A stretch of 64,000 bases of DNA, from the NCBI GenBank assembly GCA_034506175.1, contig JAPDQB010000003.1, positions 62,001-126,000 on the forward strand. The letters are read 5' to 3'. A program made the position numbers and the translations under genes. Position 1 is the stretch's first letter; the number at the start of each line of letters is the position of its first letter. The notes under the pieces are model-generated. The model saw nothing but the letters and a program-made list of their open reading frames with translations. It was not told the origin of the DNA and made no database searches. Origin of the DNA: a candidate division KSB1 bacterium (GTDB lineage: Bacteria > Zhuqueibacterota > Zhuqueibacteria > Zhuqueibacterales > Zhuqueibacteraceae). Of the stretch, positions 1-64,000 are shown piece after piece.

Positions 1-1
1 T

Positions 2-397
2 ACGCCGACCGAGCAAAAGTCGTATCAGGATAAAGTCGCGCAATTGCAAAAACAGTTGAACATCGACCAGCTTTACCGCCAGGGTTACACCGAGTATTTG
101 AACAAGAACTATTGCGCCGCCAAAGGCTTTTTTGCGCAGGCGCTGCAAACCGGCGGCAGCAACGCCAAGCTGCGGCAGGCTTATGACGATGCCGACGTGC
201 GCTGCAACGCCAAGCTGGGGCCGATTCCCGACAGTATTCGCCAGCGCTATCTCGAGGCCATCGGTTTGCTGAACAACGAAGATTATGCCGCGGCCCTGAA
301 GATTCTCGAAGAAATTCAGCCGCAGGATCGCTACAATCAGCGCATTCTCAGCGCCATCGATCAGGCGCGCGAGGGGTTGAAGAAGAACCAGAGGTAG
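2..397 (+). CDS. TPR-like repeat protein, C-terminal part (5' end outside window)
   Basis: The frame is open from the window edge to the TAA at 395-397, so only the last 131 residues are present and the start lies upstream. The sequence is helical and rich in Ala, Leu, Gln and Tyr. Two helix pairs resemble tetratricopeptide repeats (YRQGYTEYLNKNYCAAKGFF near residues 26-45 and YLEAIGLLNNEDYAAALKIL further on). TPR arrays mediate protein contacts, and the upstream part may carry another domain. It precedes the large signalling gene at 499 on the same strand. The partner is unknown. Confidence 0.6.
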   Translation, partial: TPTEQKSYQDKVAQLQKQLNIDQLYRQGYTEYLNKNYCAAKGFFAQALQTGGSNAKLRQAYDDADVRCNAKLGPIPDSIRQRYLEAIGLLNNEDYAAALKILEEIQPQDRYNQRILSAIDQAREGLKKNQR

Positions 398-435
398 ATT
401 TCCTTGAAATAAATTCTTGCACTTTTCAAAAAAAT

Positions 436-454
436 CCCGAATATTTATTTCGGG
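436..454 (+). terminator. Short stem-loop between TPR gene and signalling gene
   Basis: CCCGAA and TTCGGG pair around a 7-base AT loop, about 40 bases after the TPR gene stop. The run after it (tgagttttg) is only loosely T-rich, so this is a weak intrinsic terminator or a processing hairpin. Confidence 0.3.
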
Positions 455-498
455 TGAGTTTTGTTAAATCAACATTTTATTGGCCATAGGAGAAGCGG

Positions 499-3400
499 TT
501 GTTCAAAAGCGTGACGAAAGAGCAGCTCAAGGTACCTGCTCACATCGACTATCTTGCCGACCTGCGCGATTTTGTGACGCGCATCGGGAAGAAGCACGGC
601 TTCTCCGACCGGGTGATCAATGCCTTCAAGCTGGCGATCGACGAGGCCGGCACCAACGTCATGCGCCACGCTTACCGTGACGTGGGGGGCGAGGGTTTTA
701 TTACCATTCGCGCCATCGTCAAAACCAACAGCCTCACCATTTGTCTGATCGATCAGGGGAAATACTTCGACCCCAAGCACGTCAAGGATCCGGATTTACA
801 GCGCTACGTCGATATCGGCAAAAAAGGCGGACTGGGCATTTTCATCATGCGCCGCCTGATGGACGAGATCGATTATCGCAAAACCGAAGAAGGCAACGAG
901 CTGCGGCTCACCAAAAATCGCGACACGCCCGCGCAGACGACCAGGCTGCGCGGGCAGCTTCCCAAAGTCGCCAATGCCTTCAAAGCCATCCCGCTTTCGC
1001 TCAAGGCCAAATACTGGACGTGGACGACGCTTGCGCTCACCGGCATCATTGGCCTCGGCTACGGCTATTTTTTCTGGCAGGCGGCGGCGGAGGAAAGAAA
1101 ACAATTTTTCGACGATTTTCGTGGCGTCAGTGAGCCGATCAGCCGGGCGCTGAGCAATGCTTCCGGCATTTTCACCGATCCCAGCGGGGCGCAGGGATTG
1201 AAAGCGGTTCGGGAGATTTACAAAAGCGATGAAGTCCGGCGCATCGTTCACGAAATCGTGATCGTCGACTCGATGGATGCGATCATTGGCCATGTCGATT
1301 CTTCCCGGCTGATCGAAAGATTCGAGCTGCCGACAGATCGCACAGAAGTGCTGCCGAAAATTTTTGCTTACACAATACCCGATCCGAACAACCCGACAGC
1401 CGCGCCGGAAATTTATGATCAAATTCTGCCGCTCGGTTCCGGCCGTTTGCATATTCGCGTCCTCAGGGAGTCACTCGATCGCGGCATCAGGAGCCGGCGT
1501 TGGGCCTATGCGCGTGACGCATTGCTGTTGTTGGCGTTCAGCTCGGTGGGCACTTTTTTGCTTATTTATATTTTGATGAACCCCTTCCGCAAATTGGCGG
1601 ATTGGGTGCGCCGCGCCGATCACGGCGACATCGAAGACGAGATGGACATCGACGCCTCGACGGAAATCGGCGAGATCGCGCAGGCGTTTTCCGAGATCAC
1701 CAACAAATTCCGCGAGTCGCAGAAAAACCTCGCTGAGCAGGAGCGCCTGCAAAAAGAAATGCAAGTGGCGCAGGAGATTCAGCAAACGCTGCTGCCGAAC
1801 GAATTTCCGGATTTGGAAGGCTATGAAATTGCGAGTTATTACGAGGCGGCACGCGAAGTCGGCGGCGATTATTTTGATTTCGTCGAAGTCGACAAAGACA
1901 CGCTCGGCATCGTGGTGGCTGATGTCTCGGGGAAGGGCGTACCCGGCAGCCTGGTGATGACAATGATCCGGACGGCGCTACGCACCGAGGCGCGCGGCCT
2001 CAAAGACGCCGCCGAAGTGCTGTCACGCGTGAATGATTTCGTCATCGGCGACATGAAAAAAGGCATGTTCGTCACGGTTTTTTACGTGATCATCGACGGC
2101 AAGCACCGCCGCCTCAATTACGCCAGTGCCGGCCACAATCCGATGATTTTGTACCGGGCGTCGACGAAAAAGACGTATTATCTCAACCCCCGCGGCTTTC
2201 CCATCGGCATTCAATTGCACGAGAAAGACCTGTTCAAAAAATCGATTGAAAGCGACACCATCCAGTTGGCGGAAGATGACATTCTTTTGATTTACACCGA
2301 CGGCATTACCGAAGCCATGAACGCCAGGCGGGAGTTGTTTGGCGAAGAACGTTTGCTAAAAATCTTCCGCGACAGCGGGCATCTGCGGGTAAAACCTTTT
2401 GTTGAGCAAATCAAAGAGGAGATTCTTTCGTTCACCGAGGGCTTCCCGCAGTCGGATGACATTACGCTGGTGGCGATTCGGGAAAAAACTTCGCCGGAAA
2501 AAGAGGAGCTGCGGCGCGCCAAGGAAGCGCACACCAAAATTCTGGCGGGAGCGAGCATTCGCGAAGCCTGCGAGAGCGTCGGCATAACGACCTACGCTTA
2601 TTACAACAAATACAAAAAAGAATTTGAGGAAAAGGGCGCCGAGAATTACGAAATCGAAGCGGAGGTTTCGGTCGAAGCCAAGCATATTGCGATCGAAGAC
2701 AAAGTTAAAATTTACGATATTATCAAAAATCATCCGGAGTACGGCGCGAAACGCCTCAGCGAGGAGCTCAACACCGAAAAATACGGCTTTACGCTCATTT
2801 CCGAGAGCAAAATTTACGACGAGCTGGTGCGCAGCCGGTTGAACACGCGACAGTTGCGCGAGGCGTTTGTGGCGCGCGGTGGACGCACCCGTCGCCCGAT
2901 GAAGCAGCCGGGCACGCCGATGCTCACGCTCGACGGCAAGATCATTCTCGACACTGCCAGAGAGGTGCCGCGAGACGAAACGTTCGAGATGCCGTCGGAC
3001 GACCGGCGAAAATCTCGCCTCATCGGCACGCCGGACGATGATTCGGCTGTTGAAACCGTGCTGCCGACGCCGCTGGCGCCGGCGGTGGCGATGGCTCGCA
3101 GCGACAGCGCGACGGAGGAGCCGCCGCGCAAAGACATCGCGAAATCCGATATCGACGTTCGGACGCTGCAAACGCCGCTGGAGGAGCTTCTCGATAAAAA
3201 ACGCCGCGAAAGCGAATTCGCGTTTTTGCCGGACGAAAGCGGGCCCCGACTTGACGACGCCGAACCGCCGGTTGTACCACGCGATGAAAGCGCGCCGGAT
3301 CAGTATTTTGAGCAAAGCGAATTGCCGCCGGTGAGTTTGGACGAATCGCCCGACATGGATGAAACGCCCTCGCCGGGCCAGGCGGATGCCGTTTCGGACA

Positions 3401-4305
3401 AGCCGCCGGCCGGCATGTTGGAAATCAGTTTTGAAGATTTGTTCGCCGGGGGATCGATCTTGGAAGATCAATCCGGGCCTTCAATGATCGATGCGGATGA
3501 AACGCCGTTCGCCAGCGCGCCGTCGAAAGAAATTCAATCGGAGGGCGAGCCTGCCGAGGAAGAGGCGTCGTTTTTTGCAGTTGACGATATTTTGCGGCAG
3601 GAGCTTGACGGCAATTTCAGCAACTCGATCACCACGATCGACGATGACGGCACAACGGCTGCGCCGCACCATGATCACGCCGGGGCCACGCCGTCTGAAA
3701 TGGATTTGCCTTATGTCGACGTTCATGAAATTCTCCAACAAGACGGCGCAACCTCCAGCGTTCGGCTTGTCGATGAGCCAACCGCTGAGAACAAGGCGTC
3801 TGCCTCTGTCGCTCGCGAAAACGGCAATTCAAAAGAGGCGCGGACTGATTACGGCCGGCGCGAACCTCCCGCCGCGCCGGAACGCAAACGCGACGGCGTG
3901 AATGGCTTGGCGCCATCCCGGCGGCGTGAAGACGAGCGGGAGCATTTGTTGATTGCGGGATTGCGCCATTACAAAAATCAGCGGTTTCAGGAGGCCATCG
4001 CTGAATTCGAAAACGCCATTCGCCTGTATCCGGATTTCAAAGAGGCCTACAGCATTCTCGGCAACGCCTATTTTCGCAACCGCATGTTTGACGCCGCGGC
4101 GAAAGCCTACATGCGGGTCAAAGAGATGGATCCTTATGACACCACGGCGTATGAGAACATGGGGGTGATTTACGCCAATCGCGGCGATTTTTTGGATGCC
4201 ATCAAGGAATGGCAGCGGGTGCTGGAAATTGATCCCAATCGCGACGACATTCGTCGTAAAATCGAGCGCGCCAGCCGCATGCTGACACGCAAGGCCGTCG
4301 CATAA
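499..4305 (+). CDS. Multidomain partner-switch protein: HATPase kinase + HAMP + PP2C (RsbU/SpoIIE) phosphatase + HTH + TPR
   Basis: 1,268 residues. The TTG start follows TAGGAGAA. Residues 1-135 are an RsbW-like ATPase (N box near 46-59, DQG near 85-87, glycine box GGLGIF near 110-115). Membrane helices lie near 172-193 and 339-361, with a ~145-residue outer sensor region between them. HAMP and coiled coil cover ~360-430. A PP2C/SpoIIE domain covers ~430-660 (GGDYFDF, VVADVSGKG, SAGHNP, YTDGITEA, SDDITLV all present). Residues ~680-790 hold a transposase-type helix-turn-helix and a winged-helix-like unit. A long acidic, probably disordered linker (~800-1140) leads to TPRs (~1148-1265). By family knowledge it would phosphorylate and dephosphorylate STAS antagonists; the STAS gene at 4387 is the obvious partner. 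Kinase and phosphatase in one chain with DNA-binding-like units is unusual. Confidence 0.9.
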   Translation: MFKSVTKEQLKVPAHIDYLADLRDFVTRIGKKHGFSDRVINAFKLAIDEAGTNVMRHAYRDVGGEGFITIRAIVKTNSLTICLIDQGKYFDPKHVKDPDLQRYVDIGKKGGLGIFIMRRLMDEIDYRKTEEGNELRLTKNRDTPAQTTRLRGQLPKVANAFKAIPLSLKAKYWTWTTLALTGIIGLGYGYFFWQAAAEERKQFFDDFRGVSEPISRALSNASGIFTDPSGAQGLKAVREIYKSDEVRRIVHEIVIVDSMDAIIGHVDSSRLIERFELPTDRTEVLPKIFAYTIPDPNNPTAAPEIYDQILPLGSGRLHIRVLRESLDRGIRSRRWAYARDALLLLAFSSVGTFLLIYILMNPFRKLADWVRRADHGDIEDEMDIDASTEIGEIAQAFSEITNKFRESQKNLAEQERLQKEMQVAQEIQQTLLPNEFPDLEGYEIASYYEAAREVGGDYFDFVEVDKDTLGIVVADVSGKGVPGSLVMTMIRTALRTEARGLKDAAEVLSRVNDFVIGDMKKGMFVTVFYVIIDGKHRRLNYASAGHNPMILYRASTKKTYYLNPRGFPIGIQLHEKDLFKKSIESDTIQLAEDDILLIYTDGITEAMNARRELFGEERLLKIFRDSGHLRVKPFVEQIKEEILSFTEGFPQSDDITLVAIREKTSPEKEELRRAKEAHTKILAGASIREACESVGITTYAYYNKYKKEFEEKGAENYEIEAEVSVEAKHIAIEDKVKIYDIIKNHPEYGAKRLSEELNTEKYGFTLISESKIYDELVRSRLNTRQLREAFVARGGRTRRPMKQPGTPMLTLDGKIILDTAREVPRDETFEMPSDDRRKSRLIGTPDDDSAVETVLPTPLAPAVAMARSDSATEEPPRKDIAKSDIDVRTLQTPLEELLDKKRRESEFAFLPDESGPRLDDAEPPVVPRDESAPDQYFEQSELPPVSLDESPDMDETPSPGQADAVSDKPPAGMLEISFEDLFAGGSILEDQSGPSMIDADETPFASAPSKEIQSEGEPAEEEASFFAVDDILRQELDGNFSNSITTIDDDGTTAAPHHDHAGATPSEMDLPYVDVHEILQQDGATSSVRLVDEPTAENKASASVARENGNSKEARTDYGRREPPAAPERKRDGVNGLAPSRRREDEREHLLIAGLRHYKNQRFQEAIAEFENAIRLYPDFKEAYSILGNAYFRNRMFDAAAKAYMRVKEMDPYDTTAYENMGVIYANRGDFLDAIKEWQRVLEIDPNRDDIRRKIERASRMLTRKAVA

Positions 4306-4312
4306 ATTTGTA

Positions 4313-4341
4313 TTGACTTTTATTTAATCCCCATGTATATT
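4313..4341 (+). promoter_or_regulatory. Sigma70-type promoter for the STAS gene
   Basis: TTGACT (4313-4318), a 17-base spacer and TATATT (4336-4341) lie 46 bases before the STAS start codon. The boxes are close to consensus and the spacing is ideal, so the STAS gene can be expressed apart from the large gene upstream. Confidence 0.65.
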
Positions 4342-4386
4342 GCTAAATCGAGTTGGTGTGTGGTTCGAAAGTATCAGGAGTGAACC

Positions 4387-5091
4387 ATGGAAGGTATTCA
4401 GGTGTCCGTAGAAAAAGCAGGTTTGCACAACAATATCGCCGTGATCAAGGTCGGCGGCTATATCGACACAACGACGTCGGCCGAGTTGGAGCATTCTTTG
4501 GATGCCCTGCTCAAGGCGGGAACTTATAATATTATCATCGATCTCGGCAACGTCGATTATATCAGCAGCGCCGGATGGGGCATTTTCATCAGCGAAATCA
4601 AAGGCATTCGCGAAAAAGGCGGCGATTTGAAGCTGGTCCGCATGATTCCCGATGTCTACGAGGTTTTCGAGCTGTTGGAGTTCCATTATATTTTGCGCGC
4701 GTTCGATACCATCGAAGAAGCCGTCGGCGATTTCGATCGCGGCGGCATGGCCGCCTCTTACAGCAAACCCCAGCCGGCGGCAGTGCATCATGCCACGGCG
4801 AAAAGCGACGGCCATGGCCGCGGCGTGGTGACGCCAACCGGCCGTTCCGAATACACCACAGCGGAGGCGTTCGCGCCGATGCCGGAGGCCAGAACGGTGA
4901 GCAGCTTGGACGAAAAAATCCGCCAAATCATCCGCGATAATCCGGAAGCCGGTACGCTGAAAATCAAACAAATGCTCAGCACCCCGCGCTACGGCGGCTT
5001 AAAAATAAGCTGGTGGGACGTTCGGCGGCGCTTGAAGGATTTGGGTCTTGATTCCAAATCCAAGCGGCTGGAATATTACAAAAGTGTGTAA
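4387..5091 (+). CDS. STAS-domain anti-sigma factor antagonist with C-terminal winged-helix-like unit
   Basis: 234 residues, ATG start after CAGGAGTGAACC. Residues ~5-115 are a STAS domain of the SpoIIAA/RsbV type; the loop VDYISSAGWG near residues 56-65 carries the serine region that is phosphorylated in this family. A low-complexity linker (~118-165) follows. Residues ~172-234 form a helical unit (EKIRQIIRDNPEAG, then KIKQML, WWDVRRRLKDLGL) resembling the segment at residues 734-788 of the upstream phosphatase gene and the winged helix of IS3-type transposases. It probably works with the 499 gene in a partner switch. Whether the C-terminal unit binds DNA or protein is not known. Confidence 0.88.
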   Translation: MEGIQVSVEKAGLHNNIAVIKVGGYIDTTTSAELEHSLDALLKAGTYNIIIDLGNVDYISSAGWGIFISEIKGIREKGGDLKLVRMIPDVYEVFELLEFHYILRAFDTIEEAVGDFDRGGMAASYSKPQPAAVHHATAKSDGHGRGVVTPTGRSEYTTAEAFAPMPEARTVSSLDEKIRQIIRDNPEAGTLKIKQMLSTPRYGGLKISWWDVRRRLKDLGLDSKSKRLEYYKSV

Positions 5092-5119
5092 GAAGAGAAA
5101 AGTTTTTCATGGGCTTGTG

Positions 5120-5175
5120 CCCCTGTCATCGTGATCCCGGCTTTGAAGGCAAGCCGGACGCGGGCAGGGGTTTTT
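5120..5175 (+). terminator. Intrinsic terminator after the STAS gene
   Basis: A nested hairpin: CCCCTG (5120-5125) pairs with CAGGGG (5165-5170), and an inner CCGGCTT pairs with AAGCCGG. It is followed by TTTTT, 29 bases after the STAS stop codon. Confidence 0.6.
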
Positions 5176-5199
5176 AGTTTGATGGCGGAAATTTTCTTG

Positions 5200-5228
5200 T
5201 TGCGAACTTGTGAAAAATGTGATACTTT
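5200..5228 (+). promoter_or_regulatory. Possible promoter for isocitrate dehydrogenase
   Basis: TTGCGA (5200-5205), a 17-base spacer and TACTTT (5223-5228) lie about 90 bases before the icd start codon and just after the preceding terminator. The boxes match consensus only in part. Confidence 0.35.
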
Positions 5229-5317
5229 TGGGATATGAAAGTTGCGCCCGTAACTGACGTGAAAGCGCGATTGATTGCAAGACCAAATCTAATTACAACA
5301 ACCTTGTGAGGAGCGCG

Positions 5318-6565
5318 ATGGAAAAGTACACGCATTTAAACCCACCTCAACGCGGAGAAAAAATTCAAATGAAAAACGGCCGGCTTGTGGTGCCGGATCA
5401 GCCGGTCATTCCTTTTATTGAAGGCGACGGCACCGGGCCGGATATTTGGCGCGCCAGTCAAATGGTGTTCGATGCGGCGGTGACCAAAGCCTACAGCGGC
5501 AAGCGCCGCATTGTTTGGTTTGAAGTTTTTGCCGGCGAAAAAGCATTGCAAGTTTATGGCGAGAACGTCTGGTTGCCGGACGATACGCTGGCGGCGGTGA
5601 AAGAACATTTCGTCGCGATCAAGGGCCCGCTGACCACGCCGGTCGGCGGCGGCATTCGCAGCTTGAACGTCGCCCTGCGCCAGATGATGGACCTTTACGT
5701 CTGCCTGCGGCCGGTGCGTTATTTTCAGGGCGTGCCCTCGCCGGTGAAGCGGCCGGAGCTGGTCGATATGGTCATCTTCCGCGAGAACACCGAAGACATT
5801 TACGCCGGCATCGAGTACATGTCCGGCACGCCCGAAGCGAAAAAAGTCATCGCCTGGCTGCAAACCGAAATGGGCGTCAAGAAAATTAGGTTTCCTGAAA
5901 CGTCCAGTATCGGCATCAAACCGGTCTCCAGCGAAGGCAGCAAGCGTTTGATTCGCGCCGCCATTCGCTATGCCATCGCGCATCACCGCAAATCCGTGAC
6001 ATTGGTGCACAAGGGCAACATCATGAAATTCACCGAAGGCGCGTTTCGTGATTGGGGCTATCAGATCGCCAAAGAGGAGTTTGGCGGGGTTGAGATTAAT
6101 GGCGGGCCCTGGCTCAAGCTGCCTGACGGCATCGTGATCAAAGACGTTATTGCCGACGCCTTCTTGCAGCAAATTCTCACGCGCCCGGCAGAGTACGACG
6201 TCATCGCCACGATGAATCTCAACGGCGATTATATCTCCGATGCGCTGGCCGCACAGGTCGGCGGCATCGGCATCGCGCCTGGCGCCAACATCAATTACGA
6301 CAGCGGTTACGCCATTTTCGAAGCCACGCACGGCACCGCGCCCAAATACGCCGGCCAGGACAAGGTCAATCCCGGCTCGGTGATTCTTTCCGGCGTGATG
6401 ATGCTCGACTATCTCGGCTGGACCGAAGCCGCGCGCCTGATCGAAACGGCGATGGAAAAAACCATTCAGCAAAAAGTCGTCACGTATGATTTTGCCCGCT
6501 TGATGGAAGGCGCGAAAGAGGTGAAGTGCTCGGAGTTTGTCAAGGCGATTGTTGGGAATATGTAA
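5318..6565 (+). CDS. icd: NADP-type isocitrate dehydrogenase
   Basis: 415 residues, converting isocitrate to 2-oxoglutarate and CO2 in the TCA cycle. Family motifs: [10 protein letters not shown] near the N-terminus, [13 protein letters not shown] (substrate loop with the serine that is phosphorylated in E. coli Icd), [33 protein letters not shown] and [14 protein letters not shown]. The cofactor region [19 protein letters not shown] matches NADP-dependent enzymes. I chose the ATG at 5318 because TGAGGAG (5307-5313) sits at the right distance; an in-frame GTG at 5306 would place the ribosome site inside the gene. It stands alone, between a terminator and small ORFs. Confidence 0.96.
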
Positions 6566-6691
6566 ACACAGGCAGTTGATAAGTAAAAAAGCGCGAAGAT
6601 TTAGGACAGGAAGGCGCTGGTAGATAATCGCACAATTTCCGAGTCGCTTTTATGAAACGCAAACTAAAAACTTCGACAGTAGAGAAATTTT

Positions 6692-6811
6692 GTGACGTTT
6701 TCATTATTTGTTAAAGGCCTTGTTAGTTGGGCCGAAACACTCGCCGGGGTTGGCGGTGGTATTTTTATAGTTTTGTGGGGTTTGTACATCTATAACAAAT
6801 ATGGAGAATAA
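6692..6811 (+). CDS. Tiny single-span membrane protein (39 aa)
   Basis: GTG start, an in-frame stop just upstream, TAA at 6809-6811. The product has an amphipathic start (FSLFVKGLVSWAETL) and a hydrophobic stretch (GVGGGIFIVLWGLYIY) ending in NKYGE. Its last codons overlap the GGAG ribosome site of the next tiny ORF, which suggests coupled translation. No strong ribosome site is seen for this one. I do not recognise the family; small subunits of membrane complexes look like this. Confidence 0.45.
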   Translation: MTFSLFVKGLVSWAETLAGVGGGIFIVLWGLYIYNKYGE

Positions 6812-6815
6812 ATTT

Positions 6816-6938
6816 ATGTCAGTCGGACAAACTTATCTTTTGGTAATGGGGATCGTTATTCTTTTTGCCCTCCTTGGCGGTTTTTATATCATGTGGAATG
6901 CCAGAGAGGAAAAGCAGAAAAAGAGCAAGGCCACTTGA
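6816..6938 (+). CDS. Tiny single-span membrane protein (40 aa) with Lys-rich tail
   Basis: ATG start with GGAG (6803-6806) upstream and a spacing of about 10. One membrane helix (YLLVMGIVILFALLGGFYIM) is followed by a charged tail (NAREEKQKKSKAT). This layout places the tail in the cytoplasm by the positive-inside rule. It is the best supported of three consecutive tiny ORFs between icd and guaA. Function unknown. Confidence 0.55.
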   Translation: MSVGQTYLLVMGIVILFALLGGFYIMWNAREEKQKKSKAT

Positions 6939-7016
6939 ACGAGAGACTCCATAAAATCATGTTTCAGGGAGGGTATGCCATAAAAACCCCGGATCAAATA
7001 GCGATGTGGTATTTGA

Positions 7017-7103
7017 TTGCGTTGGGAATGGTTTTTGATTTTTGCCATTGCATCGGCATTGTTTGTGATATGGAGCAGCAAAAAAGGCAAAAAAGCTTCT
7101 TAA
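7017..7103 (+). CDS. Tiny single-span membrane protein (28 aa) with Lys-rich tail
   Basis: TTG start directly after an in-frame TGA; it ends at TAA 7101-7103, seven bases before the guaA ATG. The peptide starts MRWEW, has a short hydrophobic span ([14 protein letters not shown]) and ends SSKKGKKAS, the same hydrophobic-then-lysine plan as its two upstream neighbours. The ribosome site is poor, so support comes from composition and repeated layout. Confidence 0.35.
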
Positions 7104-7110
7104 CCTCGTT

Positions 7111-8655
7111 ATGTCAAGTCGCGACTTCATTCTCATCATCGATTTCGGCTCGCAATACACGCAGCTCATCGCCCGGCGTGTGCGGGAGCTGGGCGTCTAT
7201 TCCGAGATCAAATCGTGTTACACGCCGGTTGACGAGTTGCTGCGTGTTCCGCCCTCCGGCATTATTTTTTCCGGCGGGCCCAATTCCGTTTATGATTCCG
7301 GCGCGCCGGGCATCGATGCGAAAATTTTTCAACACGGGACGCCGATTCTCGGCGTTTGTTACGGCCAGCAGTTGATGACGCATTTGCTCGGCGGCAAGGT
7401 GGTTTCCGCGCCGGGGCGGGAATATGGCTCGGCGCAATTGCAAATCACAACGCCGGATCTGCTCTTTCAAAACGTGAATCAGACGACCACGGTTTGGATG
7501 AGTCACGGCGATTTTGTCGAGACCTTGCCTTCCGGCTTTGTGGCGCTGGCGACAACCGCCAACTCGCCGTTCGCCGCGATTGCCCATCTGCAAAAAAAGC
7601 TTTTTGGCATTCAGTTTCATCCCGAAGTCGCGCACACCGCCGAGGGCCGGCAAATTTTGCATAATTTTGTTTTTGGCATTTGCGGCTGCTCGGCGAGCTG
7701 GTCACCGGAAAATTTTGTCGAAGCCGCCGTGCGCAAAATTCGCGAGCAGGTCGGCGATGCACAAGTCATCTGCGGGCTTTCCGGCGGTGTCGATTCGGCG
7801 GTGACGGCAAAACTCTTGCAGCGCGCCATCGGCAAGCAACTGCACTGCGTCTTTGTCGATCACGGCCTTCTGCGCAAAAGCGAGGGGGCGCAAATTCGCA
7901 CGACGTTTTCGGAGCATTTCGGCGAGGCGTTCATCGCGGTCGAAGCCTCGTCGCTATTTTTGGAAAAACTGCGCGGCGTCGTCGACCCCGAAAGCAAGCG
8001 CAAAATCATCGGCGAGCTGTACATTCGCGTGTTTGAAACCGAAGCGAAAAAAATATCCGGTGTCAAATTTCTCGCGCAGGGCACGCTGTATCCTGATGTG
8101 ATTGAAAGCGTCTCGCCGCGTGGCGGCCCGTCGGCGACGATCAAAACGCATCACAACGTCGGCGGCTTGCCGGAGAAAATGCACTTGCAGCTCGTCGAGC
8201 CGCTGCGCGAGCTTTTTAAAGACGAGGTGCGCCACTGCGGTCGTGCCCTCGGTTTGCCGGAAAGCATTCTCGGGCGGCATCCTTTTCCCGGCCCCGGCTT
8301 GGCGGTGCGCATTTTGGGCGAAGTTACGCCGGAACGCTTGAGCTTGCTGCGCGAAGCCGATGCGATTTTTATTGAAGAATTAAAACGCAGCGGCTGGTAC
8401 GATCAAGTGTGGCAAGCCTTCGCGGTGTTGTTGCCAGTGCAATCAGTCGGCGTCATGGGCGACAACCGCACGTATGAAATGACCATCGCGTTGCGCGCGG
8501 TCAATTCGGTGGACGGCATGACGGCGGATTGGGCAAAACTTCCGCATGAGTTGCTGGCGCAAGTTTCTTCGCGGATCACCAACGAAGTTCGTGGCGTCAA
8601 TCGCGTCGTCTACGACATCAGCTCAAAACCACCGAGCACGATTGAGTGGGAGTAA
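7111..8655 (+). CDS. guaA: GMP synthase (glutamine-hydrolysing)
   Basis: 514 residues, the usual length. It aminates XMP to GMP with glutamine and ATP, the last step of guanine nucleotide synthesis. The class I glutamine amidotransferase domain fills ~7-190, with Cys83 in GVCYGQQ and His170/Glu172 in FHPEV completing the triad. The ATP pyrophosphatase P-loop [10 protein letters not shown] begins near residue 222. The dimerisation domain includes [14 protein letters not shown] and ends [18 protein letters not shown], the standard C-terminus. The ATG lies seven bases after the last tiny ORF. No strong ribosome site is seen. Confidence 0.97.
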
Positions 8656-8814
8656 CCTGAAAAAGGCCGTTGTCGTTGAATTTTTTCTTGCATTTTTAGC
8701 GGGGAGTTCATATTTTCCCGACGGATCAGTGGCCGCGATGGGTTATGCTGCCGCAAAATTCAAAATCGAATTTGTTTTAAGTTGCCGCCAAAAACTTGAG
8801 ATGACCTAGGCGAT

Positions 8815-9060
8815 ATGAAAATCTCGATACCGCAAAATTCAGGCGTTGATTCATCTCAATCCGCTCATTTTAAAGAAAAGCTTTTGCAGAACGGCGGACA
8901 GGAGGATGGATTTGCCAATCAAAATCATATTCATCCACAATATGGTTTGGGAAAGTGCTACGGGAATAATGGATGGTGCGGCTGCGGGCAATTTCAAGAG
9001 CAGCCAGGAAATAGCTGGTGGTGCAAGTGCGGCCATCATTATGATGATCATGGCTCATGA
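8815..9060 (+). CDS. Small Cys/His/Trp-rich protein, unknown
   Basis: 81 residues from an ATG. The N-terminal half is polar (Ser, Gln, Asn). The C-terminal half carries WCGCGQF and WWCKCGHHYDDH, two related Cys-x-Cys units in a Gly/Asn/Gln-rich setting, with a further Cys at KCYGNN. Such spacing could bind a metal or be a precursor-peptide core, but no modifying enzyme is next to it. The ribosome site is weak (CTAGGCG). The other strand also has an open frame here, so this may be chance; the ordered Cys pairs favour this strand. Confidence 0.4.
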   Translation: MKISIPQNSGVDSSQSAHFKEKLLQNGGQEDGFANQNHIHPQYGLGKCYGNNGWCGCGQFQEQPGNSWWCKCGHHYDDHGS

Positions 9061-9120
9061 AAGCCAGCACACGTAAAAAACTTCATACATTGAGGATCTT
9101 GTAAAACAGGAGGAATGACC

Positions 9121-10953
9121 ATGTGTGGCATCGTCGGTTATCTCGGCAAAAAACCGATTGTCCCGGTTTTAATTGAAGGACTCAAGCGGCTCGAATATCG
9201 CGGCTACGATTCCGCCGGTATCGCGACGCTATCGAATGGCACCGTCAATCTCGTCAAACAGGCGGGAAAAATTTCCAGCCTCGAAGCCTTGCTGGCTGGT
9301 AAGCCGGTCAACGGTTCGGCTGGCATTGCGCACACGAGGTGGGCGACGCACGGCGTGCCGAATGCGCTGAATGCGCATCCGCACACGGATTGCCGGGGCA
9401 AGATCGCGCTGATTCACAACGGCATCATTGAAAATTACTCGGTGATCAAAACCGATTTGATTTCCAAGGGCCACGAATTTAGAACGCAGACCGATACCGA
9501 AGCGCTGGTACATTTGATCGAGGAGTTTTATAAAAACGGCATGACGTTCGAGGAAGCCGTGCGCGCCGCGCTCACGCAGGTGGAAGGCACCTATGGCATC
9601 GCCGTGGTGTGCAGCGACGAGCCGGAGATGATCATCGCCGCGCGCAAGGGCAGCCCCCTGGTCCTCGGCCACGGCGATGGCGAGAACTTCGTGGCCTCGG
9701 ATGTTTCGGCGATCCTTGACCACACCAAGCAGGTCAGTTACCTCGATGACGACGAGATGGCGGTGGTGCGCCGGGACGGCATCGAGGTGAAAACCATCAG
9801 CAACCAGCCGGTGCAAAAGCAAGTCGAGCAGGTGGCGTTTGATCTCGAACGCATCGAAAAGGGCGGTTATGATCATTTCATGTTGAAGGAGATCATGGAG
9901 CAACCGCGCACCATCAAAGACGCGATGCGCGGCCGGTTGATCAAAGACGAGGGCATCGCGCGGCTCGGCGGCATGCGCGAGGTGATGGATGCCTTGCTGA
10001 ATGCGAAACGCTTTCTCATCACCGCCTGCGGCACCTCCTGGCACGCGGCGCTGATCGGCGAGTATATGCTGGAGGAATTTGTGCGGGTGCCGGTCGAGGT
10101 CGAGTACGCCAGCGAATTTCGCTACCGTGATCCGGTGATTGAGGAGAACAACGTCGTCATCGTCATCAGCCAGTCCGGTGAAACCGCGGACACGCTGGCC
10201 GCCGTGCGCGAGGCGAAACGCAAGGGCGCGACGGTGATCGGCATTTGTAACGTTGTCGGCTCGAGCATCGCGCGCGAAGTGCACGCTGGTGCCTACATTC
10301 ACGCCGGGCCGGAAATCGGCGTGGCCTCGACGAAAGCGTTCACCTCGCAAGTGACGCTGCTGGCGGTGATCACGTTGTTTTTGGCGCGGCATCGAAACAT
10401 GTCGGCGGCCAAAGGCGCGGAGATCGTGCAGGAGATGGCGGCGCTGCCGGAGAAAGTTGAAAAGATTCTCGGCGTGCGCGAAGAGATAAAAAAGATTGCG
10501 CAAATTTATTATCAGAACAGCAATTTTCTTTACCTCGGCCGCGGTTATAATTTTCCGGTGGCGTTGGAAGGCGCTTTGAAGCTGAAAGAAATTTCTTACA
10601 TTCACGCTGAGGGCTATCCGGCGGCGGAAATGAAACACGGCCCGATCGCCTTGATCGATGAAAACATGCCGGTGGTTTTCATCGCCACCAAGGATTCGAC
10701 CTATGACAAGATCGTCAGTAATATCGAAGAGGTGCGCGCGCGGCACGGCCGGGTGATTGCCATTGCCACCGAGGGCGATGAGGAGATTAAAAAGCGCGCC
10801 GATCACGTGATTTACATTCCGCCGACGCAGCAAATGCTGATGCCGATTTTGACGATCATTCCGCTGCAATTGCTGGCTTATTACATCGCAATTTTGCGCG
10901 GCTGTGACGTCGATCAACCGCGCAATCTCGCCAAAAGCGTGACGGTAGAATAA
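9121..10953 (+). CDS. glmS: Glutamine-fructose-6-phosphate aminotransferase (isomerising)
   Basis: 610 residues; makes glucosamine-6-phosphate from fructose-6-phosphate and glutamine, the entry to UDP-GlcNAc and peptidoglycan. The ATG at 9121 is chosen because MCGIVGYLG puts the catalytic cysteine first after Met removal, and AGGAGG (9108-9113) is correctly spaced; the ATG at 9115 is too close. The glutaminase domain covers ~1-220 (TRWATHG, NGIIEN), SIS domain 1 ~290-420 (CGTSWHA, SQSGETADT), SIS domain 2 ~460-600 (LGRGYNFPVALEGALKLKEI), and the C-terminus DQPRNLAKSVTVE is typical. No glmS ribozyme was recognised. nagB and a GlmU-like gene are nearby. Confidence 0.97.
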   Translation: MCGIVGYLGKKPIVPVLIEGLKRLEYRGYDSAGIATLSNGTVNLVKQAGKISSLEALLAGKPVNGSAGIAHTRWATHGVPNALNAHPHTDCRGKIALIHNGIIENYSVIKTDLISKGHEFRTQTDTEALVHLIEEFYKNGMTFEEAVRAALTQVEGTYGIAVVCSDEPEMIIAARKGSPLVLGHGDGENFVASDVSAILDHTKQVSYLDDDEMAVVRRDGIEVKTISNQPVQKQVEQVAFDLERIEKGGYDHFMLKEIMEQPRTIKDAMRGRLIKDEGIARLGGMREVMDALLNAKRFLITACGTSWHAALIGEYMLEEFVRVPVEVEYASEFRYRDPVIEENNVVIVISQSGETADTLAAVREAKRKGATVIGICNVVGSSIAREVHAGAYIHAGPEIGVASTKAFTSQVTLLAVITLFLARHRNMSAAKGAEIVQEMAALPEKVEKILGVREEIKKIAQIYYQNSNFLYLGRGYNFPVALEGALKLKEISYIHAEGYPAAEMKHGPIALIDENMPVVFIATKDSTYDKIVSNIEEVRARHGRVIAIATEGDEEIKKRADHVIYIPPTQQMLMPILTIIPLQLLAYYIAILRGCDVDQPRNLAKSVTVE

Positions 10954-11040
10954 GACATGGACGAACAGATCACGGCGCGGAGGCGCAGGCTGAGCCCGTG
11001 GGGCGACGCCCGCAGGGAATCGGATTAAAACTGACTACGC

Positions 11041-12894
11041 ATGAAAAACTATATTTTTCGCGCTCACAAGATAACCAAGATCACTCAGGCTGCCGCCGTT
11101 TTTTTGTTTATTCTTTCAACGCTGGCAGCGGCCCAGGAAAGATCGGTGCCGCGCTCGACGACGGAAGTGGAAACGCAGTTCAAGCAAGGCGTGGAGTTAT
11201 TCAATGCCGGCCGCTATGAGGAAGCGCTGGGGGTTTGCGACGGATTGCTGCAAGGCGAGGCGATGCATCAGCGCGTGTCGGCGGCGCTTTATATGCGGGC
11301 GCGCTCGGCGTATCAGCTTGGGCGCTACGAAACCGCGCGCGCGGCGCTCGATGACCTAGAGCGCAGTTTCCCGAAAAGCCAGTACCTGCAGCACGGCCAT
11401 GCTTTGCTGGGGATGATTGCTTTTCAAAAAGAGGAATATCTGGAAGCTGCTGTTGAATTTCTGCTGGTGGTTGAAACCGGGCGAAACGCCACCCTGCGGA
11501 CGCAGGCCATGGAATGGCTGCGTGTGGTGCTGGACGATTATCTGCCCCTGAATGATTTGCGGCGTTTGCGCAAAAGTTACGCCGGCCCCAAAGGCACGCC
11601 GTATGTCGTGCTGGCGTTGGCGCGCGACGAGCTGGCGGCGGGGAATCGTGAAATCGGTGAAAAACTGATCGACGACTTTTTGCGAGCCAATCCCGACACG
11701 CCGCTGCGCGCCGAGTTGGAAGAACTGCGCAACATCGGCGGTGAGCCGGTTGGCCGCGCGGTGCGGGTCGGCATCGTTTTACCTTTGAGCGGCATCGACG
11801 CCGATGCCGGGATGGGTGTTTATAACGGCATCAAATTCGCTCAGCTCACCAGCGCCACCAATAACGGCGCTCCGGCCATCGAGTTGGTCGTGCGCGATTC
11901 GGAAAGCAGCCTGCTCAACACGGTGAAAGTGACGCAAGAGTTGCTTACCGATCCCTCGGTGGTGGCGATCATCGGCGAAGTCGATAACGCCGCCACTGCC
12001 GCTGCGGCGGCGCTGGCCAACGCCAAAGGCGTGCCGTTTCTGGCGCCGGTGGCGACGGAAAACGGCATTGGCGCGTTGGGTGAAAATGTTTTTCAGCTTA
12101 ATGCCGATCGCGAGCGCAAGAGTCGGGCCTTGGCTGAATATGCTTTCAAATTTTTAAACGCGCGCACCTTTGTCACGATTGCGCCGCAGGATGATTATGG
12201 CCAGCAAATGGCCGATGCCTTCAGCGCGGCGATTGACAGCCTCGGCGGCGAAATTATCGCACAAAAATGGTATTATGGCGAGCCGCAGGATCTCGGTCGC
12301 GCTTTCAAAGCGATTCGCGCCGCCGCCTTTCGTCGCGCTCATAAAGATTCGCTGCGGTTCAAACTTTTTCCGCCGGGAATGGCGCCGAAAATCATCGACC
12401 CCGAAGATGTCAATATTCCGGTGACGAACCTCAATGCGATTTTCATGCCGTTGCACCAGGAGGATATTCGATTGGTGGCCGGACAACGCGCTTACTTCAA
12501 TCTGCAGAGCGCCATCATCGGCGGCGAGTACTGGTATTTGCCTGATTTGGAAAAGAACCGGGAACTGCAGCGTTATGTCGACGGCGCCATCTTCGCGAGC
12601 GATTATTTTATCGATCCTGAAAATGCCCGCTACAAGCAATTTCGCAACGACTTCCGCACCCGCATGGGAACCACGCCGGAGAAATGGGAACTTTTTGGCT
12701 ACGACGCGGCCACGCTGCTGTTCAAGGCCATCCAGCAGGGTGGCCGCAATCGCGGCCAGCTTCGCGAAACACTTGCCAAAATCGATAACTTTATCGGCAT
12801 GAAAGGTGAGATGGCGCTTAATAATCCCGCCAAGGTCAACAGTAAAGTGAATATTTTGCAAATCCGCGGCGCGCAGATTGTCAAGTTGCGTTAG
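11041..12894 (+). CDS. TPR plus periplasmic-binding-protein fold (branched-chain amino acid receptor/LpoA-like)
   Basis: 617 residues. A signal peptide (hydrophobic AAAVFLFILSTLAAA, cleavage probably after AAA or AQ near residue 35) points to the periplasm; no lipobox cysteine is seen. Residues ~40-235 are TPR-like helices (FKQGVELFNAGRYEEAL, ALYMRARSAYQLGRYETA). Residues ~240-617 form a type I periplasmic binding fold starting VRVGIVLPLSG, with VVAIIGEVDNAATAAAA and DDYGQQMADAF. The order of TPR then binding fold recalls LpoA-type penicillin-binding-protein activators, but solute binding is equally possible. It follows glmS by 87 bases with no clear terminator. The ribosome site is weak. Confidence 0.8.
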   Translation: MKNYIFRAHKITKITQAAAVFLFILSTLAAAQERSVPRSTTEVETQFKQGVELFNAGRYEEALGVCDGLLQGEAMHQRVSAALYMRARSAYQLGRYETARAALDDLERSFPKSQYLQHGHALLGMIAFQKEEYLEAAVEFLLVVETGRNATLRTQAMEWLRVVLDDYLPLNDLRRLRKSYAGPKGTPYVVLALARDELAAGNREIGEKLIDDFLRANPDTPLRAELEELRNIGGEPVGRAVRVGIVLPLSGIDADAGMGVYNGIKFAQLTSATNNGAPAIELVVRDSESSLLNTVKVTQELLTDPSVVAIIGEVDNAATAAAAALANAKGVPFLAPVATENGIGALGENVFQLNADRERKSRALAEYAFKFLNARTFVTIAPQDDYGQQMADAFSAAIDSLGGEIIAQKWYYGEPQDLGRAFKAIRAAAFRRAHKDSLRFKLFPPGMAPKIIDPEDVNIPVTNLNAIFMPLHQEDIRLVAGQRAYFNLQSAIIGGEYWYLPDLEKNRELQRYVDGAIFASDYFIDPENARYKQFRNDFRTRMGTTPEKWELFGYDAATLLFKAIQQGGRNRGQLRETLAKIDNFIGMKGEMALNNPAKVNSKVNILQIRGAQIVKLR

Positions 12895-13103
12895 CCTGTG
12901 AAAAATAAGATGTGTTAGAAAACCAGGAAAGGTTTTAACCACCAGGACACGAAGCCGGCAGGAATTTGGCTCAACGTCGTGACCTGGTGTCTTTGTGGTA
13001 AATTTGGGTTTCGCTCGTCTGGGTTGGGTTTCCTCAAAAGTAAGCCATTCCTGGCGTGGAAATTCTCTTAAAAGTCCTCAACCATTCCGCCTTCGCCTGT
13101 TGT

Positions 13104-13841
13104 TCAATAGGTCATGGTCAATTTTGAAGCCGCAGCTTTATCCGCGATGACGAAGGCGTAGCGATGCAACTGCACGATCGTTGCCGGCCATTTGGCTGTG
13201 ATGGGGCCTTCGCAGGTTGCCGCAATCGCCTCGGCTTTGCTCTCGCCGCTTGCCAGCAGCAACAATTCTTTTGCATCCATAATCGTGCCCACGCCCATTG
13301 TAATGGCGTATTTCGGCACCTCGTCCGGATTTTTGAAGAACCGTGCGTTGGCTTCGCGTGTCGTGCCGGTGAGCGTCTTGATGCGCGTGCGCGAGCCGAG
13401 TGAGGAGCCGGGCTCGTTGAACGCAATGTGGCCGTTGGCGCCGATGCCGAGAATCTGCAAATCAATCCCCCCGGCTTTCACGATCTGTTCTTCGTACCAT
13501 TCGCAAAAGGCATCAATGTCCTTCGCCATGCCCATCGGAATATGAACGAAGCGGCGATCGACGTTGATGTGCTTGAACAGATTTTCCCACATGAAATAGT
13601 GATAACTTTGATCGTGCTCCGGCGGCAGGCCGACGTACTCGTCCAAATTGAACGTCGTGACTTTGGAAAAATCCAGGCCCTCATTTTTGTGCATGCGAAT
13701 CAACTCTTTGTACATGCCCAGCGGCGTGCTGCCGGTGGCAAAGCCCAGCACGCAATTCGGCTTCTTGCGCACCAATTCCGCCACGATGCGTGCGCCTTCC
13801 TTGCTCATTTCCTCATAGTTCTCTTTGATGTGGACCAGCAT
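13104..13841 (-). CDS. nagB: Glucosamine-6-phosphate deaminase
   Basis: 245 residues; converts glucosamine-6-phosphate to fructose-6-phosphate and ammonia, opposing GlmS. Family motifs are present: LGFATGSTPLGMYKEL (phosphate loop), TFNLDEYVGL (catalytic Asp), DQSYHYFMWENLF, ILGIGANGHIAFNEPGSS (catalytic His and Glu) and SRTRIKTLT. A GGAGAGAATC ribosome site precedes the ATG. It converges with the glmS/TPR pair and lies downstream of the GlmU-like gene on the same strand, so amino-sugar making and breaking are encoded back to back. Other sugar-phosphate isomerases of the family are less likely given the full motif set. Confidence 0.95.
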   Translation of the reverse strand: MLVHIKENYEEMSKEGARIVAELVRKKPNCVLGFATGSTPLGMYKELIRMHKNEGLDFSKVTTFNLDEYVGLPPEHDQSYHYFMWENLFKHINVDRRFVHIPMGMAKDIDAFCEWYEEQIVKAGGIDLQILGIGANGHIAFNEPGSSLGSRTRIKTLTGTTREANARFFKNPDEVPKYAITMGVGTIMDAKELLLLASGESKAEAIAATCEGPITAKWPATIVQLHRYAFVIADKAAASKLTMTY

Positions 13842-13974
13842 GATTCTCTCCTTGCTTTTTTAACTTGTTTTTCGTGTAACCTGATACGTGTAACGTTCCT
13901 CAAAAGAAACATCTGTTAGAATTGCAACGAAGCGTCCGATTCGTAGACCGTTACATGTTGAACGTTACACGATA

Positions 13975-15207
13975 TTACCATTTCCGTTCCAATGCAGTCA
14001 TTTCAAAAACCTGCCGCAGCATCTTCTCCTGCGCCGTTGAGAGCGTGATTTTCCGCCGCGCCATCACACGACGAGCCACCTCCAGTGCCTTCTCACAATC
14101 GTAAGTTTCCATGCCCTCAATGCCACCCCAAGTAAACGACGGGATGAATTTAGCCGGATAACCCGCGCCGAAAATATTGCTCATGACCCCGACGACAGTG
14201 CCGGTGTTGAACATGGTGTTGATGCCGCATTTCGAATGATCTCCCATGATCAAACCGACAAAGAGCAAGCCGCTGTCCACCATCTCGCCGTTGACGTAAA
14301 CTTTCACCGTGCTGTAATTGTTTTTCAAATCGCTGTTGTTGGAATCCGCGCCGAGATTGACCCATTGCCCGAGATAGGCATGGCCGAGAAAGCCCTCGTG
14401 CTGCTTGTTGCTGTAGCTGTGAATGATGGATTCTTCCACCTCGCCGCCGACTTTGCAGACTTCGCCGATGCAAGTGCCTTCGTAAATTTTCGCGCCCATT
14501 TTAATGGTGGATTTGGCGCCGACAAAGACCGGGCCCAGCAAACACGCATTCGCCATAATCGTCGCGCCTTCGTCGATATAAATCGGGCCGTCTTCCGCAT
14601 CGAGCACGACGCCGGGCTTGATTTTCGCGCCGGCGGCGATGTAGATGTTTTTCTCTTCCAGCAGCGTGACATTGGGATAGATTTTTCCCAAAATTTGTCC
14701 GCCGCGATTGAAACAAGCAAAGTCGCGACGAATCTGCCCGGCATTGTGATGCACCAAATCCCACGGGTAACGAATGAACGTGCCGTCGATCTCCTCAACC
14801 GGCAGGCCCTCGAACCACGAGGTTGGGATGACACCATCTTTTATTTGCGCCAGCGAAGCGAGGCGATTGCCGCTGATCCACGCTGCGGCGACCTCGCCGT
14901 CTTTTTTCCAAACCATGTTTTGCGAGCCGGGTGCGGACAGTTTTTCTCCCAAGATAAAACGCCCATTGATGAAAAGACAAGGTTCGGAGGGCAGATGATT
15001 GACCGGCACCGTGGGCAGGATTTCACGAACAACCTCGACAAGATACGTCCGGCAAAAAAGATGAAGTCGGCTATCGGGAAAACGACAGGCGATTTTTTCG
15101 CGCAGGAGGGAAATGCCGCAGCGGAGATCATACACCGGGCGGGTTAAGGTCAACGGATAGAGACGAGTAAAGTGCTCGTCTTCAAAGATACAAAGATTGG
15201 TGGGCAT
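13975..15207 (-). CDS. GlmU-like sugar nucleotidyltransferase/acyltransferase (Bacteroidota-type alternative GlmU)
   Basis: 410 residues. The N-terminal part (CIFEDEHFTRLYPLTLTRPVYDLRCG) is the divergent nucleotidyltransferase signature of the alternative GlmU family. From about residue 190 a left-handed beta helix follows (hexapeptide repeats such as GAKIKPGVVLDAEDGPIYIDEG, then ATIMANACLLGPVFVGAKST), typical of sugar acyltransferases. Family knowledge suggests GlcNAc-1-P to UDP-GlcNAc chemistry. GAGGA precedes the ATG. The first 33 codons are duplicated, with five mismatches, at 15942-16039 on the far side of a toxin-antitoxin pair, so the original promoter may have been displaced. Confidence 0.85.
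   Translation of the reverse strand: MPTNLCIFEDEHFTRLYPLTLTRPVYDLRCGISLLREKIACRFPDSRLHLFCRTYLVEVVREILPTVPVNHLPSEPCLFINGRFILGEKLSAPGSQNMVWKKDGEVAAAWISGNRLASLAQIKDGVIPTSWFEGLPVEEIDGTFIRYPWDLVHHNAGQIRRDFACFNRGGQILGKIYPNVTLLEEKNIYIAAGAKIKPGVVLDAEDGPIYIDEGATIMANACLLGPVFVGAKSTIKMGAKIYEGTCIGEVCKVGGEVEESIIHSYSNKQHEGFLGHAYLGQWVNLGADSNNSDLKNNYSTVKVYVNGEMVDSGLLFVGLIMGDHSKCGINTMFNTGTVVGVMSNIFGAGYPAKFIPSFTWGGIEGMETYDCEKALEVARRVMARRKITLSTAQEKMLRQVFEMTALERKW
15110..15207 (-). repeat. Direct repeat copy 1: first 33 codons of the GlmU-like gene
   Basis: These 98 bases match 15942-16039 at 93 of 98 positions in the same orientation. The copies diverge completely beyond codon 33. They bracket the DUF433/DUF5615 pair. 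Confidence 0.9.
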
Positions 15208-15254
15208 GATTCATCCTCACATTGAACGTACGCATCATGGAAATTCCGTTTTTG

Positions 15255-15626
15255 CTATGGAGATTTTCGACCAATAATACGGGCTTTTGTTGCCGTGACC
15301 ACAACAAGTACTCCACGGTAATCGGTAAGTGTTGATTGAGCTAAGAAACGCTGCAGAGCGCGATTCATGCGTTCTGCAGTAAGAGGTTTCACGCGAATCA
15401 CAATGATTCCCGTGTACATACTTGGAGGGTATTGGCGGCCATTGGCAAAAATTTTATCTGCCGAAATCAACACGCGATTTTCACGCCATGCCAAATCTGC
15501 AACGACATGATCCGGCACACCGCTGCCGAGACGCACATCCACGCTATCGACTTGGAAGCCGTAGAGCTCCAAAAGGCGTCGAGTGGAACGTGCAATGTCG
15601 CTGTCCGCCAATGCCGGGATTTTCAT
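15255..15626 (-). CDS. DUF5615 PIN-like protein (probable toxin)
   Basis: 123 residues, PIN-like fold of the DUF5615/Mut7-C group, commonly paired with DUF433. The start (KIPALADSDIARSTRRLLELYGF) shows ADSD where relatives have DEN, and VPDHVVADLAWRENRVLISADKIFA carries the later acidic positions. These acidic residues bind metal in PIN RNases, and activity here is inferred. Its ATG overlaps the antitoxin stop by four bases (ATGA), as in classic toxin-antitoxin pairs. A second such pair is at 31874-32435. Part of the island that includes the NACHT gene. Confidence 0.75.
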   Translation of the reverse strand: MKIPALADSDIARSTRRLLELYGFQVDSVDVRLGSGVPDHVVADLAWRENRVLISADKIFANGRQYPPSMYTGIIVIRVKPLTAERMNRALQRFLAQSTLTDYRGVLVVVTATKARIIGRKSP

Positions 15627-15871
15627 CTGCCGTTTTCAATTTTTTCGACGGCGCGAGAGGCAAAGCGCATCGCGGCTTGAATATCGGCGCGCGTCAGCGT
15701 GGGATACTCGAAAATGATTTCTTCCGGCATATAACCTTCGGCAAGATGATCAAGAATCAAGCGTACCGGAATACGTGTTCCGGCAATGACTGGTTTACCG
15801 CCTAAAATTTTGGGATCTCGAATGATTCTCGATTTTTTAGGAGAACGAGTCAAAGTTTTTAAAGATTTCAT
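15623..15871 (-). CDS. DUF433 antitoxin-like protein
   Basis: 82 residues. The DUF433 core is clear: IIRDPKILGGKPVIAGTRIP, then VRLILDHLAEGYMPEEIIFEYP and LTRADIQAAMRFA. DUF433 proteins are small helix-turn-helix proteins, usually upstream of and overlapping DUF5615 genes, thought to be the antitoxin and autorepressor. The Lys/Arg/Ser-rich start (MKSLKTLTRSPKKSR) is a short extension. Translation is coupled to the toxin through a four-base overlap. Confidence 0.8.
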   Translation of the reverse strand: MKSLKTLTRSPKKSRIIRDPKILGGKPVIAGTRIPVRLILDHLAEGYMPEEIIFEYPTLTRADIQAAMRFASRAVEKIENGR

Positions 15872-15941
15872 GTGTATTTTCCAAAGTTTAATGGAATATG
15901 GAAAAAATACGTTTGGGAAGCAACATGAAGTTCACCACAGC

Positions 15942-16039
15942 GAAATGCCGCAGCGGAGATCATACACCGGGCGGGTTAAGGTCAACGGATAGAGACGAGT
16001 AGAGTGCTCGTCTTCAAAGATACAAATGTTGGGAGGCAT
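15942..16039 (-). repeat. Direct repeat copy 2: truncated 5' end of the GlmU-like gene
   Basis: Encodes a start codon and 33 residues nearly identical to the intact gene (MPPNICIFEDEHSTRLYPL...), with a GAGGA ribosome site upstream, then the match stops. Differences are T3P, L5I and F13S. It lies between the NACHT gene and the antitoxin. The 307-base interval 15872-16178 holds this fragment and the hairpin at 16093-16113 and nothing else I recognise. Confidence 0.9.
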
Positions 16040-16074
16040 ACTTGGACGTCCTCATAGCAAACGCAGGACAACGT

Positions 16075-16113
16075 AATTTTAAAAAAAATTTTCGAGGCGC
16101 TCGCTGCGCTCGC
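16075..16113 (-). terminator. Possible terminator of the NACHT gene
   Basis: Read on the minus strand, GGCGC...GCGCC (16113 down to 16093) forms a GC-rich hairpin followed by CGAAAATTTTTTTT. It lies about 65 bases after the NACHT stop codon. Confidence 0.4.
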
Positions 16114-16178
16114 GCCAAAGCAAATTATCAAATATTAAAATAACCAAATGACTCAAAGGCTCAAATGCCCCATGATTG

Positions 16179-19100
16179 TCACGAGCGCACGGCACGCACG
16201 TAGTAGCCGTAGTAGCCAATGTCGTAGTGGACGCAACCGCCGAAGTTGAAATCGACATACCACGCACGCCCAGCGCTTTTTTTATCGGCCGTCCAAATCC
16301 ACCTCGGCTCCGGGTCAAATACCGGATCGATATACAAATAGCCGTTCATCTTTTTCGGCTCCATCAGCGACATCGCTTCTTCAAGTGTCGGTAAACGCCA
16401 GTCATCATACCCGGCAAATTTCTCGCGGTTAAGCTTCTCGATATATTCCTGTGCATCCTTCCAACCCATGCTTTTTTCGGTTCCACCCTGTTGCCACATT
16501 AAACCGGTGGCGTAATCCATGACCACGCTTTCTTTCTGAGAATCGTAAGCGACATAAAAATGGGAAAGCCCCTTTCCGGCTTTGTTCATGGTAAAATCAA
16601 AAAAGTCCCTTTCCTGCAAAGCCAGCTTGACGGTACCACCAGAGAGCGATTCGTTGGGTTTATCTCGTAATTTTATAGGTTTCACACTGGCATTCTGTGC
16701 CAGTACCGTCAAGCCACTAAGGTCTTCCAGGCCGGTGCACCTGCAAAGATTAAGCGATCTTAGCTTGGGCATCATTGGCAAGCCGCTGAGTTCATTTAAA
16801 CCGGTACACCCGCGGAGACTGAGCGTGGTCAGCTCAGGCAGTTGGGGCGGCAGGCCACTCAAATCTTTCAGAAGATCGCAGCCGCCAAGATCAAGGTGAG
16901 ACGTAAACCGGATTTGTGGAAATTCGCCAAGCTGCTGCAAGTTTTCGAGACGAATAAAATCGCGAACCGGGACATGCAAGAATAAATCTCTTATGGCAAA
17001 GAGCACCTCGCGGCGGAACAATTCATCATCCAAAGCATCTTTGGCAATCGCTCTGACCACCGCCCTTCGAGAATCATTCCCATAGCTTCTTAAAATCCCT
17101 CGCGCTGTGTCGCTGTTGATGAGTTTTAGCGCCTGAACGCAGGCCACCGCTGCTTCTTCATCGAGATTTTCTTTGTATACCAAAAGCGGGGCGGCAAGAT
17201 CACCGGTCAACGCGATCGCTTTGGCTTCGTCGAAATTTTTGGGAGGAATCAGCTTCGCAACCCGCTGATTGACTTGCTCGCGCAGCGCAGCATCAACATC
17301 GATGGCGGTCTCGAGGCAGGCGACGGCAAGGAAGTGAAGCTGATGGCGATGCGCTTGTTCTCGATCTCCGCGCTCAAGCAGTTTGCTGATCAGCTCCTTT
17401 CTGATTTGGCGAGGCGCATGGCCAACCGCCAGAATGATGACTTCGCGCCATTGGTCGTTGGTGGCGTTCTTGATCAGGAGCCCCAGATCATTCTCGTCCA
17501 CGGCCGCTTTGGCGCCGAGGAACTCTTGAAACGTCCGGTGGACAAAATCAATTTTGGTTTCAATGGGCACGCGCAGCAGACCGCTGCGTTCAACCAAAAA
17601 TTCTCGTATCTCGGCGGCAGTAAACTTGGCTTCGTCTTTGCCGAAGTTCATAATTTTCTTTGCAAAACGCCCTTCAGCTTCCTCAAACGAAACGACGGAA
17701 GCTTCATTTCTGATCATGTAGTACGCCAGATCCTGTAGCAATACAAGCTTTTGGCTGTAGCTTAGCGTCGGGGCATACTGCAGGTCAACTGAGAGCTGCT
17801 GTTCTTTGCCACGGCGTTCCAAGAGCATCTCGCAACAGGCGTCATACAACCGCAGCCTTTCCGCCGGGATTTGTTTCTTGCGGTCACGATGCAAGGCGCA
17901 TATCGTGGCGCACAGCAGCGGGTTGGTGGCCAGGTTGCGAATCGGCCGATTTTGTTTGATAAACTCCCGCAAGCTGCTTTCCAGCCCATCGATCTCGGAC
18001 TTTTCCTGATCAGACTGCAGTTCTTCACGCACGGCCAGATGCCAATGCTCCAAAAACTTATAGATGTTGGTCAAGTCCATCGGCTCCAGCTCGAATTCCG
18101 CAAAGCCTTCCCGTGCCAGCCATCCTTCATTGACTGCCGTTGGTCTGGTGGTGACGAGGAACTTCGCTTTCTCGTAAGTATCCCCCAGCTCCTTGATCCA
18201 CTGATAAACGGTGTGCCGCTCGAGTTGCGGAACTTCGTCGACACCATCGATCATGACCACAGCTCTTCCCGACTCCAATATCTGATGCACCCAACCGCCC
18301 GGCATTTTATCGGCAATCAGAGGCACGAGATGGCGGACAAAGTTTTCCGGGGCCGGCAGGCCGGAGTTGACGCATTGCCGCAAAAAAATCACAAAGGGAA
18401 TTCGATGGTTCAAATCCGCCAAACCATTTTTCAATTTTTGCGCGGCACATTGGACGGCAACCCATTTCACCAACGTGGTTTTTCCCGAACCCGCCAATCC
18501 ACGGATCATCAGCCGATCCGCACCGGCTAAAACATCGTCCACCGTTTTGGAAATCCGTTCTTCTCCGGCATCGACTTGTTGATCCGTGCCCGTTTCAACC
18601 ATTCTCGAGATGTCACTTTTTGCATCTGGAATTGCGGATGGTGGGATTCGACGTGAGGGTAATTTTCCTGAAGCGGACAAACTGATATAGGCGACACTCA
18701 GCTGATGCCGGCGACTGGGAGTTGAAACGTCAACGCCAAATAATTCCACCTGATCCAATTTTCGCGCGACTGCCAGCCGGTATTCGGTTTCAAATCGGGC
18801 AAAATTTGCTTCAAGATTGGCTTCCCGGCTTTTTTCGCGAATCTCGCGAACTTCTTTTAGAATAGCTTTCGCGACGCCGTGAATCTCGTTTTCGCGCTGC
18901 AGCACTTCGGCAAAAGTCTTTTCGGTAAAATTCGGAAGCTGAGAAGAAATATCGACGATGTATTGCGCGCACTCATCCACCAGACGGTCATAAAAGGCGC
19001 ATTCGATTTCAGACAATGATTTCTTTTGCTCGACGCTGGCGTTGCCGATAAATTTCGACAGTTCGGAGGGATCCAAATTCCTCTTGACCAAAAGCTCTAC

Positions 19101-19406
19101 ACTAATTCGCAGATTGCGGAGAACGCCGCCGGCCGTTTCTGCTACTCTCTTTTTGTCTTCTTCACTCAAATTTTCATATTCATGAGCGAAGAGGGGATGC
19201 AAGCTTTCCGCCACCTCTTCGGCAATGGCCTCGAATTGGCGATTGCCGCGTCGTGAGGCAATGCCTTCCGAGACTTTGGATTTCAAAAAGTCGATAATCT
19301 CCCCGCCAACATTTTGGGCAAAGTCGGAGTCCTTTGCCCAAAATTTCAAGATGCTTTTGGCGACGGCTGAACCGAGGCTCGCGATCAGAAATTCAATGAG
19401 ACTCAT
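16179..19406 (-). CDS. NACHT-LRR-DUF1566 NLR-like STAND NTPase (probable defence protein)
   Basis: 1,075 residues. Residues 1-280 are helical and resemble NACHT N-terminal helical domains (KLDQVELFGVDV and LSVAYISLS are typical linker phrases). The NACHT core has a Walker A GLAGSGKTT (~303-311) and Walker B VVMIDGVDEV (~383-392). A helical region follows, then leucine-rich repeats (LTTLSLRGCTGLNELSGLP and two related units, ~870-920). The C-terminus (~960-1075) is a DUF1566/Lcl_C domain (MDYATGLMWQQ, YDDWRLPTLEEA, WTAD, YVRAVRS). Bacterial NACHT proteins protect against phage, and DUF1566 is a frequent target of diversity-generating retroelements. The last codons here have an unusual NNC run. 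Neighbours are a DUF433/DUF5615 pair and a DUF4143 ATPase. A defence role is inference from family and context. Confidence 0.88.
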   Translation of the reverse strand: MSLIEFLIASLGSAVAKSILKFWAKDSDFAQNVGGEIIDFLKSKVSEGIASRRGNRQFEAIAEEVAESLHPLFAHEYENLSEEDKKRVAETAGGVLRNLRISVELLVKRNLDPSELSKFIGNASVEQKKSLSEIECAFYDRLVDECAQYIVDISSQLPNFTEKTFAEVLQRENEIHGVAKAILKEVREIREKSREANLEANFARFETEYRLAVARKLDQVELFGVDVSTPSRRHQLSVAYISLSASGKLPSRRIPPSAIPDAKSDISRMVETGTDQQVDAGEERISKTVDDVLAGADRLMIRGLAGSGKTTLVKWVAVQCAAQKLKNGLADLNHRIPFVIFLRQCVNSGLPAPENFVRHLVPLIADKMPGGWVHQILESGRAVVMIDGVDEVPQLERHTVYQWIKELGDTYEKAKFLVTTRPTAVNEGWLAREGFAEFELEPMDLTNIYKFLEHWHLAVREELQSDQEKSEIDGLESSLREFIKQNRPIRNLATNPLLCATICALHRDRKKQIPAERLRLYDACCEMLLERRGKEQQLSVDLQYAPTLSYSQKLVLLQDLAYYMIRNEASVVSFEEAEGRFAKKIMNFGKDEAKFTAAEIREFLVERSGLLRVPIETKIDFVHRTFQEFLGAKAAVDENDLGLLIKNATNDQWREVIILAVGHAPRQIRKELISKLLERGDREQAHRHQLHFLAVACLETAIDVDAALREQVNQRVAKLIPPKNFDEAKAIALTGDLAAPLLVYKENLDEEAAVACVQALKLINSDTARGILRSYGNDSRRAVVRAIAKDALDDELFRREVLFAIRDLFLHVPVRDFIRLENLQQLGEFPQIRFTSHLDLGGCDLLKDLSGLPPQLPELTTLSLRGCTGLNELSGLPMMPKLRSLNLCRCTGLEDLSGLTVLAQNASVKPIKLRDKPNESLSGGTVKLALQERDFFDFTMNKAGKGLSHFYVAYDSQKESVVMDYATGLMWQQGGTEKSMGWKDAQEYIEKLNREKFAGYDDWRLPTLEEAMSLMEPKKMNGYLYIDPVFDPEPRWIWTADKKSAGRAWYVDFNFGGCVHYDIGYYGYYVRAVRS

Positions 19407-19564
19407 GGCAATTTTCCGCCTTCATGAAGGACGTAGGAATGTACACAAATACGATAATAAATGAAAGTTTTGGAGGCCGATTTTTTCTAATCCTGCCATG
19501 ACCATCCTCGTTGTTTTGCAAAACTTATCAGAGCGCCTGAAGGCGCGACTACAAAAACACATTT

Positions 19565-20989
19565 TCACGCCTCCAACATCGCCAAAAAGTAGTGCACCGG
19601 CATGGCCAGGATTTTTTTCTCCGGCGAGTGAGCCAGTTGATTTTTGGTCAACAGCAAGCCGCCGCCTTGCTGAACCAGCGCTTTGGCGTTGTCCGGATTG
19701 ATCTGGCTCTGATATTTGACTTCGATAAGAGCCGAGCGTTTTTCTTCTTGAAAGACTACGAAATCAATTTCCTGCCCATTGCGCCAGTAAAAGATGCGCT
19801 CGCCGAAGGTGCGGCGCAAATGCGAGGCAATAACACTCTCGACCAAATAACCAAGATTGTTGGGATCGGCAAGAAACTCCTCGGTCGCGCGCCAGGCGTT
19901 GTCATACCCGAAGACCCAGCTCCGAAAACAGTGGAACGAAAACGCATCGGCAAAATAAACCCGCTTTGATGAGCGCGGCGCCCGCAAGGATTCGCCCAGG
20001 CTTTTCGATTTGTAAAGCACTTCCCATAAAAATGCCGCTTCCGCGTCTTCCACATATTCACGCACGGTTGGATGGGTGCCGAGCTGGGTTTCGCGGGCGG
20101 CATCACTCCAATCGAACGGATTTTTGCGGCGGTTGATCAGCCATTGCACCAATTCGCGCAAAAGGTTTTCCCGGCGGCCAATGCGAGCCAGATCGCCGAC
20201 GAAAGCGTCGCGGTAAAGCTTGTAAACATCCTGCATGACGCGGCCGTGTTCGGCTTCATCTCGAATCGGGCGCGGAAAGCCGCCGGTGCGCAAATAGATC
20301 GGGAAATAAGAAAAGATCTGATCGGCCCAAAGCGCAATTTCCTGGGCGGCGGCAAACAGCGCCTTGTGATTCCATTTTTCAAAAGCTGGAAGCTTGTTTT
20401 CAAATGCCGGGTTTCTGGCCATCAGAAAACCGCGAAAACTCAGTGGCAGCAACGTGAGATCCAGATGTTCGTCGCGGCCTCGCCGTCCTGGCAACCGTTC
20501 CCCGCCTCTCCTGATTCCGGCGGCGTGCGAGCCGGTCACGATGAGTGTAACGCCTTTTAATTTTCCTTCATCCGCTATGATTTTTACTCCTCTTTCCCAA
20601 TCTTTTAAATATGTTGCTTCATCAAGGAAAATATAAAGGCGGTCCTTTGAAAAATTCTTGACCCAAAGCAGGTAATCCCGCAGCAAATCCGCCAACCCTT
20701 GAGGCATTTGTGGGCCGGCGGCTTCGCAATTCAAATATAAGATGTTTCTGGGTTGAATGGCTTTTTCCAGAAGCAAACGGCGGATCACCAGCTTGAAGAA
20801 TGTGGTTTTGCCGGCTTGCCTTGGGCCAAGAACGATGTAGATCAAATCCCGGTCCAGCTTCAAGGCATGCAGATGAGGCGGCTCCCATTTGACCACCGCG
20901 TGGTCGTATTCGGCGAGATGCGGATCTTCGTTGATCGCTGAAAGCTCAACCCACCACGGGTTTTGCCTGCTGAGAATTTCGATGGGCAT
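19565..20989 (-). CDS. AAA ATPase with DUF4143 domain
   Basis: 474 residues. The AAA_14 core has Walker A GPRQAGKTTFF near residue 56, Walker B LYIFLDEATYL near 120 and sensor LIVTGSHAAG. The C-terminal DUF4143 part contains GQEIDFVVFQEEKRSALIEVKYQ, a PD-(D/E)XK-like D...E-x-K pattern, so nuclease activity is possible. Family members are common in accessory regions and their function is poorly known. Two palindromes just upstream of the start (20994-21041) look like operators, suggesting autoregulation. The ATG has no clear ribosome site. Confidence 0.85.
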   Translation of the reverse strand: MPIEILSRQNPWWVELSAINEDPHLAEYDHAVVKWEPPHLHALKLDRDLIYIVLGPRQAGKTTFFKLVIRRLLLEKAIQPRNILYLNCEAAGPQMPQGLADLLRDYLLWVKNFSKDRLYIFLDEATYLKDWERGVKIIADEGKLKGVTLIVTGSHAAGIRRGGERLPGRRGRDEHLDLTLLPLSFRGFLMARNPAFENKLPAFEKWNHKALFAAAQEIALWADQIFSYFPIYLRTGGFPRPIRDEAEHGRVMQDVYKLYRDAFVGDLARIGRRENLLRELVQWLINRRKNPFDWSDAARETQLGTHPTVREYVEDAEAAFLWEVLYKSKSLGESLRAPRSSKRVYFADAFSFHCFRSWVFGYDNAWRATEEFLADPNNLGYLVESVIASHLRRTFGERIFYWRNGQEIDFVVFQEEKRSALIEVKYQSQINPDNAKALVQQGGGLLLTKNQLAHSPEKKILAMPVHYFLAMLEA

Positions 20990-20993
20990 GGTA

Positions 20994-21010
20994 TGAAAAT
21001 CTGATTTTCA
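20994..21010. promoter_or_regulatory. Palindromic operator-like site TGAAAATCTGATTTTCA
   Basis: Eight-base arms are perfectly complementary around one base. The site begins five bases upstream of the DUF4143 ATPase start codon (minus strand). A related imperfect palindrome, GAAAACGGTATTTTC, lies 17 bases further at 21027-21041. A repressor bound here would block transcription or translation. Confidence 0.45.
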
Positions 21011-21114
21011 CAAAACGCCATTTTATGAAAACGGTATTTTCGCAAAATATAGCCATGGTAAGCCCTAAAAGCAATACAATTTTTCGGTTTTGTGCTCTTC
21101 TAAAATTCAATCTT

Positions 21115-22713
21115 TCAAATCCCCCATTCATATTTCTCCTTGAACTTCCTGATGCCGTTGACAATCGCTTCGGCAACATCCTGCTGAAAGCCGGCGTCCT
21201 TGAGGAGGGCTTCTTCTTTGGGGTTGGAGATAAAGGCGGTTTCAATGAGAATGTTGGGCATGGAGGCGCCGACCATGACGTAAAAGCCGGCTTGTTTGAC
21301 GCCGCGATTGGGCAGCTTGACGCTCTGGCAAATTTCCTCCTGAATCATGGCGGCAAAGTCCTCACTTTCGCGATTGAAGGCGCTTTGGGCCATGGCGGCC
21401 AAAATGAAACTTTCTTCGCCTTCGCCGGCGTAGGAGCTGCTGTCCGGATCGTATTTGATGACGGCGTTCTCCCGCCTCGCGACTTCGAGCGCTTCTTCGC
21501 TGCGCGCCGGCCCCAGGATGTAGGTCGTCACGCCATTTACCCGGCGGTTGAGATTGGAATTACAATGAATGCTGATAAAAATTTTGCCTTGCACCTCGTT
21601 GGCCAATTTCGTGCGCTCTCGCGGAGAAAGATAGCTGTCGTTATCTCTCGTCATAACAACCCGTGCCTCGATATTTTTTTCCAGAAGCCTTTTGACCCGC
21701 TTGGCGATGGCGAGGGTGATGTCTTTTTCGCGCACGCCATTGGGACCAATGGCCCCAGGGTCGTGCCCGCCGTGGCCGGGATCGAGCACGATGGTGTCAA
21801 TCAGCCATTTGCGGCGCGCCGTCTCGAGATTGCGCAACACGCTGGTGGACAACTGATCGAGCGTCGGCAAGGAGATGAGAATCTCATTGTTCAGCCCGCT
21901 GACGCTGATGCGCTTCTGGTCGATGTCTTCTTTCAACTGGCAGGAAATCTGGGCGACGGCGCCGGCGTATTGCGGCACCACGCGTTGCACGATGCCGGCG
22001 GGCCGGATGGAGCGCACGGCGCCTGAATCAAAGCGCGCGCCAACGACGTCGATATACAACCAGCGCTGGCTGAGCCGGGTGCTGACCTGCTTGCGGGCAA
22101 ACGGCCGCGAGGTTTGCAAACGAATCAGCGTGCCGTTGGCTTTTTCTTCAACGAGGATTTTGGAGATATTCGCCGGACCGCTTGGCGTTGGTGGGGCGGG
22201 CGCCGGCGCTGTTTTTTCAGCCGCAGCCAAATTGGAAGCGTTATTGTCGGCCTGGCGGGTGGGTTTGGCAAAGTCCAGTTCTTCCGGCCAGCGGTGGGGA
22301 TAAAGCGGACGGAGTAAATCTACAAAATAGCGCAGCGGCACCAGGATATCGCCGTCGGCATAACGTGTTTCCAGCGGCAGTTGCACCAGCCGGTCGTTGA
22401 TCTGCACGAACGGATTCATCGCCGTAACCTTCACCTGGCTGCTGCCGACGTAGAGAATGACTTTGCGGGCTTTTTCGCTGTAAAACGTGCGGAGATCGAG
22501 CAATTCCGCCACTTCGCCGAGCGCCACGAATTGAACGTTGCCCATTTCCGGCAGCGTCACAAGCGACAGCTTTTGCTTGGCGTCATGGGAGACGGAATTA
22601 TTTTCTTGCGGTTGGGCTAGCGATCCGGCGCTCAGGCAGATCGCTGCAACCAACAACAGGCCGCAGCGGCCGCCAAGAGCCGAAACGCGGAAAAGAAAAG
22701 ATTTGATGGACAA
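21115..22713 (-). CDS. N-acetylmuramoyl-L-alanine amidase with AMIN-like region
   Basis: About 532 residues; exported zinc amidase cutting the stem peptide from peptidoglycan. From the TTG at 22713 the protein starts MSIKSFLFRV and a signal peptide (GLLLVAAICLSAGSLA) follows at once; the frame runs further upstream into the rhomboid gene, but a signal peptide there would be buried. Middle regions resemble a copper-amine-oxidase-like N domain and AMIN domain. Amidase_3 covers ~the last 220 residues: VLDPGHGGHDPGA (Zn His), the Glu in REKDITLAIA, SIHCNSN (Zn His) and LIETAFISNPKEE (catalytic Glu). The GTCGGGGT before the TTG is a plausible ribosome site. It follows the rhomboid gene by 25 bases. 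Confidence 0.88.
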   Translation of the reverse strand: MSIKSFLFRVSALGGRCGLLLVAAICLSAGSLAQPQENNSVSHDAKQKLSLVTLPEMGNVQFVALGEVAELLDLRTFYSEKARKVILYVGSSQVKVTAMNPFVQINDRLVQLPLETRYADGDILVPLRYFVDLLRPLYPHRWPEELDFAKPTRQADNNASNLAAAEKTAPAPAPPTPSGPANISKILVEEKANGTLIRLQTSRPFARKQVSTRLSQRWLYIDVVGARFDSGAVRSIRPAGIVQRVVPQYAGAVAQISCQLKEDIDQKRISVSGLNNEILISLPTLDQLSTSVLRNLETARRKWLIDTIVLDPGHGGHDPGAIGPNGVREKDITLAIAKRVKRLLEKNIEARVVMTRDNDSYLSPRERTKLANEVQGKIFISIHCNSNLNRRVNGVTTYILGPARSEEALEVARRENAVIKYDPDSSSYAGEGEESFILAAMAQSAFNRESEDFAAMIQEEICQSVKLPNRGVKQAGFYVMVGASMPNILIETAFISNPKEEALLKDAGFQQDVAEAIVNGIRKFKEKYEWGI

Positions 22714-22738
22714 AGAAAAAACCCCGACGCGGCCAGGT

Positions 22739-23653
22739 TTATGACAAGCCTTCGGAATGAAGATTTTTTTGGTTGAGATATTGGCTGGCTTTTTTGAGAA
22801 TCTGTTTTTCTTCTTCCGATAGATTCTCATAACCGATTTCATTGATTTTATCCAAAATAGCATCCACACGCTCGCGCAGTTGAGCTTCCTGTTGGCGCCG
22901 GCGGATCACTTGCATTTGCCGCCGCTTTTCCGTTCGCTGCTGAAACCATTTGCCGAGACCGCCCTTGCTCGATTTTTGCGAACGGTTGCTGAATATGGTG
23001 TCGCCCCAGCGCAGGCTCGGCTTGATGTTCTTTAAATATAAAAATCCTACCAGCATTCCACCCAAATGCGCAAAATGCGCCACGCCGCCGCCCGGTTGTT
23101 GGACGTAATGCAGGCTGGAATACAGCACGATCAGGCCGGCGATGGTGACGAGATACTTGACTTTGATGTTGATGGGCAAAATGAACAACAACAACAGGGT
23201 GACGACACGATTGGGAAACAGGATGCCGAAAGCCATGAGCAGCCCGTAAATCGCACCGGAGGCGCCAACCACTGGAATCAGGGGCACATTGGGATCCGAA
23301 AGCGCAAAGCTCACGATCACGTGCAGCAATCCGGCGCCGATGCCGCAAATGAAATAAAAACGCAAAAATTCCCGGGTGCCCCAGTAGCGCTCCAACTCGC
23401 CGCCGATCATCCACAGCACCAACATGTTCATCAAAATGTGCCCGATGCCGCCGTGGAGGAACATATACGAAACCAGCTGCCACACCGCGAAGTCCTGCAC
23501 AATCTCATCCGGCGTCAACGCCAGCCATTTCACGATCACATCGTCAGCGGCGAGTTGCAGGAAGAAGAGGCCAACGTTGGTCAAAAGCAAGTATTTGACT
23601 GCCGGCGTCAAGCCTTCACCCAGCCCGAAAGTATATTGTTGCCCGTAGTTCAT
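22739..23653 (-). CDS. Rhomboid family intramembrane serine protease
   Basis: 304 residues with six predicted membrane segments. Catalytic serine in GASGAIYG (about residue 144) and histidine in the late helix (GGVAHFAHLGGMLVGFLYL). HGGIGHILMNMLVLWMIGGELE is the conserved second-helix motif (HxxxN). The C-terminal ~90 residues are cytoplasmic and charged, with coiled-coil tendency (KRRQMQVIRRRQQEAQLRER). The substrate is unknown. It sits directly upstream of the amidase on the same strand. Confidence 0.92.
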   Translation of the reverse strand: MNYGQQYTFGLGEGLTPAVKYLLLTNVGLFFLQLAADDVIVKWLALTPDEIVQDFAVWQLVSYMFLHGGIGHILMNMLVLWMIGGELERYWGTREFLRFYFICGIGAGLLHVIVSFALSDPNVPLIPVVGASGAIYGLLMAFGILFPNRVVTLLLLFILPINIKVKYLVTIAGLIVLYSSLHYVQQPGGGVAHFAHLGGMLVGFLYLKNIKPSLRWGDTIFSNRSQKSSKGGLGKWFQQRTEKRRQMQVIRRRQQEAQLRERVDAILDKINEIGYENLSEEEKQILKKASQYLNQKNLHSEGLS

Positions 23654-23743
23654 TGTTGAGGTGTTAAAAAGTCGGCCTGTTTGCTCGTTGACCAGTTAGG
23701 CAGCCTATTGACCACCTGGCAAATCGCCTAACGCATTTGAATT

Positions 23744-24379
23744 TTACCACAACCCAAATCTCAGTCCACCGCGAAAACCGAGGCCCGAAAGATCGACCTG
23801 GCTCCAGACCGGCAGGCCCTGGGTGTTTTTATTCTGCCCGCGTTTGACTGTGGCGTTATGATAAAAAATTTCGCCGATAAACGCCGAACGGCTGCCAAGG
23901 CGGTATTGAAAACCACCGCCGGCCAGCCAGGCGAATCCGCTGTAATACCGGCGCTCTTTTTTGCCGTCAATAAAATTGTTTTCGTTATTCCACAACATTT
24001 CATAGCCCAGCCCGCCATTGGCAAAAAGATGAAAATCTTCATCGCCAAAGTGAACAATGGCCTGGCCCATGAGCGGCACGAAGAAGGTCGTGAACTCGAG
24101 CTCCTTTTGAACCTCCGTTTCGACAATACCGCCGGCGCTGACTTGCTGCGCGACGGTGGTGACTTGCTGATAGCTCCGGCGAAAACCATTCAGCGTTACG
24201 CCCAACTCAACGGATTCATCCACTTGTGCGGTCAAATCCATGCCGAGTATCAATCCGGGCTTGGAGCCTTTGGGATCGAGATAGCCGAGGCGAATGCCGG
24301 TGAAACGCAATTGAGCCGGGCTGTTTTGGGCGCTAAGAGCGAAAAAGGCGGCGAGCACGAGAACCAGACGTGTCCGCAT
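23744..24379 (-). CDS. Outer-membrane beta-barrel-like protein, unknown
   Basis: 211 residues with a signal peptide (LVLVLAAFFALSAQNSPAQ). The rest alternates polar and hydrophobic residues with many Gly, Tyr and Phe (FTGIRLGYLDPKG, FANGGLGYEMLW, WLAGGGFQYRLGSRSAFIGE) and ends GFRGGLRFGLW with an aromatic last residue, as expected for a small OmpA/OmpW-like barrel of eight strands. A clear AAGGAG ribosome site precedes the ATG. No family assigned. Confidence 0.65.
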   Translation of the reverse strand: MRTRLVLVLAAFFALSAQNSPAQLRFTGIRLGYLDPKGSKPGLILGMDLTAQVDESVELGVTLNGFRRSYQQVTTVAQQVSAGGIVETEVQKELEFTTFFVPLMGQAIVHFGDEDFHLFANGGLGYEMLWNNENNFIDGKKERRYYSGFAWLAGGGFQYRLGSRSAFIGEIFYHNATVKRGQNKNTQGLPVWSQVDLSGLGFRGGLRFGLW

Positions 24380-24507
24380 ACGATCATCTCCTTAAAATTA
24401 GAAGCGTGAAGTGCGGTGTTTTCATTTTATGAAACCAAGACTTAAAAGTCAAGGAAAACCTTTTGCGCCCCGGTTCTTTTTATTCAATGAAACAAACGCC
24501 GCCATTC

Positions 24508-25698
24508 TCAATTGGTTTCGCAGGCCAACTCTTTGGCTTCCAGGTTCTCCCGCAAACTTCCGTTCAATGCAAACCGGCGGCGGAAAACTTCCAGATAGAC
24601 TTCGGCGTAATGACGCACCATCACCTCGAGACTGAATTTTTCTTCAGCGCGTTGGCGGCTCAGCGCTCCCATTTGCCGCCGCCGTTCCGGCTCGCGCAAT
24701 AATTTCGTGATTGCGGCGGCCAATGCCGGCGGATCATTCGGCGGAATGAGCAAACCGGTTTCGCCGTCCACCACCAGCTCGGGATTGCCGCCGACCGCAG
24801 TGGCGATCACCGGCCGTCCGGAGGCCATCGCCTCGAGAATGGTGTTGGACATGCCCTCGCTTTCGGAAGACAACACGTAAACATCAAAGGCGCGCAAAAT
24901 CTCCGGTATATCTTTGCGGCCGCCGAGAAAATGAACCCGATGCAAGATGCCGGAATCCTGCGCCGATTGCACCAGTTCATCGAGAAGCGGACCGTCACCC
25001 ACCAGCACCAGATGCGAGTTGGGAAGATCGCGAAAAACCAGGCTGGCCGCTTGCAGGAGAATGGGATAAGCTTTGACCGGCACCGCCCGGCCGATGGCAC
25101 CGAACACCAGGGTGTTGGGCGGCAAACCGAGGCGCGCCTTGTAATCGACGCCGTTGCACGACAGATCAAAGCGCGAGAGATCGACACCATTGGCCACGAC
25201 GCGAATGCGGTCCTTGGGAAAATCGAATTTCTTGTGCAAGTTTTCCCGCAGCGCTTCCGAAACCGAGAGCACCTGATCGGTCGCGCGCCACAACCGGCGT
25301 TGAATTTGAATATGCAGTTTGGTGTCGGTTTTCATCGTGCCGTGCTCCCCGTGAATGATAATCGGCACGCGAGCCAGTTTAGCGCCGATAATTCCCTCCA
25401 TCGCCGTTGCCCATGAATGGGTGTGCGCAATGTGAATACGATAACGTCTAAATTCCCGCGCCAGCTTGAAGTACAGGCGATAATCGCCGCCCAATTTGTC
25501 GCCCAGCGCCACGACGCGGCAGCGGCTCGGATCGACACGCTGCGCCAACGCCCCGCCGCCAACGTAGGTGAAAATATAATTTTCAAAAATTTTTGGATCG
25601 AGGCCGTTCACTAAATTGACGACCCCGTTCTCCTTGCCGCCATAATGCAGCGAAGCGGAAACGTGCGCGATTCTAATTTTGTCGAAAGAAGCTTTCAT
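24508..25698 (-). CDS. Family 4 glycosyltransferase
   Basis: 396 residues, GT-B fold. The N-terminal domain includes HYGGKENGVVNLVNGL, HTHSWATAMEGIIGAKL and IIHGEHGT. The C-terminal donor domain contains FGAIGRAVPVKAYPILLQA and SSESEGMSNTILEAMASG, the EX7E motif of GT4 enzymes, then PVIATAVGGNPELVVDGETG. It probably transfers a sugar from a nucleotide donor to an exopolysaccharide or glycan. I chose the ATG at 25698 rather than the in-frame TTG two codons earlier. The acetyltransferase at 26805 lies just upstream on the same strand, consistent with a polysaccharide role. Confidence 0.9.
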   Translation of the reverse strand: MKASFDKIRIAHVSASLHYGGKENGVVNLVNGLDPKIFENYIFTYVGGGALAQRVDPSRCRVVALGDKLGGDYRLYFKLAREFRRYRIHIAHTHSWATAMEGIIGAKLARVPIIIHGEHGTMKTDTKLHIQIQRRLWRATDQVLSVSEALRENLHKKFDFPKDRIRVVANGVDLSRFDLSCNGVDYKARLGLPPNTLVFGAIGRAVPVKAYPILLQAASLVFRDLPNSHLVLVGDGPLLDELVQSAQDSGILHRVHFLGGRKDIPEILRAFDVYVLSSESEGMSNTILEAMASGRPVIATAVGGNPELVVDGETGLLIPPNDPPALAAAITKLLREPERRRQMGALSRQRAEEKFSLEVMVRHYAEVYLEVFRRRFALNGSLRENLEAKELACETN

Positions 25699-25740
25699 GA
25701 TCAATCAAATAAGGCGACGCCGTTGGCTCTCCGTGTTGCG

Positions 25741-26805
25741 TTAGACATCGCGGTCGGCTTGCGTCATAAACCAGTTGCGGGCATCGCGCACAACCTGATC
25801 CGGCCCCTCGGCCGGCGCGTGGATGGCGAAGCTGGAATTGGTGGCGTCAAGCGCCGTCGGCCCAAAAGATCGCAACCGCTGCAACATCGGGTTATGCTCA
25901 TTGGCGCGCACGGAGACGCTGCAAATGCCGTTTGGCCTGAGCCGGCGAATGACGCCGCCCAGCAAAATTCCCCAATCGTTGTTGTGATTTTCAACCAAAA
26001 AATCAAGAATTCTCGCGCCATCGCCTTGGAAATCGACGATGGCATAGCCTCGCAAACTGGTCCCGGCTTCGAGGCGGAAAATCCGAAATTCGCGATGGAG
26101 CGGATTCTGCAAAAATCGCCACGAGAGGAATTTGGCGTCGCGCACGGCGATGACACGATAATTTGGCGCGACGCGCTCGAATAAAGCGTCGAATTCATCG
26201 CCAAAATGATTTTGTTCCTGCACGTGCACCGCCACGCCGTGACGCTGAGAAAAATTTTCCGGCCATGACCAGGCTCGCAGCAGCGGGTTGGAGGCGTGCG
26301 CGAGCAGCGACGCTAAAAAATTTTCCCCGATCATGTTGTTGACGATGCGGTCGGCGCGCAGCATGACGCTGTGTCGGGCGAGCCTGCCCGCCACCACGTG
26401 GCCGATTTTTTCCAACACCGCCGCCATGCGATCAACCGGATGCGAATAGAGAAAGCGCATCTCACCGCGGTCGACGCATTCCTTGACGACGCGCCGGAGT
26501 TTGATGGCCGCGCCGAGTGTGCGAAATTCCCGGTCAATCGAAGTATCGCCACCATTCCAGGCGAGCGCGGGCTTGCCGTCAACCAACAGTCGCCGCGGAA
26601 AAGCGCTCACCGAGCCGATGATCCGGCCCGAGCTTTCGTCAATCGCCAGCCAGGCGCGTGGCTGCCCGTAGGGATTGCATGAAAGTGACCACTCGAATCG
26701 CGCCTGGCGCAAGGCATGGTCGCCAGAATCGCGATTACGCAGCAAGATGTCGAGCAAAATCTCGCGGTCAGCCGGCAGCTCGGCTTCACGAATAATGATG
26801 CCCAT
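25741..26805 (-). CDS. GNAT-type acyltransferase
   Basis: 354 residues. The N-terminal ~150 residues resemble a GNAT fold: start IIIREAELPADREILLDILL, then RAWLAIDESSGRIIGSVSAFPRRLLVDGKPA (strands 2-4), DTSIDREFRTLGAAIKLRRVV (acetyl-CoA loop region) and FLYSHPVDRMAAVLEKIGHVV. The second half looks like another GNAT-like domain of the FemAB/polysaccharide type. The substrate is unknown; pairing with the glycosyltransferase suggests a glycan or a cell-surface molecule. The gap to the next gene is 42 bases. Confidence 0.7.
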   Translation of the reverse strand: MGIIIREAELPADREILLDILLRNRDSGDHALRQARFEWSLSCNPYGQPRAWLAIDESSGRIIGSVSAFPRRLLVDGKPALAWNGGDTSIDREFRTLGAAIKLRRVVKECVDRGEMRFLYSHPVDRMAAVLEKIGHVVAGRLARHSVMLRADRIVNNMIGENFLASLLAHASNPLLRAWSWPENFSQRHGVAVHVQEQNHFGDEFDALFERVAPNYRVIAVRDAKFLSWRFLQNPLHREFRIFRLEAGTSLRGYAIVDFQGDGARILDFLVENHNNDWGILLGGVIRRLRPNGICSVSVRANEHNPMLQRLRSFGPTALDATNSSFAIHAPAEGPDQVVRDARNWFMTQADRDV

Positions 26806-27021
26806 GGACAGCCTTGTGTGTTTTAAAGCAGAATTTCATTTATTAAAGTTTTATACCCACAAAGGCGGGAAAAAGCGGAGAGTTGCGGATATGAAGTGGG
26901 TATCATCCAAGGAAGATTTTCTACCAGCGTTCGGCGGCAGGGAACAGCTTAACAACTTGGTCTTTTAAGGCAAAAATAGCAATGCGATCATATTGGCGGC
27001 GCGAAAGAAAAGCGGCGTCGC

Positions 27022-27134
27022 CTACTCTTTCGATTTAAGTTGCTTTTTTGCGTGATAGACAAGAAAAAGCGCAACGAGAAATGAAACAAGCGCCATTACG
27101 GCGCCACCGATGAGAAGTTATTGAAGTTAACCAC
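27022..27134 (-). pseudogene. Degraded copy of a tiny membrane protein gene
   Basis: From 27117 down to the TAG at 27022 the frame reads LLIGGAVMALVSFLVALFLV then YHAKKQLKSKE, clearly related to the tiny gene at 27194-27307. A stop (TAA) precedes it in frame. One missing base near 27117 would join it to an upstream GTG start (MVNFNN...), matching MDKFTG of the paralog. Either a pseudogene or a one-base sequence error; an ATG at 27096 could still make 24 residues. Confidence 0.5.
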
Positions 27135-27193
27135 AGGTTTTTGAACTCACTTTTTTTACATACTGATCGGCTTGAGGAAATCCACGTAACAGC

Positions 27194-27307
27194 CTACCCG
27201 TTCGATTTCATTTGCTTTTTCGCATGATACATAAAAAAAAGCAAGATGAGAAATGAAACAAACACCATGAAGGCGCCGCCAAGAAGCAAGCCGGTAAACT
27301 TATCCAT
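27194..27307 (-). CDS. Tiny single-span membrane protein (37 aa) with Lys-rich tail
   Basis: Starts MDKFTGLLLGG, has one membrane helix (AFMVFVSFLILLFFMYHA) and ends KKQMKSNG. The start is set by a strong AAAGGAGGATAAG ribosome site. It overlaps the end of the frameshifted gene at 27300-27526 by eight bases and has a degraded paralog at 27022-27134. The plan matches the tiny ORFs at 6692-7103, though not their sequence. Function unknown. Confidence 0.6.
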   Translation of the reverse strand: MDKFTGLLLGGAFMVFVSFLILLFFMYHAKKQMKSNG

Positions 27308-27526
27308 TGGTCTTATCCTCCTTTTGGGGAACGTGATGTGCAACTTGAATGAACGCTGTTCCAATAAAAACCTGGGTAACTCCAGTAATAATTCCAAGAA
27401 AAAGTTTCCACCATGCAACCGGATCCTTGGTAAACAGCCAAGCAATCAAAATAGCAAATGCAAACCCAAGCCTGCATTAACAAAAGCCTTGCCCACTTCA
27501 CTGTAAACTTCGCTGACAATTTTCAT
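27300..27526 (-). pseudogene. Small membrane protein gene with single-base frameshift
   Basis: The ATG at 27526 has a CCGGAGGAAGG ribosome site and reads MKIVSEVYSEVGKAFVNAGLG, then runs to a stop. One base missing in the GGGTTTG stretch puts the rest in another frame: FAFAILIAWLFTKDPVAWWK, a second hydrophobic stretch, and QVAHHVPQKEDKTNG. The restored product has about 75 residues and two membrane helices. The good ribosome site and the overlap with the next tiny gene argue it was once functional; frameshift, programmed slippage and sequence error are all possible. Confidence 0.55.
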
Positions 27527-27588
27527 TTCCTTCCTCCGGTTTGCCCAACAAAAAGATATGAGAAAAAATCGTGAACGTCAAGAATTGC

Positions 27589-27617
27589 TTGACAATGCTG
27601 GGCGCTTTCTGTATCTT
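27589..27617 (+). promoter_or_regulatory. Sigma70-type promoter of the M20 peptidase/YfcC operon
   Basis: TTGACA (27589-27594), exactly 17 bases, TATCTT (27612-27617). The -35 box is perfect consensus. The expected transcript start is near 27624, just before an inverted repeat. Confidence 0.7.
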
Positions 27618-27640
27618 GCCAGAAGTTTTTTCAATGAAAT

Positions 27641-27673
27641 CACCGACCGGTCGCTCTGAGTGACTGGTCGGTG
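27641..27673 (+). promoter_or_regulatory. Inverted repeat operator with GACCGGTC core
   Basis: CACCGACCGGTC and GACTGGTCGGTG are complementary at 11 of 12 positions around a 9-base loop, just downstream of the predicted start site. No T-run follows, so a repressor site is more likely than a terminator. The GACCGGTC core recurs at 37786, 37836 and 59794 next to other promoters. Confidence 0.55.
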
Positions 27674-27690
27674 AGGTTTCGGCATGCCAA

Positions 27691-28920
27691 ATGAATATCG
27701 TTTATCTTATGCCCACCACTATCTTCCAGGAACAACTGCAATCCCTGCTCGCCGATCTCGGCGTGATCGCTCTCGTTTGCGATCTCATTCGCGCGCCGAG
27801 CTATATCGGTTTGCCGCGCCAAGAGGAAAAAGTCGTCGCTGTCCTCGAAAAATATTTCGAGAAAAACGGCGTTGATTTTTCCATTGCCGAAATCCGCCCC
27901 GGCCGGCCCAACTTGTCGGCAGTCGTCCAAAGTCCGAAGCCAGGCGCTCATTTAATCTTGTGTGGTCACACCGATACCGTAGCGCCGAACAAGATCATGG
28001 CAATGGATCCGTTTGGCGCGGAAATTCGCGATGGCCGTATTTACGGCCGCGGCGCGGTGGATATGAAAGGCGCGGTGGCGGCAATGGCGGCGGCGTTGGT
28101 GGCGCTCAAAAAGTTGCAACTGCTCGAACGCGGCGCCGTCACGCTCGCGGCAGTGATCGATGAAGAAATGGAAAGCCTCGGCGCTGAAGCGTTGATTCGC
28201 AACGGCATCACCGCAGACGGCGCGATTGTCGGCGAGCCGACGCGCAATCAAATTGCCATCGGCCACAAGGGGTTGGAATGGCTCGAAATCGAATTTCTTG
28301 GCAAGGCCACGCACGGCGGAACGCCGGAAAAGGGCGTCAATGCGATTTCGGCGGCGGCAAGATTCGTGCGAATGATTGAAGAAGAGCTCGTCCCGCAATT
28401 TCAGACGCGGCGCCATGCCGTGCTCGGCCCGCCGACGATCAATATGGGCACCATTCACGGCGGTGATCAGCCGAGCACGGTTGCGGCGCGGTGCACGATT
28501 CAGCTCGACCGGCGCTGGGTGCCGATGGAAAATATTGAACAAGTTTTTGGCGAGCTTGAAGAAATTCTCAGCCGCGTGCGCGAAGCCATGCCTGGTTTGT
28601 CAACCGATTTGCGCCGCGTTGCCGGCGGCATGGCGACGATGGTTCACGGGCCTTTGGAAATTGCCGAAAACCACGCTTTGGTTCGCGCCGCGCAACAGGC
28701 CCGCGCCGCAATTTATGGCGACGCGGGAGTGCTTACATCTTTTCCCGCTTGGACGGATGCGGCGTTGCTTTCGCGCGAAGCGAATATTCCCTGCATCGTT
28801 TGCGGCCCGGGAGATTTGTCGCTCGCGCACTCGGCAGAGGAATCCATTGCCATAACCGAAGTCGAAGAAGCGGTGTATTTTTATGTGGCTGCCGCGAGGT
28901 ATTTTTTAGGGAATGCCTGA
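27691..28920 (+). CDS. M20 family metallopeptidase (ArgE/DapE/CPG2-like)
   Basis: 409 residues. Zinc-binding motifs: LILCGHTDTVAP (His/Asp), YGRGAVDMKGAVAAMAAAL (Asp), VIDEEMESLGAEAL (catalytic Glu-Glu) and GEPTRNQIAIGHKG. A dimerisation lid domain follows (ATHGGTPEKGVNAI). The family removes acyl or amino-acid groups from small peptides and N-acyl amino acids; the exact substrate cannot be told. The start could be the ATG at 27691 or 27709. The YfcC-like transporter follows 32 bases later, suggesting uptake and cleavage of an acylated amino acid or dipeptide. Controlled by the promoter and operator at 27589-27673. Confidence 0.88.
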   Translation: MNIVYLMPTTIFQEQLQSLLADLGVIALVCDLIRAPSYIGLPRQEEKVVAVLEKYFEKNGVDFSIAEIRPGRPNLSAVVQSPKPGAHLILCGHTDTVAPNKIMAMDPFGAEIRDGRIYGRGAVDMKGAVAAMAAALVALKKLQLLERGAVTLAAVIDEEMESLGAEALIRNGITADGAIVGEPTRNQIAIGHKGLEWLEIEFLGKATHGGTPEKGVNAISAAARFVRMIEEELVPQFQTRRHAVLGPPTINMGTIHGGDQPSTVAARCTIQLDRRWVPMENIEQVFGELEEILSRVREAMPGLSTDLRRVAGGMATMVHGPLEIAENHALVRAAQQARAAIYGDAGVLTSFPAWTDAALLSREANIPCIVCGPGDLSLAHSAEESIAITEVEEAVYFYVAAARYFLGNA

Positions 28921-28952
28921 TTGGGCTGTTTTGTTCACCAACACAAAATATT

Positions 28953-30332
28953 ATGAAACTCCGCCTTCCTCACACTTACGTTCTGCTTTTCTCTTTGCTC
29001 CTCATGGCCTCGGCTTCCACTCATTTCATTCCCGCGGGCGAATACAATCGAATTGAGAGAGACGGCCGCCAACTCGTCGAGCCGGGCTCCTATCATCTTG
29101 TCGAACCCAATCCGGCTGGTATTGACGATGTGTTCATGGCTTTTCCTCAGGGGCTGATTGAAGTTGCGTATATCGTCTTTTACATTTTTATCGTTGGCGG
29201 TGCTTTCGGCGTGATTGCCGGAACCGGTGCTATTGAGGCGGGCATTAATCTCATCGTCCGTCGCCTCGGCAACCATCAAGGCGCCGTCGTGCCGGTGCTG
29301 ACATTGATTTTCGCCATCGGCGGCGGCTCGTTTGGCATGGCCGAAGAAACCCTGCCGTTTTTGCCGGCGCTCGTCATCCTCAGCCGCTCGCTCGGATACG
29401 ACTCGGTGGTTGGCGGCGCCATCGCCCTGGTTGGCGCCGGCGCCGGTTTTGCCGGCGCTTTTCTCAATCCCTTTACCATCGGCGTCGCGCAGGGGATCGC
29501 CGGCCTGCCTTTGTTCTCCGGCGTCGAATTTCGCCTCGCCGTGTGGGCCGTTCTTACGGTGATCACCATGATTTTTATTTTGCGTTATGCGAAGAAAATC
29601 AAACGCTCGCCGCAGAGCAGCCCGGTTTACGCCATCGATCAAAAGCGGCCAGCCGTGACGGCAGATTTCACGCAGGCGAAATTGTCACGGCCGCAGGCGA
29701 TGGCGCTTTTGCTCTCCGCCGTTGCCTTTGGCTTTCTGATTGTTGGCGCGATGCAATGGGGCTGGGGAATCAACGAGCTATCCGGACTCTTTTTCGCGCT
29801 GGCCATTCTGGCCGGACCAATCGGCGGGCTTTCGCTCAATGATACGGCCGAGAAATTCATCGAAGGCGCGGCCTCGCTCGCCGGCGGTGCCTTGGTGGTG
29901 GGACTGGCGCGCGCGATTTTGGTCGTGCTATCGAACGCACGAGTGATTGATACGATCATGATGTCACTCTCCGGCGCGGTGAGCCACTTGCCTGCGGAGA
30001 TCAGCGTTGTCGGCATTTACGTTGTGCAGATTCTGCTGAATTTCATCGTGCCCTCCGGCAGCGGCCAGGCGGCGCTTTCGATTCCCATCCTCGCGCCGCT
30101 GTCGGATTTGCTCGGGGTGACAAAACAAACGATGGTGCTGGCGTATCAATTCGGCGACGGCTTCACCAACGTGTTCACGCCGACACAGGGCTATTTCATG
30201 GCGGGCCTGGCGTTGATCAGGATTCCGTGGCATATCTGGGCGCGGTGGATCTTTCCGCTTTTGCTGATTTGGTGGGGGGTTGGATTGGTCGCGCTGTTGG
30301 TGGCGCATGCGATGAGGTTGGGGCCGTTTTAA
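28953..30332 (+). CDS. YfcC-family membrane transporter
   Basis: 459 residues, about 11-12 membrane helices. Recognisable YfcC/DcuC-superfamily phrases: FIPAGEYNR early on, GGAFGVIAGTGAIEAGI, GGGSFGMAEETLPFLPALV, GAGAGFAGAFLNPFTIGVAQ, GLARAILVVL and FIVPSGSGQAALSIPI. The long frame continues upstream into the peptidase gene, but the first hydrophobic segment begins right after the ATG at 28953. Family members carry C4-dicarboxylates or amino acids; with the M20 peptidase next door the cargo is probably an amino-acid derivative (inference). Confidence 0.88.
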   Translation: MKLRLPHTYVLLFSLLLMASASTHFIPAGEYNRIERDGRQLVEPGSYHLVEPNPAGIDDVFMAFPQGLIEVAYIVFYIFIVGGAFGVIAGTGAIEAGINLIVRRLGNHQGAVVPVLTLIFAIGGGSFGMAEETLPFLPALVILSRSLGYDSVVGGAIALVGAGAGFAGAFLNPFTIGVAQGIAGLPLFSGVEFRLAVWAVLTVITMIFILRYAKKIKRSPQSSPVYAIDQKRPAVTADFTQAKLSRPQAMALLLSAVAFGFLIVGAMQWGWGINELSGLFFALAILAGPIGGLSLNDTAEKFIEGAASLAGGALVVGLARAILVVLSNARVIDTIMMSLSGAVSHLPAEISVVGIYVVQILLNFIVPSGSGQAALSIPILAPLSDLLGVTKQTMVLAYQFGDGFTNVFTPTQGYFMAGLALIRIPWHIWARWIFPLLLIWWGVGLVALLVAHAMRLGPF

Positions 30333-30401
30333 GCGGATTGGGTGAAGTCGAACCGTTGGCGTCATATCGTGCCCCCGCCTTATCCAGCATTGCCATGCAA
30401 T

Positions 30402-30452
30402 TGGGATTCTGAGAGAGGGAGAGAGCTTCCAAAAAACTCTCTTGCAATCCCA
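30402..30452. terminator. Possible bidirectional terminator between transporter gene and enolase
   Basis: TGGGATT (30402-30408) and AATCCCA (30446-30452) pair, with an inner GAGAGA/TCTCTT partial match. The hairpin lies between convergent genes and contains an A6 run rather than a flanking T-run. Confidence 0.3.
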
Positions 30453-30475
30453 GAGCGCGATGCCTGAAGGCATTC

Positions 30476-31771
<1,296 letters not shown>

Positions 31772-31873
31772 TTATATGAAAAAGCATGAAAAGCAAAGCA
31801 TATAACGCCGATCTGGCAATTTGCGCTCAGCCGATCACGCATTGTAAAAATTGTTCATTGCTCCTCTGGTGCC

Positions 31874-32193
31874 TTATGGAAGTGGGATTTCTAGAAACGT
31901 TCCAGGCTGAATGACGTGCAACGATTGCTCAATAGCAGAAATAAGCTGGGCAACAATAGGGACCTTGTTGCTAGGCAAAATAATCACGGATAATTTTTTT
32001 TGCCTGTGAGATTCTGCTGAAAGGGGAGATTTTGATCTGTTGAAACTAAAACGTCAAACTGGCCTTCAGCCAAGTCGAGCAGCTTTCCGTTTTTTATGCC
32101 CGCCCAACCCAGTTCTTGAACGGTGCGGATGAAAAATTGAGGCAACCGCCTTTTTACCAAGCGGGGCGTGCATTCATCCAGCAAGATTTTCAA
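31874..32193 (-). pseudogene. DUF5615 PIN-like toxin gene with frameshift in an A8 tract
   Basis: From the ATG at 32193 the frame reads MKILLDECTPRLVKRRLPQF, has VLVSTDQNLPFQQNLTGKK and then stops at 31984 after 69 residues. One extra A in the run of eight (minus strand) would continue into LSVIILPSNKVPIVAQLI, ending FLEIPLP at 31874, about 106 residues as in the family. The DEC and STDQN acidic positions are intact. Its start overlaps the DUF433 stop by four bases. Homopolymer slippage, a loss-of-function mutation or a sequence error could explain it. Confidence 0.7.
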
Positions 32194-32435
32194 TTTGGTT
32201 TCTCCAATCTTGCAAGAGTGGATTTGTAAAACTCAAGAATCTGCAGCGCCTGCTCGCGCGTGACCGTAGGGAAATTATCGAGAAATTCATCCAGTGTCAG
32301 GCCGGCTTCGATATTGTTCATTAACGCGTCAACAGGTACACGCGTTCCTCGGAAAACAGGCGTCCCGCTGACAATCTCGGGATCGATTGTAATCGGCAGG
32401 CGCTCCAGCTCGCTTGCTTCAATCACTAACAGCAT
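32190..32435 (-). CDS. DUF433 antitoxin-like protein (second pair)
   Basis: 81 residues with the DUF433 signature ITIDPEIVSGTPVFRGTRVP, then VDALMNNIEAGLTLDEFLDNFP and VTREQALQILEFYKS. It precedes and overlaps the DUF5615 gene by ATGA. It differs from the pair at 15255-15871, so the two are distinct modules rather than a recent copy. Likely antitoxin and repressor of the pair; this is family-based inference. Confidence 0.8.
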   Translation of the reverse strand: MLLVIEASELERLPITIDPEIVSGTPVFRGTRVPVDALMNNIEAGLTLDEFLDNFPTVTREQALQILEFYKSTLARLEKPN

Positions 32436-32609
32436 AAGGTTCCCTTGAGATGTGATGACAACTCTCTATTTTTATTTTTTGTCAAGCGTGAAAAGCGGAT
32501 AAAGTCACAACTGACTAATGAGTTACAAATCAATTTAAAAAATCATCTTGAAAAAATCAAGCCTGGAACCTCGGGTCATTCGGGCGTTTGGCTCCTTGCG
32601 ATAGCGTTT

Positions 32610-34028
32610 TTAAATCACTTCTACCTTAATCAAATTCGTCGTGCTCTGTTCGCTCGGCGGCACGCCGGCGGTGATCAGCACGGTGTCGCCGGCTTTGACC
32701 AAGCCGGTGCTCAGCGCTTCGCTTTTGCAGCGGGCAATCAAATCATCGGAGTTGTCATGCGGTTCCGGGTTATAAAGCGGATGAACGCCCCAAACGAGGC
32801 TAAGCCAGTGCACCGTTTCCAGTCGGTAACTCGTGGCTATGATCGGCGCTTGGGGCCGGAAGCGCGAAATCAGGCGCGCGGTGCTGCCGGATCGCGTTGG
32901 CGTCAGAATCGCCGCCACTTTTAAATAATGCGCCATGGACACGACGGCGTGGCTTACGGCTTCCGCAATAGTTGGATGCTCCAGATTTTCGTCGACAATA
33001 CTTTCGCGCGGAGGCAATACGGCTTCCGTCGTGCGCAAAATTTTGTCCATGACTTGCACGGCTTGCACCGGATATTTTCCGACGGCCGTTTCTTCGGAAA
33101 GCATCACCGCATCGGTGCCGTCCAGCACGGCGTTGGCCACGTCGTTCGCCTCGGCGCGTGTCGGCCGCGGCTCTTCAACCATCGATTTGAGCATTTGCGT
33201 CGCCGTGATCACCGGCTTGCCAACACGGTTGCATTTTTTGATAATCTCCTTTTGCACCAGCGGTACATTTTCCAACGGGGTTTCGACCGCGAGATCACCG
33301 CGCGCGATCATGACACCGTCGGCGGCCTCGATAATCGCGTCGATCTTTTGCAGCGCTTCGTGCTTCTCGATTTTGGCGATGATCGGCGCCGTGCGCTTTT
33401 TCGCCGCCATCACCTCCTTGACGCGCTGAATATCATTCGCTTCGCGCACGAACGACAGCGCCACATAATCGACGCCGGCGTCGAGGCCAAATTCCAAATC
33501 GATTTTGTCTTTTTCCGTCAAAGCCGGAATCGGCAGCGAAGTTTGCGGCAGATTGATGCCTTTTTTTGCGCTGAGCGCGCCACCATCGATCACCCGGCAG
33601 CGCAAGTCGGTTTCGTTCTTGTCGATAACCTGCAGTTGAATCGCACCGTCGGCAAGCAAAATGCTGTCACCGAGTTTTACGTGGCTCGGCAGATCGCGAT
33701 AGCTTGTCGAAACTTCACGGGCGTCGCCCGGCACCTCCCGATTGGTGAGAATGAAAATATCGCCGGATTTCAAAAACACCGGGGCCGTCATCACACCGGT
33801 GCGCAATTTTGGCCCGCTCAAATCCTGCAAGATCGCGATGGGCAGTTTTTTCCGCGCCGCGATCTCGAGCAGGCGCTTGATCCGCTGTTGATGCTCGTCG
33901 CGCGTTCCGTGTGAAAAATTGAGGCGCGCGACGTTCATGCCGGCGTCCATCAACGCTGCCAGCATTTCCGGCGAATCCGTGGCCGGGCCGATGGTGCAAA
34001 CAATTTTCGTTCGGCGCAGGATGGGCAT
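32610..34028 (-). CDS. pyk: Pyruvate kinase
   Basis: 472 residues. Transfers phosphate from phosphoenolpyruvate to ADP. Motifs: RTKIVCTIGPATDSPEML, GMNVARLNFSHG, DLSGPKLRTG, IIAKIEKHEAL (catalytic Lys), DGVMIARGDLAVETP (metal-binding Glu/Asp), KPVITATQMLKSM and DAVMLSEETAVGKYP. The C-terminal allosteric domain (TRSGSTARLISRFRP) is complete. The Uma2 gene lies upstream with a five-base gap, so the two may be co-transcribed. Confidence 0.97.
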   Translation of the reverse strand: MPILRRTKIVCTIGPATDSPEMLAALMDAGMNVARLNFSHGTRDEHQQRIKRLLEIAARKKLPIAILQDLSGPKLRTGVMTAPVFLKSGDIFILTNREVPGDAREVSTSYRDLPSHVKLGDSILLADGAIQLQVIDKNETDLRCRVIDGGALSAKKGINLPQTSLPIPALTEKDKIDLEFGLDAGVDYVALSFVREANDIQRVKEVMAAKKRTAPIIAKIEKHEALQKIDAIIEAADGVMIARGDLAVETPLENVPLVQKEIIKKCNRVGKPVITATQMLKSMVEEPRPTRAEANDVANAVLDGTDAVMLSEETAVGKYPVQAVQVMDKILRTTEAVLPPRESIVDENLEHPTIAEAVSHAVVSMAHYLKVAAILTPTRSGSTARLISRFRPQAPIIATSYRLETVHWLSLVWGVHPLYNPEPHDNSDDLIARCKSEALSTGLVKAGDTVLITAGVPPSEQSTTNLIKVEVI

Positions 34029-34033
34029 GATGC

Positions 34034-34672
34034 TTAATCGGGCACGGGAATGCCCTCGAAAATTTTGCCGACGGGCAATTCAAATCCAGGGAGAAGATCG
34101 GGAGCGGTCAAGACATCGCGAACCCGTTGATAGGTGTTTAATGAAGCACACGTCCAAACCTCGCGTTTTTTGGGAAAAACCAGCCAAACCATTCGGCTAC
34201 CCTGCTGAAGATATTCATCAACTTTGTCCATCATTTCTTCCGATCTCTCATCCGGAAAAATAATTTCAATAGCCAAATCTGGCGCGCCATCCGGAAAACG
34301 ATACCAGTTTTTCGGCGAGCGTTCTTTTTTTACGAAAGCAATGTCGGGAATTCGTGACTCACCGGGGCGATCCGGCCAAAGACGAAAATTGGTTTCGGTA
34401 ATCACTTCGCCGATGGGATGCTGTTGCAAATAGAGATCAAGCTCACGGGCGATTCTTGTTTGGATTTTTCCATGCGCAAAGTTTGCCATCTTGAAAACCA
34501 CCTTTCCGTTATAAAGTTCAGCCGGATAAGGCAGCGACATTTTTTCCAGCTCATCAACAGTGACGTCCGTGCGTTCTTCGATGGGCAGACGTTCGGAAGG
34601 AATGGCGTTTTCGGCGGCAAATGAATAGGTCGCACGCGGCGGCGTTTCAACCGTCATATTCACCTCGGCCAT
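34034..34672 (-). CDS. Uma2-family (DUF820) PD-(D/E)XK nuclease-like protein
   Basis: 212 residues. The Uma2 core is visible: ELYNGKVVFKMANFAHGKIQ, NFRLWPDRPGESRIPDIAFVKKER (Asp), DLAIEIIFPDERSEEMMDKVDEYLQQG (Glu-x-Ile) and VWLVFPKKREVWTC. These match the restriction-endonuclease-like fold, but the function of the family is poorly known; it is abundant in cyanobacteria and FCB bacteria. The early part (DELEKMSLPYPAELYNGK) is typical. It sits directly upstream of pyk, probably by chance. Confidence 0.85.
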   Translation of the reverse strand: MAEVNMTVETPPRATYSFAAENAIPSERLPIEERTDVTVDELEKMSLPYPAELYNGKVVFKMANFAHGKIQTRIARELDLYLQQHPIGEVITETNFRLWPDRPGESRIPDIAFVKKERSPKNWYRFPDGAPDLAIEIIFPDERSEEMMDKVDEYLQQGSRMVWLVFPKKREVWTCASLNTYQRVRDVLTAPDLLPGFELPVGKIFEGIPVPD

Positions 34673-34816
34673 TTTACTCTCCTATACAGTTGGGAAATTA
34701 ACTGAACGTAATTGACACCCAAAAGATAAATGAAAAAAACCGGAAAAGCAAGCGGAGCAAGGGGCAAATCGAAATTGTAAAAAACTTGCCCTTTGCAAAT
34801 TGCCCCTTGCAATTTG

Positions 34817-37504
34817 TTACGGCCAATACCTCGGATCCTGGCTCCAGGCCTGTTCGACCGGCTTCAAGCGATCTTTATATTTTTTGATGTTGAAATTGAA
34901 ACGATAAGCGATGTTCAAAAAGCTTGAAACACAATCGTAGTCCTGCTCGATTTGCGGGGCGGCGAGAATGCGGTCGATCAAACCGTCGAGATGCTGCTGT
35001 AAAATCGCAAAAATGTGGTTCTGAATCGAGGTTTCGTCCAGCGCCAATTTCAAGCGATCGGCGATATCGACCAGCTCGGCAATTTCCTTGCAAGCCTGGC
35101 CGGTGCCGTTTTGAAACAGGTGTTGCAGGCGCTGCTCGATCATGTCTTGAAAAAGTTGCGACGGCTGCCGGTTTTCGAGTTGCAGGCCGAGCCGGCGCGC
35201 GGTGCGGGCGATTTCGAGACAGGATTTGTAGGCTTCCGGATCGGTGACATTGTGCAGCTTCATGATTTCCTCGCGCAACTGGCGGCTCAACGTGTGGCGC
35301 GCCGGCACCGAAAGCTCGGCGGGGAGGGTGGCGCCAAGTTCGCGCAAGGCCAGCATCTGGTGGCGATTTTGCTGGTAGATGCGCGCGTAAAATTCGCTGA
35401 TTTCCGACAGGCGGCCTTCGAGCAAAATATTGATGACCTGTTGCCGCTCCTCGGCCAGCATGGCGCCCAAATCAAACGCCTCGCCGCCCCAGCGCTGTGG
35501 CAGCATGTCGATAAGTTGCTGTTCGTGCTTGGAAAAATCCGCGATCAACGCCTCCCGCGCTTCGGCGTAATTCCAGCCTGCCAGGCCGGCCAGGCTGCCG
35601 GCGGGACCATCAAGCCGACGCACGAAACACTTGACGCCTTCGCCGGCACCGTGATTGATCAAGGCGAAAGCATACGTGTGCTTCGAGGTGGTCACGCCGG
35701 ACTGCACCTCGACGCGGCCGATCATCAGCGTCGTCTGTTCGGTGCGTTTCTCGACCAGGTCCGAGCGCTGAATCGAATAATGATAAAGCCGCTCCTGCGC
35801 CGGGGCGCCCGCAAACAGTGTGCGAATGGCATGCGTATTCACCACCCGTGGAAACGTCACCATGGAGGGTTTGACCAATTTTTTATAAACATTTTCGCCG
35901 TGTTTGTATTCCGTCATGTTGCTGCGCGCCTTCTTGAGATCAGCGAGAAAGCGCTCTTCATACGAGCGGCCGCTGAGATTTTCGGCCAGGCGCAGCGCGC
36001 GCGCGGCATATTGAATCACCTGCACGGTCTCGATGCCGGAAAGCTCGGTGAAAAACCAGCCGCAGCTGGTGTACATCAGTTGCGTCTGGCGCTGCATTTC
36101 CATGAGGTTGATCATGTCGATGCGCTGGGAATCTGAAAGCGGATGCTTCTGATGTTTCGCCAGAAACTCGTCGAAACTTTCCGGGGTGCGGCGGAGAATC
36201 ACCTCGATATAATCGTTCCGCGCCTCCCAAACGTCCTTCAGCAGCGGCGCACCGATTTCCTCAGTAAGCCCGGCCAGTTCATCACGCAGATTGTCGAGCG
36301 CCTGGCGCAGCGGAGCGCGCCATTCCTGATTCCACTCCGGTGGGCCGTCGCCGCGGCAGCCGCAATGGCGGCTCCAGCGGCCGAGGCCGTGCGCGCAGCT
36401 CCAGGCAGTGCCCTCGCCGTTCGGGCCTTCTTTCAGCTCGACTTCCATCAAAGGCGGATTTTCCGCGAGAAACTCGGCGTAGTTGGTGACGCGGATGTGG
36501 CGCTGCGGCGCTTCGATATGCAGCAAATACGCCAGGCCCATTTCACCATGGCGCTCATGATGGCCGTAGGTTTCGCCGTCGGTCGCAATCGAAACCAATT
36601 CCGGCGGGGTCGAGCCGTTATTGCTGAAGCAATCGTCGATGCGCTGTGAAAAGTTTTTGGCGTCGCGCAGCAGATGCTCGAAGCTGACGCCACGCGATAA
36701 CCCGCCATGGTAGAAAAAAATATCGAGGTACCGATTGATGAGACGATTACCAGCGGCATCTTTGTCAAACCAGCGATAAGCCTGTCGCGTGTCGATTTCG
36801 CCGTGTTCGACGCCGGTCCACTCGCCGGCGTGGAAGGCATTGCTGGATGCTGGATGCTCGATGCTGGCTGCGCCCGCCGGCGTCGCTGGTTGCTGGCTGC
36901 GCCCGTCGGGGTCGCTGGTTGTGGGTTGCTCGAGCTTGGAAATAAAAAAAGGGCGAACCCGCTTGGCTTGATGCGGCGAAAGAATGACGAACTTCATGCC
37001 GTGATCGATGAGCACGCGCAGCGTCGCGTCGTTTACCGCGGTTTCGGGAAGCCACATCGCCTCTGGCTCGCGGCCAAAGCGGTAGCGAAAATCAGCCAGG
37101 CCCCAGCGCACTTGCGTGATCTTATCGCGCGCATTGCACAGCGGCAAAATCGCGTGATTGTAAGCCTGGGCAATGGCGTTGCCGTGGCCGCTGCAGCGCG
37201 CCGCGCTCAGTTTGTCGGCTTCGAGAATGCGGCGATAAACCGCCGGACCGTGGCGTTCCAGCCAGCTCAGCAGCGTCGGCCCGAAATTGAAACTCAGGTG
37301 CGCATAATTGTTGACGATGGTGGTGATGCGGCCGGCCTGATCGAGAATCCGCGCGAACGCATTCGTGCGGTAGCTCTCGGCATTGATGCGTTCATTCCAA
37401 TCGTGATACGGTTGCGCGCTGTCCTGCCGCTCGATTGCTTCCGTCCACGCATTTTCGCGCGGCGGCTGGTAAAAATGACCGTGAATGACCAAACATTTGC
37501 TCAT
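34817..37504 (-). CDS. Glycoside hydrolase family 57-like protein with DUF3536
   Basis: 895 residues. The ATG at 37504 gives MSKCLVIHGHFYQPPRENAW, the GH57 start; GAGGA lies upstream and an earlier frame extension is unlikely. Residues ~1-400 are GH57-like (HGHFYQPPREN, HLSFNFGPTLLSWLE, DGETYGHHERHGEMG). The remainder is DUF3536 (IETVQVIQYAARALRLAENLSG, YKSCLEIARTARRLGLQLE). GH57 enzymes act on alpha-glucans such as glycogen; DUF3536 has no known activity. About 25 residues around 200-230 are a low-complexity Ser/Gln/Pro/Ala insertion (36838-36940). Confidence 0.9.
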   Translation of the reverse strand: MSKCLVIHGHFYQPPRENAWTEAIERQDSAQPYHDWNERINAESYRTNAFARILDQAGRITTIVNNYAHLSFNFGPTLLSWLERHGPAVYRRILEADKLSAARCSGHGNAIAQAYNHAILPLCNARDKITQVRWGLADFRYRFGREPEAMWLPETAVNDATLRVLIDHGMKFVILSPHQAKRVRPFFISKLEQPTTSDPDGRSQQPATPAGAASIEHPASSNAFHAGEWTGVEHGEIDTRQAYRWFDKDAAGNRLINRYLDIFFYHGGLSRGVSFEHLLRDAKNFSQRIDDCFSNNGSTPPELVSIATDGETYGHHERHGEMGLAYLLHIEAPQRHIRVTNYAEFLAENPPLMEVELKEGPNGEGTAWSCAHGLGRWSRHCGCRGDGPPEWNQEWRAPLRQALDNLRDELAGLTEEIGAPLLKDVWEARNDYIEVILRRTPESFDEFLAKHQKHPLSDSQRIDMINLMEMQRQTQLMYTSCGWFFTELSGIETVQVIQYAARALRLAENLSGRSYEERFLADLKKARSNMTEYKHGENVYKKLVKPSMVTFPRVVNTHAIRTLFAGAPAQERLYHYSIQRSDLVEKRTEQTTLMIGRVEVQSGVTTSKHTYAFALINHGAGEGVKCFVRRLDGPAGSLAGLAGWNYAEAREALIADFSKHEQQLIDMLPQRWGGEAFDLGAMLAEERQQVINILLEGRLSEISEFYARIYQQNRHQMLALRELGATLPAELSVPARHTLSRQLREEIMKLHNVTDPEAYKSCLEIARTARRLGLQLENRQPSQLFQDMIEQRLQHLFQNGTGQACKEIAELVDIADRLKLALDETSIQNHIFAILQQHLDGLIDRILAAPQIEQDYDCVSSFLNIAYRFNFNIKKYKDRLKPVEQAWSQDPRYWP

Positions 37505-37784
37505 TAAAGCGTCCTCATAAAATTCGCCACATGACACGAAGCGCACAGGGCATGGCTGCGAAAAAGTCGGGCCATACGCTATGCGCTTTTTTTAAAACGG
37601 CGATTTGACCGTCGCTCCGGCTGTTTATAAACGCACAACCATGCCTGGCTTCAGCGACCAGTCAAGACGTTTCTGCATAACAGAATACGAAATTTTACCC
37701 AAAATCGCAAGCCCGGAAATCACCGCCAGTTTAAAAAATGACAAAATGTAAATTCGCCGCCGGTAAGTGTGTTTGGAAAGTCAC

Positions 37785-37847
37785 TGACCGGTCACTCTTT
37801 GTGCGTAAAATTGCTGGATTTCAAAAAATTTAAGTGACCGGTCGGTC
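37785..37847. promoter_or_regulatory. Pair of GACCGGTC palindromes
   Basis: TGACCGGTCA at 37785-37794 (inside AGTCACTGACCGGTCACT) and TGACCGGTCGGTC at 37835-37847, about 50 bases apart (five helical turns). A further half site CCGGTCA (37878-37884) abuts the -35 box at 37886. The layout suits a dimeric TetR-like repressor or activator. Confidence 0.5.
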
Positions 37848-37885
37848 GCAGTTTTCCATATTGTCCAAAATTTTTTCCGGTCAAA

Positions 37886-37914
37886 TTGCAAAAATCACGT
37901 TATGCAGGTATATG
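37886..37914 (+). promoter_or_regulatory. Sigma70-type promoter of the outer-membrane protein gene
   Basis: TTGCAA (37886-37891), a 17-base spacer, TATATG (37909-37914), about 94 bases before the start codon at 38008. Confidence 0.55.
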
Positions 37915-38007
37915 AACAATTAGTATCTAGTTAAAGCGGGCTGGCCGTATTTTAAATGTGGCCCGATCCGGCAATTTATCACTTGCAGTTACTGAAGGTT
38001 GATCATC

Positions 38008-39288
38008 ATGCGCAGACAGGCACATCCCCAAGTCGTTCTCGCTTTGCTGCTGGTATTGCTTTTGGGCAGCAGCCAAGTGGCATCGTCGCAAGCGCTGTTT
38101 CCCGTTGGCGGCCGGGGCTTGTCGAGCCTCAATGCCGCCTGGGTGCAGGATCGCGGCCAATTTTCCATTCAATTAACCGGTGCCAGCTTTTATAAAACCG
38201 CACCCAAAAGGCAAGCCACCAGCCGGACGCCGGAATTCATCACGTTCTGGGATTTGCAAAGCGGCTTGGCGGCGAATTACTCAGTGAGCCGGCGCCTGGA
38301 GCTGTCGTTGAAGCAAACGATCTATCAGGACACCCACCACGATGGCAGGGGCGCCAATCTGCCGGACGATCTTTTTTTAACGGCGAAGTTCGGCTCTTAC
38401 GGCGGCTTGCGCAGCCGGGTGAAAGTCGGCTTTATGACCGCCGCGCGTTTTCCGCTTGCCAAGCAGCACAACGTCATCCTCGAGCCATACAGCGCCGGCA
38501 GCGTCGAACTGGGCTTGCTGGGCCTGCTCTCGTACAGCAAGGATGTTTTGCTGCCGGAAAATGCATTCAACCTGCATCTCAATCTCGGCTTCTGGCATTA
38601 CAACGATACCGGCAAATATCTCATCGGCGCCGAGGCCGACACCTTCGCAGTGTTGAGTCCGAGTCGCGCATTTTTGTGGGGCGCCGGGTTTGCCATTCCC
38701 TCGCACGAGTTTGATTTCACCGCCGAAGTGTTTGGTCGCAATTTCATGGTGCGGCCGCCGGAAACCGCCTACAGCCGCGAGGATTTTGCCTATTTCTCGC
38801 CGGGCGTCATGTATCATCCGGCATACTGGGCCACGCTCAACGTCAATCTCGATTTCCGGCTGACCACTGACAAGGAAATGACGCGCTTCCTGCCGGGTTT
38901 GCGCAATCAGGTTAATCCGGATCTGCCGAGCTATCCGAGTTGGCGTCTGCGGTTTGGTGCGCGCTTCGCGTTGAACCGGCCGGCCCCGCCGCCGGGGCAA
39001 AAGCCGCTGTTTGTCAGTGCCAACGGCCGCTTGACCACGGCGCACAAGGCGCTGGAAAAACAACTCAGCGAAGAGCGCAAGAAAACCGAAACCGCGGAGG
39101 AGGAGTTGTCCAAAATCCGCGACGACCGCAAGCGCATGGAAGCCATGCTCTCGCGCCTGCGCAGCTTGCTGGTATACGGCAAAAACACGGCAGGCGCCGA
39201 TTCCACCGCGACGGCGAACGGCGAGGCGGCCAAAGTCGCCCCCAAGCCGGATGATAAAAAACCGGAGAATGAACTGCCGCAGCAGTAA
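38008..39288 (+). CDS. Outer-membrane-like protein with C-terminal coiled coil, unknown
   Basis: 426 residues from the ATG at 38008 (GAAGG nine bases upstream). A signal peptide (VVLALLLVLLLGSSQVASSQA) is followed by a beta-rich region with repeated aromatic-Gly patterns (LFPVGGRGLSSLNAAWVQ, VKVGFMTAARFPLAKQH, LHLNLGFWHYNDTGKYL), suggesting a barrel of ~320 residues. The last ~90 residues are a charged coiled coil (EKQLSEERKKTETAEEELSK, RKRMEAMLSRLRSLLVYGK) with a disordered end. Related to uncharacterised FCB proteins by impression only. GACCGGTC sites upstream suggest regulation. Confidence 0.65.
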   Translation: MRRQAHPQVVLALLLVLLLGSSQVASSQALFPVGGRGLSSLNAAWVQDRGQFSIQLTGASFYKTAPKRQATSRTPEFITFWDLQSGLAANYSVSRRLELSLKQTIYQDTHHDGRGANLPDDLFLTAKFGSYGGLRSRVKVGFMTAARFPLAKQHNVILEPYSAGSVELGLLGLLSYSKDVLLPENAFNLHLNLGFWHYNDTGKYLIGAEADTFAVLSPSRAFLWGAGFAIPSHEFDFTAEVFGRNFMVRPPETAYSREDFAYFSPGVMYHPAYWATLNVNLDFRLTTDKEMTRFLPGLRNQVNPDLPSYPSWRLRFGARFALNRPAPPPGQKPLFVSANGRLTTAHKALEKQLSEERKKTETAEEELSKIRDDRKRMEAMLSRLRSLLVYGKNTAGADSTATANGEAAKVAPKPDDKKPENELPQQ

Positions 39289-40008
39289 TTCTACGAATAT
39301 AAAGATGATTGCTAAATTTCTGGTTTTGTCACAAGGCCTTTTTAAAACGAGAATCGGAGCGGATAAAAAAGAATGGCGGAAACACCCAACGCGGACAAGC
39401 CGTAACCAAAAAGATTTACTCGCTCACAGAAATGGAACTCTCACCGAAGTGATTTTTTTTCTGTGAGCGTTCCAATTCTGTGAGCCAAAAGTCTTTGCTT
39501 TTTTTGCACACATTTTACTTGTTGGAGACTAATGAGTTTTGGTGATCAAAATCGGCAATCTTTCCCGGATGTCGTTGCGAGCGCTTCTCGGCGCAGCAAT
39601 CTCCTCATGCGCAAAGAATTGCTTCGTCGCTTCGCTCCCCACAACAGCCTCTGGCACCGGGCAGGCAGATTACTTCGCTCGCAATGACCACTGTTCTGCC
39701 CGGGAGAATGATCCTAGGACCATGTACCACTCGCAATGACGTAACGCAGGCTTCCAGCCTGCAAACGAAGGCAAGCGGAAAGCTTGCGCTGCAAAAAACT
39801 TCGCGGTCGTGCCTGCCCTGCCGCAGGCCAGGGATAGTTTTTCCAGAGTCATATTACCGAACTTGCATGTCAAAACTCATGAGATCGCGAACGAGGGTCA
39901 CGTTGCCTGGCGAACAAAGTTCGCGCGTGATAGGTTCGTAAAATTCTAAATTTATCTTCAGCACCTCATCCTCTGCGAATTGAGTTCACATCTGCATTTG
40001 ATTCTTTA
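39289..40008. other. Non-coding, repeat-like region
   Basis: About 720 bases without a convincing gene. 39570-39740 resembles a dispersed non-coding repeat (GTTGCGAGCG..., ATTGCTTCGTCGCTTCGCTCC, TCGCAATGACC). ATTGCTTCGTCGC also occurs in the inverted repeat at 58260-58309. 39740-39850 carries another GCAGGCTTCCAGCCTGC-type inverted repeat. Short open frames here have no ribosome sites. Confidence 0.5.
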
Positions 40009-40155
40009 ATGACCACGCCTTTTTCTCCTGCATTTGTCTGCAGAAATACCAATGAGTTGGGGTTGCCATTTATTCTCTTTTATAAAGATAAAACGGCACA
40101 GGATTTGTCTTATATTATCATGCAATTTTACTCTATCAAAACGAGTGGGTGGGTC

Positions 40156-40605
40156 ATGTTTTACGAAGTAGGAATTCTTTTTAGGGTACACGACTTGATC
40201 CAAAGCGAATCGAATCATCGCGCCGCGGCGTGGAAAGTTTTTATGCGAATTTTCGATCCGCAAAAACTTGCCAACAGCACACTCTACGAAGGAGAAATCA
40301 ACGAGGCGCTGATGGATCAAGAAAAAATTTTTTGCATTGCGATTCAGACGTTCGATCCGCAAGTCATCACCGCCGTGAAGGCCGCTTTGCTTCACAGCCA
40401 CGAGAGCGGACTGATGCCGCCAGAGCATCGCTTCGTCGAAGGCGAGGTCACCTTGCGATTTGCGTTGCATCTTCGCGCGCAAATCGACCAAGGCGGGCGG
40501 TTTCATTCTTGGGACAAGACGTATGTCCGGCAAGATCAGATGTTGTGTCACGAAACCGGATGGGGATTTGGGGAAACTGTACACTCAACGTGCACGGCAA
40601 TATGA
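40156..40605 (+). CDS. Hypothetical protein, orphan
   Basis: About 149 residues from the ATG at 40156 (MFYEVGILFRVHDLIQSESN); the frame is open upstream to 40009, so up to 198 residues are possible. Codons look coding: clear third-position preference and a balanced mix of helix-forming residues (HRAAAWKVFMRIFDPQK, VITAVKAALLHSHESGL). The last ~20 residues (CHETGWGFGETVHSTCTAI) differ in style and may be read-through after truncation. No family recognised. It is isolated between repeat-rich DNA and a transposase relic. The opposite strand is also open but lacks these features. Confidence 0.45.
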   Translation: MFYEVGILFRVHDLIQSESNHRAAAWKVFMRIFDPQKLANSTLYEGEINEALMDQEKIFCIAIQTFDPQVITAVKAALLHSHESGLMPPEHRFVEGEVTLRFALHLRAQIDQGGRFHSWDKTYVRQDQMLCHETGWGFGETVHSTCTAI

Positions 40606-41025
40606 ATGAGTTTCACCGAAATCAACCCAGCCACATGAACGACCGTGGTCAGATGAATCTCCTGCAGAGTTGGTATTTGCCGGGCAGTGGGCCTGACTAC
40701 GGGGGGAAGGCAGGCCCGCTTCCCTGATCTCTCAGTGGTCCAATACGTCGTTTTCATTGTGATCAGTTTATCGGTGAAGAAGATTTTACTTGGGAAATAA
40801 AATACCGGGGGCGGGGTTTTAATAAAGCGGGGATAAAACATCTTCGGACAGCCGGTCCGGTTGTGGGGGCATCAAATGATTTGCGAGGGGATGACCGGAT
40901 CGGCTGTTGGGGAATTTGTGAGCAAAATGATATCCACTTTAATTCTCTTGCCATTTGGTAATACAATCAACTTCGATGCGTTTCAAGCCCACCGATGATG
41001 ATCTGCTGCTTATCCCTATTCCCGC
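40606..41025. other. Non-coding stretch
   Basis: About 420 bases between the orphan gene and the transposase relic. I see no gene, promoter or strong repeat in it; short GC-rich inverted segments near 40680-40730 are the only structure. Confidence 0.4.
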
Positions 41026-41791
41026 ATGTTCCTGAGAAGAATATGCATCAATAAAGATGGTAAGGCGCATCACGACTGGGCGCTTGTTCAATCGTATCGG
41101 ACCGCGCGCCGCCCACGACAACGCACGGTGGCTTGTCTTGGTGAAATGCAGGAAACTGGCCGTCTCGGTGTACAACAGGCCGCTCAGCACCATCCTGGTC
41201 ATCAGACTTCTTTGTTGGACGACGTCATTCCTGAAGGGGTTGAGGTCAACATCAACGGGGTGCACACCGAACGTCCGCGCCGGTTTTGGATCAGCCCTGG
41301 AGTTGCTCAAGAACCTCCATCTTGCTTGATCGGTTCTTCAAGGAGACGTTGAGACGCTGGCCAGCACCCACACGACAATTTCCTGGGCGCAGGTGGCTTC
41401 GATTTTGGTCGTGGCGCGTTTCTGTGAACCCACGAGCGAACTGCATATCGCGGAGCATTTTTACAGCGATACCGACTTGGCCGAGCTTCTTGGCATACCG
41501 GCTTACGAGATGTATGACAATCGGCTCTGTCGCGCCCTGGATAAATTGCTTTTGCAAAAGGATCGTCTGCAACAACATTTGAAAGAACGCTTTGGCGAGC
41601 CGTTCCCGATTTGCTACGATATTATTTTGTACGATGTCACCTCAACCTACTTTGAAGGCGAAGCCGCCAGCAATCCTCAGGCCCAACACGGTTACTCCCG
41701 CGACCATCGCCCCGATTGCAAACAAGTTCTCATCGCAAGGCTAATCCATTGGTTTCATCTATCAGTTGAGGCAACTGTTTTAAAGAATTAA
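41026..41791 (+). pseudogene. Frameshifted, truncated IS1634-type transposase
   Basis: Three frames together spell one protein: MFLRRICINKDGKAHHDWALV then LGEMQETGRLG (first frame), ELLKNLHL...DRFFKETL (second), then ASILVVARFCEPTSELHIAEH, DLAELLGIPAYEMYDNRL, YDVTSTYFEGEAASNPQ (the DDE aspartate region) and YSRDHRPDCKQVLIA (third). The match breaks off after QVLIA, so the C-terminal half with the remaining catalytic residues is missing. No terminal inverted repeats were found. Dead element. Confidence 0.75.
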
Positions 41792-41797
41792 AAAGAA

Positions 41798-43081
41798 TTA
41801 ATCTGATACGGATTGATAAACCATCACGGCAAACTTATCGATTAAATCCACAGCGCCATAAGGATACAGTTGCGTCATGACAATAGCAAACATCTGCTCT
41901 TTCGGATCGACAATAAATCGCGTATTCCAAAAGCCGCTCCAGCCATAGGTGCCAATTGAGCCAAGCTCGCCGCCTTCACTGAGCGATCTTCTGATTCCGA
42001 ACCCCAGCCCAAAACCCATGAAAGGATTCAGGCCGGCCGTAAAATCTGCCGTCATCAGTTCGACGGATTTTCGGCTCAATATCCGCACGCCTTCCAGCTC
42101 GCCGCCGTTCAGCAGCATTTGCGCAAAACGGGCGTAATCCGAAATCGTCGCGCACAAACCCGCGCCGCCGGAGTAAAATTTCTGCGGCCCGCTGTAGGGA
42201 TAAGCCGGCGAAAACTCCAGGTTTCCTTCTGCACTCACATCAGGCAACTTCGACAACCCCTTTTCACGAGAGTATTGATAAGCCGTGGCCAGGCGCGAGA
42301 CTTTGTTTTCGGGAAGAAAAAAATGCGTGTCATGCATTTTTAACGGCGCGAAAATCCGCTCTTTGAAAAAATCATCAAGCGATTTGCCAGACACCACTTC
42401 CACGAGATAGCCTAACACGTCAACAGAAAGTCCGTATTCATATTTGTCGCCCGGATGAAACAACAGCGGCTGCTTGGCCAGGCGCTTCATGTTTTCGGCG
42501 AGCGTCTCGTTGTGCAATCCGAGACCGTGCGCGATGCCGGCTTTTTTATAAGGCCCGCCCAACTTATCGTTCCAATGATAGGTCAAGCCCGAGGTATGTG
42601 TGAGCAGATGGCGAATGGTGATTGGTCGTTTCGCCGGCACGAGCGAATCAGCCTGCGTCTGGCCGTTCGTCGCCCGCTCGGGGTTGAGCACCATCATGTC
42701 TTTAAACTCGGGAAGATATTTGGAAACCGGGTCGTTGAGCATAAAACGGCCTTCTTCATAAAGGATCATGACCGCGACGCTCGTCACCGGTTTCGTCATG
42801 GAAGCAATGCGGAAAATTGTATTGTTGCGCATCGGCGTTTTGGCTTCGACATCCTGCATGCCCAGGCTTTTGAAATAAGCCGCTTTGCCTTTGCGCACCA
42901 CCAGTGCCACGGCACCGGCGATTTGCTTTTTCTCGACATATTCATTGAGAACGGCGTCCAATCGCTTCAACCGCTGGCTGGAAAGCCCGACGGTTTCAGG
43001 CGAGGCCACCGGCAGTCCTTGTGCGAAGACGATCGTGATGATGCAGAATTGAACGATCAACACCCGAAAAAAGGATTTCAT
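41798..43081 (-). CDS. Serine hydrolase, beta-lactamase (class C-like) family
   Basis: 427 residues with a signal peptide (FFRVLIVQFCIITIVFAQG). The SxxK motif is in FRIASMTKPVTSVAV, the Tyr motif region in YEYGLSVDVLGYLVEVV, and late glycines in TYGWSGFWNTRFIVDP stand in for the KTG motif. ITIRHLLTHTSGLTYHW is a family hallmark. Members hydrolyse esters, D-amino peptides or beta-lactams; this looks like an esterase/peptidase rather than a resistance enzyme. It lies at the 3' end of the minus-strand sugar cluster, after a hairpin repeat. Confidence 0.9.
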   Translation of the reverse strand: MKSFFRVLIVQFCIITIVFAQGLPVASPETVGLSSQRLKRLDAVLNEYVEKKQIAGAVALVVRKGKAAYFKSLGMQDVEAKTPMRNNTIFRIASMTKPVTSVAVMILYEEGRFMLNDPVSKYLPEFKDMMVLNPERATNGQTQADSLVPAKRPITIRHLLTHTSGLTYHWNDKLGGPYKKAGIAHGLGLHNETLAENMKRLAKQPLLFHPGDKYEYGLSVDVLGYLVEVVSGKSLDDFFKERIFAPLKMHDTHFFLPENKVSRLATAYQYSREKGLSKLPDVSAEGNLEFSPAYPYSGPQKFYSGGAGLCATISDYARFAQMLLNGGELEGVRILSRKSVELMTADFTAGLNPFMGFGLGFGIRRSLSEGGELGSIGTYGWSGFWNTRFIVDPKEQMFAIVMTQLYPYGAVDLIDKFAVMVYQSVSD

Positions 43082-43146
43082 GTTGTGCTCCCTTTGGTTT
43101 TTAATTAAAATGTTTTGTTGCGAGGCTCAAATAATCAGAAAATTTT

Positions 43147-43201
43147 CCCAACGCCTTGAAACAACGCCACGGCGAGGGGTTTCGCCGTGGCGTTGTTTCC
43201 A

Positions 43202-43210
<9 letters not shown>
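43147..43210. repeat. Hairpin repeat family, copy A
   Basis: CCCAAC...GTTGGG ends enclose GAAACAACGCCACGGCGA paired perfectly with its reverse complement around a short GGGGT loop, then ATTTTTTATT. It overlaps the stop codon of the 43202 gene. Related copies are at 44230 and 56322. It could also terminate transcription. Confidence 0.7.
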
Positions 43211-44203
<993 letters not shown>

Positions 44204-44229
44204 ACGGATACCGTTCTTTATTAAAGTTT

Positions 44230-44302
44230 CCCAGCGTCTTGAAACAACATAACAGATAAAAAAAACTGTTTTTCATCAGTTGCGGTGTTTCAAGCCGTTG
44301 GG
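44230..44302. repeat. Hairpin repeat family, copy B
   Basis: CCCAGCGTCTTGAAACA and TGTTTCAAGCCGTTGGG form the ends; the middle is AT-rich and pairs as AACAGATAAAAAA/TTTTTCATCAGTT in part. Same outer arms as copies A and C with a different loop. Confidence 0.6.
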
Positions 44303-44318
44303 TGAATTTAGCCTTTCA

Positions 44319-45254
44319 TCACTTCGGCAGAACCCTCAGGCCCTTCACGCCCTTCAAATCCAACCGAAAAAGGCCGCCGGGCGTGGTTTTTTCCTCGCCC
44401 AAGGCGCCGGTGATATAAAGTTGATCCATCTTCGTGCCGCCAAATGCCACGTTGCTCGTCGTGAGGTTGCCACCCGGATAACGGCGCAAGAGCTTGCCCG
44501 CCGGACTCAACACTTGCACCTGTTGCATGCCGTAATGCGCCACGTAAAGATTTCCGTCCTCATCGAGACACAAGCCATCGGGCTGATTGTCGATCTGATC
44601 GCCGGTTTTGGTGGGCAAATTCGCGAAAAGTTTTCTTTTTCCGACTTTGCCCGGCGCGAGCACGGGGTAGACGAAAATGCGATTGTGGTTGCTCTCCGCC
44701 ACCAGCAGCGATTTGCCATCGGGACGCAGCACGATGCCGTTGGGGAAGGCCAAGCCTTGCGCGACGAGATGGGTCCTGCCTTTGGCGTCGACATAGTGAA
44801 CGGTGCCGATGGGATTGTCGGCATTGGAACCGCCCGGATCCGTGAAGTAAAAACCGCCATGTTTAGAATCCAGCGTCAAATCGTTCGGCGCGCGCAAGGG
44901 CTTGCCATCACATTCCGATGAAGCTTTATCGAGAATTTTTCCGTCCTTGTCAAGGCGCAAAATCGCGCGCTGGCTGCCGTCGCAAACGAGATGCGTGCCG
45001 TCGGCCAAAATCTTGTGGCCGTTAGGCGCCCCGGTTTTGGCCCAAATTTTTGCCTGGCCGCTGGGCGTGACTTGATAGATCTCGCCATTCTGCGTGTCGG
45101 AGATGTACGCGTTGCCGCTGTGATCGAAGACGATACCCTCGCAATAACCGGGCACTTCAACGATCTTGGTGAGCGAGACGCTGCCCTCTTTGGGGAGATC
45201 CATTGCCATGAAAACGACAACGCAGGGAAGCAAAACGAACAAGTAATTTTTCAT
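44319..45254 (-). CDS. SMP-30/gluconolactonase/LRE-like beta-propeller protein
   Basis: 311 residues with an N-terminal hydrophobic signal (YLFVLLPCVVVFMAM), so it is probably exported. Six-bladed propeller phrases: VPGYCEGIVFDHSGNAYISD, APNDLTLDSKHGGFYFTDPG, GLAFPNGIVLRPDGKSLLVA and PDGLCLDEDGNLYVAHYG. The conserved acidic and Asn residues that bind the divalent metal in gluconolactonases (E in YCEG, N in APND, D in QPDG) are visible. Likely a sugar lactonase acting with the adjacent Gfo/Idh dehydrogenase. Substrate unknown. Confidence 0.88.
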   Translation of the reverse strand: MKNYLFVLLPCVVVFMAMDLPKEGSVSLTKIVEVPGYCEGIVFDHSGNAYISDTQNGEIYQVTPSGQAKIWAKTGAPNGHKILADGTHLVCDGSQRAILRLDKDGKILDKASSECDGKPLRAPNDLTLDSKHGGFYFTDPGGSNADNPIGTVHYVDAKGRTHLVAQGLAFPNGIVLRPDGKSLLVAESNHNRIFVYPVLAPGKVGKRKLFANLPTKTGDQIDNQPDGLCLDEDGNLYVAHYGMQQVQVLSPAGKLLRRYPGGNLTTSNVAFGGTKMDQLYITGALGEEKTTPGGLFRLDLKGVKGLRVLPK

Positions 45255-45320
45255 TACGTGGATGCTCCTTTGGATTCAGTTTGAGATGCGCGACTTGAAA
45301 GTTGCGTTGCGAATTACGAA

Positions 45321-46176
45321 TTAAAATGACAAGCGAACGCCCAGACTCACGCTTCTGGGGTTGAGAAACGTCTGGTTGTTTTTATCCGGCATGTCGATGT
45401 AAGCCTTGTCTTTCAAAACCTGCTGCACGAACGCTGCCCGCAAAACTCAATCGTTGCGACGGGCGGTAACGGACGAGAAAATCCGCGAGGTAGCGATCAG
45501 CCGGCGGATTTTTGGTGACGAGCTGCACGAGACCGGAACGCACATTCCCGTACTCGGCATTGAAGCCGCCGGTCTGCACTTGCATTTGCTCGAGCGCGGT
45601 AAAGCTCAACCCGGTGATTGGCGCGTGGGTGCGTCCTTCGCGCAGATTGAGCCCATCGACCAAAAACGAGACGGTGTTGAGGTTGCCGCCACGTATCGTC
45701 AAATCCGGTTCGACGCCGGGTTGCAGACGAATGGCCTCTTCGATGGTTGTGAGCGGCAGGCTTTTCAAATCTTCGGCATCCACGTCAGCCAGGCTTGACG
45801 AAACTTCGGGATTGATAGTGTGGCGCTTCGCAACGACGGTCACGGCTTCGCCTTCCAAGGTTTCTTCTTGCAATTTAAAATTAATCATCGTGGTGAGGTT
45901 GGGCCGTACTCTCACGTCTTCAGCGGTGGTTCTGATAAAACCGACAAAGGTCGCTCGCACTTGATAGCTGCCCGCCGGCACATTGGCAATCAGGTAAAAT
46001 CCGTTTGCATCCGTGGTCGCGCCAAGATGCGATCCGACCAGGACGATGTTGGCGCCGGGAAGAGGCGCGCCTTGATCCGCGGTTTGCACCCGCCCGGCAA
46101 TAGCGCCGGTTTGTGGTGCAGCGGTTGTCGCAGCGCCGAAAAGACAGATCAGGAAAAATTTCCCGACTGATTTCAT
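45321..46176 (-). pseudogene. TonB-dependent receptor gene with the barrel deleted
   Basis: From the ATG at 46176: signal peptide (KFFLICLFGAATTAAPQ), carboxypeptidase-like regulatory domain (GRVQTADQGAPLPGANIVLV) and plug domain (LTTIEEAIRLQPGVEPDLTIRGG, TGGFNAEYGNVRSG), then SQRLSFAGSVRAAGF and a stop at 45382. A frame shifted by one reads VLKDKAYIDMPDKNNQTFLN then PRSVSLGVRLSF and stops at 45321, which is the standard last strand of such receptors ending in Phe. So about 600 residues of barrel have been removed and the ends joined out of frame. The remnant cannot form a receptor. Confidence 0.75.
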
Positions 46177-46257
46177 AGTGACTCTGTATTTTTGGGTGAA
46201 AATTTTCTTGCAAAAACCGGCTTCATATCCGCATTGCATGCAAAGGCCATTTTTTGA

Positions 46258-47598
46258 TCAGCGCCGCAGCTTGTCCAGCAACACTGCGCCCAGAATGACC
46301 AAACCCAAGACCACCTTCTGGGCGTAGCTTTCCACGCCGGTCAAGTTCATGCCGTTTTGGATGACGCCGATCAGCAACGCGCCGATCAGCGTTCCGAAAA
46401 TCTTGCCTTCGCCGCCGGAGAGGCTGGCGCCGCCAACCACCACCGCAGCGATCACATACAACTCGTAAAGCAGTCCGTAGGTCGGCGCGCCGCTTTTAAG
46501 CTGCGAAGCCAGGATGATGCCTCCCAATCCCGCCATCAAACCGGATACGGTGTACACGAACAACAAAATCCATTGAACGCGAACGCCAGCAAGGCGCGCG
46601 GCTTCCGCATTGCCGCCGACCGCGTAGATATGCCGTCCTAAAGCGGTTTGTGACATCAGGAAGTGGGCCGCAAGATAAAGAAGCAGCATCAATACCACGG
46701 CATTCGGAATGGAAAAAATATCCGCGCCTCGGCCCAACCAGGCAAAGGCGTTGGGAATATCGTAAATCGATTCGCCGCGGGCAATGATGTATGCCAGACC
46801 GCTGGCGACGAGCATCCAGCCGAGCGTTGCGATAAAAGGCGGAATGCTGAAGCGGGTAATCATCACGCCGGACATCATGCCCATCAAGCCGCAGACAAGA
46901 ATGGCGACGGCGCAAGCGCCGAGCATCGCCCAAGTGCCGGCCTGCGCGCCGCCCAGCTGCACGATGAGGCTCGCCGCCACCACCGCGGCGAGCGCGACCA
47001 CGCTGCCGACGGACAAGTCGATCCCGCCGGTGATGATCACCATCGTCATGCCGATGGCAATGATCGCAATCACGGCGATTTGATTGACGACGTTGATCAG
47101 ATTTTCATGCAACAAAAAAGTCGGCCATTGATAGCTGCCGGCGATCACTACGTTTGCCGCCGACAACGCCGCAAAACCGGATTTGATATTGTCGATCGTA
47201 TACAGGCGATCTTTGGTGGCGGCAATCGCGTCAACTTTCACGCCGGAATCGGCCAGAGCTTGGAATGATTGACGCACGGCCGCGGGATCGCCCGTCACCA
47301 CCGCAACAATGTTGAAGCCGGCCGCTTGCAGACGCGAGCGGACACCTTCGGCAAATTCAAAGTCTTGCGGCGTGGCCTTGGCAACCACGAGAATGTTGGA
47401 TTTCGGCGCCAAAGCACTTGAAATATTTTCGGCAACGAGGGCTGCCGCCGCTTCGCCCTCGGGATGCTGCTCTTGCAGCGTTGCCCAGGAAAAATACAAG
47501 CACAGCACGACGAGCACGCCCAGCATGCCATAATCGGAAAAAAATCTCGCCACAAATGCTTTTGAGAGCGTCATTTTGTATTTGGCGTCATTCAACAT
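46258..47598 (-). CDS. Ribose/sugar ABC transporter permease (RbsC-like) with inserted domain
   Basis: 446 residues, inner membrane. The RbsC core is clear from ~160 on: IAIGMTMVIITGGIDLSVGS, GVMITRFSIPPFIATLGWML, ALGRHIYAVGGNAEAARLAG and GGASLSGGEGKIFGTLIGAL. Unusually, about 110 residues lie between the first helix and the rest (ALVAENISSALAPKSNILVV... to ...ATKDRLYTIDNI), probably outside the membrane and resembling part of a periplasmic binding fold. Ordinary RbsC has ~320 residues. Partner binding protein at 48415; no ATPase gene seen. The start codon sits in a hairpin (47592-47607); an internal ATG at 47571 is an alternative. Confidence 0.9.
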   Translation of the reverse strand: MLNDAKYKMTLSKAFVARFFSDYGMLGVLVVLCLYFSWATLQEQHPEGEAAAALVAENISSALAPKSNILVVAKATPQDFEFAEGVRSRLQAAGFNIVAVVTGDPAAVRQSFQALADSGVKVDAIAATKDRLYTIDNIKSGFAALSAANVVIAGSYQWPTFLLHENLINVVNQIAVIAIIAIGMTMVIITGGIDLSVGSVVALAAVVAASLIVQLGGAQAGTWAMLGACAVAILVCGLMGMMSGVMITRFSIPPFIATLGWMLVASGLAYIIARGESIYDIPNAFAWLGRGADIFSIPNAVVLMLLLYLAAHFLMSQTALGRHIYAVGGNAEAARLAGVRVQWILLFVYTVSGLMAGLGGIILASQLKSGAPTYGLLYELYVIAAVVVGGASLSGGEGKIFGTLIGALLIGVIQNGMNLTGVESYAQKVVLGLVILGAVLLDKLRR

Positions 47599-47607
47599 TC
47601 ATGTTGA
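47592..47607. repeat. REP-like hairpin left of the transposase gene
   Basis: TCAACAT TC ATGTTGA, a perfect 7-base inverted repeat that covers the permease start codon. Confidence 0.5.
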
Positions 47608-47643
47608 GCCGGAGTTTCCGCGCCAATGGTCTGCCATCGTGCA

Positions 47644-48333
47644 TCATGACTGATGCGTTGCGTTGACATAACTGAATTTCCATTCCTGCCAATGTTTCAC
47701 CAATCCGGCCTTAACAGGATGGTTCAAAATATACTCAATGATCCTATGCAATTCTTCATCGTCGCGCACGAAGTGATCATAGCTCTCCTTGTGCCAGAAA
47801 GCGCCAGTGCGTTTGAGTTCCACATTACAAAATCGCGACGTGCTCCCTTTCAGCAACCTCATGGTATCCGCGACCGGATAGTTCTTGGTTTTACCGGCAA
47901 TGTTCGTCGCAGAGGTTTGATCATATTCGATCGTATCAAACAACAAATGAACGTGATTTGACATGATGCAGTAGGCAATCAGTTTATAATTTTTGCCATC
48001 CAGCTCATGAATTTTATCCCCGACGATGCGTGCAATTCGTTCTTCTTTCAGCCAGTGCGGCCCGGTGGAGGCGTGGTCAAGCCATTCATCAAATTGGCCG
48101 AAGTAACGCTTTTCAGTTTTGTATTTTTCCTTTTCTAATTCTCCGCCGCTGAATTTTTTCCTTAGTTGTTTAATTTCTTCTTCTCTTTCTTGTCGCAGCT
48201 TTTGTAAAACGTCCGCCGGCAGAGAGTCAACCAGACGAAACGTAATGAAGAATATGGCGCCCTTTGGGTGAATGTGAGGCAAATTGCGCCGGTAAAAGAT
48301 CGGCTCATTGTCAGACATTTTTTCCTCAGTCAA
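47644..48333 (-). CDS. REP-associated tyrosine transposase (RAYT, Y1 family)
   Basis: 229 residues. The Y1/HUH transposase signature is present: FFITFRLVDSLPAD early, LIAYCIMSNHVHLLFDT (HUH motif HVH near residue 123), and the catalytic tyrosine region FWHKESYDHFVRDDEELHRIIEYI, ending NHPVKAGLV. A charged insertion (~45-80) is common in the FCB members. RAYTs are usually single-copy domesticated enzymes acting on REP hairpins; hairpins of the form CAACAT..ATGTTG flank this gene on both sides. It is inserted between the permease and binding-protein genes of a sugar ABC operon, where an ATPase gene would be expected. Confidence 0.92.
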   Translation of the reverse strand: MTEEKMSDNEPIFYRRNLPHIHPKGAIFFITFRLVDSLPADVLQKLRQEREEEIKQLRKKFSGGELEKEKYKTEKRYFGQFDEWLDHASTGPHWLKEERIARIVGDKIHELDGKNYKLIAYCIMSNHVHLLFDTIEYDQTSATNIAGKTKNYPVADTMRLLKGSTSRFCNVELKRTGAFWHKESYDHFVRDDEELHRIIEYILNHPVKAGLVKHWQEWKFSYVNATHQS

Positions 48334-48396
48334 TGGAAAAAAGCGTGGCGTGGCGCACCATTCATGTTGCGCTGATTGTGCTTGTAAAACCGCACA

Positions 48397-48414
48397 CGCA
48401 ACATAAATGTTGCG
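48397..48414. repeat. REP-like hairpin right of the transposase gene
   Basis: CGCAACAT AA ATGTTGCG, a perfect 8-base inverted repeat overlapping the region just after the binding-protein stop codon; a further half copy (CATTCATGTTGCG) lies at 48360-48371. Confidence 0.55.
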
Positions 48415-49365
48415 TTACGGCACCATCGCATCTTGTTGGCGATAGATATTGGCGGCAATGAGAATCACCGGCGGCACGGCCTCGCCGGCCATGTATTTCA
48501 CGATGGCTTCCACGGACTTTTTGCCGATTTCATCCGGATGTTGAATCACATCGGCGTAAATCTTGCCTTCTTTGATCGCTTGCAAGCCTTCCGGCTGGCC
48601 GTCGATGCCGACGATTTTGATTTTTCCGGCTTTGCCGGCTTTTTCGATGGCTGCGACCGCTCCCAGCGCGGTAGGATCGTTGACACAAAAAATGCCTTTC
48701 AAATCCTGATGCGCCTGCAGCATGTCTTCGGCGGCTTTGAAAGATTTGTCTTTCACGCCACTGCCGGCCAGCTTGGCAACGATCTCGAGGGTGACACCTT
48801 TTTTTTCTTTCTGCTCTTTCAGCTCATCTTCAAATCCTTTGACGCGCAAGAAAGCGGATTCGACTTCGGGGTGGCCGATGACGCCGACTTTGCCGTCGCC
48901 ATTCAAAGCTTCGCCCATTGCTTGCGCCGCCAGCCGTCCGGCCTGATAGTTATCGGTGGCAATATGCGACACGACTTTTGCGCCTTCTGCTAGACACGCA
49001 ATATCAGCGGTGAATACCGGAATCCCCGCCTGGTTCGCTTTGGCAATGGAAGTTCCAATGGCTTTGGAATCAGTCGGGCAGAGCAGGATGGCGGCGACTT
49101 TTTTGACGATGAAATCGGAAACTTGATTTTGCTGCCTGGCCGGATCAAATTCGCCGGCGGTGATGATCACCTCGTAGCCGTGCTTGTTGGCCTCTTCCGT
49201 AATCGCCCGGCCCATTTCGATGAAAAAGGGGTTCGCCAGCGTCAATAAAGAAACCCCGATGACGGGCTTAGCCAATGGCGTTTGGCCGGAGTCCTTTTGC
49301 TTGCCGCAACCAACCAAGACCGCCACCGTCAGAACCGCAAAGATGAAAGACTTTGGATGTTTCAT
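48415..49365 (-). CDS. Ribose-type sugar ABC transporter substrate-binding lipoprotein (RbsB-like)
   Basis: 316 residues. Lipoprotein signal with lipobox LVGC (Cys near residue 20). Type I periplasmic binding fold: PVIGVSLLTLANPFFIEMGRAI, EFDPARQQNQVSDFIVKKVAAILLCPTDS, GIPVFTADIACLAEGAKVVSHIATDN, GVIGHPEVESAFLRVKGFEDEL, GIFCVNDPTALGAVAAIEKAG and VGIDGQPEGLQAIKEGKIYADVIQHP. The match is to ribose/xylose/autoinducer-2 type binders; the sugar is unknown. Its partner permease is at 46258, separated by the transposase gene. Confidence 0.93.
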   Translation of the reverse strand: MKHPKSFIFAVLTVAVLVGCGKQKDSGQTPLAKPVIGVSLLTLANPFFIEMGRAITEEANKHGYEVIITAGEFDPARQQNQVSDFIVKKVAAILLCPTDSKAIGTSIAKANQAGIPVFTADIACLAEGAKVVSHIATDNYQAGRLAAQAMGEALNGDGKVGVIGHPEVESAFLRVKGFEDELKEQKEKKGVTLEIVAKLAGSGVKDKSFKAAEDMLQAHQDLKGIFCVNDPTALGAVAAIEKAGKAGKIKIVGIDGQPEGLQAIKEGKIYADVIQHPDEIGKKSVEAIVKYMAGEAVPPVILIAANIYRQQDAMVP

Positions 49366-49380
49366 GATGTCGTTTTCCTT

Positions 49381-49938
49381 TCACGGCCACAGCCATCCGA
49401 ACGTCCCTGCGGTCACGAGGGCGTAGATCAAGCCGTCCACCGTCGTTTTGATCGTCGTGCTCCAGGCGCGTTTGTACCAGATTGACATCTGCCAGAGCGC
49501 GACGGAATATCCGATGAAGGCCGTGGTTCCAACAAATCGGAAGACCTCGAGATATGTCGCGCCGTCGGTCAGCGCGCGCCCGGCAATGTATGCAGCGAAA
49601 AACCCGACAACAACAGAATAGAGAAACCAGAGGATGAGACTCTTTCCCATTGGCGCCGGGCCGTTCGGTACAACCGTGAGAATCATCACCGGCCCCTTCT
49701 TCATCTTTTCGAGAAATGCCGGCGTTTGCATTTCCTTCATGTTAGCGGCGCGGGGGATCATGTAATCGCCCGGCGGAATGGCCAACGGGCGGAGCGCGTC
49801 CATCACCTTGTCTTCGTTCGGCACTTGGGAATAGTCGTTCTTGTGCCAGGGTATCGCCATGTGAATGATGGAGCTTGCCACGAAGACGAGCACGGACGAC
49901 AACAAAATTGGAAGCCAAAGAGCGTCGAGTGGCGTCAT
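49381..49938 (-). CDS. Multi-span membrane protein, unknown
   Basis: 185 residues from the ATG at 49938, chosen for its CAGGAGGTTGTG ribosome site (a longer frame to 50007 exists). Membrane helices: [21 protein letters not shown] at the N-terminus, then a ~65-residue soluble loop ([20 protein letters not shown]...), then three more helices ([55 protein letters not shown]). The loop contains [17 protein letters not shown] recognise it only as a conserved hypothetical type. Between the binding-protein and TolB-like genes. Confidence 0.65.
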
Positions 49939-50017
49939 CACAACCTCCTGCGGTTTGTTTGTGAATGAATAGTACGACGTGACAAGTAATGCTTTTTGAC
50001 GTATCACGTTTGACGTT

Positions 50018-51013
50018 TTATTTTTTAGCTTTCAACGCGTAACTCACAAACGCAAACTGCCGGCCATCCGGTGACCACGAAGGAACATTGATCGTGCCCT
50101 GTCCGCCGAAGAGTTTCGCCAGCACTTGAATTTCGCCGCCGGCAGTCGGCATCATGCGGAGCATTACGTCTTTGTTGGCCGGGTGTCCTTCCACGTCTTT
50201 TTCATACGAGAGAAAAACGATCCACTTGCCGTCGGGCGAAGGATGCGGGAACCAGTCGTTGTACTCGTCAAAAGTGATTTGCGTCTGCTCGCTGCCGTCG
50301 GCCTTCATGCGCCAGATTTGCATCGTCCCGGTTCGCACCGAATTGAAATAAATGTATTGGCCATCTGGCGAATAATCCGGCCCGTCGTCGAGGCCCTCGG
50401 CGGTGGTGAGCCGCGTCTCCTCGCCGCCATCGACCGAGATGGTATAGACGTCATAATTACCGTTGCGTTCGGCGCAATAAGCGAGCCTCCTGCCGTCCGG
50501 CGACCAGCCGTGCCAGTAAGACGGGCCAAGCTCGGTCACGAGGCGTGGCGTTCCGCCGCTGCTTGGCAAAATATAAATGAGCGATTTGTTGTCTCCTTGC
50601 GAGTGATCGCTGATCACGAGCTGCGTGCCGTCTGGCGAAAGACCATGATCATTATTGCAGCGTGTGGCGAAGCCAGTGTTGAGCGACTGCGGCTTGCCGC
50701 CCGAAACCGGCAACTTGTAGAGGCGGCCGTCCTGGTTGAACAAAAAGTATTTCCCATCGCGCGACCAGTTCGGCGCTTCGAAATGAGCCTGCGCACGATA
50801 GACGACGCGCCGAGCTTTTGAAGTAATGTCAATCGTTTCCAGCCTGCTCTCCAACACCGGCTCGCTCTGCCCAGCCCGGCCGATCGCTTGGTTTTTGCCG
50901 CTGGTGATTTCGACTTCGGAAAAAATCGCCTCTTCCGGCGTGTTCATGTCAAGTTGAAGAAAAATACCCAGGGACATTAGAGCCAGAAATTTTACAGTGA
51001 ACGGATTCATCAT
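50018..51013 (-). CDS. TolB-like WD40/PD40 beta-propeller protein
   Basis: 331 residues with an N-terminal hydrophobic segment ([13 protein letters not shown]). At least five PD40 repeats are visible: [92 protein letters not shown] and [15 protein letters not shown]. Such propellers occur in TolB and in sensors of the envelope; no catalytic domain is attached, so it may be a periplasmic binding or scaffold protein. Exact start (51013 or 51010) is uncertain. Confidence 0.85.
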
Positions 51014-51060
51014 AATCAGCCTCGAGGTGGGAAAATTATTTTGTCGGGTTTAGGCAAATT

Positions 51061-51303
51061 TTATTTGTGTTCCTGCGACGGTTTGGCGGGCAGTGCCAGG
51101 CCTTTGTTGTTCCATTTCCACACGACATAGGTATAAAAAGTTCCCCAGTCAAACTTTTCATGCCTGGCCTGCTGTTGGGTCTTCACGGTGGAGGGGATGA
51201 TCTTGGCAAGCTGCTCGGAAAGTGCAGCGCCCGCGATCATCGCAACGATAAAACCTGCGATGACGATCACCACTCGAATTGATCTATTTTTCGTTTCTGG
51301 CAT
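51061..51303 (-). CDS. Small single-span membrane protein, unknown
   Basis: 80 residues. A basic start (MPETKNRSIR) precedes one helix (VVIVIAGFIVAMIAGAAL), followed by a soluble tail with EKFDWGTFYTYVVWKWNNKG. The tail is rich in Trp, Tyr and Lys. The gene lies 26 bases after the regulatory-domain protein gene on the same strand and 47 bases before the TolB-like gene, so it is probably in the same transcript. Family not recognised. Confidence 0.6.
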   Translation of the reverse strand: MPETKNRSIRVVIVIAGFIVAMIAGAALSEQLAKIIPSTVKTQQQARHEKFDWGTFYTYVVWKWNNKGLALPAKPSQEHK

Positions 51304-51329
51304 GGAACGAGCCCTTTTGGAAATTATTT

Positions 51330-52454
51330 TTATGGACTGTATTCATACGGCAGCATATCCGCCAGGCGCTCCCACGCCCAATAGCCGAATTTCGCAATCG
51401 CCAAATCATTGGCGTAGCGGCCTTGCTGGTCGATTTTCACCTCACGGCCTTCCAGGCTGATCCAGGATTCCTGCACGCCGGCGTCACGGGTCAGGTGATG
51501 ATAATACAGAAAAGGCCGTTCTTCGCGCTCGTGAATATAGCGCACCCCCAGGTAATCGTGAAAATGCAAATACATCTCGCGCGTTTTGGGATGACGCCTA
51601 AAAAGGCGGTCCATGCTCAGGGGGTCCGCCAGGCGTTGTGTCTCGCGTTCCCAGAGAAATTTGAAAGTGAAAATCTCGAAGCCCTCCTGCTTGAGCCGCA
51701 TCACCGGGCCTATGGTCGTGTCGCTCAGCGCCGCCAGAAAATGCCGCAACGAGCCTTGATAGGTGCGCAGCCGATTTTTCCGCCATTCATCCGCTTCTTT
51801 GCCGGATGAGGGCGAAAGCTCGTCGAATTTGATCGAGCCTTTGTAGGCCAGCTTTTGTGACGAGGCGACAAACTCCACCAAAACCAAATTCAATTCATAA
51901 CCCAGCGCCCGATTTTCAATGAGGAGCGGCGCCGAAGCCGTGGCCATCAAGCCATCGTTTTCTTCGCTAAAATCGAGAACCTCGGGGTTGAGAATTTTGG
52001 TTTTCTTCGCGTTGCTCGTCGTGCTGAGCAGAAGCTCGGTGAAACGCTCGAGTTGCGCCTTCCATTTTTTCGGCGCCGGCGCCGTCACTTCCACGTCTTC
52101 GCCGGTAAGAACCAGTGGTCGCAATTTAAACGCCGGTGTGATCTCCAGCTCGCCAGCAACTTGAATTTCACGTTTCACCACTTCGTAACCGAGGCGCGAC
52201 ACCACCAGGTCAAAAGTTCCCGCCGGCACGTTTGGAATGACGAATCGGCCAGCGGAGTCAGTAACGCCACCCTTCATCGTATTGGCGAGAAACACGTTCG
52301 CGCTCGGCAAGGGTTGGCCGGTGTCGGCGTCCAACACCACGCCGGAAACCTGGAATTGCGGTTGTGCTTGCGCAAAAAGATGGCAGCTATAAATCAACAA
52401 CGACAGCAGGCCGATAAGGCATTGATGCGGCAAATCATTTTTTTTGAAAAACAT
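51330..52454 (-). CDS. Carboxypeptidase-like regulatory-domain protein
   Basis: 374 residues from the ATG at 52454, which gives MFFKKNDLPHQ and then a signal peptide (CLIGLLSLLIYSCHLFAQA); the frame is open further upstream but without features. Residues ~35-115 are a CarboxypepD_reg-like domain (VSGVVLDADTGQPLPSANVF, DSAGRFVIPNVPAGTFDLVV). The rest is an uncharacterised domain (ERFTELLLSTTSNAKKTKIL, TFKFLWERETQRLADPLSMD, YHHLTRDAGVQESWISLEG) found in Bacteroidota-type exported proteins. No barrel follows, so it is not a TonB receptor. Function unknown. Confidence 0.75.
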   Translation of the reverse strand: MFFKKNDLPHQCLIGLLSLLIYSCHLFAQAQPQFQVSGVVLDADTGQPLPSANVFLANTMKGGVTDSAGRFVIPNVPAGTFDLVVSRLGYEVVKREIQVAGELEITPAFKLRPLVLTGEDVEVTAPAPKKWKAQLERFTELLLSTTSNAKKTKILNPEVLDFSEENDGLMATASAPLLIENRALGYELNLVLVEFVASSQKLAYKGSIKFDELSPSSGKEADEWRKNRLRTYQGSLRHFLAALSDTTIGPVMRLKQEGFEIFTFKFLWERETQRLADPLSMDRLFRRHPKTREMYLHFHDYLGVRYIHEREERPFLYYHHLTRDAGVQESWISLEGREVKIDQQGRYANDLAIAKFGYWAWERLADMLPYEYSP

Positions 52455-52596
52455 CAGATTGAAAAACTTTTCCTGGAGCGGGGGTAAATCTTTGTGTTGC
52501 CCACGAAACACGCAAAAGCGACGAATTTTTCGTGTCGTTTCGCGCATTTCGTGGGAAGTTTTTAGGCAGCCAGGCTGACTTGGCTGCGCCCGTTGG

Positions 52597-54069
52597 TTAC
52601 AAACTCCACCCCTGCCGATATTCGCGCTTGACAAATTTGTTCGCTTCGGGCATGTTCGTCACTTCCATCTTCTCGCCGTCCCACAGCAGGCGTTGGCCGC
52701 GCAAGCCCTTGTCTTGGAAGGCCAGGTTCACGCGCACGGCGAGATTGCCCATCAAGGTGATTTCGGTCAACGGGCCAGCCACGTCGAAATTCGAGCACGC
52801 CGGCTCGCCGGTTTTAATGGCGTTGATGAAATCCGCGTAAATGCCGGCCAGGCCGTTCGGAATGCGTTTGAGGCGTTTCGGCGGTTGTTTGTAGGCTTTC
52901 ATTTTCGTTTCCGGAACGATGCGCGGCTGCTCGCCGTAGGTGTTGCATAAGATCTTGCCTTTGCTGCCGATGAACAACACCCCGCTGCCATCGCCCACGC
53001 GTCGACCAGGTTCGAGATCAGTTGGCCGCGGCGGCGTCAATCCGCCTTCGTACCACACCAGTTTCACCGGCGGCATTTTACCGCGCGCCGGAAACTCGAA
53101 CGTCACGATCGAAGCAATGGGGCCGCTGTCTTCGGTAAATGGTGAAGAGCTCGCTTGCACCGCCGTCGGATGCCCGAGCTTCAGTGCCCACACCGGCGTG
53201 TCCAAAATGTGGCAGCCCATGTCGCCCAACGCACCGGTGCCGTAATCCCACCAGCCGCGCCAATTAAAAGGCAGATAACCCGGATGATAAGGGCGCATCG
53301 GTGCCGGGCCGACCCAGCGATCCCAGTCGATGGTTTCCGGAACGGAGGCCGGAACGTAGTCAGGGCGACTGATGCCTTGGGGCCAATAACCCGCAGGCCG
53401 ATCGGTCCAGCAATGCACCTCGGTCACATCGCCGATGGCGCCGTCCTCGATCCACTCCACCATCAGCCGGTTGCCTTCACCGGCGTGGCCCTGATTGCCC
53501 ATTTGCGTCATCACTTTGTGCTCGCGCGCGGCGAGGGTGAGCTGGCGCGCCTCCCACACGTCGTGCGTCAACGGCTTCTGACAGTAAACATGTTTCTTTC
53601 TCTTGATCGCCGCCATCGCCCCAAACGCATGCAGGCTGTCTGTGGTCGAAACGCAAACCGCATCAATGCCGGTTTCTTTTTCCAGCATCTCGTAGAAATC
53701 GACGTAGGCATTGCAGCCGTTGTAGGAGCCGTTGCCGCTTTGCTTGGCGTAGGTCGCATTTACCAGTTGCCTGGCCGGCTCGCGTCCCTTCATGCCGCCG
53801 AAATAAAATTTGCTGTAATCCATTTCTTTGACGGGATCGGCCACGGCAATGACCTGGACTTCCGGCAGTTCCATGAACTTGGTCATGTCATACGTGCCCT
53901 GGCCGCCGACGCCGATGACGGCAAGGTTGATCTTATCGCTCGGCGCAATATAGCCGGGGCCGCCCAACACACGACGCGGCACAATCGTAAACGCTGCGGC
54001 TGCGCCTGCCGTGCCCAGAAATTGCCGGCGGGTCATGCCTGGCCGTGCGGTTTCGTGCTGATTTTTCAT
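52597..54069 (-). CDS. Gfo/Idh/MocA oxidoreductase with Tat signal
   Basis: 490 residues. The N-terminus MTRRQFLGTAGAAAAF is a twin-arginine signal, so the folded enzyme is exported with its cofactor. Rossmann motif INLAVIGVGGQGTYDM, then DAVCVSTTDSLHAFGAMAAI, HVYCQKPLTHDVWEARQLTL with the catalytic-site lysine, and GNQGHAGEGNRLMVEWIEDGAIG, typical of the exported Planctomycetes/FCB subgroup. The C-terminal domain includes WDRWVGPAPMRPYHPGYLPF. Substrates are probably sugars or sugar acids from polymer breakdown. GGAGTCACC precedes the ATG. Confidence 0.93.
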   Translation of the reverse strand: MKNQHETARPGMTRRQFLGTAGAAAAFTIVPRRVLGGPGYIAPSDKINLAVIGVGGQGTYDMTKFMELPEVQVIAVADPVKEMDYSKFYFGGMKGREPARQLVNATYAKQSGNGSYNGCNAYVDFYEMLEKETGIDAVCVSTTDSLHAFGAMAAIKRKKHVYCQKPLTHDVWEARQLTLAAREHKVMTQMGNQGHAGEGNRLMVEWIEDGAIGDVTEVHCWTDRPAGYWPQGISRPDYVPASVPETIDWDRWVGPAPMRPYHPGYLPFNWRGWWDYGTGALGDMGCHILDTPVWALKLGHPTAVQASSSPFTEDSGPIASIVTFEFPARGKMPPVKLVWYEGGLTPPRPTDLEPGRRVGDGSGVLFIGSKGKILCNTYGEQPRIVPETKMKAYKQPPKRLKRIPNGLAGIYADFINAIKTGEPACSNFDVAGPLTEITLMGNLAVRVNLAFQDKGLRGQRLLWDGEKMEVTNMPEANKFVKREYRQGWSL

Positions 54070-54190
54070 GGTGACTCCTTTCCTCTTTTGATGATGATGA
54101 GAAGGACGAGATTTTTAATGTGACAAGGAAAACGCTTTCCGCAACCGACGCTTAAGATAATCTAATTTTTCCTGCTTGTCAAATACTTTT

Positions 54191-55033
54191 TCATGCCGCG
54201 CCGCTCCAACGTTCGCCGCATTGCAGCACGCGATATGCCTGGTTTTGCGCTTCGGCTTCCTTCACAAACTCTGCCGGATCGGCGGTGTTGAAGGTGAACA
54301 TATCATAGTGGCAGGGAATTACCAGCCGCGCATTGATTCGCTTTGCGAGTGTAACCGCCTCTTTTGCACCGAGATTGCCGGCGACTTTGCGCGCCGCCGC
54401 ACGCCCGTTAATCGGCAGTATCGCCAGGTCAATAGAGAAGCGCTGCAACTGCGCCACGATTTCATCGTGCCACACCGTGTCACCGCTGTGATAAATGCTC
54501 CAGCCGCCGAACTGAATCACATAGCCCATGAACTTGCAGCGGCCAAGCTCGTCGCGCTCGATGTTCTCATGCGCCGCCGCCACGCCGTTGAAGGTGAACC
54601 CGTTGACGGCGAGGCTTTCCCCGTCATTCAGCCCGAGTGGAATGGTCGCCGCAATGTTTAATCGCTCAGCGACAAAGTTGCGGTTGGCTTCCGGAATGAT
54701 CAGTTTGAGATTGGGATTGGCTTTTAGCAACGGTATCAGCGTTTCCGCGTCGAGATGGTCGGTGTGATTGTGGCTCGAGGTGACCACATCAATAAAATTC
54801 AATCGCGCCGGATCAACGACGAGTTCGGTCATGCGAAGATGCGGGATTTCAGTGTGCGCGTATTTTTTGGTGAGAGAATCGGAGAGGTAGGGGTCGATGA
54901 GAAGATGTTGGTTTTGCCATTGCAGGAGAAAGCCGCTTTGCCCCAGCCACCAGAGGTGGAAGGATGAGTGATTTAATGATGCTATTTTGATGTCATCAAG
55001 CAAAGCATCATTTTTGAGATGGGGAATTATCAT
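54191..55033 (-). CDS. Metallo-beta-lactamase-fold hydrolase (UlaG-like)
   Basis: 280 residues. Metal ligands: SSHNHTDHLDAETL (HxxxDH), HSGDTVWHDEI (Asp) and a final His in IPCHYDMF. HLWWLGQSGFLLQWQNQHLLIDPYL is the UlaG-type start. UlaG-like enzymes hydrolyse sugar lactones or phosphodiesters; the substrate here is open. The ATG at 55033 has TTGGGAAA upstream; an in-frame ATG at 55057 is also possible. The gene start abuts a broken GxxExxY gene. Confidence 0.85.
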   Translation of the reverse strand: MIIPHLKNDALLDDIKIASLNHSSFHLWWLGQSGFLLQWQNQHLLIDPYLSDSLTKKYAHTEIPHLRMTELVVDPARLNFIDVVTSSHNHTDHLDAETLIPLLKANPNLKLIIPEANRNFVAERLNIAATIPLGLNDGESLAVNGFTFNGVAAAHENIERDELGRCKFMGYVIQFGGWSIYHSGDTVWHDEIVAQLQRFSIDLAILPINGRAAARKVAGNLGAKEAVTLAKRINARLVIPCHYDMFTFNTADPAEFVKEAEAQNQAYRVLQCGERWSGAA

Positions 55034-55034
55034 A

Positions 55035-55226
55035 TTAAAATTTCCCAACGGAATCATAACTTTCGTGAACTGTTTTATCTTTTTCTGTAATTGGTTTGAT
55101 AAAACCGGAAAGTAGCGCTTTCAGTTCCAAAATGATTTTGTCAAACGTAACGAAATCGGCTTTAAACTCGCGCACTTGACGGCCCCGATGGATCAACGCT
55201 TTTCGTTCTTCTGATTGGGATATTTT
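55035..55226 (-). pseudogene. Remnant of a GxxExxY-family gene
   Basis: Without a start codon, the frame reads SEERKALIHRGRQVREFKAD, then FVTFDKIILELKALLSG, then VHESYDSVGKF and stops at 55035. ADFVTFDKIILELKA matches the core of GxxExxY (PD-(D/E)XK-like) proteins. The beginning and the usual FGNPKLEYKR end are missing. Only about a third of the gene is left. Confidence 0.65.
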
Positions 55227-55228
55227 TA

Positions 55229-56257
55229 TTATAACTGTTTTCTCACTCGCCTTGTGCCTTCAACCATATTCATCAACTTCTGCTTCGCCGCCCATCGTGC
55301 CGTCTGGCTCAAGCCGCAATCCGGCGCCACGGCAAGCTTTTCCGCCGGAACATATTTTAAACACAACTTAATGCGTTCGACAATGTCATCAACCGATTCG
55401 AGGTAATAACTTTTCACATCAACAATGCCAACGGCCACGTCCATCTTTTTCGCAATTTCGGCGATCATCTCGATCTCCGCAAATTCGCGATTGGCCATTT
55501 CCACGTGCATCTCATTCACGTTGAAATCGAGAAAATCCGGAAACATCGGCGCGAGACGGCGATAGCCAACCGGGTGGCCTTTGTAATTGCCGAAGCAGAG
55601 ATGCACCGAAAGCCGGCATTTGCCGGCAACCGGTTCAACGGTGCGATTGAAAATATCGACCAGTCTTTTGGTGTTCTCGCGATAGGCATAACAACTCATC
55701 GACGGCTCGTCAACGCTTAATTCCGTGCAGCCGGCTTGCACCAAATCCTCCAACTCTTTTCGCACGATGGGCACCAGCGCTTCGGTGATGGCGTAGCGAT
55801 CTTTGTACTGCGTATTCGGAAGCAAGCGCCCGCTCAACGTGTACGGCCCCGGCACGCTGGCTTTGAGCGTTGGTCCAGATGGCGCGAGACGTTTCAACCG
55901 TTCAAACTCCGCAACCGCGCCCAGGCCGCGGGGCGCAGACAATTCGCCGATGATTTCATGCTTGCCGCGTTGATCATGCGCCGGCGGCCCCCATTTACGA
56001 GGAGATTCCGATTCTTGTTTAATGCCTTCGAGATGGCCGTAAAAAGAGAGATTGAAATCGAAACGCGTTTGCTCGCCGTCGGTAATCACATCGAGTCCGG
56101 CGGCCATTTGATCATGAATCGCGGCGATGACGGCGTCATCTTGCATCTCGGTAATATCCGCGGCGCCGAACTGATCGAGATGTTTGCTGGCAAACTCGAG
56201 CCAGCTCGGAAAGGGATAGCTGCCGATGACGGTGGTTCGGAGGGGATGATTGACCAT
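55229..56257 (-). CDS. Cobalamin-independent methionine synthase-like (MetE C-terminal domain) protein
   Basis: 342 residues, single-domain MetE-C type. Motifs: RTTVIGSYPFPSWLEFASK, GLDVITDGEQTRFDFNLSFYGHL, SVDEPSMSCYAYRE, RLSVHLCFGNYKGH (zinc His and Cys) and LAVAPDCGLSQTARWAAKQK (third ligand Cys). Stand-alone versions transfer methyl groups from corrinoid proteins or act in other methyl transfers rather than full MetE synthesis. An upstream TTG (56287) is an alternative start; neither has a good ribosome site. Not clearly tied to the sugar genes around it. Confidence 0.88.
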   Translation of the reverse strand: MVNHPLRTTVIGSYPFPSWLEFASKHLDQFGAADITEMQDDAVIAAIHDQMAAGLDVITDGEQTRFDFNLSFYGHLEGIKQESESPRKWGPPAHDQRGKHEIIGELSAPRGLGAVAEFERLKRLAPSGPTLKASVPGPYTLSGRLLPNTQYKDRYAITEALVPIVRKELEDLVQAGCTELSVDEPSMSCYAYRENTKRLVDIFNRTVEPVAGKCRLSVHLCFGNYKGHPVGYRRLAPMFPDFLDFNVNEMHVEMANREFAEIEMIAEIAKKMDVAVGIVDVKSYYLESVDDIVERIKLCLKYVPAEKLAVAPDCGLSQTARWAAKQKLMNMVEGTRRVRKQL

Positions 56258-56321
56258 ATCGAGTTTAGTTTTTGGGTTCTGTTGCAAATATAAATTTCAA
56301 AACAAAAAATTTATAAAAATC

Positions 56322-56392
56322 CCCAACTGATGGAAACAACGCAACTGATAAAAACTTTTTTCTCATTCGTTGCGTTATTTCCACCAGTTGGG
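56322..56392. repeat. Hairpin repeat family, copy C
   Basis: CCCAACTGATGGAAACAACGCAAC pairs with GTTGCGTTATTTCCACCAGTTGGG, AT-rich loop, then AAATTTTTTG. Located between the MetE-like gene and the SIS gene. Confidence 0.7.
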
Positions 56393-56434
56393 AAATTTTT
56401 TGTTTTTCTTTTAAGCGAATTTGAGCAACGATTA

Positions 56435-57235
56435 TTAGTTGTCACTTTCACCAAAACCTTCATACAACCTGCTCAACCGATGCGCATGCTCATCATACGC
56501 TGATTCAAACAACACCACAGATTTCTCCGCGCCCACAATAGAAGCTGCGGTGAGAACTTTCGGCGGTTTGCCCGCAGCGGTGAGCCGATGCGCGACCTCG
56601 GCCTTGATGGCATTCACCAACAAGCATCCGCCCACGGTCGAGCCGGGCGCCACCGGCGTTTCGAGATTTTCGATCTTCACCATCGCATCACCTGCCGGCG
56701 CGCCGGTGTCGAGAATCAAATCCGCATAATCCGTGAGCTTTTTGCCCGAGGGATGCTTGCTGGCGCTGGCTTCGGCATGCTTGGCGGTGATCAACGCAAC
56801 GACTTTGATGCCGCGCGCTTGAAAGCCCATCGCCATTTCAATCGGAACGATGTTGCAGCCGCTCGAGGAGATCACCAGCGCCGTGTCTTTGGGTGAAAGC
56901 ACAAAATTCCGCAAGATGCGTTCGGCCAAGCCACTGACATTTTCAATAAACATCGCCTGGCGCTGGCCGTTTGGCCCGATCACCGGATTGTGAAACGTCA
57001 TGGACAGCTCGACGATGGGATTGAACCCCGGAAACGAGCCATAGCGCGGCCACATTTCTTCGACGAGGATGCGACTGTGCCCGGCGCCGAACAAATGCAC
57101 CATGCGCCCGGCCAGAATCGTTTCCGCAAACCAATCGGCGGCCAGGTTGATGTTGTCAAGCTGATTTTCAATGATGTCAACCAATTCTCGACATTTGCTG
57201 AGATAATTAAAAGAAGGAAGCCGATTTGAATTCAT
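56435..57235 (-). CDS. SIS-domain sugar isomerase-like protein
   Basis: 266 residues. SIS fold: MVHLFGAGHSRILVEEMWPR, TALVISSSGCNIVPIEMAMG (the phosphosugar-binding Ser/Thr loop), KVVALITAKHAEASASKHPS and DLILDTGAPAGDAMVKIENL. This is the UPF0309 group. SIS proteins isomerise or bind phosphosugars; in this cluster a role on an amino-sugar phosphate together with the ROK kinase is likely but inferred. Orientation matches the flanking MetE-like and ROK genes. Confidence 0.9.
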   Translation of the reverse strand: MNSNRLPSFNYLSKCRELVDIIENQLDNINLAADWFAETILAGRMVHLFGAGHSRILVEEMWPRYGSFPGFNPIVELSMTFHNPVIGPNGQRQAMFIENVSGLAERILRNFVLSPKDTALVISSSGCNIVPIEMAMGFQARGIKVVALITAKHAEASASKHPSGKKLTDYADLILDTGAPAGDAMVKIENLETPVAPGSTVGGCLLVNAIKAEVAHRLTAAGKPPKVLTAASIVGAEKSVVLFESAYDEHAHRLSRLYEGFGESDN

Positions 57236-57319
57236 GATTCCCGTGTAAAAAACTTGCCAACGGATTGAAATCCCGCCAGGCGGGACAACGGATTTATTTA
57301 TTATTTGCCTTGCTGAACG

Positions 57320-58213
57320 TTAATCGCCATGCATAATCGCAAAGCGCGCCGCGCCGAATGCGCCGGCCCAGTCGCCGAGCTGCGCCGGAATGATCTTGAC
57401 GCGATGCCCGCCCGGCCGCCATTCCACTGCGTCCATAAATTTTCCGAGCGGCTCAAAAAGCGCTTTGCCGGCGCTGCTGATACCGCCGCCGATAATCACG
57501 GCCTCCGGATCGATGACATTGATGAGCGAAGCAATGGCGCAACTGAGCGCATGAACTGATTTCATCCAAATCATCGTTGCGGTTTGATCGCCGGCAAGAT
57601 GAGCAGCAACAAGCTGTTTCGTCGAGTCAAACAAACCTTGACTGCGCTCGCGAACGGTGTAATCACCGATCAGCATTTCGATGCTGCCCGGCGTGTTGAC
57701 GATGTCTTTCGGCGCGGTGGTGTCCAAACAAATGTGCCCGAGATGGCCGGCGCGGCCAATCGTTCCGGTCATGAGTTCGCCGCGGGAAAGAATCGCGCCG
57801 CCGACGCCGGTGCCCAGCGTGAGCAGAATCGCATTGTCAAATCCCACCGCCGCGCCAAGCCAATGTTCGCCGAGCAGTGCTGCGTGCGCATCATTCAACA
57901 CGGTCACCGGATGCGAGCGATTCAAGAAGCGAGTCCAATCGAGGCCTTCGAGGCCTTGCAAGCGTCCCGGCATAAAGGCGATGGCGCGATGATCTCGCGC
58001 CACCAAGCCCGGCGCGGCCAAGCCGATCCACCTCGCGGTTTCGTCAAGGCTGGTTTCAATCGAGATGAGCAGCGTTCTGATCTGCTCGGCCCATCGTTTC
58101 GTCATATCGTCGTGCGTCGGCTCGGTGCGGCGTTTCAAAACCGTTCCGTCTTCTTTTGCGGCGATGAGCTTGATGTTTGTCGCGCCGAGATCGATGCCGA
58201 TGGCAAAAGCCAC
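57320..58213 (-). CDS. ROK-family sugar kinase
   Basis: 297 residues from the GTG at 58213, after GGAAGGAGCATCATC; the frame continues upstream but lacks support. ROK motifs: AIGIDLGATNIKLIAAKEDG (phosphate loop 1), TVLNDAHAALLGEHWLG, ILLTLGTGVGGAILSRGELM, RAGHLGHICLD and AVIIGGGISSAG. The zinc-binding CxCGxxGC motif of many ROK proteins is absent. It probably phosphorylates glucose, N-acetylmannosamine or a related sugar. The SIS gene follows 84 bases downstream on the same strand. Confidence 0.9.
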   Translation of the reverse strand: MAFAIGIDLGATNIKLIAAKEDGTVLKRRTEPTHDDMTKRWAEQIRTLLISIETSLDETARWIGLAAPGLVARDHRAIAFMPGRLQGLEGLDWTRFLNRSHPVTVLNDAHAALLGEHWLGAAVGFDNAILLTLGTGVGGAILSRGELMTGTIGRAGHLGHICLDTTAPKDIVNTPGSIEMLIGDYTVRERSQGLFDSTKQLVAAHLAGDQTATMIWMKSVHALSCAIASLINVIDPEAVIIGGGISSAGKALFEPLGKFMDAVEWRPGGHRVKIIPAQLGDWAGAFGAARFAIMHGD

Positions 58214-58259
58214 GATGATGCTCCTTCCAGATATTTGTACGAATCCAAACAGCTTTTTT

Positions 58260-58309
58260 GCGACGAAGCAATCTGTTTGCTTCGGCACCAATAGAGATTG
58301 CTTCGTCGC
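58260..58309. repeat. 15-base perfect inverted repeat upstream of the ROK gene
   Basis: GCGACGAAGCAATCT (58260-58274) and AGATTGCTTCGTCGC (58295-58309) are exact complements with a 20-base loop. The ATTGCTTCGTCGC arm recurs at 39618-39630, so it belongs to a dispersed repeat. Confidence 0.6.
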
Positions 58310-58373
58310 TAGGGCGATTAAAGGGAAATTCTCAATGGCTAATTTACATTGCTTGCTGAGCGCCCCTAGCGCT

Positions 58374-59684
58374 TCAAAGCTTGCTCCCTTCATTCTTATA
58401 CACCACGCCATCTTTCATCACGAACGTTACATTCTGCAGCACGCGAATGTCCAGGAGCGGGTCGGCGTCGACGGCGATCACGTCCGCGATTTTGCCGGCT
58501 TCGAGCGTGCCGAGTTGGTCGAGCTTGCCCAGCAGCTTCGCGGTGTGATACGTGGCGGACTTGATTGCGGCCATAGGCGGCATGCCGGCCTCGACCATGT
58601 ATTGAAACTCGATCGCATTGCGGCCGTGGCGAAACACACCGGCGTCCGTGCCGAACGCGATGGGCACGCCGGCTTTATAGCCCTTCGCAAAAGTGGCTTG
58701 AATCACCGGCCCGACCGCGAGCGCTTTGGGCACGACCAGTTCGTGATAATATCCCGTCACTTTCGCGGAATCGGCCACGGATTTTCCCGCGGTGATCGTC
58801 GGCACCCAATACGTCCCGTGCTGTTTCATTAGCGCGAATGCCTCATCATCGAGATAAGTACCGTGCTCGATCGAAGCCACGCCGGCGCGAATGGCGCGCT
58901 TGGCGCCCTCGGCGCCGTGCGCGTGCGCCGCCACCTTCTTGCCGAAATCCGCCGCGGTTTGCACGATCACGCGAATTTCTTCTTCGGTGAATTGCGGATT
59001 CTGCGCGTTGCCCGAAAGCGAGAGAACGCCCGCGGTCGCGGTGATCTTGACCCAATCCGCGCCGCGCTTGATCGCCAGCAGCGTGGCGCGCCGCGCGCTT
59101 TCCACGCCGTTGACGACGCCTTCTTCAATGCCGGGCACGGCAAAAAGATCTTCGCGCAAACTGTTGGTGGGATCGCCATGCCCGCCCACCACGGCGAGCC
59201 CTTTGCCGGCCACGAGCATGCGCGGCCCGATCACGTCCCCGCGATTCACCGCATTGCGCAACGCCAGGTCCACAAAATCACTTCCGCCGAGATCGCGCAC
59301 GGTGGTGAAGCCGCTCAGCAGCGTCGCTTTCAAATACGGTATGGCCGCCAGCGCCGCGTCCGGCGGATACATTTGAAAGCGCTTGAGGTAGCCGGCTTTT
59401 TCAGTTTGTCCGGAGAGGTGCGTGTGCATGTCCATCACGCCGGGCAAGACGAATTTCTTTTTGAGATCGATCACGTTGTCGCCGGGCTTCGCGCTCGTGA
59501 AACCCGATTCAACGCCCGTGATTTTTCCCTTCTCAACGACCAGCGTCACATTGCGGCGCGGCGTCTCGGCAACGCCGTCGATCAGCGCGCCCGCATGAAT
59601 CAGCGTGCGCTGCGCCCAAGTCGGCGCGGCCATGAGCCAACAAACGATGAAGCTCGAAAATCCCAAACGCAAAGCACGTGTCAT
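58374..59684 (-). CDS. Amidohydrolase-family protein (imidazolonepropionase/prolidase-like)
   Basis: 436 residues with a signal peptide (FSSFIVCWLMAAPTWAQ), so it is exported. Metal motifs: LPGVMDMHTHLSG (HxH), the carboxylated-Lys region GADWVKITATAGVLS, VAAHAHGAEGAKRAIRAG, SIEHGTYLDDEAF and AFGTDAGVF (Asp). These belong to the imidazolonepropionase/Xaa-Pro dipeptidase-like clade of amidohydrolases. Substrates may be dipeptides or cyclic amides. The promoter at 59748-59775 and a GACCGGTC site at 59793 precede it, so it may share regulation with the M20 peptidase operon. Confidence 0.9.
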   Translation of the reverse strand: MTRALRLGFSSFIVCWLMAAPTWAQRTLIHAGALIDGVAETPRRNVTLVVEKGKITGVESGFTSAKPGDNVIDLKKKFVLPGVMDMHTHLSGQTEKAGYLKRFQMYPPDAALAAIPYLKATLLSGFTTVRDLGGSDFVDLALRNAVNRGDVIGPRMLVAGKGLAVVGGHGDPTNSLREDLFAVPGIEEGVVNGVESARRATLLAIKRGADWVKITATAGVLSLSGNAQNPQFTEEEIRVIVQTAADFGKKVAAHAHGAEGAKRAIRAGVASIEHGTYLDDEAFALMKQHGTYWVPTITAGKSVADSAKVTGYYHELVVPKALAVGPVIQATFAKGYKAGVPIAFGTDAGVFRHGRNAIEFQYMVEAGMPPMAAIKSATYHTAKLLGKLDQLGTLEAGKIADVIAVDADPLLDIRVLQNVTFVMKDGVVYKNEGSKL

Positions 59685-59747
59685 AATCGCCTTCCTCCTT
59701 GAATTAATACTTGTGAGATTGAATTGACCGGCGTTTCAGTTCTTTTC

Positions 59748-59775
59748 AGTATAATTCTTTTTTCGAGGAAAGCAA
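59748..59775 (-). promoter_or_regulatory. Sigma70-type promoter of the amidohydrolase gene
   Basis: On the minus strand TTGCTT (59775-59770), a 16-base spacer and TATACT (59753-59748), about 65 bases upstream of the start codon. Confidence 0.55.
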
Positions 59776-59792
59776 GTGCGGGTGAAAAAAAT

Positions 59793-59802
59793 TGACCGGT
59801 CG
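59793..59802. promoter_or_regulatory. GACCGGTC operator-like site
   Basis: TGACCGGTCG about 18 bases upstream of the -35 box; a half site (TTGACCGGC, 59724-59732) lies downstream of the -10 box. Same core as the sites at 27645, 37786 and 37836. Confidence 0.45.
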
Positions 59803-59873
59803 CTTGAATTCGGGAAGTGGATAAATTTTTCGATTCTCCACTCTGCACAATGCCAAATCGAGCTTCTCGCCAT

Positions 59874-61298
59874 TCAGCTTGCCGGTGAATAACGCCGCAG
59901 CGCGGAAATGCTCCAACCAAACAACGCGGCCGTGAGCAACAGCAAAGCCAGCACGCCAACCCACACACGATTCGCCACGTTCGCGAGCGGCTCTTCAGCG
60001 AACGCAAAACGCGGCAGCGCATCAAAGTCCGCCGGCTGCAAGCGCGCGCCGGCGAGGAGTTTGGGCGAGAGCATGGCTTGCCACGAACCGAGAAATTCGC
60101 GCGTTTGCAAAACGAAGCGGCGCTGGCGCATCAAGCCCGCGCCGGCGATTTCGTTGAACGCTTCCTGCGCGATGATGGCGGGCGAGAGAAAACGGAATTT
60201 TTGCACCAGTGCCTGCTGCCGGTCGAGGCGCGCTTCATAATCCGTGAGAATCGACGTGGTTTTGTCCTCGATCTCGCGCTGCACGAGATAATATTTGCGC
60301 GCCCATTCCGGAATCGCGGCGGCGCCGTTGGCGGACAATTCGGGATGGTCGCTGTAATAACTCGCGAGCAGTTTGTTGCCGATTTGCGTGGCCGTGTTTT
60401 CCGCGGCGCGCAACGAAGAAACATACTGCATGCGCGAAGGCACCGGACTCGCGGCGCTCACGGCGAGGTTCAAAATTGCCGGAATGATCAACACGAACGC
60501 GAGCCAAAAACAAGTGAGCACCGTGGCGTTGGTTTCCGAGCCGCGGCCAAGCGTGTTGACGCCGGCGGCGAGCATGAACCAGAACAGCGCATACGCGGCG
60601 CCGACCATCACCCACAGGCAGAAACGCCCCAACATACCGGGCGCGTTGAAGCGCATGCCGCTCGCAAAAAATCCCGCCACACACAGCAACACCACGAGGC
60701 CGAGCACGAACGCCAGGCGCATGAGCACTTTGCCGGTGATGAGTGTGCGCAAGCGCAGCGGCTGGGAGAGCGCGAGCACGAGCGTGCCGTTTTCTTTTTC
60801 GGAAGAGAGCAGATTGTAACTCAGCGCGATGATGAGCAACGGCAGCAGATAAACAATCACAAACGCAAAATCGAAACGGCCGGCGAGCAAGCTCAACGGA
60901 CTTTCGACTTGATACTTGGCGAAGAGATTGTCATCGCGCTTCCACAAAGAGATGGAAGTGGCGTAGGGATAAAGATCGGTTTGCCCGATGGAGAAAGCCG
61001 CGAGCGGGCCGGGCGGCAATGTCGCCGCGTGCTGGGCGCTTTGCGGAAAGCCCTCCCGCGGATGTTCATCCGCGGATTTTTTGCCGGCGAGAATTTCCTC
61101 GACAATGGTTTTCTGCTTGAGCAAGGCCTCTTGCGCTTTGGCAAACTGTTGGCTCACGTCTTCGCGCCAACGCTCGGCGCGCGTTGCGCCGTTGTAAACC
61201 GCGTAGCCCACGCAAAGCACGATGAGCAGCGAAGCGAGCCACAACACTTTGTCGACCACAAGCAAGCGACAGTCGTGTTTGAGAATATGTTTGAGCAT
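59874..61298 (-). CDS. ABC-2 type permease, DUF3526 family (second of pair)
   Basis: 474 residues from the ATG at 61298 (CGAGGAGACCATC upstream). Helices: VLWLASLLIVLCVGYAVY at the N-terminus, a long outer loop (~45-170), then a cluster (FVIVYLLPLLIIALSYNLLS, LAFVLGLVVLLCVAGFF, ALFWFMLAAGVNTL, VLTCFWLAFVLIIPAIL) and a last helix (VWVGVLALLLLTAALFGW). SSEKENGTLVLALSQPLRLRTLITGK is the ABC-2 coupling motif. It lies 86 bases after a similar permease gene; no ATPase gene is in view. Cargo unknown. Confidence 0.88.
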   Translation of the reverse strand: MLKHILKHDCRLLVVDKVLWLASLLIVLCVGYAVYNGATRAERWREDVSQQFAKAQEALLKQKTIVEEILAGKKSADEHPREGFPQSAQHAATLPPGPLAAFSIGQTDLYPYATSISLWKRDDNLFAKYQVESPLSLLAGRFDFAFVIVYLLPLLIIALSYNLLSSEKENGTLVLALSQPLRLRTLITGKVLMRLAFVLGLVVLLCVAGFFASGMRFNAPGMLGRFCLWVMVGAAYALFWFMLAAGVNTLGRGSETNATVLTCFWLAFVLIIPAILNLAVSAASPVPSRMQYVSSLRAAENTATQIGNKLLASYYSDHPELSANGAAAIPEWARKYYLVQREIEDKTTSILTDYEARLDRQQALVQKFRFLSPAIIAQEAFNEIAGAGLMRQRRFVLQTREFLGSWQAMLSPKLLAGARLQPADFDALPRFAFAEEPLANVANRVWVGVLALLLLTAALFGWSISALRRYSPAS

Positions 61299-61384
61299 GA
61301 TGGTCTCCTCGGAGTTTAAATGTTTCAATAGCATTTCAACTATAAACATGACACGCCTACGGCGTTGATCGATATATTGCTTTT

Positions 61385-62806
61385 CTAATCCACCTTCATC
61401 TTCCCCACCGCGGCCACGGCGGCGAACGCCGTTGCCGCGCACCACATTCCCAAAATCAGCAGATTGCCGAATTGATGCCTGAACACCAACGCGAAGCTCG
61501 GCGGCGAATATTTGAACTGCGGCACCTTGCTCCACAACGCCGGATCGGCGAGATAATCATAATCCTGATTGCCGGCGTTTTGCGCCATGTCGTCATTCAA
61601 GAGCTTGACGATCTTGCGGCGGTGTGCTTCCGCCTGCTCGGCGAAGTGGCGATGCTGATGGAGATCGGTTCCCGCCAGTCCCATCGAAACATGGCGCACC
61701 GCGAGCAGCGGCGAAACAGTACTTGCGAGTTGCTGCACGCCGGCTTGCTTTTCATACAACGCCCACAACCGGCTGTAATGTTTGTCGAAGACTTGATTGC
61801 CGTATTCCTCGCCTTCTTGCAGCGCGATGCCGGCAAAATTCACCGGCAGGTCTTTCAGCTCTTTCACGTTGTATTGCGCCAACAATTTGGCTTCAAGCTG
61901 TTTGCGGCGCTCGTCTGAGGGATTGTGACCGTCAATGCCTTCGCGAATATCTTTGGAAATCGCTTCCCAAAACTCGCTCACCACCGGACTCGGATAAAGC
62001 CGCTCGGCAAGATCGGAAGCGAGCCGCGGCGCGAGCAAGCTGCTGATGATCCAAAAGCCGATGAGTGTGAGCAACGCCACGCGCGAGGATTTCACTTTCG
62101 CGGAAACGGCAAGACTGAGACCGAGAATCGCGGCGAAGTACAACAGATAACTTCCGGCCAATGTAATGAAACGCAGCGCCGCTTCGCTGAAACTCTCGCC
62201 GGTTTTCAATCCCGCCAACAACACCGCGGCGATGAGCGTGGCGGGAATCAAAACGAGCGCGAGCGCCGCAACCACGCCGAGCGCTTTGCCGAAGGCAAGT
62301 TTGCGGCCCGGCACGCCGAGGCTCACGATCTGGCGCAACGTGCCGCGTTCGCGCTCGCCTGCGAACGATGCAAACGCGAGCAGGATGATGAGCAGCGGCA
62401 TGAGATATTGCAGCGTCCACGCCACGGTCAATTCGCCGAAGCGTTGCAGCGCGGTTTTGTCTTCAATCGGGCGATGGCTCGACAAATTTTGATAATGCGC
62501 TTCGAGCCAGATGGCGACGCCGAGATATTGGTTGAGGCCGCGATCGACATACGACAGCGCAGTCACCGGCTTGAAGGCATAATGCCCGAAGTGCGCCGCG
62601 GAATGCGGATTCTTGTTGCCCTGCGCTTCCCACGTTTGCTTGTCCATGTTCGCCGCGGCTTCGCGGTCGCTTTTGATTTCCTGCGATTGCTGATAGCCGA
62701 GGCTCACGGCGACCAGCAGCATGAGCAGCAACACGCCGGCGATCCAGCGGAAGCGGCCGTCGCGGATGATCTCGGTGAATTCTTTTTTGGCGATGGTTTT
62801 GGTCAT
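61385..62806 (-). CDS. ABC-2 type permease, DUF3526 family (first of pair)
   Basis: 473 residues from the ATG at 62806 (AAAGGAGAAATC upstream). Same plan as the next gene: N-terminal helix (WIAGVLLLMLLVAVSLGY), long extracytoplasmic loop, then helices (TLQYLMPLLIILLAFASFAG, ALGVVAALALVLIPATLIAAVLLAG, LYFAAILGLSLAVSAK, VALLTLIGFWIISSLLAP), ending LILGMWCAATAFAAVAAVG. ERERGTLRQIVSLGVPGRKLAFGK is the coupling motif. The two permeases likely form a heterodimer served by an ATPase encoded elsewhere, perhaps upstream of the window edge. Confidence 0.88.
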   Translation of the reverse strand: MTKTIAKKEFTEIIRDGRFRWIAGVLLLMLLVAVSLGYQQSQEIKSDREAAANMDKQTWEAQGNKNPHSAAHFGHYAFKPVTALSYVDRGLNQYLGVAIWLEAHYQNLSSHRPIEDKTALQRFGELTVAWTLQYLMPLLIILLAFASFAGERERGTLRQIVSLGVPGRKLAFGKALGVVAALALVLIPATLIAAVLLAGLKTGESFSEAALRFITLAGSYLLYFAAILGLSLAVSAKVKSSRVALLTLIGFWIISSLLAPRLASDLAERLYPSPVVSEFWEAISKDIREGIDGHNPSDERRKQLEAKLLAQYNVKELKDLPVNFAGIALQEGEEYGNQVFDKHYSRLWALYEKQAGVQQLASTVSPLLAVRHVSMGLAGTDLHQHRHFAEQAEAHRRKIVKLLNDDMAQNAGNQDYDYLADPALWSKVPQFKYSPPSFALVFRHQFGNLLILGMWCAATAFAAVAAVGKMKVD

Positions 62807-62856
62807 GATTTCTCCTTTTGATTTTCGTGTGACGTGATACGTGTAACGTCGTTCGC

Positions 62857-63999
62857 TCAAAACTGCCGCATCCAGCTCACCTTCGTAATCAAAGATTGAT
62901 TGCGCTCGCCGCTTTCGCGGAAATCATTTTGATTGAATACGAGATGCATGAACGACAGCGGCGCGAACTCCCATGAAAAACGCAGGTTCCAGCCCGACAG
63001 GGCGTTGAGCGAGTTGTATTGATAAAAGGCGAAGGTCTGCAGCCGCGGATTGAGCGCCAGCAGCAGCATCGGCCCGAGCAAATGCGTTGTGCGGTTTTCC
63101 CGGCGTGCGCCCAATGCGCGCGCCTGATTCACTTCATACTGCCACGACAGAACCACATGCGGCGAGGGCGAGATTTTCGCAGAGGCCGATAGCGTGTTCA
63201 ACCTGCCGTCGAAATAATCGCCAACCGTGCCGGCGAGGCTGAGAGCGAAACGCCGCGATTGATCGGAATCAAAAGCCAGCGTGTAACGCACGAAGCTGTA
63301 ATTCCCCGGCGCCAGCGCAACGCCGAACGGCCGGAACGATTGCGCGTCCTGCGCTTCGAGATTTTGCCAGTTGGGTGTAATGCGGAATTGCATCTCCGCG
63401 CCGTCGTGCAATTGTGTGGTCACGGGTCGCAGCGTGACATAGCCCTCTTGAAAGCGCCGGTCCGAAGCGCGATGATACAGAAACGTGGTGAAGCCGGGAC
63501 GAAAGCGTCGCACGAAGGATGGCTTCCACTGCGGCCGCCAATCCAGCGTCACAGCCGGGCTGGTGATGATCAAATCCTGCCGCCGCACAAAGCCCGCGGT
63601 CGCTTCATAGTTTTTTGAAATGAGCGATTGAATGTGGCCGATGTAGCCCCAATTGGTCGCGTGATAAAGCCAGGCGTATGCCGCATACCCATCGCCGGGC
63701 GCGCCCTGCGTCCACGAGCGCGAAAGCATGGTGTAGGCATTGAAGGTGCGGGCGAGCCGAAAAAAGCCGTCGACAGAGGCGGTGAAATTATCGACTGCGG
63801 CGCTTGCTCCCAGCGCTTCGTCATGCCGCGCGGTGAGCAGGCCGCCGATACGATTTTGGCTGCCGAGGTTTTGCACATATCTGCCGATGGCAAACGTGCC
63901 GGCCGGGTTGTTGACGTTGCCGCGCTGGCGCATGAGCAAAGCGCCGGCGCTGCGTTGCGCGCTGCGTGAAGTCAGGCGCAAGCCGGCATCGATGGGAAT
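62857..63999 (-). CDS. DUF5916-type outer-membrane protein, C-terminal part (5' end outside window)
   Basis: The frame is open to the window edge, so about 380 C-terminal residues are present. The visible start (PIDAGLRLTSRSAQRSAGAL) and following beta-rich text (IGRYVQNLGSQNRIGGLLTA, FRLARTFNAYTMLSRSW, NYEATAGFVRRQDLI) fit DUF5916 proteins, which pair a CBM9-like N-terminal domain with a barrel. The last strand ends LITKVSWMRQF with a C-terminal Phe, the outer-membrane insertion signal. Located just upstream of the ABC-2 permease pair. Confidence 0.75.
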   Translation of the reverse strand: MPIDAGLRLTSRSAQRSAGALLMRQRGNVNNPAGTFAIGRYVQNLGSQNRIGGLLTARHDEALGASAAVDNFTASVDGFFRLARTFNAYTMLSRSWTQGAPGDGYAAYAWLYHATNWGYIGHIQSLISKNYEATAGFVRRQDLIITSPAVTLDWRPQWKPSFVRRFRPGFTTFLYHRASDRRFQEGYVTLRPVTTQLHDGAEMQFRITPNWQNLEAQDAQSFRPFGVALAPGNYSFVRYTLAFDSDQSRRFALSLAGTVGDYFDGRLNTLSASAKISPSPHVVLSWQYEVNQARALGARRENRTTHLLGPMLLLALNPRLQTFAFYQYNSLNALSGWNLRFSWEFAPLSFMHLVFNQNDFRESGERNQSLITKVSWMRQF

Positions 64000-64000
64000 G

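Follow-up and report, generated by a model that had tools for sequence, protein, structure and literature searches.

NACHT sensors diversified by diversity-generating retroelements (DGRs) are, as such, already known: Doré et al. (2024) described NACHT and STAND proteins of multicellular bacteria that carry CLec sensors diversified by DGRs, degenerate loci included (PMC10907252), and DGR-linked ternary systems were described by Kaur et al. (2020) (PMC7159879). DUF1566 is likewise a known and common DGR target domain (PMC6642488). The gene analysed here lies in a window of 64,000 nucleotides of DNA from a candidate division KSB1 bacterium. It resembles the clade 5 DGR targets of Thiohalocapsa PB-PSB1 and other multicellular bacteria (PMC10907252) in carrying a C-terminal C-type-lectin variable repeat (VR) fused to NACHT or STAND, in being one of several targets per genome with TIR, CHAT and kinase among the annotated domains, and in the occurrence of degenerate loci without machinery. 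It differs from them in belonging to another phylum (KSB1/Calditrichota), in a single Lcl_C/DUF1566 module that is common to all effectors, in the presence of NNH1 and leucine-rich repeats (LRRs), and in a genome without a working locus.

Comparable likenesses and differences are found with three other groups of proteins. The bNACHT and Avs anti-phage proteins also combine an N-terminal effector or adaptor region, a central NACHT and a C-terminal sensor, but their sensor is a fixed repeat or another fixed domain, whereas the window protein has a DGR-written lectin domain. Classical DGR targets (Mtd, TvpA and the DUF1566 targets) share the lectin fold and the adenine-directed changes at the 3′-end of the gene; the best-studied ones, however, are surface or tail proteins, and the window protein is predicted to signal in the cytosol. 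Animal NLRs are alike in joining NACHT to LRRs, but the window protein has only ~3 LRRs and an extra lectin domain that carries the variability. A preliminary description of this DNA had found no described home for the domain combination, a claim superseded by the CLec/DGR-diversified NACHT proteins described in 2024 (PMC10907252). Our literature search for DGRs together with KSB1 found no such system, and new as far as searched are the NNH1-NACHT-LRR-Lcl_C target with LRRs beside the diversified domain, the phylum KSB1 with one module common to many effector types there, and a mutator loss traceable by synteny.

Results

The window gene encodes an NLR-like protein that ends in a predicted C-type lectin domain

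The single 1,075-residue chain with NACHT, LRRs and a C-terminal DUF1566 domain that had been reported for this DNA was confirmed by the open reading frame, the Pfam matches and the Walker motifs (Table 1). The two features by which bNACHT proteins are recognised, a NACHT with intact Walker A and B motifs and an N-terminal NNH domain, are both present. PADLOC gave no significant match for the protein. The LRR part amounts to ~3 repeats, with an LRR_4 score barely above the Pfam cut-off, and no secretion signal is visible by eye. Structure prediction, which the preliminary description had named as a check, gave a C-type lectin fold for the Lcl_C module (AlphaFold2, pLDDT 96); the full-length model, built from seven sequences, reached a pLDDT of 40, and the module model alone was used. 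The top PDB match of the module model in Foldseek was 8q4e, the C-terminal domain of Legionella Lcl, and C-type lectins were matched as well. The domains and the predicted module fold thus support the earlier proposal of an NLR-like architecture whose C-terminal sensor has a lectin fold, and a role of the protein in phage defence is plausible.

Table 1. Features of the NACHT gene and its 3′ region, in window positions.
Feature	Position	Strand	Basis
CDS of 1,075-aa NNH1-NACHT-LRR-Lcl_C protein (DGR target)	16179..19406	minus	ORF without internal stops
NNH1 N-terminal helical domain (aa 9-183)	18858..19382	minus	Pfam PF22733, E 2.4e-35
NACHT NTPase (aa 298-456)	18039..18515	minus	Pfam PF05729, E 6.5e-19
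Walker A, GLAGSGKT at aa 303	18477-18500	minus	Motif reading, intact
Walker B, VVMIDGVDE at aa 383	18234-18260	minus	Motif reading, intact
Leucine-rich repeats, short (aa 857-899)	16710..16838	minus	Pfam LRR_4, 1.2e-6, 29.0 bits vs cut-off 27
Lcl_C / DUF1566, C-type-lectin fold (aa 961-1074)	16185..16526	minus	Pfam PF07603, E 3.1e-23
DGR variable repeat (VR), last ~110 bp	16172..16280	minus	Alignment to intact TR of G002 (same genus)
VR G/C-rich constant end, GTGCGTGCCGTGCGC, candidate IMH tract	16185..16199	minus	Comparison of five targets
VR-type 3′ mark TGACAATCAT	16172..16181	minus	G002 TR has TGAAAATCAT there
Shared downstream element GGCGCGAGCGCAGCGAGCGCCTCGAAAATTTTTT, candidate hairpin or terminator	16083..16116	minus	Folding z-score -0.6

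The NACHT gene has an orthologue at the syntenic site of the sister genome G002, where the order is nagB, NTP-transferase, NACHT and DUF4143. The two orthologues are 81% identical overall and 52% identical over the last 25 aa. The surroundings of the gene comprise nagB and sugar-nucleotide genes, with no obvious defence island. Pfam confirmed the neighbours that had been named earlier (DUF433, DUF5615 and AAA_14+DUF4143), and the adjoining DUF4143 gene is conserved at the syntenic G002 locus. The DUF433/DUF5615 pair is absent from that locus, so no conserved association with the NACHT gene was found, and membership of the NACHT system was not borne out. The pair (15255-15871) lies between ~100-bp direct repeats (about 15109-15207 and 15942-16040), which match the beginning of the adjacent sugar-nucleotidyltransferase gene; it is probably an unrelated insertion, with the host gene still complete.

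The 3′-end of the gene is the variable repeat of a DGR

Compared with the template repeat (TR) of G002, a genome of another species in the same genus that served as the reference with no intact TR of the window genome surviving, the window VR is changed at 12/32 template adenines and at 2/74 other bases (Fisher p = 6e-6). The adenine-derived changes fall in codons 1052, 1055, 1057, 1059, 1061, 1065, 1066 and 1068, and one additional codon relative to the G002 TR is present near 1066-1067. The module model and Foldseek place the VR within the C-type-lectin-fold domain, as is characteristic of DGR targets. As read from these alignments, the 3′-end of the NACHT gene is shown to be the VR of a DGR, that is, to be of DGR origin. 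The earlier suggestion that the C-terminal domain acts as a sensor is strengthened, because it is this lectin domain that was DGR-diversified. The VR of the G002 orthologue does not fit the known G002 TR, with mismatches at 13/27 A sites and 14/72 other sites; therefore, to judge from these mismatches, either another template must have been used there or drift must have followed. A predicted hairpin 3′ of the window VR was no more stable than shuffled sequences and was dropped as a significant structure.

The same module is carried by different effectors

The window genome is a 5.86-Mb draft of 84 contigs that was scored 100% complete. A search of it with the NACHT protein revealed four more genes with a C-terminus 52-55% identical, giving five targets in total, and these four are the only other Lcl_C genes in the genome. 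Their N-termini comprise one TIR (contig C4), one Ser/Thr kinase with PEGA (C6) and two STAND-like regions (C13 and C47), of which C13 was assigned by a weak nSTAND3 match and C47 by its likeness to C13. The last ~25 codons of the five targets vary mostly at NNC/NNT codons and are bounded by a fixed TGC and the G/C-rich constant end, which is exact in 3/5 targets and has one mismatch in a fourth. Such NNC/NNT variation between fixed landmarks is, at the level of the codons, the footprint of a DGR.

Scanning of GTDB genomes returned 325 stretches related to the module, the best 80 of which come mostly from KSB1/Calditrichota, Brocadiales (anammox) and Desulfobacterota. All of the 53 full related proteins that were scanned contain Lcl_C (53/53), together with TIR in 10, caspase in 8, NACHT in 6, kinase in 3 and CHAT in 2; the status of DGR target need not hold for all 53, a TR having been shown only in the loci with a TR/VR comparison. 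Phage records yielded no copy of the module, and the plasmid matches listed were limited to remote Vibrio, Photobacterium and Persicobacter proteins with ~31% identity.

Complete cassettes are present in related genomes

Homologues of the accessory gene avd in KSB1 relatives led to complete cassettes of target, avd, TR, reverse transcriptase (RT) and target, whose RTs have the DGR-type IGNxTSQ motif in their translations. Comparison of TR and VR within each locus, flanks included, gave mismatches at 219/503 A sites versus 52/1,135 others. The A bias is significant in the TR/VR pairs of seven loci (best, 16/31 A versus 0/74 other, p 1e-10), and the cleanest cassettes have zero mismatches at 74-75 non-A sites. 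G002 itself holds a full cassette in the order avd, TR, RT and TIR target, with a STAND target upstream of avd.

The machinery is broken in the window genome

Neither the RVT_1 profile nor the G002 RT detected a DGR RT in the 84-contig draft of the window genome, whereas the relatives have it. An avd gene is intact on contig C4, near the TIR target (PF22296 bAvd, 42.2 bits vs cut-off 40; NCBIfam DivGenRetAVD, NF033474, E 2.7e-13, under the cut-off). Both flanks of the site on this contig align with the G002 cassette, and the site is contiguous, with other genes at the place of the RT; its order is avd, a mutated copy at the TR position, a small ORF that is nucleotidyltransferase-like by eye, and the TIR target. 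The TR-position copy (90503-90645; about 6500-6700 of L055, minus strand) is changed at 11/33 template adenines, as though the template had recombined with a VR or been overwritten by mutated cDNA. The STAND target that stands upstream of avd in G002 is missing at the C4 site, and two targets are followed by remnants of the avd start. C4 against G002 is most simply read as a deletion of the RT that left the sensor repertoire frozen, and the window species seems to possess a fixed set of pre-diversified sensors.

Two candidates for the missing parts were rejected. The C4 copy was dropped as a TR, being a mutated remnant that is not A-rich, and no intact TR was found elsewhere in the window genome. 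The sole RT found there, L015 (G000:C12:2613-3215), adjoins a Cas1-like ORF and is thus CRISPR-associated by its neighbour; with a DGR-RT match of only E 0.003, it was dropped as a DGR RT.

Discussion

The NACHT gene very probably encodes an NLR-like immune sensor that was formerly a DGR target and is now frozen as the machinery is broken; it is taken as a frozen product because no RT is left and the TR copy has itself mutated. Reverse transcription that made mistakes at adenines would have turned an RNA copy of the TR into cDNA, and this mutated cDNA would have replaced the final ~110 bp of the gene, altering about eight to ten C-type-lectin residues and sparing the scaffold residues. The lectin domain, perhaps with the LRRs, may then bind an invader or danger ligand, whereupon NACHT would oligomerise on ATP and the NNH1 helices would provide an effector or adaptor step that probably ends in cell death or dormancy. 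That the tip binds a ligand, that NACHT oligomerises and that NNH1 signals is proposed after established NLR/STAND biology.

The view that the 3′ differences arose without a retroelement, through the ordinary rapid evolution of a loop that binds ligand, deserves next to no credence. Lectin loops do evolve fast, and the orthologous VR of G002 differs at some non-A sites too; however, mismatches in the cassettes that keep RT, TR and avd are confined to A sites, the 74-75 other sites being unchanged, and the window VR obeys the same A rule and has the 3′ mark typical of VRs. Ordinary fast evolution is refuted by this TR/VR pattern, unless the pattern were an alignment artefact. A DGR still active in the species, whose RT and TR reside on DNA that the draft lacks or in other strains and which continues to diversify the NACHT sensor, is considerably more credible but still improbable. 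It would accord with the intact avd on C4, the full cassette of the sister genome and the clean VR structure in all five targets, but it is opposed by the failure of both RT searches in a genome scored as complete, by the contiguity of the syntenic C4 site with other genes at the RT place, and by the adenines lost from the TR-position copy.

The identity of the ligand admits another reading, to which we accord a somewhat greater though still low probability: the diversified domain may recognise kin, surfaces or self/non-self in aggregates, as in allorecognition or adhesion signalling, rather than phage. DUF1566 is elsewhere tied, as a DGR target domain, to pilins, lipoproteins and fimbrial proteins (PMC6642488), and kin recognition has been put forward as an alternative for such systems (PMC10907252). 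Fusions to NACHT, TIR, caspase, CHAT and STAND, all of which are typical of intracellular death or immunity signalling, together with the apparent lack of a secretion signal, argue against it.

The frozen immune sensor would be a bacterial NLR-like protein tied to a machine that produces sensor diversity on purpose. It is possible, and we propose it only tentatively, that one template family writes a variable patch of the same type into receptors with different effectors in each cell (NACHT, TIR, kinase and STAND, and in relatives also caspase and CHAT), forming a combinatorial repertoire, and that the mutator was then lost, leaving a once-adaptive repertoire that is now fixed, inherited and innate. 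The species pair, in which one member has a full cassette and the other lacks the RT, offers a direct test of the role of DGR-written immune sensors, and would also show whether selection fixes good variants after the loss of the mutator.

Additional loci

The same module occurs at L148, L149 and L140 of a Deltaproteobacteria-labelled MAG (PRO9), with avd, TR, RT and target also present at L148; either horizontal transfer or mislabelled binning would account for this. Several DGR RTs carry a MutS_I domain at the C-terminus (L070:4013-5533, minus; L072:1310-2794, minus; L148:483-2327, plus). This fusion was dropped as a novelty, as MSL (PF01624) is already known as a DGR accessory domain (PMC10053308). 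Two further NACHT proteins of the window genome, L006 (G000:C61:6495-7871) and L007 (G000:C14), have ends that resemble FGE-sulfatase by eye, and it is possible that they are targets of a second, separate DGR, FGE-sulfatase being another C-type-lectin subtype. In four relatives (G001:C154, G004:C2, G007:C5 and G034:C67), a NACHT gene has a shorter DGR-like RT ~2-4 kb away, and these RTs probably represent a second DGR type with NACHT targets.
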